DNA of 22,676 bases from a virus. The notes below the pieces were generated by a model, which worked only from the letters and a program-made list of their open reading frames with translations, made no database searches and had not been told where the DNA came from. The DNA is taken from positions 1 through 22,676 of IMG/VR virus record IMGVR_UViG_3300025652_000602; one strand, written 5' to 3'. Below, piece by piece: positions 1-22,676 of this stretch (positions are counted from its first letter, which is position 1; each line of letters starts with the position of its first letter). A program made the position numbers and the translations under genes.

Positions 1-2
1 GT

Positions 3-224
3 GCTGCTCGTGCTGCTGCTTATGCTGCTGCCGAAGATGCTTATTCTGATGCTCGTGCTGCTCGTGCTGATGCTTATGCTGCTGCTGAAAATGCTTATGC
101 TGCTCGTGATGCTGCTGAAGCTGCTCGTGCTGATGCTTATGCTGCTGAGGATGCTAAACTAAAATACCAAGAGGAGGAACAGAATGACTTGGAACTATCA
201 ACTAATGAAGCACACAGAACCTAA
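3..224 (+). CDS. C-terminal end of an alanine-rich repeat protein, 5' truncated
   Basis: The frame is open from the left edge to TAA at 222-224, so this is the 3' end of a gene that starts outside the window. The visible 73 residues begin with about 50 that are mostly Ala, spaced with Tyr, Asp, Glu and Arg (for example AARADAYAAAENAY), and end in a charged tail (KLKYQEEEQ). The pattern suggests a long amphipathic helix. Alanine-rich tracts of this kind occur in hypothetical phage proteins, and no function can be assigned. A competing frame (to TAA at 160-162) would give an almost pure Leu/Met protein and is less believable. The end overlaps the next gene by 41 bases, which is long for this genome, so the true stop frame carries some doubt. 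Confidence 0.55.
   Translation, partial: AARAAAYAAAEDAYSDARAARADAYAAAENAYAARDAAEAARADAYAAEDAKLKYQEEEQNDLELSTNEAHRT
58..147 (+). repeat. Direct repeat in the GCT-rich tract
   Basis: A 27-base stretch at 58-84 recurs without change at 121-147, exactly 63 bases (21 codons) downstream, and both copies encode AARADAYAA. The surrounding DNA is an imperfect GCT/GAT/TAT triplet tract. The repeat shows that the alanine-rich protein grew by duplication, and such a tract could change length by slippage. Confidence 0.75.
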
Positions 225-381
225 CGATGAGGTCTGGTATGCGGTACATGAGGTCTACGAAGGCAATGGCTACACTGTAGAGCCTGTAAGGGTACAAGGT
301 CAGGACAAAGCTGACATCAAGTGGATGCTAGAGACTGTGCTAGAAGACATTGAGAAACATGGAGTGAAAGACTATGAGTAG
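184..381 (+). CDS. Small conserved-type phage protein of unknown function (65 aa)
   Basis: The 65-residue product starts MTWNYQLMKH and is acidic (several EDIEK/DEVW clusters). It has no cysteine pair, signal peptide or membrane segment. The start is well supported, because a strong AGGAGG Shine-Dalgarno sequence lies at 171-178, about 6-7 bases ahead of ATG 184. It begins inside the upstream alanine-rich frame and overlaps the pentapeptide gene downstream by 8 bases, so it sits in the same transcription unit. Short proteins starting MTWNYR/Q and containing a YAVHEVY-like stretch are, from memory, found in other phages, but I know of no function for them. Confidence 0.8.
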   Translation: MTWNYQLMKHTEPNDEVWYAVHEVYEGNGYTVEPVRVQGQDKADIKWMLETVLEDIEKHGVKDYE

Positions 382-796
382 TAATGATTACGACGAAGGA
401 TACCGTGCAGGTATGCAGAAGATGCGAGACCTAGCATATAACCGCATAGAAGAACTTAAAGTAATCTTAGACAACCACAAATTATGGCTTTCTGGCAAAG
501 AGGGTGGTGTTCGTGCCAATCTTAGTAATGCCGATCTTAGTAATGTCGATCTTAGTAATGCCTATCTTAAGTATGCCAATCTTGAGGGTGCCAATCTTAG
601 TTGTACCTATCTTATAGGTGTCAATCTTAGTGGTGCCTATCTTAAGGGTGCCAATATTAGTGGTGCCAATCTTTATAGTGCTAATCTTAGTGGTGCCAAT
701 CTTGAGGGTGCCAATCTTGAGGGTGCCAATCTTAAGGGTGCCAATATTAAGGGTGCCACTATGACAACAGGTTCTAAAGGAAAAGAAACAGAATGA
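374..796 (+). CDS. Pentapeptide-repeat protein (140 aa)
   Basis: After a 47-residue N-terminal region, predicted helical and charged (RDLAYNRIEELKVILDNHK), residues 48-127 are 16 consecutive five-residue units of the A(N/D)LSX type. Examples are ANLSN, ADLSN, ANLEG and ANIKG. A short polar tail follows. This is the pentapeptide-repeat fold, a right-handed quadrilateral beta helix. Members such as MfpA and Qnr mimic DNA and bind gyrase, but many have no known partner, so gyrase modulation here is only a possibility. Sixteen units give about four coils, which is shorter than Qnr (over 200 residues). No signal peptide is seen, so it should be cytoplasmic. The gene overlaps the previous one by 8 bases and shares ATGA with the next. 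Confidence 0.9.
   Translation: MSSNDYDEGYRAGMQKMRDLAYNRIEELKVILDNHKLWLSGKEGGVRANLSNADLSNVDLSNAYLKYANLEGANLSCTYLIGVNLSGAYLKGANISGANLYSANLSGANLEGANLEGANLKGANIKGATMTTGSKGKETE
515..754 (+). repeat. 15-base coding repeats of the pentapeptide tract
   Basis: Sixteen in-phase 15-base units of the general form GCCAATCTTAGTGGT encode pentapeptides 48-127 of the gene at 374-796. Units are 60-100% alike at the DNA level, and several near the 3' end differ at only one or two bases, which suggests recent unit duplication. The same periodicity keeps the opposite strand open, producing a spurious antisense frame. Confidence 0.85.
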
Positions 797-990
797 GTGA
801 CTACCGAGTAGACGCAGCAACTAAGGAAGAGTGGGCTGAGAGGGCATTTGCAGCAGAGGGTAGGCTATCCCTTCTGGAAGGTGAACACAGACTGATGTCA
901 CTTATATCTGAATGTCCAGATATTACGGTTGACGAAGTCTTAGCACTGATATTAGAACGACAAGAGTACTTCAACCAAGAACCCCAATGA
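793..990 (+). CDS. Small protein of unknown function (65 aa)
   Basis: The product is 65 residues, acidic, with a predicted helix around residues 10-40 (KEEWAERAFAAEGRLSLLEG) and a second helix near the C-terminus (DEVLALILERQEYF). No recognised domain, metal site or membrane segment is visible. It starts on an ATGA overlap with the pentapeptide-repeat gene, so translation is probably coupled, and it ends 10 bases before the primase-helicase gene. Position suggests early expression with the replication genes, but the function is unknown. Confidence 0.7.
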   Translation: MSDYRVDAATKEEWAERAFAAEGRLSLLEGEHRLMSLISECPDITVDEVLALILERQEYFNQEPQ

Positions 991-1000
991 GGATATTACT

Positions 1001-2593
1001 ATGAGCGACAACCCACACATTGCCTGTCCCTTCACTGACTGCGGTTCGTCGGACGCCTTCAATTGGAATGACGAGGGGTATGGGCACTGCCACTCTTGTG
1101 GCGGAAGCTATCCTAGCAAGGATATGGGCCCTACATTTGACTGGGCTAAAAAGGAATACCCATTGAAGACATTGATAAACCCAAAGTCAGCAGAGATTAC
1201 TGGCTTTACCTACAAGGGGATTCGTGGTCTCGATGAAGACGTTGCCAAGATGTATGGCATTCAGATTCAGATGTCTAACGGTGAACCTATCCGCTATGCC
1301 TACAAGTACCCACACACAGTCAAGTATCGTGACTACAACAACAAGTCTAACTCTTGGGTTAAAGATATCGGTGTTGGTATGAAGAGCTTCTTCGGACCCA
1401 ACTTCAACTCTGGATCTTCCAAGCGCCTATACATTACCGAGGGTGAGTTTGATGCAGCATCCCTCTTTCAAATCCTGGGTCAAACATTCCCAGTAGTCTC
1501 ACTACCTAGCGCATCTATTGGTGAGAAGTTCCTGAAGAACAATCACGAGTATCTCTCAAACTTTCAAGAGCTTGTGTATGCAGGTGAGCTTGATACAGCC
1601 GGTAGGGTAGCAGCTAACAAGCTGTACGAAGTCTTCCCAGAGAAGTTTTATTACGTACCTATGAATCTTCACAAAGACGCTAATGACTTTCTAACAAAGG
1701 GTGACAGCGAGACCCTAAAGTGGGCAGCCGTTAAGCCACAGAGATACTCACCAGAAAACTTTTTCTGCAGTGATGACGCAGTAGAGAACGCTATCACTAA
1801 GGAAAGTCCGTACGAGTATACACCCACAGGTCACGAGGAACTTGATAGCATGTGCCGTGGACTTGTGAAGGGTGGTATTACCTTTATCAAAGCGCCACGT
1901 GGTACAGGTAAGACAGAGATCATTCGATACTTTGAGACAGCCATGCTGCGAACAGAGACTTGCCGTGTAGCAATGCTTCACATGGAGGAGATGAAGTCCA
2001 CAACCTACAGGGCCATGGCTACATACCAGCTTGGTGTCAATGTACGTACAAAGGATGATGCAACTTGGAACGGTGTCTCAGAAGCGGATGTTATCAAGGC
2101 TGCTAAGGAAGCCACACAAGGTGAACGTACTATCATCTTCGAGATGATGGCACACGATGATCCTATGAAGCTCCTAGACTATGTGCGTCTTGCAGCCACT
2201 GTCTATGGTGCAGAGTATATCTTCATCGACCACGTTCAACGCCTTGCCTACCTTTCAGACGCTGGTGTAGATGGCGCAACATCAACGCTTACAACTCTTG
2301 GCTCTCGTATGGCTCAGCTGGCTAAGCAACTAAACATTGGTGTTATCTTCATCTCCCAAGTAAATGATGATGGTCGGACGAAGTATGCAGCCTCTCTTGA
2401 AGAAGAAGCTATTATCTGCATCAAGCTAGTGCGTGATGTAGAAAGTGAGGATCAGCTGCTGCGTAATACAACAGGTCTGTTTGTTGATAAGAACAGACCT
2501 TTCAGTAAGCTTGGTAAGGCTGGTGGTGTCTACTACGAACCAGAAACAACTCTCTTAGAAGAGACAGTTTGGCCAGAAGGACTTGCACCATGA
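1001..2593 (+). CDS. T7 gp4-like DNA primase-helicase
   Basis: This bifunctional enzyme primes lagging-strand synthesis and unwinds the fork. The 530-residue product has an N-terminal zinc-binding module with C9, C14, C30 and C33 (C-x4-C...C-x2-C). A TOPRIM primase domain follows, seen as YITEGEFDAAS near residue 145 with its later acidic motif GELDTAG near 195. The C-terminal RecA-like helicase has a Walker A motif at about 298-305 (APRGTGKT) and Walker B near 405-410 (YIFIDHVQRL). T7 gp4 is 566 residues, so this is full length. GAGG about nine bases upstream supports the ATG at 1001. The gene is followed after 43 bases by DNA polymerase, the usual partner, and expected to act with it and the SSB at 4576-5142. 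Confidence 0.96.
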   Translation: MSDNPHIACPFTDCGSSDAFNWNDEGYGHCHSCGGSYPSKDMGPTFDWAKKEYPLKTLINPKSAEITGFTYKGIRGLDEDVAKMYGIQIQMSNGEPIRYAYKYPHTVKYRDYNNKSNSWVKDIGVGMKSFFGPNFNSGSSKRLYITEGEFDAASLFQILGQTFPVVSLPSASIGEKFLKNNHEYLSNFQELVYAGELDTAGRVAANKLYEVFPEKFYYVPMNLHKDANDFLTKGDSETLKWAAVKPQRYSPENFFCSDDAVENAITKESPYEYTPTGHEELDSMCRGLVKGGITFIKAPRGTGKTEIIRYFETAMLRTETCRVAMLHMEEMKSTTYRAMATYQLGVNVRTKDDATWNGVSEADVIKAAKEATQGERTIIFEMMAHDDPMKLLDYVRLAATVYGAEYIFIDHVQRLAYLSDAGVDGATSTLTTLGSRMAQLAKQLNIGVIFISQVNDDGRTKYAASLEEEAIICIKLVRDVESEDQLLRNTTGLFVDKNRPFSKLGKAGGVYYEPETTLLEETVWPEGLAP

Positions 2594-2619
2594 GTTAGAT
2601 AGGTGGTACAATACACCAC
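2583..2619 (+). promoter_or_regulatory. Possible sigma70-type promoter ahead of DNA polymerase
   Basis: TTGCAC (2583-2588) and TACAAT (2607-2612) are separated by 18 bases, a fair match to a bacterial housekeeping promoter. The -10 box lies inside a short inverted repeat, GTGGT (2603-2607) and ACCAC (2615-2619), which could be an operator or a chance match. It overlaps the end of the primase-helicase gene and would supply an extra start for the polymerase gene. This is motif evidence only. Confidence 0.35.
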
Positions 2620-2636
2620 AACAAAAAGGAGATAGT

Positions 2637-4514
2637 ATGAAAGTATTTGATATCGAGTCTGATGGACTACTTGATACAATCACAAAGATACACTGCGTCT
2701 CTTACAGCTCTGATGGTAAAAACTTCCATACCATCTATGACTACGACCAAATGCGTAAGTTCTTCACCGAAGAAAAGATACTTATAGGACATAACATTGT
2801 GCGCTATGACAACAGGGCAATCCATAAGATCCTGGGTATCAAGGTCAAGTCAAAGGTCTATGACACTCTTGCTATGTCGTGGGTCTTTGAGCCAAACAGA
2901 TCACGCCATGGTCTGGAGTCATGGGGTGAGACCCTCGGGGTTAAGAAGCCAGAAATAGACAACTGGGAGAACCTTAGCCTAGAAGAGTATACACACCGCT
3001 GTGAGGAAGATGTTAAGATCAACTGGGGTGTTTGGCAAACCCTTATCCGCAAGGCAAAGCTTATCTATGACGACAAGACTGAACTAAATAGGTTCCTTCA
3101 GTACCTTACATTCAAGATGGAATCAGCTGCTAAAGCTGAGGATGCTGGATGGGAGGTTGACTTAGACCTTGTGAACAGGAGTATCGAGACACTGACACAA
3201 CAAAAACTGGAAAAGGTTGAAGAGTTAAAACAGTACATGCCAATGCACAAGAAGTTTACCGTTAAAAAGTTCCCAAAGAACCCATACAATAAAGATGGTA
3301 AACTCTCTGTTCATGGTCAGAAGTGGAAAGACCTGCTCAAGGCACACAGTTTACCTAGTAACTATCGTGGGGAGATCAAAGACTTAAAAGGTTTTGAACC
3401 AGCAAACCCTGGGTCATCTGATCAAGTTAAGAACTGGCTGTTTAGTCTTGGTTGGAACCCTTGCACCTTTGACTATAAGAACAATGAGGATGGGACAGAA
3501 CGTACAGTTCCACAAGTTAGAAAGGATGGAGAACTCACACCCTCAGTCAAGATCTTGATTGAGAAAAATCCTGGGGTAGCTACGCTTGACGGTCTTACAG
3601 TTCTTCAACACAGACTCTCAATCTTTACTGGCTTTAAGGAGTGTCAAGTTGATGGGCGTCTTCGTGCAGAGGTCGATGGTCTTACAAATACCTTACGCTT
3701 CAAGCACAAAAAACCACTGGTCAACTTGCCAGGTGTAGATAAACCTTGGGGCAAAGAGGTACGTGGAGCACTTACAGCACCTAATGGTTTCATTCTCTGT
3801 GGTGCAGACATGGTGTCTCTGGAGTCAACAACTAAGCGCCACTACCTGTATCCCTACGACCCCGACTACGTTGAAGAGATGTCAACTCCGGGCTTTGATG
3901 AGCACCTTGACCTTGCAGTTAAAGCTGGGTACCTGTCCCCTGAAGACTATCGGTTCTACACTACCTCAAATGAAGACACGGTAAATGACAAAGATCTTTA
4001 CTACAAGATCCACAAAGTACGTAAAAAGTTTAAGCCTGTGAACTACTCAGCTATCTATGGTGTAGGTGTTAAGAAGCTGCATAGGTCTACGGGTATTGCA
4101 ATGGGTGAAGCCGGTAATTTGCTGAAAGCATACTGGGATCGTAACTGGGGTATCAAGCAGTTTGGAGAAGACTCTTTTAAGACAGTCAAGATTGTTGGTG
4201 GCGAGATGTGGATTAAGAACCCTGTAAGTGGATTTTATCACTCTCTTCGTTATGAGAAAGATACCTTCTCAACAATCAATCAAAGCACTGGTGTATATTG
4301 TTTTGACAACTGGTTGGCAGCATACCTTATGGTTAGGCCAAACATTGTTGGACAATTTCACGACGAATCAATCAACTGTATCAAGGAGGGTGAAGAGGTT
4401 CAACATGAGGGCATCTTGAGGCAGGCTATCAAGAGGGTTAACGATAAGCTTAAACTAAACATTGATCTAGACATTGATGTAAAGTTTGGTTATCGCTACT
4501 CAGACATACATTAA
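2637..4514 (+). CDS. T7-like family A DNA polymerase with 3'-5' exonuclease
   Basis: This is the replicative polymerase, 625 residues from ATG 2637 (T7 gp5 has 704). The exonuclease domain opens with FDIESDG, giving D5 and E7 as in T7, and continues with IGHNIVRYDN and EEDVKIN for the second and third exonuclease motifs. Polymerase motif A carries D391 (GADMVSLES), motif B has R462, K466, Y470 and Y474 (RKKFKPVNYSAIYG), and motif C is H575-D576-E577. Position 470 corresponds to E. coli Pol I residue 762 and is tyrosine. I place the start at 2637 because AAAGGAG lies just upstream and the product then begins at the exonuclease motif. An in-frame ATG at 2583 would add 18 unconserved-looking residues and overlap the helicase gene. 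Confidence 0.96.
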   Translation: MKVFDIESDGLLDTITKIHCVSYSSDGKNFHTIYDYDQMRKFFTEEKILIGHNIVRYDNRAIHKILGIKVKSKVYDTLAMSWVFEPNRSRHGLESWGETLGVKKPEIDNWENLSLEEYTHRCEEDVKINWGVWQTLIRKAKLIYDDKTELNRFLQYLTFKMESAAKAEDAGWEVDLDLVNRSIETLTQQKLEKVEELKQYMPMHKKFTVKKFPKNPYNKDGKLSVHGQKWKDLLKAHSLPSNYRGEIKDLKGFEPANPGSSDQVKNWLFSLGWNPCTFDYKNNEDGTERTVPQVRKDGELTPSVKILIEKNPGVATLDGLTVLQHRLSIFTGFKECQVDGRLRAEVDGLTNTLRFKHKKPLVNLPGVDKPWGKEVRGALTAPNGFILCGADMVSLESTTKRHYLYPYDPDYVEEMSTPGFDEHLDLAVKAGYLSPEDYRFYTTSNEDTVNDKDLYYKIHKVRKKFKPVNYSAIYGVGVKKLHRSTGIAMGEAGNLLKAYWDRNWGIKQFGEDSFKTVKIVGGEMWIKNPVSGFYHSLRYEKDTFSTINQSTGVYCFDNWLAAYLMVRPNIVGQFHDESINCIKEGEEVQHEGILRQAIKRVNDKLKLNIDLDIDVKFGYRYSDIH

Positions 4515-4517
4515 CTA

Positions 4518-4547
4518 TTGACCAGCACTTTTAATACGTGCTAAAAT
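4518..4547 (+). promoter_or_regulatory. Putative sigma70-type promoter for the SSB/nuclease genes
   Basis: In one of the few real gaps of the plus-strand block (4515-4575), TTGACC (4518-4523) and TAAAAT (4542-4547) are 18 bases apart, close to the bacterial consensus. Between them lies an inverted repeat, AGCAC (4524-4528) and GTGCT (4538-4542), which might bind a regulator. A host sigma factor would be needed, which fits the absence of a phage RNA polymerase gene in the window. The evidence is motif matching only. Confidence 0.5.
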
Positions 4548-4575
4548 TCTGAAATAGAAACAAAGGACACACACA

Positions 4576-5142
4576 ATGGCAAGTGATATCAAAAACACCT
4601 ACGTAGAACTCGAAGGCATCATTGAATGGGCCAAGCTCTTTGAGCATAATCGAGATCAAAAGGGTTATAATGATGCGTATGTAGATACAAATGGCCGAAC
4701 TACGGTGAACTTCATCCTTGATGCTGACAACATGGCTAAGCTTAACAAGAGTGGCTCACTTAAACGTGGTAAGCCAGATCCCAAAGGCCGTGGCACATCT
4801 GTAAAGTTTGACCGAAAGTGGGAAACAGGACGTGACTGGGACAGTGGTTCACCAGACATCTACCGAGCTGATGGTAACCCTTGGGATCCAGAGGTGGATG
4901 GTGAGATCGGTAACGATTCAATTGGGCGAATCATGCTCGTAATCACCTATTTCCCAACTGTTAAGACCTACTCTACCCGTATCGAGAAGGTTAAGATTCT
5001 CAGCCACGTACCTTACGATGGCCCAACAGACCCATTCAAGGTAGATGAGAGTGGTAAGGTGCCACAACAACAACAACAAACCTCAACACCTACCCCTGCC
5101 CCAGTTATGCAGGAAGAAATGAACGACGAAATCCCATTCTAA
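4576..5142 (+). CDS. T7 gp2.5-like single-stranded DNA-binding protein
   Basis: The protein coats single-stranded DNA and recruits polymerase and helicase. The product is 188 residues (T7 gp2.5 has 232). Its body is rich in basic and aromatic residues, as expected for an OB-fold protein (KFDRKWETGRDWDSGS, IMLVITYFPTVKTYSTRIEKVK). Residues 164-168 are a run of five Gln, followed by a Thr/Pro linker. The end is the acidic tail EEMNDEIPF with a terminal aromatic residue. That tail is the hallmark of gp2.5 proteins and mediates partner contacts. The gene follows the polymerase after a 61-base gap with a promoter-like sequence and precedes the exonuclease gene by nine bases. Identification rests on tail, size and position rather than on a unique motif. 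Confidence 0.85.
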   Translation: MASDIKNTYVELEGIIEWAKLFEHNRDQKGYNDAYVDTNGRTTVNFILDADNMAKLNKSGSLKRGKPDPKGRGTSVKFDRKWETGRDWDSGSPDIYRADGNPWDPEVDGEIGNDSIGRIMLVITYFPTVKTYSTRIEKVKILSHVPYDGPTDPFKVDESGKVPQQQQQTSTPTPAPVMQEEMNDEIPF

Positions 5143-5151
5143 GGAGCTATC

Positions 5152-6006
5152 ATGGCCAAGACTATCGACACACTCATTAATGACATGAACAACGTGATAC
5201 TTGGCCTTGGTGGTTGGGACAGTGCTATCACGGGGTATCTTGCTAAAAGCATCGCTGAAGTTGCAGAGAATCGCTTTTCAAAGCCGCAAGAACCCCGTGG
5301 TTACCTTAGCCTATCTGCCCTTGGGGACCCATGTGAGCGTAGTTTGTGGTATAAAGTAAACATGTCTGAGAAAGGGGAACCACTCTCACCAGAGACACTT
5401 GGAACATTCTTTTATGGAGACCTCCTAGAAGCCTTTATCATTGCTGTCGTTAAGGCATCTGGGCACAGTGTAGAGGGGGAACAGGACAGGTTAGATGTTC
5501 ATGGGGTTAAGGGTCACAGAGATGTCATCATTGATGGTATGACTGTTGACGTTAAGTCTGCATCCTCTTTTGGTTTTGAGAAGTTTGCAAAGGGTACCCT
5601 AAGGGAGAACGATCCTTTTGGTTATATTAGCCAGCTATCCTCTTATGTGTATGCAGGTAAAGATGATCCAAAGGTTACGGATAAAAAACGTGGAGCCTTC
5701 CTTGCAGTAAAGAAGGATCGCTTCAAGTTAGCTCTTGATATGTATGACTTCTCAGAAGAGCTTGATGGTAAAGAGCAAGAGATCGAACGAAAGAAATCTC
5801 TTGTAGCAGGTAACATCCCAGAAGAGAGACTGGCACCAGTTCCACAATCAAAGACAAGCCCAAACATGAAGCTTGATACAAAATGTGGATACTGTCAGTT
5901 TAGAAAAGTTTGTTGGCCTGATGTAAGAACCTTTATCTATTCCTCTGGACCATTGTTCCTAGTTGATGTTCAGAAAGAACCAAACGTACCGGAGTTAATC
6001 GAATGA
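5152..6006 (+). CDS. Cas4/RecB-like PD-(D/E)XK exonuclease with predicted Fe-S cluster
   Basis: The 284-residue protein has the RecB-family nuclease core: E93 in helix 1, GHRD (D124), TVDVKS (D133, K135) and Q161 in QLSSYVYA. It also carries the four-cysteine layout of Cas4 and AddB, with C61 (DPCERSLWY) far upstream of C245-x2-C248-x5-C254. These normally hold a 4Fe-4S cluster that staples the fold. It probably degrades or resects DNA during replication, recombination or host DNA breakdown, taking the place that gp6 holds in T7. GGAG six bases before ATG 5152 supports the start. The stop overlaps the next nuclease gene in ATGA, so the two are likely made together. Confidence 0.88.
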   Translation: MAKTIDTLINDMNNVILGLGGWDSAITGYLAKSIAEVAENRFSKPQEPRGYLSLSALGDPCERSLWYKVNMSEKGEPLSPETLGTFFYGDLLEAFIIAVVKASGHSVEGEQDRLDVHGVKGHRDVIIDGMTVDVKSASSFGFEKFAKGTLRENDPFGYISQLSSYVYAGKDDPKVTDKKRGAFLAVKKDRFKLALDMYDFSEELDGKEQEIERKKSLVAGNIPEERLAPVPQSKTSPNMKLDTKCGYCQFRKVCWPDVRTFIYSSGPLFLVDVQKEPNVPELIE

Positions 6007-6359
6007 GTAACGCTAGATCTGCAAAGCAAAAGGGTAGATTGGGGCAACAAGAGATCAGAGATATGTTCTATGAGATCTTCCCCCAACTAGAACAGGGGGA
6101 CATCAAGTCCGCAATTATGGGTGAGGGGGGTGCAGACATTCAACTTTCACCTGCAGCACATAAACTTATGCCAATCTCTGTAGAAGTTAAACGAAGAAAG
6201 TCTGGGATGAAAACTCAGTATGACTGGCTTAATCAAGCAAGGTCACACACCAATGATCCTCCAGTTGTTTTCTTTCGTGCAGATAGGTCAGATTGGGTTG
6301 TAGTAACACCTGTAGAACACTATCTAGAACTACTAAAGGTTTGGAAAAATGCTAACTAA
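6003..6359 (+). CDS. Hjc-like PD-(D/E)XK endonuclease, probable Holliday junction resolvase
   Basis: The 118-residue product has the compact nuclease pattern of archaeal Hjc and related phage resolvases. Following a basic N-terminus (SAKQKGRLGQQE), E17 lies in helix 1, D45 in EGGADIQ, E61 and K63 in VEVKRRK, and Q78 in LNQAR. Such enzymes cut branched DNA, and T7 uses a different protein (gp3 endonuclease I) for this job. The position directly after the exonuclease, with an ATGA overlap, supports a role in recombination and clearing branches before packaging. A VRR-NUC-type general endonuclease is an alternative. The C-terminus overlaps the next start by 11 bases. Confidence 0.8.
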   Translation: MSNARSAKQKGRLGQQEIRDMFYEIFPQLEQGDIKSAIMGEGGADIQLSPAAHKLMPISVEVKRRKSGMKTQYDWLNQARSHTNDPPVVFFRADRSDWVVVTPVEHYLELLKVWKNAN

Positions 6360-6651
6360 AATTCTCCAAATGTTTAAGCTTAGACCAAAGGAAGAGGAGT
6401 ACCCACTAAGTCAAAAGGTTTTAATTTGGGCAGTGCTAGATGGTCCAATATACGATGATGATCGTTGGGTACTGGTAGTTAAGGTTACAGCTAATGACGA
6501 CCTGGTTATTACCGAAATCTTTTTTGATAATGTAAGAGAGGCTCACAGATTTGCCTTACACATAAGAGAGAGGGATTCACCAATAGAGATGATTTTACCC
6601 TCAGATACCTTAATAGAAGAGAGTGACAGAATATGTCTAAAACAGCAGTAA
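6349..6651 (+). CDS. Protein of unknown function (100 aa)
   Basis: The product is 100 residues with a basic N-terminal stretch (LTKILQMFKLRPK) and then predicted beta strands (KVLIWAVLDG, WVLVVKVTAN, LVITEIFF). No catalytic motif, cysteine cluster or membrane helix is visible. The start at ATG 6349 overlaps the nuclease gene by 11 bases; ATG 6370 is an alternative that would trim seven residues. The 3' end overlaps the phosphoesterase gene by 19 bases. The context suggests a small accessory protein of the replication block, with unknown role. Confidence 0.7.
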   Translation: MLTKILQMFKLRPKEEEYPLSQKVLIWAVLDGPIYDDDRWVLVVKVTANDDLVITEIFFDNVREAHRFALHIRERDSPIEMILPSDTLIEESDRICLKQQ

Positions 6652-7406
6652 TTCTTACATGTGCTCACGCAGATCCAAGCGTTAGTAACGAACGTTTCAG
6701 TTGGCTTGGGGAGTACCTCTATGACCTAAAACCTGATTATGTCATTGACCTTGGTGACGGTGCTGATATGCGTTCCTTAAATACATACGACACAGCGTCC
6801 CCCAAAGCTATCATCTCACAGTCCTATGAGAAAGACATTGATACATATAATGATTCTCAAGAACGTATGCGCTGGAAGTTTAAACAGAATAAAAAGAAAC
6901 GACCATTCTGGATTGGCTTTGAGGGTAACCACGAGAACCGTATCAAAAAAGCTATCGCCAAGGACCCCAGGATTGAGGGTGAGCGTATCGGTGTATCCTT
7001 CAGTCACCTTCAAACATCACACTGGTTTGATGAGTACCACGAGTATAAAAACTCTGCACCTTCTATTGCTGACTATGATGGGGTTAGCTACGCCCACTAC
7101 TTTAGCTCTGGCAATTTTGGAACAGCTACCTCTGGTACACACCACGCCTATTCACTCCTTCAAAACAGAAATAACTCTAGTACCTGTGGACACTCTCACA
7201 AACGTAGTTTATACTTTAAGGATGGTGCACACCCATCAGGTATCATTGGCCTAGTAGCTGGTTGCTTTAAAGGCCATGAAGAAAGTTGGGCAGGGCAAGC
7301 AAACTATGATTGGTGGAAGGGGATTGTTGTGAAACGACAACTTGAAAACGGGATGTACGAACCAGAGTTTGTGTCCCTTACAACATTGGAGCGTATGTAT
7401 GGCTGA
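6633..7406 (+). CDS. Calcineurin-like metallophosphoesterase with altered first motif
   Basis: The 257-residue product shows the ordered motifs of the metallophosphoesterase fold: LGDGAD near residue 41 (GDxxD), GNHEN near 100, a histidine in YAHYF near 150, and GHSHK near 187. These hold a two-metal centre that hydrolyses phosphomonoesters or diesters. The first motif, normally D-x-H, is CAH in TCAHAD, so one metal ligand appears to be replaced by cysteine, or the adjacent aspartate substitutes. The substrate is unknown; phage relatives have been proposed to act on nucleotides or DNA ends. It overlaps the upstream gene by 19 bases and the downstream small gene by 8. Confidence 0.82.
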   Translation: MSKTAVILTCAHADPSVSNERFSWLGEYLYDLKPDYVIDLGDGADMRSLNTYDTASPKAIISQSYEKDIDTYNDSQERMRWKFKQNKKKRPFWIGFEGNHENRIKKAIAKDPRIEGERIGVSFSHLQTSHWFDEYHEYKNSAPSIADYDGVSYAHYFSSGNFGTATSGTHHAYSLLQNRNNSSTCGHSHKRSLYFKDGAHPSGIIGLVAGCFKGHEESWAGQANYDWWKGIVVKRQLENGMYEPEFVSLTTLERMYG

Positions 7407-7572
7407 ACCTAGAGAGCTCTCACAAGCACACCTCAATGCTTTTGTGAGTGGTGTCCAGAAGGGCTACCCAGTAACCTATGTTGAAGGGTCAGGTATCCTA
7501 GCTGTTGATGACCCAGCACTTGGGTATATTACACTGGCGCTTCTTGATAAAATTGTTGACACAAACAAATGA
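7399..7572 (+). CDS. Small protein of unknown function (57 aa)
   Basis: Starting at ATG 7399 the product is 57 residues (MAEPRELSQA to KIVDTNK) with no recognised motif. I chose this start because GGAG at 7388-7391 is well spaced and the overlap with the phosphoesterase is then 8 bases. An upstream in-frame ATG at 7342 would add 19 residues that merely read the phosphoesterase gene in another frame. It is followed by a 13-base gap and another small gene. The function is unknown. Confidence 0.65.
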   Translation: MAEPRELSQAHLNAFVSGVQKGYPVTYVEGSGILAVDDPALGYITLALLDKIVDTNK

Positions 7573-7585
7573 AGAGGTATAACTA

Positions 7586-7768
7586 ATGCCCCGCTTCTTA
7601 AAAGAGTACACAATAAATATGGTTATTCAAGTAGAACCTGATGCACCATTCCTTGAGCTTGAGAACAACGAAAATGTAGATGTCATCATGCAAATGATCA
7701 AAGATTCTATTTATGATCTTGATGATATGTCAGTAAAAGAAATCGAAGTAGAGTACACTGGAGAGTGA
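7586..7768 (+). CDS. Small acidic protein of unknown function (60 aa)
   Basis: The product is 60 residues, strongly acidic (EPDAPFLELENNENVD, DDMSVKEIEVEYTGE), and begins with a short basic/hydrophobic beta-like segment. The pattern of strand, helix, strand with a final EIEVEYTGE resembles small phage proteins of unknown role. A GAAGAGG sequence precedes ATG 7586 by about eight bases. The stop overlaps a GTG that could start the MazG-like gene. No domain can be named. Confidence 0.65.
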   Translation: MPRFLKEYTINMVIQVEPDAPFLELENNENVDVIMQMIKDSIYDLDDMSVKEIEVEYTGE

Positions 7769-7791
7769 CTCGAATAGTGGAGAAGATAAAT

Positions 7792-8235
7792 ATGTTCTAT
7801 ACAGATGAGACACGGCTTAAGGAGTTCATCAAAGCCTTCTCCGGATCACTTGACCCCCGCTTGTGGGCTAACCTTATCAAGGAGGAGTTCGAAGAGCTAA
7901 AGGCAGAAGAGCCCGGCACGGAGGAACACCTAAAAGAGTATGCTGATCTTATGTACGTCTATAGTGGACTTGAAGTAGTTACAAACCTCAACTTTAGAGA
8001 CCTTGTCCCAGAGAAGGAGATTAAAACCCTTGCTGTTATGTCCCGTGAGATTGAGGCATACATTGAAAACGCTTACTATAATCTCGAGACAGTTACCGAA
8101 GCTTTCAAAAGAGTTCACATCAGTAACATGAGTAAGTTGGGAGAAGATGGCAATCCAATCCTACGAGATGATGGAAAGGTTCTAAAAGGTCCAAACTATA
8201 AAACTCCAGACCTTAGCGACTTGGTGACATCATGA
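7792..8235 (+). CDS. MazG-like nucleotide pyrophosphohydrolase
   Basis: From ATG 7792 the product is 147 residues. It carries the EExxE...ExxD signature of the all-alpha NTP pyrophosphohydrolases, with EEFEE in an early helix and EYAD about 16 residues later. The C-terminal stretch (NMSKLGEDGNPILRDDGKV and GPNYKTPDLSDL) is characteristic of phage members. These enzymes hydrolyse nucleoside triphosphates to monophosphates and pyrophosphate; in phages they may trim noncanonical nucleotides or alter pools. The start is uncertain: GTG 7765, overlapping the previous stop, adds nine residues, but GGAG at 7779-7782 sits correctly before ATG 7792. It ends in an ATGA overlap with the DUF1127 gene, two genes before the reductase it functionally matches. 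Confidence 0.85.
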   Translation: MFYTDETRLKEFIKAFSGSLDPRLWANLIKEEFEELKAEEPGTEEHLKEYADLMYVYSGLEVVTNLNFRDLVPEKEIKTLAVMSREIEAYIENAYYNLETVTEAFKRVHISNMSKLGEDGNPILRDDGKVLKGPNYKTPDLSDLVTS

Positions 8236-8411
8236 AGTGGCTCTGGAGATTTACTAACTACCTGACAACACGTGCAGAACATCGACGTGTTATCAAGGAA
8301 CTTAATCGACTAACAGATGCAGAGTTGAAAGATATCGGGATTAACCGCTGTGATATTGATCGGCTGGTCTGGCTAGACGAAGATAAACAACAACGAGGTG
8401 CTAAACAATGA
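8232..8411 (+). CDS. DUF1127 (YjiS-like) small basic protein
   Basis: This 59-residue gene lies between the MazG-like and ribonucleotide reductase genes, with ATGA overlaps on both sides (8232-8235 and 8408-8411), so its translation is probably coupled to both. The product has an N-terminal segment of aromatic and basic residues, then the DUF1127 core: RRVIKELNRLTDAELKDIGI followed by NRCDIDRLVW. The invariant L-x-D-x-x-L-x-D-I-G-I-x-R-x-D-I pattern is clear. In Alphaproteobacteria such proteins are abundant and some have been linked to RNA binding and stress or phosphate responses. I infer a host-derived regulator that may adjust host RNA or metabolism. The mechanism in this phage is unknown. 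Confidence 0.88.
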   Translation: MKWLWRFTNYLTTRAEHRRVIKELNRLTDAELKDIGINRCDIDRLVWLDEDKQQRGAKQ

Positions 8412-10408
8412 ATAACTACCAAGAGTTCTCTACACGTGCCAATGTTGTTACACGGCGCACATACAACCGACCAAAGGAAGACGGTACCTTTGAGTCATGG
8501 ACAGAAACAGTAGATCGTGTAATTGATCACCAGAAGTGGCTTTGGGAACGTGCCAAGGGCAATACCCTAGACATGCTAGAGATTGTTGAGCTTGATAAAC
8601 TACGTACACTTATGATTGAACGTAAGGCCACAGTCTCAGGCCGTACCCTGTGGCTTGGTGGTACGAAGGTATCCAAGACACGAGAAGCCTCTCAGTTCAA
8701 CTGTTCCTTTGGTCGTATTGAGACTGTACACGATATCGTAGATGCTATGTGGTTGCTGTTGCAGGGCTGTGGTGTTGGCTTTGAACCTGTTGTTGGCACA
8801 CTCAATGGCTTTGCTAAGAAGGTTAAAGTACAAACTGTACGATCTAACAAAGCTCTTGGAGACCCAAAGGGTTGCCCTAACAATCAGTCATGGACATCTG
8901 TTGACGAAGACGGGAATAAGACATACCATCTCAAGATTGGCGACAGTGCAGAGGCATGGGCTAAGTCAGCGGGTAAGCTGTTTGCCATGAAGGATGCTGT
9001 AGACGTCTTGGTCTTGGACTTCTCTGAAGTGCGTGCAGCAGGTGAACGACTCAAGGGTTATGGCTGGATTAGCTCTGGCGACGAGACTGTATCATCTGCC
9101 TTTAATCGTATCTGTGACCTGATGAATGATCGTGCCGGTCAGTTGCTTACACGTATCGACATTCTTGATGTGCTTAACCACCTTGGTACTACACTGTCTT
9201 CTCGTCGTTCAGCTGAGATTGCTTTGATGCCAGTGTCTGACCCTGAAGTAGATAACTTTATCTCAGCTAAGAAAGACTTCTGGTTGCACGGTAATGAGCA
9301 CCGTCAACAGTCTAACAACTCCATCGTCTTCCACAAGAAGCCAACCAAGTGGGAGCTTAGCTACATCTTCGACAAGATGGTTGAGGCTGGTGGATCTGAG
9401 CCTGGGTTCATTAATGCTGAGTCAGCAAAGAAACGTGCTCCACACTTCAAGGGAGTTAACCCGTGTGCTGAAATCCTCTTGGGTAACAAGTCCTTTTGTA
9501 ACCTAGTCGAAGTTGACTGGGGTAAGTTCCTTACTGACTTCGGTGGACTACAAGAAGCTGTTGAGATCGTAGCTCGTGCTAACTACCGTCAGACATGTGT
9601 GAACCTAGACGATGGTGTGCTTCAACGTTCATGGCATGAGCTTAACGAGTTCCTCCGTCTCTGTGGTGTAGGTGCTACAGGTATCGTCAAGTTCTTGGAT
9701 CATCACCAAGGTGTAAGCAACATCGAAGCTATGCTACAGGCTCTCAGAGCTTCAGCTAAGAAGGGTGCTAACTCCATGGCTGATGCGCTTGGCTTACCAC
9801 GTGCTAAGCTGGTTACTACAGTCAAGCCTTCTGGTACCCTATCTAAGATCATGGATACTACTGAGGGTGTGCACAAGCCACTAGGTAAGTTTATCTTCAA
9901 CAACGTTACGTTCTCTAAGCATGACGAGATTATTCCAACTCTTGTAGAAGCTGGTTACAAAGTTATCGACAAGCCCTTCGAGCTAGATAGTGTGCTAGTT
10001 ACATTTCCGGTAGCATACGAAGATGTTAAGTTTGATATTGTAGATGGCAAGGAGGTTAACCTTGAGTCCGCTATCAGTCAGCTTGACCGTTACAAGTTGA
10101 TGATGGATCACTATGTAGATCACAACTGTTCTGTAACAATCAGTTATGATACCTCTGAGGTACCTTTTATCATTGACTGGATCTTGAATAACTGGGATAC
10201 TTACGTTGGGGTATCTTTCATCTACCGTAACGATCCAACAAAGACAGCAGAAGACTTGGGGTATGCCTACCTACCACAAGAGGTTGTATCTGAGGAGACT
10301 TACCGTGAATATGCCAGTACTTTGATGCCAGTAGACTTGACAAAACTTGCGTCTACAGACGATCTTTCTGACGAAGCTTGTGCCACAGGTGCTTGCCCCA
10401 TCCGTTAA
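8408..10408 (+). CDS. Class II (adenosylcobalamin-dependent) ribonucleotide reductase, monomeric
   Basis: This enzyme converts ribonucleoside triphosphates to deoxynucleotides for phage DNA synthesis. The 666-residue product resembles the Lactobacillus leichmannii enzyme (739 residues). C99 in FNCSF and C364 are the redox pair, C353 in NPCAEILL is the thiyl-radical cysteine with E355 beside it, and the 11-residue C353-C364 spacing equals that of C408-C419 in the reference enzyme. The C-terminus, CATGACPIR, supplies the C-x4-C shuttle (C658, C663). All key residues are present, so it looks active. It needs B12 from the host or environment. The gene starts in an ATGA overlap with DUF1127 and is followed after 56 bases by glutaredoxin, a plausible reductant. 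I see no cobalamin riboswitch. Confidence 0.95.
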   Translation: MNNYQEFSTRANVVTRRTYNRPKEDGTFESWTETVDRVIDHQKWLWERAKGNTLDMLEIVELDKLRTLMIERKATVSGRTLWLGGTKVSKTREASQFNCSFGRIETVHDIVDAMWLLLQGCGVGFEPVVGTLNGFAKKVKVQTVRSNKALGDPKGCPNNQSWTSVDEDGNKTYHLKIGDSAEAWAKSAGKLFAMKDAVDVLVLDFSEVRAAGERLKGYGWISSGDETVSSAFNRICDLMNDRAGQLLTRIDILDVLNHLGTTLSSRRSAEIALMPVSDPEVDNFISAKKDFWLHGNEHRQQSNNSIVFHKKPTKWELSYIFDKMVEAGGSEPGFINAESAKKRAPHFKGVNPCAEILLGNKSFCNLVEVDWGKFLTDFGGLQEAVEIVARANYRQTCVNLDDGVLQRSWHELNEFLRLCGVGATGIVKFLDHHQGVSNIEAMLQALRASAKKGANSMADALGLPRAKLVTTVKPSGTLSKIMDTTEGVHKPLGKFIFNNVTFSKHDEIIPTLVEAGYKVIDKPFELDSVLVTFPVAYEDVKFDIVDGKEVNLESAISQLDRYKLMMDHYVDHNCSVTISYDTSEVPFIIDWILNNWDTYVGVSFIYRNDPTKTAEDLGYAYLPQEVVSEETYREYASTLMPVDLTKLASTDDLSDEACATGACPIR

Positions 10409-10464
10409 CCCTAACCACCTGAGCATGTGTCTAAACTGCTTATATACCTAAAGGGGGTAAAATA

Positions 10465-10698
10465 GTGACGTTTATTATCATCACACAAGATAAGTGCTCA
10501 TATTGCGACAAGGCTAAACAGCTTATGGTAGATAATGGGGAATATTCAGTCTCTTATAACCTTCGGAGTTCTAAGTGGCTCAGTGATCTTCTTGGCAAAA
10601 CAGAGATAACAACTATACCACAGATTTGGGACTCAGAGGGTAAATATATTGGTGGCTACAACGAACTTTTAGAATACTTTACAGGGGTTAAAAAGTAA
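10465..10698 (+). CDS. Glutaredoxin
   Basis: The 77-residue product has the glutaredoxin/thioredoxin fold signature: a first strand (TFIIITQ), active-site C11-S-Y-C14, and a cis-proline segment (TTIPQIW) near residue 52, then GGYNELLEYF. It transfers electrons to disulfides and, placed directly after the ribonucleotide reductase, could re-reduce that enzyme. The start is GTG 10465, preceded by a purine-rich AAAGGGGG about seven bases upstream. The stop overlaps the phoH start in TAATG. Length is normal for small phage glutaredoxins. Confidence 0.92.
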   Translation: MTFIIITQDKCSYCDKAKQLMVDNGEYSVSYNLRSSKWLSDLLGKTEITTIPQIWDSEGKYIGGYNELLEYFTGVKK

Positions 10699-11396
10699 TG
10701 GTACAACAGGCCAAGAAGCTAAAGACACGCAGAGTAGAAACCAAACATGACGAGAAGAAAAATCGCATTAGCTTGGTCCCACGTAATGACAATCAAAAAC
10801 ACTATATTAACTCCCTAGATGACTCTGACCAAGTTATTGTATTTGGTCCAGCCGGTACTGGTAAGACTTATGTTGTATCTACATATGCAGCTAATGCTTT
10901 CCACATGAAGGACATTAATAAGATTGTCATCACTAGGCCACACGTAGCTGTTGGTAGGGACATTGGCTTTCTCCCGGGAACCCTAGAAGAGAAATCTGCA
11001 CCTTGGGCATTACCAGTCCTAGATGTTATTCAAAAGCACCTTGGTAAGGGTGTTGTTGAGACAGCCCTAAAAAGTGGAAATATCGAGGTTGCCCCACTTG
11101 CACTTATGAGGGGTAGGTCCTTTGAGAGGTGTTTTGTTATTTGTGACGAAGCACAGAACATTACGATTCAAGAGCTAAAGATGCTTGTTACACGCATTGG
11201 CTCAGGTTCTAAGCTAGTGCTGAATGGAGATGTGCAGCAGAGCGACCTTAAAGAAGCTGATGGACTATCAAAGATTGTACACCTAGCTAAGAAACATCAG
11301 CTTCCAATCCCCATTGTAGAGTTTGGTGTGAATGATATTGTACGATCTGATATTTGTCGTCAGTGGATCACAACATTTATGAAGGAAGGTTTGTAA
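10698..11396 (+). CDS. phoH: PhoH-like ATPase
   Basis: The 232-residue product contains one P-loop ATPase domain of the PhoH family. Following a basic N-terminus, Walker A is VFGPAGTGKTYV near residue 50, Walker B is FVICDEAQNITIQELK near 150, and the sensor region LVLNGDVQQSDL lies near 175. Bacterial PhoH belongs to the phosphate-starvation regulon, and phoH is very common in marine phages. Its role there is not settled, with RNA helicase/nuclease-associated functions suggested. It overlaps glutaredoxin by one base and shares TAATG with the DUF3310 gene. No Pho-box-like sequence is visible upstream. Confidence 0.93.
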   Translation: MVQQAKKLKTRRVETKHDEKKNRISLVPRNDNQKHYINSLDDSDQVIVFGPAGTGKTYVVSTYAANAFHMKDINKIVITRPHVAVGRDIGFLPGTLEEKSAPWALPVLDVIQKHLGKGVVETALKSGNIEVAPLALMRGRSFERCFVICDEAQNITIQELKMLVTRIGSGSKLVLNGDVQQSDLKEADGLSKIVHLAKKHQLPIPIVEFGVNDIVRSDICRQWITTFMKEGL

Positions 11397-11614
11397 TGAC
11401 CCAAGCTAAAGAACGACAAGTTGGCGGTGACCACTACCACATTCAAGCGATTCAACCCATAGACTACATCTTAGCTAATGAGCTAAACTTCTGTGAGGGG
11501 AATGTCATAAAATATGTTACACGCTGGAAGTTTAAAAATGGTATTGAGGATCTAAAGAAAGCCCGACAGTATTTAGACTTCCTAATTGAGGATGAAGAGT
11601 CTCGGTACGATTAA
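11396..11614 (+). CDS. DUF3310 protein (T7 gp1.7-like nucleotide kinase domain)
   Basis: From ATG 11396 (TAATG overlap with phoH) the product has 72 residues. It carries the typical DUF3310 run: VGGDHYHIQAIQPIDYI, then LNFCEGNVIKYVTRWKFKNG and EDLKKARQYLDFLIE. The same domain is found in T7 gp1.7, a nucleotide kinase acting on dTMP and dGMP, although the short stand-alone form may differ. I reject the upstream in-frame ATG at 11354, which would extend into phoH and add 14 residues not of the family. Placement after reductase, glutaredoxin and phoH agrees with a nucleotide-pool role. Confidence 0.88.
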   Translation: MTQAKERQVGGDHYHIQAIQPIDYILANELNFCEGNVIKYVTRWKFKNGIEDLKKARQYLDFLIEDEESRYD

Positions 11615-11637
11615 CTACTATCAGGAGATTAAGATAA

Positions 11638-11838
11638 GTGTCAGATTATTACGAAGGACTTGATCCATTTGATGTCTGTATGAGTGCTATTGCACTTGGT
11701 CTTGTGTCAGATATATCTAATGAAGACCTTTGGGTTGCCTGTAACTTAGCAGAGAGTGCCACAGAGTTTGATGTTGCTATATCAGCATCTTGTGAATTAA
11801 AAGACTTGGTGCATAAGCACTACAGAAAAGGAAGATAA
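11638..11838 (+). CDS. Small protein of unknown function (66 aa)
   Basis: The product is 66 residues, acidic, with predicted helices (DVCMSAIALGLVSDIS, NEDLWVACNLAESATEFDVA). It has three cysteines but no C-x-x-C pair. The proposed start is GTG 11638 with AGGAG 11-12 bases upstream; the next in-frame ATG, at codon 15, would remove the acidic start. It ends one base before the following small gene. No function can be named. Confidence 0.6.
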   Translation: MSDYYEGLDPFDVCMSAIALGLVSDISNEDLWVACNLAESATEFDVAISASCELKDLVHKHYRKGR

Positions 11839-11839
11839 G

Positions 11840-11983
11840 ATGTTTTTTGAAGCTATGGTGGTTTTTAACCTTGCAGTTTTGTTCTATTTATACTATGCTT
11901 TGGGTAATATCTCTGACTATCTAAATGACCTTGGGGATTCTCTTAATGAGCTCTGGAAAGAAGTAGATAAAAAGGACGACTAA
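11840..11983 (+). CDS. Small predicted membrane protein (47 aa)
   Basis: An ATG one base after the preceding stop opens a 47-residue frame ending at TAA 11981-11983, with GGAAG about six bases upstream. Residues 2-21 are hydrophobic and aromatic (MFFEAMVVFNLAVLFYLYYA), fitting one membrane helix. The rest is an acidic amphipathic tail (LNDLGDSLNELWKEVDKKDD). The layout fits a single-pass protein with a cytoplasmic C-terminus. It could be a lysis accessory or a superinfection factor, but nothing visible decides this. It lies between two small unknown genes. Confidence 0.6.
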   Translation: MFFEAMVVFNLAVLFYLYYALGNISDYLNDLGDSLNELWKEVDKKDD

Positions 11984-11987
11984 GACA

Positions 11988-12257
11988 ATGGCTGGAAGAT
12001 CAACTAAGAGAGTGCAAAACTCCCAACAGGCCACGTTTAAAAAGCTTGAAGAAGAGGCAAAAAATTTCTCTAAAAACTTCTCCAAGGATTCTACTAAGGA
12101 TAAATCTCCAGATACAGAAAAGCCCCTGACTGCCAGACAGCAACTTGCAGGTATGATCCTGTCAGGTTTGCTAGCTAGAAGCCAAGGGCTTATTAGTACT
12201 GGAGATCTCAGACGGGAAGCATATGAGTTGGCAGACCTAATGCTAGAGTACGATTAG
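11988..12257 (+). CDS. Small basic/charged protein of unknown function (89 aa), last gene of the plus-strand block
   Basis: The product has 89 residues. The first 50 are highly charged and Lys/Ser-rich (KLEEEAKNFSKNFSKDSTKD), probably partly disordered. The rest is predicted helical (ARQQLAGMILSGLLARSQG, then DLRREAYELADLMLEYD). No motif is recognised. It starts four bases after the small membrane gene, and its stop is about 23 bases before the terminator hairpin, so it closes the operon. Function is unknown. Confidence 0.65.
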   Translation: MAGRSTKRVQNSQQATFKKLEEEAKNFSKNFSKDSTKDKSPDTEKPLTARQQLAGMILSGLLARSQGLISTGDLRREAYELADLMLEYD

Positions 12258-12280
12258 AATACTTTCCCGTCTTTACTATA

Positions 12281-12308
12281 GGGGCTACCTTCGGGTGGCC
12301 CCTTTTTT
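12281..12308 (+). terminator. Rho-independent terminator with UUCG loop
   Basis: GGGGCTACC (12281-12289) and GGTGGCCCC (12294-12302) pair with a single G-U wobble around a TTCG tetraloop, and six T residues follow (12303-12308). This is a strong intrinsic terminator for the plus-strand block. It lies between two convergent blocks. Read on the minus strand, the same hairpin is not followed by a T tract, so it should mainly serve plus-strand transcripts. Confidence 0.93.
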
Positions 12309-12314
12309 GTTTGT

Positions 12315-15300
12315 CTACTTCCTGGATCTCATCTCCATAGAAGTCAGCTGATCACCAAGCTCTAGGATACGTTGCATTCTACCAAGACGCTCTTCTACTG
12401 TCTCAGCATCATCAATATACTCTTCAGCTGTTTGATCAATCCCACCCCACTGCATGACAGCATCTAGGCTTCTGAACTGTTTAGATTTTATTGCATAGTT
12501 ATTTACAATAAAACCAGCTGCAGCTCTTGGAGAATTTCTGGCAAAGTCATTGAACGAGTTCTCTACACGATCTTCAACACCACTTTTAAACATCGTGATG
12601 AACTTCTCAAGTTCTTGCTTTCGTTCGTCCACAGGTAGCTCAGAATAGCTACGACCACCAAGGAAGTCTTTACTCTGAGACCACTCTTCAAAAGCTGGTG
12701 AGATCGACTTAGACATCATCTCACGTACAGCGATATCAATGTTTGGGTTTCTAACAGTCATAGAACCGATAACACGGAAAGACTGGATACCCAGTTGTGT
12801 CATCTCACGCTCAATAGCATTTCTCTTAGGTCTGGTATCAACACCCATGATTTGACTCATAAGTGGGTTAACCTTCATGACCGGTTCCTGACTAAAGCCA
12901 TCATACAAAGGGACATCAGTTCTTTTATTAAAGCTTGATGCAAACTGCACCCACTCGAAGTCTGGAAGGAATCTGATAGCCCGCTGTACAGCCTGAGTTT
13001 GACCAAGCTCTGGTGGGCCCATTTCATCCTCATACATACGAAGGTTTCTTGTATAAGGACTGGGGGAAGATGCAGGGTTAAACTGGGCTTGTACATCTCT
13101 GACTGTTGCTGCTGGCATTGTAATGGTTGAAACAATATCACCCAACCACTTTGCAAGTGGCTCATTAACTTCACCGCTTTCAAGCGAGTCAATAATAGGC
13201 CCAATGGTTGAGTTGTTATAACCGTATGCGTTTAGGCCAGCAAGAATCTTCAGGGCTTCTGCACCAGTATCTTTAATACCTGAAAGTGGTGGCTCACCTT
13301 TTAGTTCTCTTGCAATCATATCCCCAATAAACAGGTGTGCCATATAGGGACCACCAGCACGGCTCCAGTCAAGTACATCCCCTGAGGTTGGATCAAGAGA
13401 CTCTCTGTATGTCGTACTTGGATCAGCATAGTAGCGAGCACCAACGGCAGACAATAGCATCATAGTGCCCGTCAGACCCTTTGCAAGCTTCTCATCACTA
13501 GAGACCATAAGGTCTTTGCTAGCACGACCAGTTGCCTTCTCCCAGAGACCCTGTGCGAGTCCAGTTGGAAGGTGTCTGTGCATATACTCCATCTGGTTTG
13601 CTACATATCTTGGAAAGGGTACACCCAGTACACCAGAAACAAGAAAAGGAACCCTCTTGTTCATTCTAATCAGTGCGTTAGCACCCTTACCAAAAAGATC
13701 TTCAGCGCCCTCGTAACCATATTGGTAGGAGAAACTCAAAGCATCTCTCTTTGCTTTCTCAACCATTTCTTGTGGAAGTGCGTCTAGTCCAGCACTCCTC
13801 ATCAAAAACTTATCAAGAGTCTTTGCAGATACCTCATCTCCAGAGTCTCTAATTTGCCTCTGCAAAGATGCGTAAAGGACAGCCTCTTTGAACTGTGTAT
13901 CTACAACGTTGTTGATGGTGTTAAAGAATCTAGAGGTTCTGGCTAGAACAGAGTTAGAGCCAATTTCTGTTTCAAGTCTAGAGACATCGTAAAACATTTT
14001 AGCTAGTGGAGATTCTTGGTCAAGTTCAGATAGGATTCTCAGTACGTGAGCTTCCTCCTTACCCCAGGTCAAACCCTTTACTACATCGAGTGTACCACGA
14101 ACAGGGTTTTTACCCTTCATACCGTCTAGAAAAAATTGGTCAGATGCGTCTGTAGCAAGTCTGCCTACAGAACTGCCAACGTTAGCTGCAGTTGTTGCAA
14201 GCTGTGTTGTCATCATACCAATACGGAAAGAGTCTACTTCCCGGAGACCAGCAACAACCTTACCCGAAGTCAGGTTTCTCGCAAGGTCACGCATAGCTTC
14301 ATCTGCGGGAGAGGTAATACCACTCTTAGCAAAAGTATCTAAGTTATCTAGAAGACCACTAATATCCTTCTTTGCTTTTTCTGCAGCAATCTTAGCTTGT
14401 GACTTTGAAAGGCCCCTTTGGATCTGACTTGCAATATTGAGTGTTCTACCTGCTTCAGACATGTCCGAGAGGAACATCAAGGAGAACTCACCCTTAGTAA
14501 GACCGTATTGCTTTCTAATAGCCTGCAGACCTTCAGAGTCAATCTTACCCTCAGACAAGGCATCTGAGACTTTTTGTGAGATACGTGTATCATCAGCAAG
14601 ATTAAATTTTAGTTTCTGGCTTAGGTCAAGTGTGGCTGCAGAAACTTTACGAAGAGAGTCAGAAGTAAACCTAGCTGTAATAGGTTCAGAACCAGTACCG
14701 TCAAAGACCTTTCTTGCTACATCTTTTCCGAGCTCAACCATCTCTTCATCAAGTGGCTTTTTAAACTCTGCAACCTTACCAGCTTCTCTTTTTTTAAGAA
14801 GCCCTACAAGGTTCGTCATGCGCTTCTGGAGGGCATCATACTCTTTACTCTTAGTTGTACCCTTAGCGGCGTTCTTAGCGTCTTCTAGGGCCTTCTTAGC
14901 AGCCTTAGCTGCCTGTACCTCAGAGTTCTTAAGTCTTGCACCCTGACCGGCTAGAATATCAATAGCAGCGTTCTGTTTTTTAATAGACTGTGTGCGAGCA
15001 AAAGCACCGAGACCACCACCGATAGCACCTGAGATAGCAGCTGCCGCTGCAACACGACCCATATTCTTTTCGTAATCCTGAATAGATTCCTCACGGATTT
15101 CTTCACGACCAAACTGAGAGACACCCTCAATAGTGCTTTCAATTGCAGCCCCCCTAATGCCACCTTTAAGAGCAGCTTTTTTAAGGCTCTCTTTTGCAGC
15201 AGTCACGGCTACCTTATCTCTTACAACACCTCTAACAGTTTGTTTGGTTAGGGTTTCCGTAAGAAGCTTTCTCACTGCTAGTTGACCACCCTTTTTAGCA

Positions 15301-15725
15301 CCAGCAGCTGTAATCTTGCTTATAGGCCCTGCAAGACCGGCAGTGACAACAGTTGCAACAGTGGAAGGAGATGTAACAAAAGCCTGAAAGTAATCCGAGG
15401 CTCCATCTAGAATACCAGTTCCACCGCCCTCAGAGTTATCCCATGCAGTGATGAGACGCCCAAAGGATTCAAGGCTATCAGGATCTTCCTGCTTACTGCT
15501 TTTAACGTACCAGAGATCCTTAGCCACAGTTGTCTCGTTAGTTTCTTGCCAACGCATGTGGTCAATAAACTTATCTGCAAGACCCTCTGGACCCATGTCT
15601 TTGATGTCGTCCATCGAATACTTGTAACGAGATCCGGTAAAAAAGTTAACGAGGTCTCTCTGCATCTCTGGGTCATTAACTAAGCTGTTAAACTTTTGAC
15701 CTTCTGCATCTTCAAAGTAGCTCAT
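12315..15725 (-). CDS. Putative internal virion / DNA-ejection protein (1136 aa)
   Basis: The product is 1136 residues, last in the minus-strand block, and ends only a few bases from the plus-strand terminator. It has two hydrophobic small-residue segments near 118-135 (SPSTVATVVTAGLAGPI) and 225-242 (AAAAAISGAIGGGLGAFA), then long charged helices between about 250 and 480, and a mixed C-terminal half. The size, the Gly/Ala membrane-like segments, and a place downstream of a transglycosylase-domain gene resemble the large internal core proteins of podoviruses (T7 gp15/gp16). Those leave the capsid and cross the host envelope. No enzyme motif is seen. The start shares ATGA with the preceding gene. 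Assignment is by context and composition. Confidence 0.7.
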   Translation of the reverse strand: MSYFEDAEGQKFNSLVNDPEMQRDLVNFFTGSRYKYSMDDIKDMGPEGLADKFIDHMRWQETNETTVAKDLWYVKSSKQEDPDSLESFGRLITAWDNSEGGGTGILDGASDYFQAFVTSPSTVATVVTAGLAGPISKITAAGAKKGGQLAVRKLLTETLTKQTVRGVVRDKVAVTAAKESLKKAALKGGIRGAAIESTIEGVSQFGREEIREESIQDYEKNMGRVAAAAAISGAIGGGLGAFARTQSIKKQNAAIDILAGQGARLKNSEVQAAKAAKKALEDAKNAAKGTTKSKEYDALQKRMTNLVGLLKKREAGKVAEFKKPLDEEMVELGKDVARKVFDGTGSEPITARFTSDSLRKVSAATLDLSQKLKFNLADDTRISQKVSDALSEGKIDSEGLQAIRKQYGLTKGEFSLMFLSDMSEAGRTLNIASQIQRGLSKSQAKIAAEKAKKDISGLLDNLDTFAKSGITSPADEAMRDLARNLTSGKVVAGLREVDSFRIGMMTTQLATTAANVGSSVGRLATDASDQFFLDGMKGKNPVRGTLDVVKGLTWGKEEAHVLRILSELDQESPLAKMFYDVSRLETEIGSNSVLARTSRFFNTINNVVDTQFKEAVLYASLQRQIRDSGDEVSAKTLDKFLMRSAGLDALPQEMVEKAKRDALSFSYQYGYEGAEDLFGKGANALIRMNKRVPFLVSGVLGVPFPRYVANQMEYMHRHLPTGLAQGLWEKATGRASKDLMVSSDEKLAKGLTGTMMLLSAVGARYYADPSTTYRESLDPTSGDVLDWSRAGGPYMAHLFIGDMIARELKGEPPLSGIKDTGAEALKILAGLNAYGYNNSTIGPIIDSLESGEVNEPLAKWLGDIVSTITMPAATVRDVQAQFNPASSPSPYTRNLRMYEDEMGPPELGQTQAVQRAIRFLPDFEWVQFASSFNKRTDVPLYDGFSQEPVMKVNPLMSQIMGVDTRPKRNAIEREMTQLGIQSFRVIGSMTVRNPNIDIAVREMMSKSISPAFEEWSQSKDFLGGRSYSELPVDERKQELEKFITMFKSGVEDRVENSFNDFARNSPRAAAGFIVNNYAIKSKQFRSLDAVMQWGGIDQTAEEYIDDAETVEERLGRMQRILELGDQLTSMEMRSRK

Positions 15726-16705
15726 CTAAAACCCCTAGTAGAAGTGGAATCCATTACCCCTGGAGAGAATGTTCCTGGGAGTCTTTCTTCTTCATCTTCC
15801 TCAGGTACAGATCCTGGGATACCTACCATGTTTGGAATAGCATCCTGAATGTTCTCGGGTGTGACTGCTGCAATGTCTACATCACCACCTGTAAGTCCCA
15901 AACCATACTTATCACGAAGACCACTATCCCAAGCTTCAATCACCATACCTTCAGCTCTTGCTGTACCATAGCGAGATTGGTTTTCCTCCAGAATACGTTT
16001 AACATCATTCTGAACTCTTGCCAAAACAGGCCCATCAATATCAGGAGCCTCAACAAAGTACTGTCCATCAGATCCAATACGGAGCTCTGCCTTGTCTCCA
16101 AGCAAGTTAGAGGTAAGGGTTGCTGATGTCTTAGACAGACCTTCAGCAGAGTAAGTCTCTGGTTTACCCAAATCTGGCGTCATACCTGTGTAGGTTGTTC
16201 CACCACTTGTTGGTAGGTCAAAGTCCATAAACTCTTCATACGACAAATAACCATCAGCGAGAACTCCACTTAAGAAGTCATCTTGCGAACCAATATCTGC
16301 AGCAGTATACAGGGAACCCTTTTTAAGGAGTTCTGTACCCAAGGCTACTTGACTTGGATCATCAGAAGTAAGCATTGTGTTTACTTGCTCGCCAACACGT
16401 GCAGTAATTGCATTTGCCCAACCCTTATCAGCTTCAGTACCACCATACTGAGAAACAACCTCACCAAGTGAACCCATGTTCTCTAGGATTGTAGCTGTCT
16501 CCTCACCAAAAAGGTTCACACCCTTTTTATACAAAGCTGCACTAGCAGCAGCAGCACTTTTAGCACCAGCTCTACGTTCCATAAGAACTGGAAGTAACTT
16601 CTCCGTAATTCTATCTTTACGGTCTTGCTCCATCATTTCTCTTTGAAACTTACGAGCTTCTTTTTCTTCAATGTACGCAGCTGCGCCAGCCCATGACCAA
16701 CCCAT
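15722..16705 (-). CDS. Putative virion structural protein (327 aa)
   Basis: The product is 327 residues. Its N-terminus (GWSWAGAAAYIEEKEARKFQREMMEQDRKDR) runs from a small-residue segment to a long charged helix. The middle holds an Ala-rich part (AGAKSAAAASAALYKK), and the acidic C-terminal tail contains PEEDEEERLPG. No catalytic motif is visible. It overlaps its upstream neighbour in TAATG and its downstream neighbour in ATGA, so all three are probably translated as a set. Position between a small structural-type gene and the large internal protein suggests an internal virion or ejection component. That is context, not homology. Confidence 0.6.
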   Translation of the reverse strand: MGWSWAGAAAYIEEKEARKFQREMMEQDRKDRITEKLLPVLMERRAGAKSAAAASAALYKKGVNLFGEETATILENMGSLGEVVSQYGGTEADKGWANAITARVGEQVNTMLTSDDPSQVALGTELLKKGSLYTAADIGSQDDFLSGVLADGYLSYEEFMDFDLPTSGGTTYTGMTPDLGKPETYSAEGLSKTSATLTSNLLGDKAELRIGSDGQYFVEAPDIDGPVLARVQNDVKRILEENQSRYGTARAEGMVIEAWDSGLRDKYGLGLTGGDVDIAAVTPENIQDAIPNMVGIPGSVPEEDEEERLPGTFSPGVMDSTSTRGFR

Positions 16706-17289
16706 TATACAGCTCTCCTACTCATAAGACCATTTCCTGCAGGCTCTTGTGGCATAGCCTCGCCCTCTGGCATAGCTTCCTCAGGGGTATTACCACCCTC
16801 AAAGCTATTAACCTCCTGAGAGGCTTCTTCCGTGGTCATCTCACCTTCTTCAGGCACCTCAACATCTGGAATTTTAACACCGGCTTCACGGAGCATTTTC
16901 TTAGCCCTCTGTCGGACCATCTCCTGACGGGCTTCTGCACCCTTACCATCATCAAGACCTTCATCATACTCTGCACCAACAGCATCTGCAGTTCTTTTTA
17001 TGAACTCGTGGATAGCTGGTCCAACAATAAGGCTCACATCAATAGAGTGAATACCGTTAGCTACAGCAGCCCTCAAAAGGCCAGTAACAAGTGTCTTAAT
17101 AGTAATGCCCTCTACCTCTACAAGGTGAAGGACAGACTCCATTCTATCGGGGTCCATCAAACGGTTGATGTGCATGTCTAATGCCTCAACTGGGTCTGTA
17201 ACCTGTGGTGGGTTTTCCCAAGGAGCATTCTTTGGTTTTTGTGTGAGGGACATCCCAGGGATAGGCCCAGTAAACTTCTTCATTGCCAT
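16705..17289 (-). CDS. Putative virion-associated protein (194 aa)
   Basis: The product is 194 residues. It opens with KKFTGPIPGMSLTQKPKNAP, a proline-rich segment that I recall from small structural proteins of marine phages. A predicted helical centre follows (residues about 35-130, including TIKTLVTGLLRAAVANGIHS). The tail is strongly acidic and Glu/Pro-rich (VEVPEEGEMTTEEASQE) and probably disordered. It sits 11 bases after the transglycosylase gene and overlaps the 327-residue gene. Disordered acidic tails can help packing in or exit from a capsid, but this is speculation, and no enzymatic motif is present. Confidence 0.6.
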   Translation of the reverse strand: MAMKKFTGPIPGMSLTQKPKNAPWENPPQVTDPVEALDMHINRLMDPDRMESVLHLVEVEGITIKTLVTGLLRAAVANGIHSIDVSLIVGPAIHEFIKRTADAVGAEYDEGLDDGKGAEARQEMVRQRAKKMLREAGVKIPDVEVPEEGEMTTEEASQEVNSFEGGNTPEEAMPEGEAMPQEPAGNGLMSRRAV

Positions 17290-17300
17290 CCTAGTAATCC

Positions 17301-18056
17301 TTATTCATAGTATCTTTTAATGCTTCCTATGGTAATGTCTCCACCACCTTCAGGTCTCCAAGGTGCGTTAGCCTTCCAAGCTTTTGTACCCTTCTTATAG
17401 ACAACAAAATCATCTGGCTTAGACCTGTGTGCTGGTGCCGCCTGAAGCACTGCTAGTGACATGTCCTTGTCGTAGTCCCACATATCAAGGTAATCACCAT
17501 ATAGGTCTACCTGCTCTGAGGGGGACATGGCTGCAATCTGTCCTGTCGTTACACCAAGCCTTTTTGCTGACTCTGGGCTGATTTGAAAGAGACCAGCCAT
17601 ATTGTATTCATTAACTACAGTTGGGTCAAAAGCAGATTCACCCTCAATAATCCTATACAACTCTCTTTCCTTCAAACCAGGAAAACGCTCCTGAAGTTTG
17701 GCGACAGCATCTTCAAACTCTAGATCACCCTCCAAAGCACCTCCACCAAGACCTTTAAGTGGTGTGATAGGCCTTACAAGGCCCTGATCTTCAACAACAC
17801 TTTCTAGTGGTCGTTCCATCAAGTCCTCTACTGGAGGAGTCTCTTCTGCTTCAAACTTAGCTAAAGTAGTGTAATCACCAATATCTGAGTACATATCTTC
17901 TATAGACAATACACCAAAAAGACTTGGGTCAATACCACCAATGTCAACGTTACTTCTTTTTCTTGCGGCCAAGCCTGAAGCCTTTGAGGCAGTTGCCTCA
18001 GCTCTAATTTCATCAGCCAAACCTCTGGCTTTTACGTAACTCGATGAGTAATCCAT
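17301..18056 (-). CDS. Virion-associated lytic transglycosylase (SLT domain)
   Basis: The 251-residue protein has a lytic transglycosylase domain in its second half. The catalytic glutamate is E140 in IIEGESAFDP, followed by NEYNMAGLFQIS (151-161), the typical family segment in which Gly-Leu-Phe/Met-Gln-Ile lines the active site. These enzymes cleave the N-acetylmuramic acid-N-acetylglucosamine bond in peptidoglycan. Residues 1-110 form a separate low-complexity region (DEIRAEATASKASGLAARKR). No signal peptide is seen, so it is probably carried in the virion and opens the wall locally during DNA entry, as T7 gp16 does. It lies 11 bases from both neighbours in the ejection gene set. Confidence 0.88.
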   Translation of the reverse strand: MDYSSSYVKARGLADEIRAEATASKASGLAARKRSNVDIGGIDPSLFGVLSIEDMYSDIGDYTTLAKFEAEETPPVEDLMERPLESVVEDQGLVRPITPLKGLGGGALEGDLEFEDAVAKLQERFPGLKERELYRIIEGESAFDPTVVNEYNMAGLFQISPESAKRLGVTTGQIAAMSPSEQVDLYGDYLDMWDYDKDMSLAVLQAAPAHRSKPDDFVVYKKGTKAWKANAPWRPEGGGDITIGSIKRYYE

Positions 18057-18067
18057 TTTAACTTACC

Positions 18068-21000
18068 TTAATCCCATAGATCTAAAAGTTGATCTGCAGC
18101 CCATAGAGCCACCTTTGTCTTTCCAGAATCCTCAGCTGCCTTCAGCTGTGCATTCGAAACACTCAAGTCCATCTCACCTAACAACAGGTTTACGTTTCTA
18201 TCCGATTGATTTTCAGAAGCAGAGAATGCAAAAGCCATAATATCTCTTTCACGTTGCCACAAGTCATCAAGAGCTTTTGCGGTCATAGCATTAGCTGTAG
18301 CTGCAGTCTCTCGGTTAGCTGCGTTCTGAGCTTCTGTATCAGTAAGTGAGATTGTTTGACGCCACTTAGCATTAGCCTGAGAGATAATAAGTGCATTGGA
18401 TGAGTTAAACTGATCTCTCGCAGATTCAAGTTGTGTGTTGAACCTTGCGTTTGCATTCTCCTCACCTGCGTTAGCCTGAGCAATAGCGTTTGACTGATCA
18501 GCATTAAAACGTGAGATGTTTGCAGAAAGATCTTCAAAGAACTGATTTACTTGGTTCTCACTTGCGGCATTGAATTGTTCTGAAGCATTCTCAGCTGCTT
18601 GGTCAGACAACATAGAGTTGATGATAGACTGACTTGCAAAGAGGGCTGTCTGTTGCTCATTATCAAGGTTTGACAAGTCCATTTGAAGTAGGCTCTGAGC
18701 ATTCTGAACTTGTGACTGCTGACGGTTGTTTAGGTTTGTCATGTCCAACTGTGACATCGCAGCTGCATCAGCAAGCAATTTAGCAGAGCTAGAGTTAAGG
18801 TTTGCTAGGTCTACTGACTGTGCAATCTTAGAGTTCTCAATTGCTCTTTGCTGGTCTGCAGTAAAGTTAAGGTTTGCAACCTCACCAATACGTGATGCGT
18901 TGAGTGTACCAGTTTGCTGTGCATTTGTCAACTCTTGACCACGCATAGCAGCTTCAATCTGTGAGTTAGCTAAAGCAGTCTGTTGACGGTTTGACAGGTT
19001 TGCCATGTCAACAGTGACCTTATTGGACATGTTAAACAACAGTGTCTGCTGTTCGTTATTCAGCTCAATCCCACGTTCCTGAACAGCATTGGCAACATTG
19101 AAGATTGCAGTTTGCTGTTGGTTATCAAGAACTTTACCCTCCATTGTTGTTCTTGCAACAAAGTCTTGTACAAAAGCTTGTTGCTTGTTGTTAAGGTTAA
19201 TATTGTTTACTTCTGCAAATCTCTCGGAGTTCACAATGGCAACTTGCTGTTCATTACTAAGAACTTGACCCTGTAGAGATGCACGAAGCTGAGCATTAGC
19301 AAGAGATGTTTGTTGCCGATTGCTTGTGTTAGTCATATCCATTTGGAAGTTTTGAGTAGTCTTCAGAACAGTTGCTTGTTGTTCATTTGTCAAATTAATA
19401 TCTTGAACTTCAGCAACACGAGAAACATTATAAAGCTCTGATTGCTGCTTGTTGGAGAGAACTTGTCCCTCCATAGTCGCACGAATGTTTGCGTCTTGAA
19501 TAAATGCCTGCTGCCTACTTGTAAGATTAAGGTTATTTGACTCAGCATAACGTGCTGCATTTAATACGGCAGTCTGTTGGTCATTATCCAAAACTTTACC
19601 TTGTAGTGCCGCACGAAGCTGAGCATTAGCAAGAGATGTCTGACTCTCTGTAGATAGATTAGCTAAATCAACTTGTAGACCCTGAGCACTTTTCTGCAAA
19701 AGTACCTGCTGCTCATTACTCAAGTTTACATCGTTTACTGTTGCAATTCGAGAGGCATTAAAGAGTGCAGTTTGCTGAGAGATATCAAGAACTTTACCCT
19801 CCATTGCGGCACGGGCGGACGCATCTTGCAAGAAGGCTTGTTGTTTAGCGTTGGCTGTAAACTCTGCACTTTGGAACGCCTGAGTAGACTCAAGCATCGC
19901 CATCTGCTGATCGTTAGTCAGTTCTTGACCACGAAGAGATGCCTGTACTTGTAAGTTAGCCAAAGCTGTTTGCTGAGTTGAGTCTAGGTTAGCCAAGTCA
20001 ACTTGAAGGTTTTGAGCACTTCTTGTGAGCAGGGACTGTTGGTCATTATTTAGGTTGATGTTGTTTATCTCTGCATAACGAGAGGCATTAGCAAGAGATG
20101 TCTGAGTGTAGATATCAAGAACTTTTCCCTGCAACGAAGCTTTAATCTGTGCGTTTGCAATAACAGCTGCCTGGTTGTTAGAGAGGTTTTGAGATTGTAG
20201 TGAAAAGGCATTTGCACTGTTTTGCAAGGAGCTTTGCTGCAAGTTATTAAGGTTTGTCAGATCAAAGTTTTGTTGTGCTGCAGCATTAGAAATTGCTACC
20301 TGCTGACGGTTACTAAGGTTAGTGAGTTCCATCTGCATAAACATTTGTGCATCAGCCTGTGCGATAGGCATAGCAGCCTCCATAGAGGCCTGTACGATAG
20401 CAGCTCCAGCCATAGAGGACGTACCTAGCCCACGTGCAGCCATAGCAGCGTTAGCGGCTCTCATAGCTCCTGCAGCCCATGCTGGTGTGCCGTTATTGAA
20501 CTGTTCCATCAGTGTAGACATTTGACCTGCAATAGTGGCAGATGCAGGTACACCGCCCTGCTCAGCAATAGCCAGTGATGCTTGAGAGAGGGTCCCAGTT
20601 ACAGCTTGAGATACAGCTGCAGAATCAAGGGCAGCCATAGTTGCTGCAGTTGCCTCAATAGCTTCAGCTACCTTGACAATGTTTTTAGCCTCAACCAGTT
20701 CCTCTGCCCCAACGGTACCTCTAACAGACTCTACAGTGCTCTGAAAGGAAGACTGCGCAGCTTCTGTAGTTGGAAACTCCCCAGCCTTTGCAGCGTTTTG
20801 AACTACGGTTTCATTCAGTATTGCAGACTCAGTTGGAGGAAGGTTGTAAGCTGTTTGAGCATCAATAATCTCACCAGACCCAACCTGACCCTTAGCTGAG
20901 GTCAAGTTTTCAGAATACTCAGTTTGAGCCAGTACAGCCTGCTCAGCTTCAAGACCAAGACCCTTAGTCTCTACAAGCTCATCAGCGGAAACACCAGACT

Positions 21001-22108
21001 GAGCAATTTGAGTTGTAATTCTATCGTACTTAGTTTGAGCTTTAGCAAGCTGATCAGCTGAAATCTTACCTTCTGCAAACTCAGATTTAGCATCGTAAAG
21101 TGATTGCTCTGCAAAAGCTTGTTCAGCTACAAGGTCACGACCAGCTACACCTGCAAGTTCTTCATCCGTAACAGCTCCTTGAGCGGCTTCGAGTTTACCG
21201 AGGGCGTATTCAGTTTGTGCATCTGCCTCTGGTGTTGCAGATGCAAACTTAGCAGCGATAACATTAGCAGGTTGACCAGTAATTTGAGCAACAGCTTTTG
21301 GTAGGGAGAGACCTTGGTTAACGAGTGTAGCAGCTTTAGCAAGTTGATCTGGTGTAACTTTAAGATCACCAGTATCCAGTACTTTTCTAATCTCTTTAAT
21401 TTGTGGTGCAGTGAGACCAAGCTGTGCAAGCTCTTTTGTATTCATGGTCTGAGGAGTAACTAGCTGAGAGACTTCACCAGTAGCTGCTTTAGTGCCCTCT
21501 GCAACATCAGTAACACCTTCAGTTGCTTTTGCTGCATCATAGGTAGCAGCAGTCATAGCCTCTGGAACCTCTGCAGTAGCTACAGTATCAACTGTGGATG
21601 TATCAGCAGCCCTTACCTCATCAACCTTACCGGTAGCAGCGCCAATAAGTTCCTCTGGGGTAGCAGCACCAACCTTAGTGACTGTGGACTCTTCAACCAT
21701 TGCGGTTGGGTCTTTAAAGATCTGCCCTACAGTTTCTCCACCTGTTGGTATATTTTCAATACCAAATTGTGTCTGAGCAACGTTTAAATTAGACTCAGCT
21801 TTTTGATAAGCTTTCTGTGCATTTGTAAGTGCAGTCTGAGCGGCAGCATCATTTGGCCTAGCTTCTGCAATACGAGCAGCATCTGCCATAGCTTTAGTAG
21901 CAGATGAAAACGCATCCTTAGATGGCTGAAGTAGAACACCACCATCAGCCATACCGGTTTTAGTTTCAGCAGCACGAGAGAACTTACCCATTTTGGCAGC
22001 AGCCCCTGGGTTAGAAGCAATAAAAGCTTCCATCATCTTTGGGTCAGCTGGGCCTTCATAGCCCATCTTTGAAAGAAGGGAGTGTTGTTGTGTAGGGGTA
22101 AAATTCAT
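18068..22108 (-). CDS. Giant repeat virion protein (1346 aa) with 22-residue tandem repeats
   Basis: The product is 1346 residues. Residues 1-60 (MNFTPTQQHSLLSKMGYEGP) are followed by an Ala/Glu/Thr-rich helical region to about 590, where EEL...LVAEQA-type segments recur loosely. Residues 598-1169 are 26 tandem 22-residue units of the type LSNRQQTALANAQLRASLQG, with Leu at position 1, QQ at 5-6 and Asn at 11 and often 22. The same 22/11 spacing continues to about 1257 with QFN/RFN at the Asn positions. The end (residues about 1258-1346) is a Trp-containing tail. Hendecad repeats suggest a very long helical rod or bundle. I recall similar C-terminal sequences in large structural proteins of marine phages. 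A virion role, possibly in the ejection apparatus or tail, is inferred from the adjacent transglycosylase gene. Confidence 0.78.
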   Translation of the reverse strand: MNFTPTQQHSLLSKMGYEGPADPKMMEAFIASNPGAAAKMGKFSRAAETKTGMADGGVLLQPSKDAFSSATKAMADAARIAEARPNDAAAQTALTNAQKAYQKAESNLNVAQTQFGIENIPTGGETVGQIFKDPTAMVEESTVTKVGAATPEELIGAATGKVDEVRAADTSTVDTVATAEVPEAMTAATYDAAKATEGVTDVAEGTKAATGEVSQLVTPQTMNTKELAQLGLTAPQIKEIRKVLDTGDLKVTPDQLAKAATLVNQGLSLPKAVAQITGQPANVIAAKFASATPEADAQTEYALGKLEAAQGAVTDEELAGVAGRDLVAEQAFAEQSLYDAKSEFAEGKISADQLAKAQTKYDRITTQIAQSGVSADELVETKGLGLEAEQAVLAQTEYSENLTSAKGQVGSGEIIDAQTAYNLPPTESAILNETVVQNAAKAGEFPTTEAAQSSFQSTVESVRGTVGAEELVEAKNIVKVAEAIEATAATMAALDSAAVSQAVTGTLSQASLAIAEQGGVPASATIAGQMSTLMEQFNNGTPAWAAGAMRAANAAMAARGLGTSSMAGAAIVQASMEAAMPIAQADAQMFMQMELTNLSNRQQVAISNAAAQQNFDLTNLNNLQQSSLQNSANAFSLQSQNLSNNQAAVIANAQIKASLQGKVLDIYTQTSLANASRYAEINNINLNNDQQSLLTRSAQNLQVDLANLDSTQQTALANLQVQASLRGQELTNDQQMAMLESTQAFQSAEFTANAKQQAFLQDASARAAMEGKVLDISQQTALFNASRIATVNDVNLSNEQQVLLQKSAQGLQVDLANLSTESQTSLANAQLRAALQGKVLDNDQQTAVLNAARYAESNNLNLTSRQQAFIQDANIRATMEGQVLSNKQQSELYNVSRVAEVQDINLTNEQQATVLKTTQNFQMDMTNTSNRQQTSLANAQLRASLQGQVLSNEQQVAIVNSERFAEVNNINLNNKQQAFVQDFVARTTMEGKVLDNQQQTAIFNVANAVQERGIELNNEQQTLLFNMSNKVTVDMANLSNRQQTALANSQIEAAMRGQELTNAQQTGTLNASRIGEVANLNFTADQQRAIENSKIAQSVDLANLNSSSAKLLADAAAMSQLDMTNLNNRQQSQVQNAQSLLQMDLSNLDNEQQTALFASQSIINSMLSDQAAENASEQFNAASENQVNQFFEDLSANISRFNADQSNAIAQANAGEENANARFNTQLESARDQFNSSNALIISQANAKWRQTISLTDTEAQNAANRETAATANAMTAKALDDLWQRERDIMAFAFSASENQSDRNVNLLLGEMDLSVSNAQLKAAEDSGKTKVALWAADQLLDLWD
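18602..20317 (-). repeat. 26 tandem 66-base (22-codon) units
   Basis: Residues 598-1169 of the giant protein divide without any insertion or deletion into 26 units of 22 residues, 1716 bases in total. Consensus features are L1, N3, Q5, Q6, A/L at 8-9 and N11, then a second 11-residue half ending in (N/Q)GKV, VDLAN or EVNNIN. Perfect length conservation despite sequence drift indicates a structural constraint on the period. A weaker continuation to residue 1257 reaches base 18338. Confidence 0.9.
18866..20185 (-). repeat. Four 330-base super-repeats (5 units each)
   Basis: Units 3-22 alternate in a fixed order of five types, so the second-order repeat is 110 residues or 330 bases, present four times. 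Type endings are LQGKV/MEGKV, SRxAExNxIN, LQVDLAN/QMDMTN, ASLQGQV/AALQGKV and AExNNxN. At the DNA level the 29 bases 19281-19309 recur exactly at 19611-19639, 330 bases apart, and a block at 19123-19146 matches 19783-19806 at 660. This shows growth by duplication of five-unit blocks. Confidence 0.88.
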
Positions 22109-22131
22109 CTCGTGCTACTCCGTAGTGTTTC

Positions 22132-22194
22132 TTATTGTTTTGCGGCATTACCAGGAGAGATAACAGCGTCAATCGGTGCCGTATCTTTAGTGGT
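22132..22194 (-). other. In-frame open stretch after a second TAA
   Basis: In the same minus-strand frame as the two preceding open stretches, 20 codons run from 22194 to a TAA at 22132-22134 and read TKDTAPIDAVISPGNAAKQ. There is no ATG, GTG or TTG start in it. It looks protein-like but is too short to call a gene. It could be a remnant of a longer gene broken by stop codons. The remaining bases to the giant gene (22109-22131) hold only its leader with a GGAG-like site. Confidence 0.25.
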
Positions 22195-22344
22195 TTAGAA
22201 CTCAGCGTTACGCATACCTTCAAGGTGCTTGGCGTTGCGCTGGATCATGACGTCCTCACCTGCATACTTATCAGGATTGGCGCACGCTGTCAAGACAGGT
22301 GCTGTAGTGCTTTGCAATACGTTACCGCTCTGTTCAATTTTGAT
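22195..22344 (-). CDS. Possible 40-49 aa protein without a standard ATG start
   Basis: Directly after the TAA of the 100-residue gene, and in the same frame, 49 codons are open to TAA at 22195-22197. The product would read KIEQSGNVLQSTTAPVLTA and continue to QRNAKHLEGMRNAEF, which is balanced and protein-like. The only standard start candidates are TTG at codon 10 (22315-22317) or ATG at codon 33, and the latter leaves 17 residues. ATT or ATC just after the stop would be rare starts. It may be a small gene with an unusual start, a decayed gene, or a readthrough extension. I cannot decide from the sequence. Confidence 0.35.
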   Translation of the reverse strand: MKIEQSGNVLQSTTAPVLTACANPDKYAGEDVMIQRNAKHLEGMRNAEF

Positions 22345-22647
22345 TTAGCCCCAAGGCGTTCCAGATGCTGACACTGGGTTCTTGTCAGCTTCAATCTTGG
22401 CAGCAAGTGCAGCTTCTGTAGCATCCTTGTCTACTGAGGCGTGAACCCATGCCAACACTTCAGCTTCTGTGATCTGGTCGTAAGGCTTGAAGTCTTCAGC
22501 AGTGGCGTCAGGTGTGAACCCAGCAGTGCCGTAGCTGGAGGCTGTGAAGTCACCGTCTACTGCGGATACCCGCCAGTGAGCGACAGTAATGCCGCCAGTT
22601 GCTACTTCATGTTCGCATGTTGCGATTGTCCAAGTTGTCGTCATCAT
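22345..22647 (-). CDS. Small conserved-type marine phage protein (100 aa), probably structural
   Basis: The 100-residue product opens with two methionines, then TTTWTIATCEHEVATGGITV and AHWRVSAVDGDFTASSYGT, a predicted beta-rich N-terminus. A helical part follows (EAEVLAWVHASVDKDATEAA), and the end is ASGTPWG. From memory, similar short proteins with WTI...GGI..AHW...GDYSASSYG...SGTPWG occur among structural genes of cyanophages and other marine phages, with no defined function. The start (22647 or 22644) overlaps the stop of an upstream gene. The gene heads the visible part of the minus-strand block and is followed by the poorly resolved stretch 22109-22344. Confidence 0.7.
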   Translation of the reverse strand: MMTTTWTIATCEHEVATGGITVAHWRVSAVDGDFTASSYGTAGFTPDATAEDFKPYDQITEAEVLAWVHASVDKDATEAALAAKIEADKNPVSASGTPWG

Positions 22648-22676
22648 TCTTCTGTCTCCACAGATGCAATCAGCAT
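22644..22676 (-). CDS. Last codons of an upstream virion-block gene, 5' truncated
   Basis: At the right edge ten codons (MLIASVETEE) run in from outside the window and end at TGA 22644-22646, overlapping the next start (ATG 22647) in the tight style seen between other genes of this block. The true start lies beyond the edge, and the methionine at the edge may be internal. Too little is visible to identify the gene. Confidence 0.35.
   Translation of the reverse strand: MLIASVETEE

Follow-up and report, generated by a model that had tools for sequence, protein, structure and literature searches.

A Cas4-like exonuclease gene overlapping an Hjc-like nuclease gene: a candidate DNA end-processing and branch-removal unit with exchangeable parts in marine T7-like phages

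The gene pair and its replication neighborhood

The window, by which we mean the whole viral stretch of 22,676 nucleotides that was analyzed, carries two predicted nuclease genes whose open reading frames share the letters ATGA at positions 6003-6006 (Table 1). This overlap between a Cas4-like gene and the gene for a 118-residue nuclease is found as reported in a preliminary description of the same DNA. The pair lies in a plus-strand block that reaches up to ~12.3 kb, with a minus-strand block beyond, and the list of open reading frames shows that many genes of the plus-strand block abut or overlap. The order within this block is primase-helicase, family A polymerase, SSB-like protein, Cas4-like protein, Hjc-like protein, an unknown protein of 100 aa and metallophosphoesterase, followed by MazG-like, ribonucleotide reductase, thioredoxin-like and PhoH-like genes. 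Matches of the window genes to Pfam and PHROGs bear out the T7-like replication neighborhood that had been proposed. The gene directly preceding the pair probably encodes a single-strand DNA-binding protein, to judge from its position and the C-terminal tail of its product, which matches no PHROG at E ≤ 1.

Table 1. Features of the window discussed in the text
Feature	Position	Strand	Remarks
Pentapeptide-repeat-like protein, ANL-type repeats, function unknown	374-796		phrog_7713, E 4.2e-29
DNA primase-helicase (T7 gp4-like)	1001-2593	+	phrog_239, E 1.1e-76; DnaB_C, E 1.5e-13
Family A DNA polymerase	2583-4514	+	phrog_17, E 7.5e-94; DNA_pol_A, E 5.6e-13
Probable single-strand DNA-binding protein	4576-5142	+	acidic C-terminal tail NDEIPF; position between polymerase and exonuclease
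Cas4-like PD-(D/E)XK exonuclease (slot 1)	5152-6006	+	ATG start, 284 aa; phrog_1990, E 2.1e-34
C61 codon, putative N-terminal cluster ligand (canonical Cas4 position)	5332-5334	+	Cys in 108/250
R226 codon	5827-5829	+	Cys in 136/250; Cys in SIO1-/HMO-2011-type relatives without C61
C245-x2-C248-x5-C254 codons, putative C-terminal cluster ligands	5884-5913	+	249/250
Hjc-like PD-(D/E)XK nuclease (slot 2)	6003-6359	+	ATG start, 118 aa; phrog_244, E 1.2e-16
Metallophosphoesterase	6633-7406	+	
MazG-like protein	7765-8235	+	
Ribonucleotide reductase	8408-10408	+	
Thioredoxin-like protein	10465-10698	+	
1346-aa protein	18068-22108	-	many imperfect N-L-x-N-x-Q-Q-type repeats (by eye, translation)

Among named phages, the nearest relatives of the Cas4-like protein come from Roseobacter phages CRP-4, CRP-9 and CRP-13 (61%, 59% and 57% identity, respectively). 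CRP-4 is filed under Zobellviridae, Cobavirinae, and CRP-9 and CRP-13 are described as having a Cobavirus-type replication module (PMC8528129). We consider the window to contain a marine T7-like (Zobellviridae/Cobavirinae-like) replication module. At the DNA level, positions 8321-10408, the ribonucleotide reductase region, are 81.3% identical to Celeribacter phage P12053L, and megablast aligns ten phage records with the window, every one of them at these positions only. It is possible that the ribonucleotide reductase gene was exchanged recently.

A Cas4-like nuclease in the first slot

The product of the upstream gene (slot 1) matches the PHROGs family annotated as ‘Cas4-domain exonuclease’ far beyond chance. 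Its match to Pfam family PF12705 lies close to the threshold (E 8.6e-5, 23 bits, with a cut-off of 22), and the same family is below the cut-off or missing in five relatives of the protein among those scanned. A structural model built from a 50-row alignment has a mean pLDDT of 95.0 and a pTM of 0.89. Foldseek returned SSO0001 Cas4 (4ic1) as the best match to this model (E 9.4e-6), followed by lambda exonuclease and its relatives. With VIA-align, LHK-exo 3sz4 (Z 12.4, rmsd 3.9, 162 residues aligned), Cas4 8d3l_J (Z 11.8, rmsd 6.6, 182 aligned) and 4ic1_G (Z 11.6, rmsd 3.7, 181 aligned) obtain scores that are tied. Sequence searches of solved structures with both proteins of the pair and their alignments gave nothing meaningful.

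Eight residues (G89, E93, G121, D124, D133, K135, Q161 and Y165) are invariant across 250 distinct near-full-length Cas4-like proteins, that of the window included, and the RecB-type PD-(D/E)XK active site formed by E93, D124, D133, K135, Q161 and Y165 is complete in every one of them. Profile match, model and invariant residues agree on the Cas4-like fold and RecB nuclease motifs that had been assigned from the sequence. The preliminary description had called for a profile search and a structure prediction, both of which return Cas4-type nucleases. It had also named loss of the nuclease residues in close homologues as speaking against its reading, and the active-site residues of the slot-1 protein are kept in 250 of 250 proteins.

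No cas1 or cas2 gene was detected among the window proteins scanned with Pfam (8), PHROGs (8, then 10) and PADLOC (10), which agrees with the earlier remark that this 22.7-kb fragment holds no CRISPR genes near the pair; location with cas1/cas2, the mark of a CRISPR-associated Cas4, was not observed for the scanned proteins. A phage protein of this type might nevertheless manipulate the CRISPR adaptation of its host, for which Campylobacter phages provide a precedent (PMC4283603; PMC5704561), and weak PADLOC matches to Cas4 were recorded (1.1e-4 and 1.9e-3). We consider such a role highly improbable for the window protein, given that the other nine window proteins scanned yield no PADLOC match at E ≤ 0.01 and that the RecE-like and FEN exonucleases found in the same slot in relatives (see below) point to replication.

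An Hjc-like nuclease in the second slot

The product of the downstream gene (slot 2) matches, again far beyond chance, a PHROGs family labelled ‘RusA-like Holliday junction resolvase’. Its model (44-row alignment, mean pLDDT 87.4, pTM 0.80) has a PD-(D/E)XK-like secondary structure, with a helix at residues 3-25, strands at 34-36, 46-48 and 59-65, a second helix at 73-80 and a final strand at 87-93. Archaeal Holliday junction resolvases fill the top eleven Foldseek rows, at E values of 0.034 or weaker and none below 0.001. The first VIA-align match is Hjc 1gef_E (Z 8.7, rmsd 2.6, 90 aligned), a score barely above the Z of 7 to 8 that is typical when a model has no clear match; 1ob8_B (Z 7.6, rmsd 3.9, 100 aligned) and SSO0001 (Z 7.2, rmsd 3.9, 95 aligned) were also retrieved. 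Among the matches listed for the model, no entry is named T7 endonuclease I, RusA or Hjc_15-6, which carries no weight as evidence.

Profile comparisons are less favorable to a relationship with Hjc. The Pfam Hjc family (PF01870) gives no match in the window at E ≤ 0.01, the same model matching 5 of 14 controls, and profile-profile alignment (hhalign) of the Hjc-like family with Hjc reaches a non-significant probability of 3-9%. Two further comparisons are likewise non-significant, Hjc-like against Cas4-like family at 0.6% and endonuclease I against Hjc at 8.8%. The Hjc-like nuclease of the preliminary description has some backing from the predicted fold, which scores best against Hjc 1gef by a narrow margin, and fails with regard to membership of Pfam Hjc; its proposed likeness to Hjc rests on fold and motif. 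Two other identities were tried and rejected. T7 endonuclease I (PF05367) does not match the product at E ≤ 1 and reaches 1.2% with hhalign, and RusA, the identity given in the PHROG label, is not among the 14 Pfam families that 44 members match at E ≤ 1.

The residues singled out earlier (E17, D45, E61, K63 and Q78) are all present at the positions claimed, and four of them are conserved among slot-2 relatives: D45 in 69 of 70, E61 and K63 in all 70, and Q78 in 69. Across the wider set of 70, residue 17 is Glu in no more than 28 proteins and Trp in 24, while Glu occurs there in 38 of the 42 distinct slot-2 proteins that adjoin Cas4-like genes. Residue 15, in turn, is Gln in 68 of 70 proteins and Glu in two, which belong to the Geobacillus-type phages D6E and NIIg3.2. 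Because E17 is unconserved outside near relatives and Q15 is conserved, a catalytic function of E17 seems unlikely. Furthermore, the invariant archaeal Glu of KGxxxE falls on Gln15 in a non-significant profile alignment, so E17 would not be equivalent to the motif-I Glu of Hjc. On this same alignment, the window protein has D45, E61 and K63 of the E-xD-ExK set of Hjc, with Gln15 at the position of the motif-I Glu.

Members of phrog_244 also occur in other surroundings. In two T4-like cyanophages of the Kyanoviridae (L590 and L591), the gene follows nrdA/nrdB and the displayed stretch contains no annotated exonuclease; phrog_244 genes thus need not be part of such a pair. In Myoviridae sp. isolate ct2os315 from Manatee Spring (L592), an exodeoxyribonuclease gene overlaps a phrog_244 relative downstream of an annotated DNA polymerase.

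Each slot is filled by alternative families

Loci for comparison came from IMG/VR scans with the Cas4-like protein and other queries, with at most 80 loci kept per scan, and from 20 stretches around Cas4-like relatives in named phages. The pair frequencies given below are biased, because the same families served as queries for retrieving the loci and some loci come from a single contig. Within the next 1.5 kb after the Cas4-like gene, endonuclease I is present in 182 of 253 loci (window included) and an Hjc-like gene in 62; both are present in none, neither resolvase in 3, and 6 loci are too short.

Alternative occupants were identified on representatives by Pfam and PHROGs (DUF3799/exonuclease VIII, 5_3_exonuc/phrog_107 and Phage_endo_I). 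Preceding an Hjc-like gene, slot 1 can hold RecE-like proteins (DUF3799 at 2.2e-21 and 3.3e-20; exonuclease VIII, phrog_412) or FEN-type 5'-3' exonucleases (phrog_107 at 1.5e-58 and 1.5e-61). The slots were counted in 533 fetched loci using stop-to-stop frames and five profiles. Such frames make visible the Cas4-like reading frames of L402, L403 and L413, which are masked by a start codon assigned too early, and they reveal a Cas4-like gene in 39 of the loci obtained with the CRP-212 query. One exonuclease and one resolvase are present in 491 of the 533 loci, an exonuclease only in 38 and a resolvase only in 4; some of the 38 are cut short, and 8 are named phages. Among the 533 loci, none combines exonucleases from two of these three families, and none combines the two kinds of resolvase.

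Among 424 distinct DNA pairs, Cas4-like proteins are combined with endonuclease I in 164 and with Hjc-like proteins in 139. RecE-like proteins are combined with Hjc-like proteins in 65 and with endonuclease I in 7, and FEN-type exonucleases with Hjc-like proteins in 49. Five of the six possible combinations are therefore represented, and the sixth, a FEN-type exonuclease with endonuclease I, was not found in the 533 fetched loci. The exonuclease gene is upstream and on the same strand in all 424 pairs. The median gap between profile edges is -7 to +3 bases (+74 for the FEN type), and it is smaller than 200 bases in 405 of the 424; larger distances of 376 and 390 bases separate the two genes in L002 and L004. 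Exclusivity of the slots applies to the families scanned and, beyond the fetched flanks, covers 15 whole records (14 named phages and one contig). In these, phrog_244 is present in 4, endonuclease I in 9 and both in none; 2 records contain neither, and a FEN-type exonuclease was found in none of the 15.

Relatives thus refill each position with another exonuclease or another resolvase, from which a paired exonuclease-resolvase logic follows. At the level of sequence, this same-position exchange of each gene supports the suggestion made earlier that the two form a paired resection and branch-cutting unit. The genes might also be neighbors merely through functional packing of early phage genes, with separate substrates and no coupling. 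This explanation draws on the many overlapping or abutting genes of the plus-strand block, on the two Kyanoviridae stretches in which phrog_244 has no annotated exonuclease beside it, and on the wide spacing in L002 and L004. Slots that are refilled by the same predicted job, with order and close spacing kept, speak against mere packing, and we judge it quite unlikely.

Further nuclease genes accompany some of these pairs and argue against strict exclusivity. Besides endonuclease I, P12053L has an annotated endonuclease VII gene 5 kb downstream (L083, 11365-11724), and phiM6 has an endonuclease 7 superfamily gene upstream (L088, 733-1167); nucleases that coexist with the slot pair may be able to cut branched DNA. 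In CRP-9, an HNH endonuclease gene (L085, 6845-7309; PF01844 at 1.2e-5), perhaps a homing insertion, stands between the Cas4-like gene and endonuclease I. By eye, 19 of the 22 FEN loci without either resolvase (in L459-L532) have the same HNH-type reading frame of ~121 aa directly after the exonuclease. PF01844 was confirmed in the two that were tested, and this gene is a possible third filling of slot 2 and may represent a third resolvase family.

Slot 2 has changed repeatedly

T7 itself has exonuclease and resolvase genes of the FEN-type and endonuclease I families, which are not side by side. According to the preliminary description, the window pair replaced this T7 set. Replacement in one step does not agree with our data, since endonuclease I is the partner in 164 of the 303 distinct pairs with a Cas4-like protein, and since the occupant of slot 2 has changed repeatedly. 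No other pair is as frequent in our biased sample as that of a Cas4-like protein with T7-type endonuclease I (PF05367), which accounts for 164 of 424. We mapped the occupants of slot 2 on a tree of 96 Cas4-like rows, built by a quick method with SH-aLRT support only, in which slot 2 is known for 88 rows (52 Hjc-like and 36 endonuclease I). Parsimony gives 6 changes, at least 3 of which are forced by starred branches, and shuffled slot-2 labels give 28.3 changes on average on the same tree. All 12 rows of the window's own clade (support 99) have an Hjc-like protein in slot 2, and CRP-4- and L019-type relatives, in the group neighboring this clade, have endonuclease I.

Cysteines of the metal site

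The only cysteines of the slot-1 protein are C61 and those of the motif C245-x2-C248-x5-C254, exactly as had been claimed. All members of the Cas4 family have been described as containing a module with four conserved cysteines (PMC5704561), and the arrangement of one N-terminal and three C-terminal cysteines has been described as a staple (PMC3466216). C245, C248 and C254 are conserved in 249 of the 250 distinct relatives. C61 is present in only 108 and missing in 142, and thus one cysteine of the set varies within this family.

A cysteine at position 226, which is 19 residues before the CxxC motif in the numbering of the window protein, never occurs together with C61 (0/250). We denote by C63' a cysteine at aligned position 63, as in the PNCQLW sequence of HMO-2011. 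The 250 proteins comprise 108 with C61 and without C226, 61 with C226 alone, 75 with C63' and C226, and 4 with C63' alone; the remainder are that of L421, which has none in the scored stretches and a cysteine just beyond, and that of cyanophage PP. Counted over the 253 loci, the corresponding figures are 86 for C61 without C226, 81 for C226 without C61 or C63', and 82 for C63' with C226, in addition to 3 truncated genes and 1 gene, from cyanophage PP, with none of these cysteines. In five distant phage relatives taken as an outgroup (Thermus phiYS40 and phiFa, Vibrio 13VT501A, Rhizobium RHph_X2_26 and Manatee Spring ct76p945), the aligned stretches have a cysteine at the N-terminal site in every case and none at 226, and C61 is thus probably the ancestral state.

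The mutual exclusion of C61 and Cys226 suggests that the fourth cluster ligand was relocated. Our proposal, for which we would put the odds a little short of even, is that this ligand moved from the C61 staple to Cys226 in the SIO1- and HMO-2011-type phages while the gene stayed in an exchanging exonuclease-resolvase pair. All four ligands would then lie in the C-terminal segment, and a C226-type cluster would dispense with the Cas4/AddB staple that joins both ends of the nuclease domain. On a 65-row tree the cysteine state changes once (C61-type versus the rest). The quick 96-row tree, which has SH-aLRT support only and flagged long branches, gives 3 changes per site and 5 for three states, and places the C226-type proteins of phiM6 (L088) and L422 near C61-type rows. 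The cysteine switch is not strong as a set of independent events, and because the trees show so few of these, the case for a relocated ligand rests on long conservation and not on repeated change. In the model, short strands are found at residues 230-231 and 239-240; if they pair as a hairpin, which we advance as a weak argument, position 226 would come to lie opposite 244.

The metal bound at the four-cysteine site may be an Fe-S cluster or zinc. The preliminary description named an Fe-S cluster, a statement that goes too far as written: zinc is admissible as well, as it has been reported at the same four-Cys site in 3L0A (PMC3466216), a structure that is itself among the structural matches listed for the Cas4-like model.

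A proposed function for the pair

We favor the view that the two genes work as a single unit within a marine T7-like replication module, processing DNA ends and removing branches, and assign this view a probability of roughly 0.6. The slot-1 protein would act as a metal-dependent PD-(D/E)XK exonuclease closed by the four-cysteine metal site, resecting the duplex ends of phage DNA and probably also of host DNA. Its polarity is most likely 5' to 3' by analogy with SSO0001, a four-Cys Cas4 described as a 5'-3' exonuclease on ssDNA (PMC3466216). Resection of this kind would leave 3' single strands, which the SSB-like product of the preceding gene might coat for annealing. The slot-2 protein, a small Hjc-like nuclease that is probably a dimer, would cut the four-way and branched DNA generated by replication and annealing, and the DNA would thereby become packageable. 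A Thermus phage encodes an archaeal-type enzyme that has been shown to cleave junctions (PMC8805305). Families, motifs, predicted folds, the gene overlap, the conserved order and the slot exchange are results of the computation, and from these we infer the activities, the polarity, the kind of metal, dimerization and a coupling of the two proteins, either physical or through their substrates. Nucleotide salvage by the pair is conceivable as well.

Salvage could even be the main purpose. The pair might serve chiefly to break down host DNA, with the junction or branch nuclease making nicks and the exonuclease degrading the DNA to nucleotides as a supply for the ribonucleotide reductase encoded downstream, and recombination would then be secondary. 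T7 gp3 and gp6 have roles in host-DNA breakdown and so provide a precedent, and MazG-like, ribonucleotide reductase and thioredoxin-like genes lie downstream in the window. On the other hand, Hjc-type enzymes are junction nucleases, blunt-ended lambda/HindIII fragments were left uncut by Hjc_15-6 (PMC8805305), and the pair directly follows an SSB-like gene. We regard host-DNA breakdown as the main function as unlikely, although it deserves to be kept in mind.

Both protein families of the proposed end-processing and branch-removal unit are already catalogued (phrog_1990 and phrog_244), and pairs of a Cas4-like protein with endonuclease I are already in public records for SIO1 (SIO1p18-p19) and HMO-2011 (gp14-gp15). 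Neither the slot exchange nor the moved cysteine turned up in the literature searched, which consisted mostly of papers open without subscription; the Cobavirus paper (PMC6775973) does not use the words endonuclease, exonuclease, Cas4 or RecB in its main text. With five of six pairs realized from three exonuclease and two resolvase families, these phages represent a natural combinatorial experiment, and their groups, HMO-2011-type and Cobavirus, have been reported to dominate in the ocean (PMC8528129). It can be tested whether end resection and branch cutting must match or are independent services. The pair also offers a functional approach to phrog_244, a family that carries the label RusA-like in PHROGs, and a way to ask whether Cas4-type nucleases need the cysteine staple in its canonical form, making it a good system for studying how phages process replicating DNA.

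Relation to known systems

The phrog_1990 members of Roseobacter phage SIO1 (SIO1p18), Celeribacter phage P12053L and HMO-2011 (gp14) belong to the same family as the window protein, and their genes likewise follow the polymerase gene, with one or two small genes in between. They differ from the window in lacking C61, in having Cys226 and in being partnered with T7-type endonuclease I. The Cas4-like proteins of Roseobacter phages CRP-4 (pair gp18-gp19) and CRP-9 share C61 with the window protein, but their partner is endonuclease I, and CRP-9 also has its HNH gene in between. Roseobacter phages CRP-212 and CRP-3 and phage T5S1-k141_653015 combine a Cas4-like protein with phrog_244, as does the window. 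However, these pairs are less closely related, a small gene separates the two in T5S1, and the Cas4-like proteins of CRP-212 and CRP-3 are of the C63' plus C226 type.

Outside these phages, SSO0001 Cas4 (4ic1) resembles the slot-1 protein as a four-Cys RecB-type nuclease and as its best Foldseek match, but SSO0001 is archaeal and many members of the phage family use another cysteine set. Archaeal Hjc (1gef) and Hjc_15-6 of a Thermus phage (PMC8805305) share the D-ExK motif with the slot-2 protein and may resemble it in predicted fold, whereas archaeal Hjc has no significant sequence match to it and Gln15 replaces the motif-I Glu. The gp6 exonuclease and gp3 endonuclease I of T7 have the same jobs that we infer for the window pair; they are of different families, yet FEN-type exonuclease and endonuclease I are among the alternatives found in the slots. 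A similar pairing in a distant phage is seen in Thermus phage phiFa (L258), where a RecB-family exonuclease gene is followed, one gene later, by an annotated archaeal-type Holliday junction resolvase.
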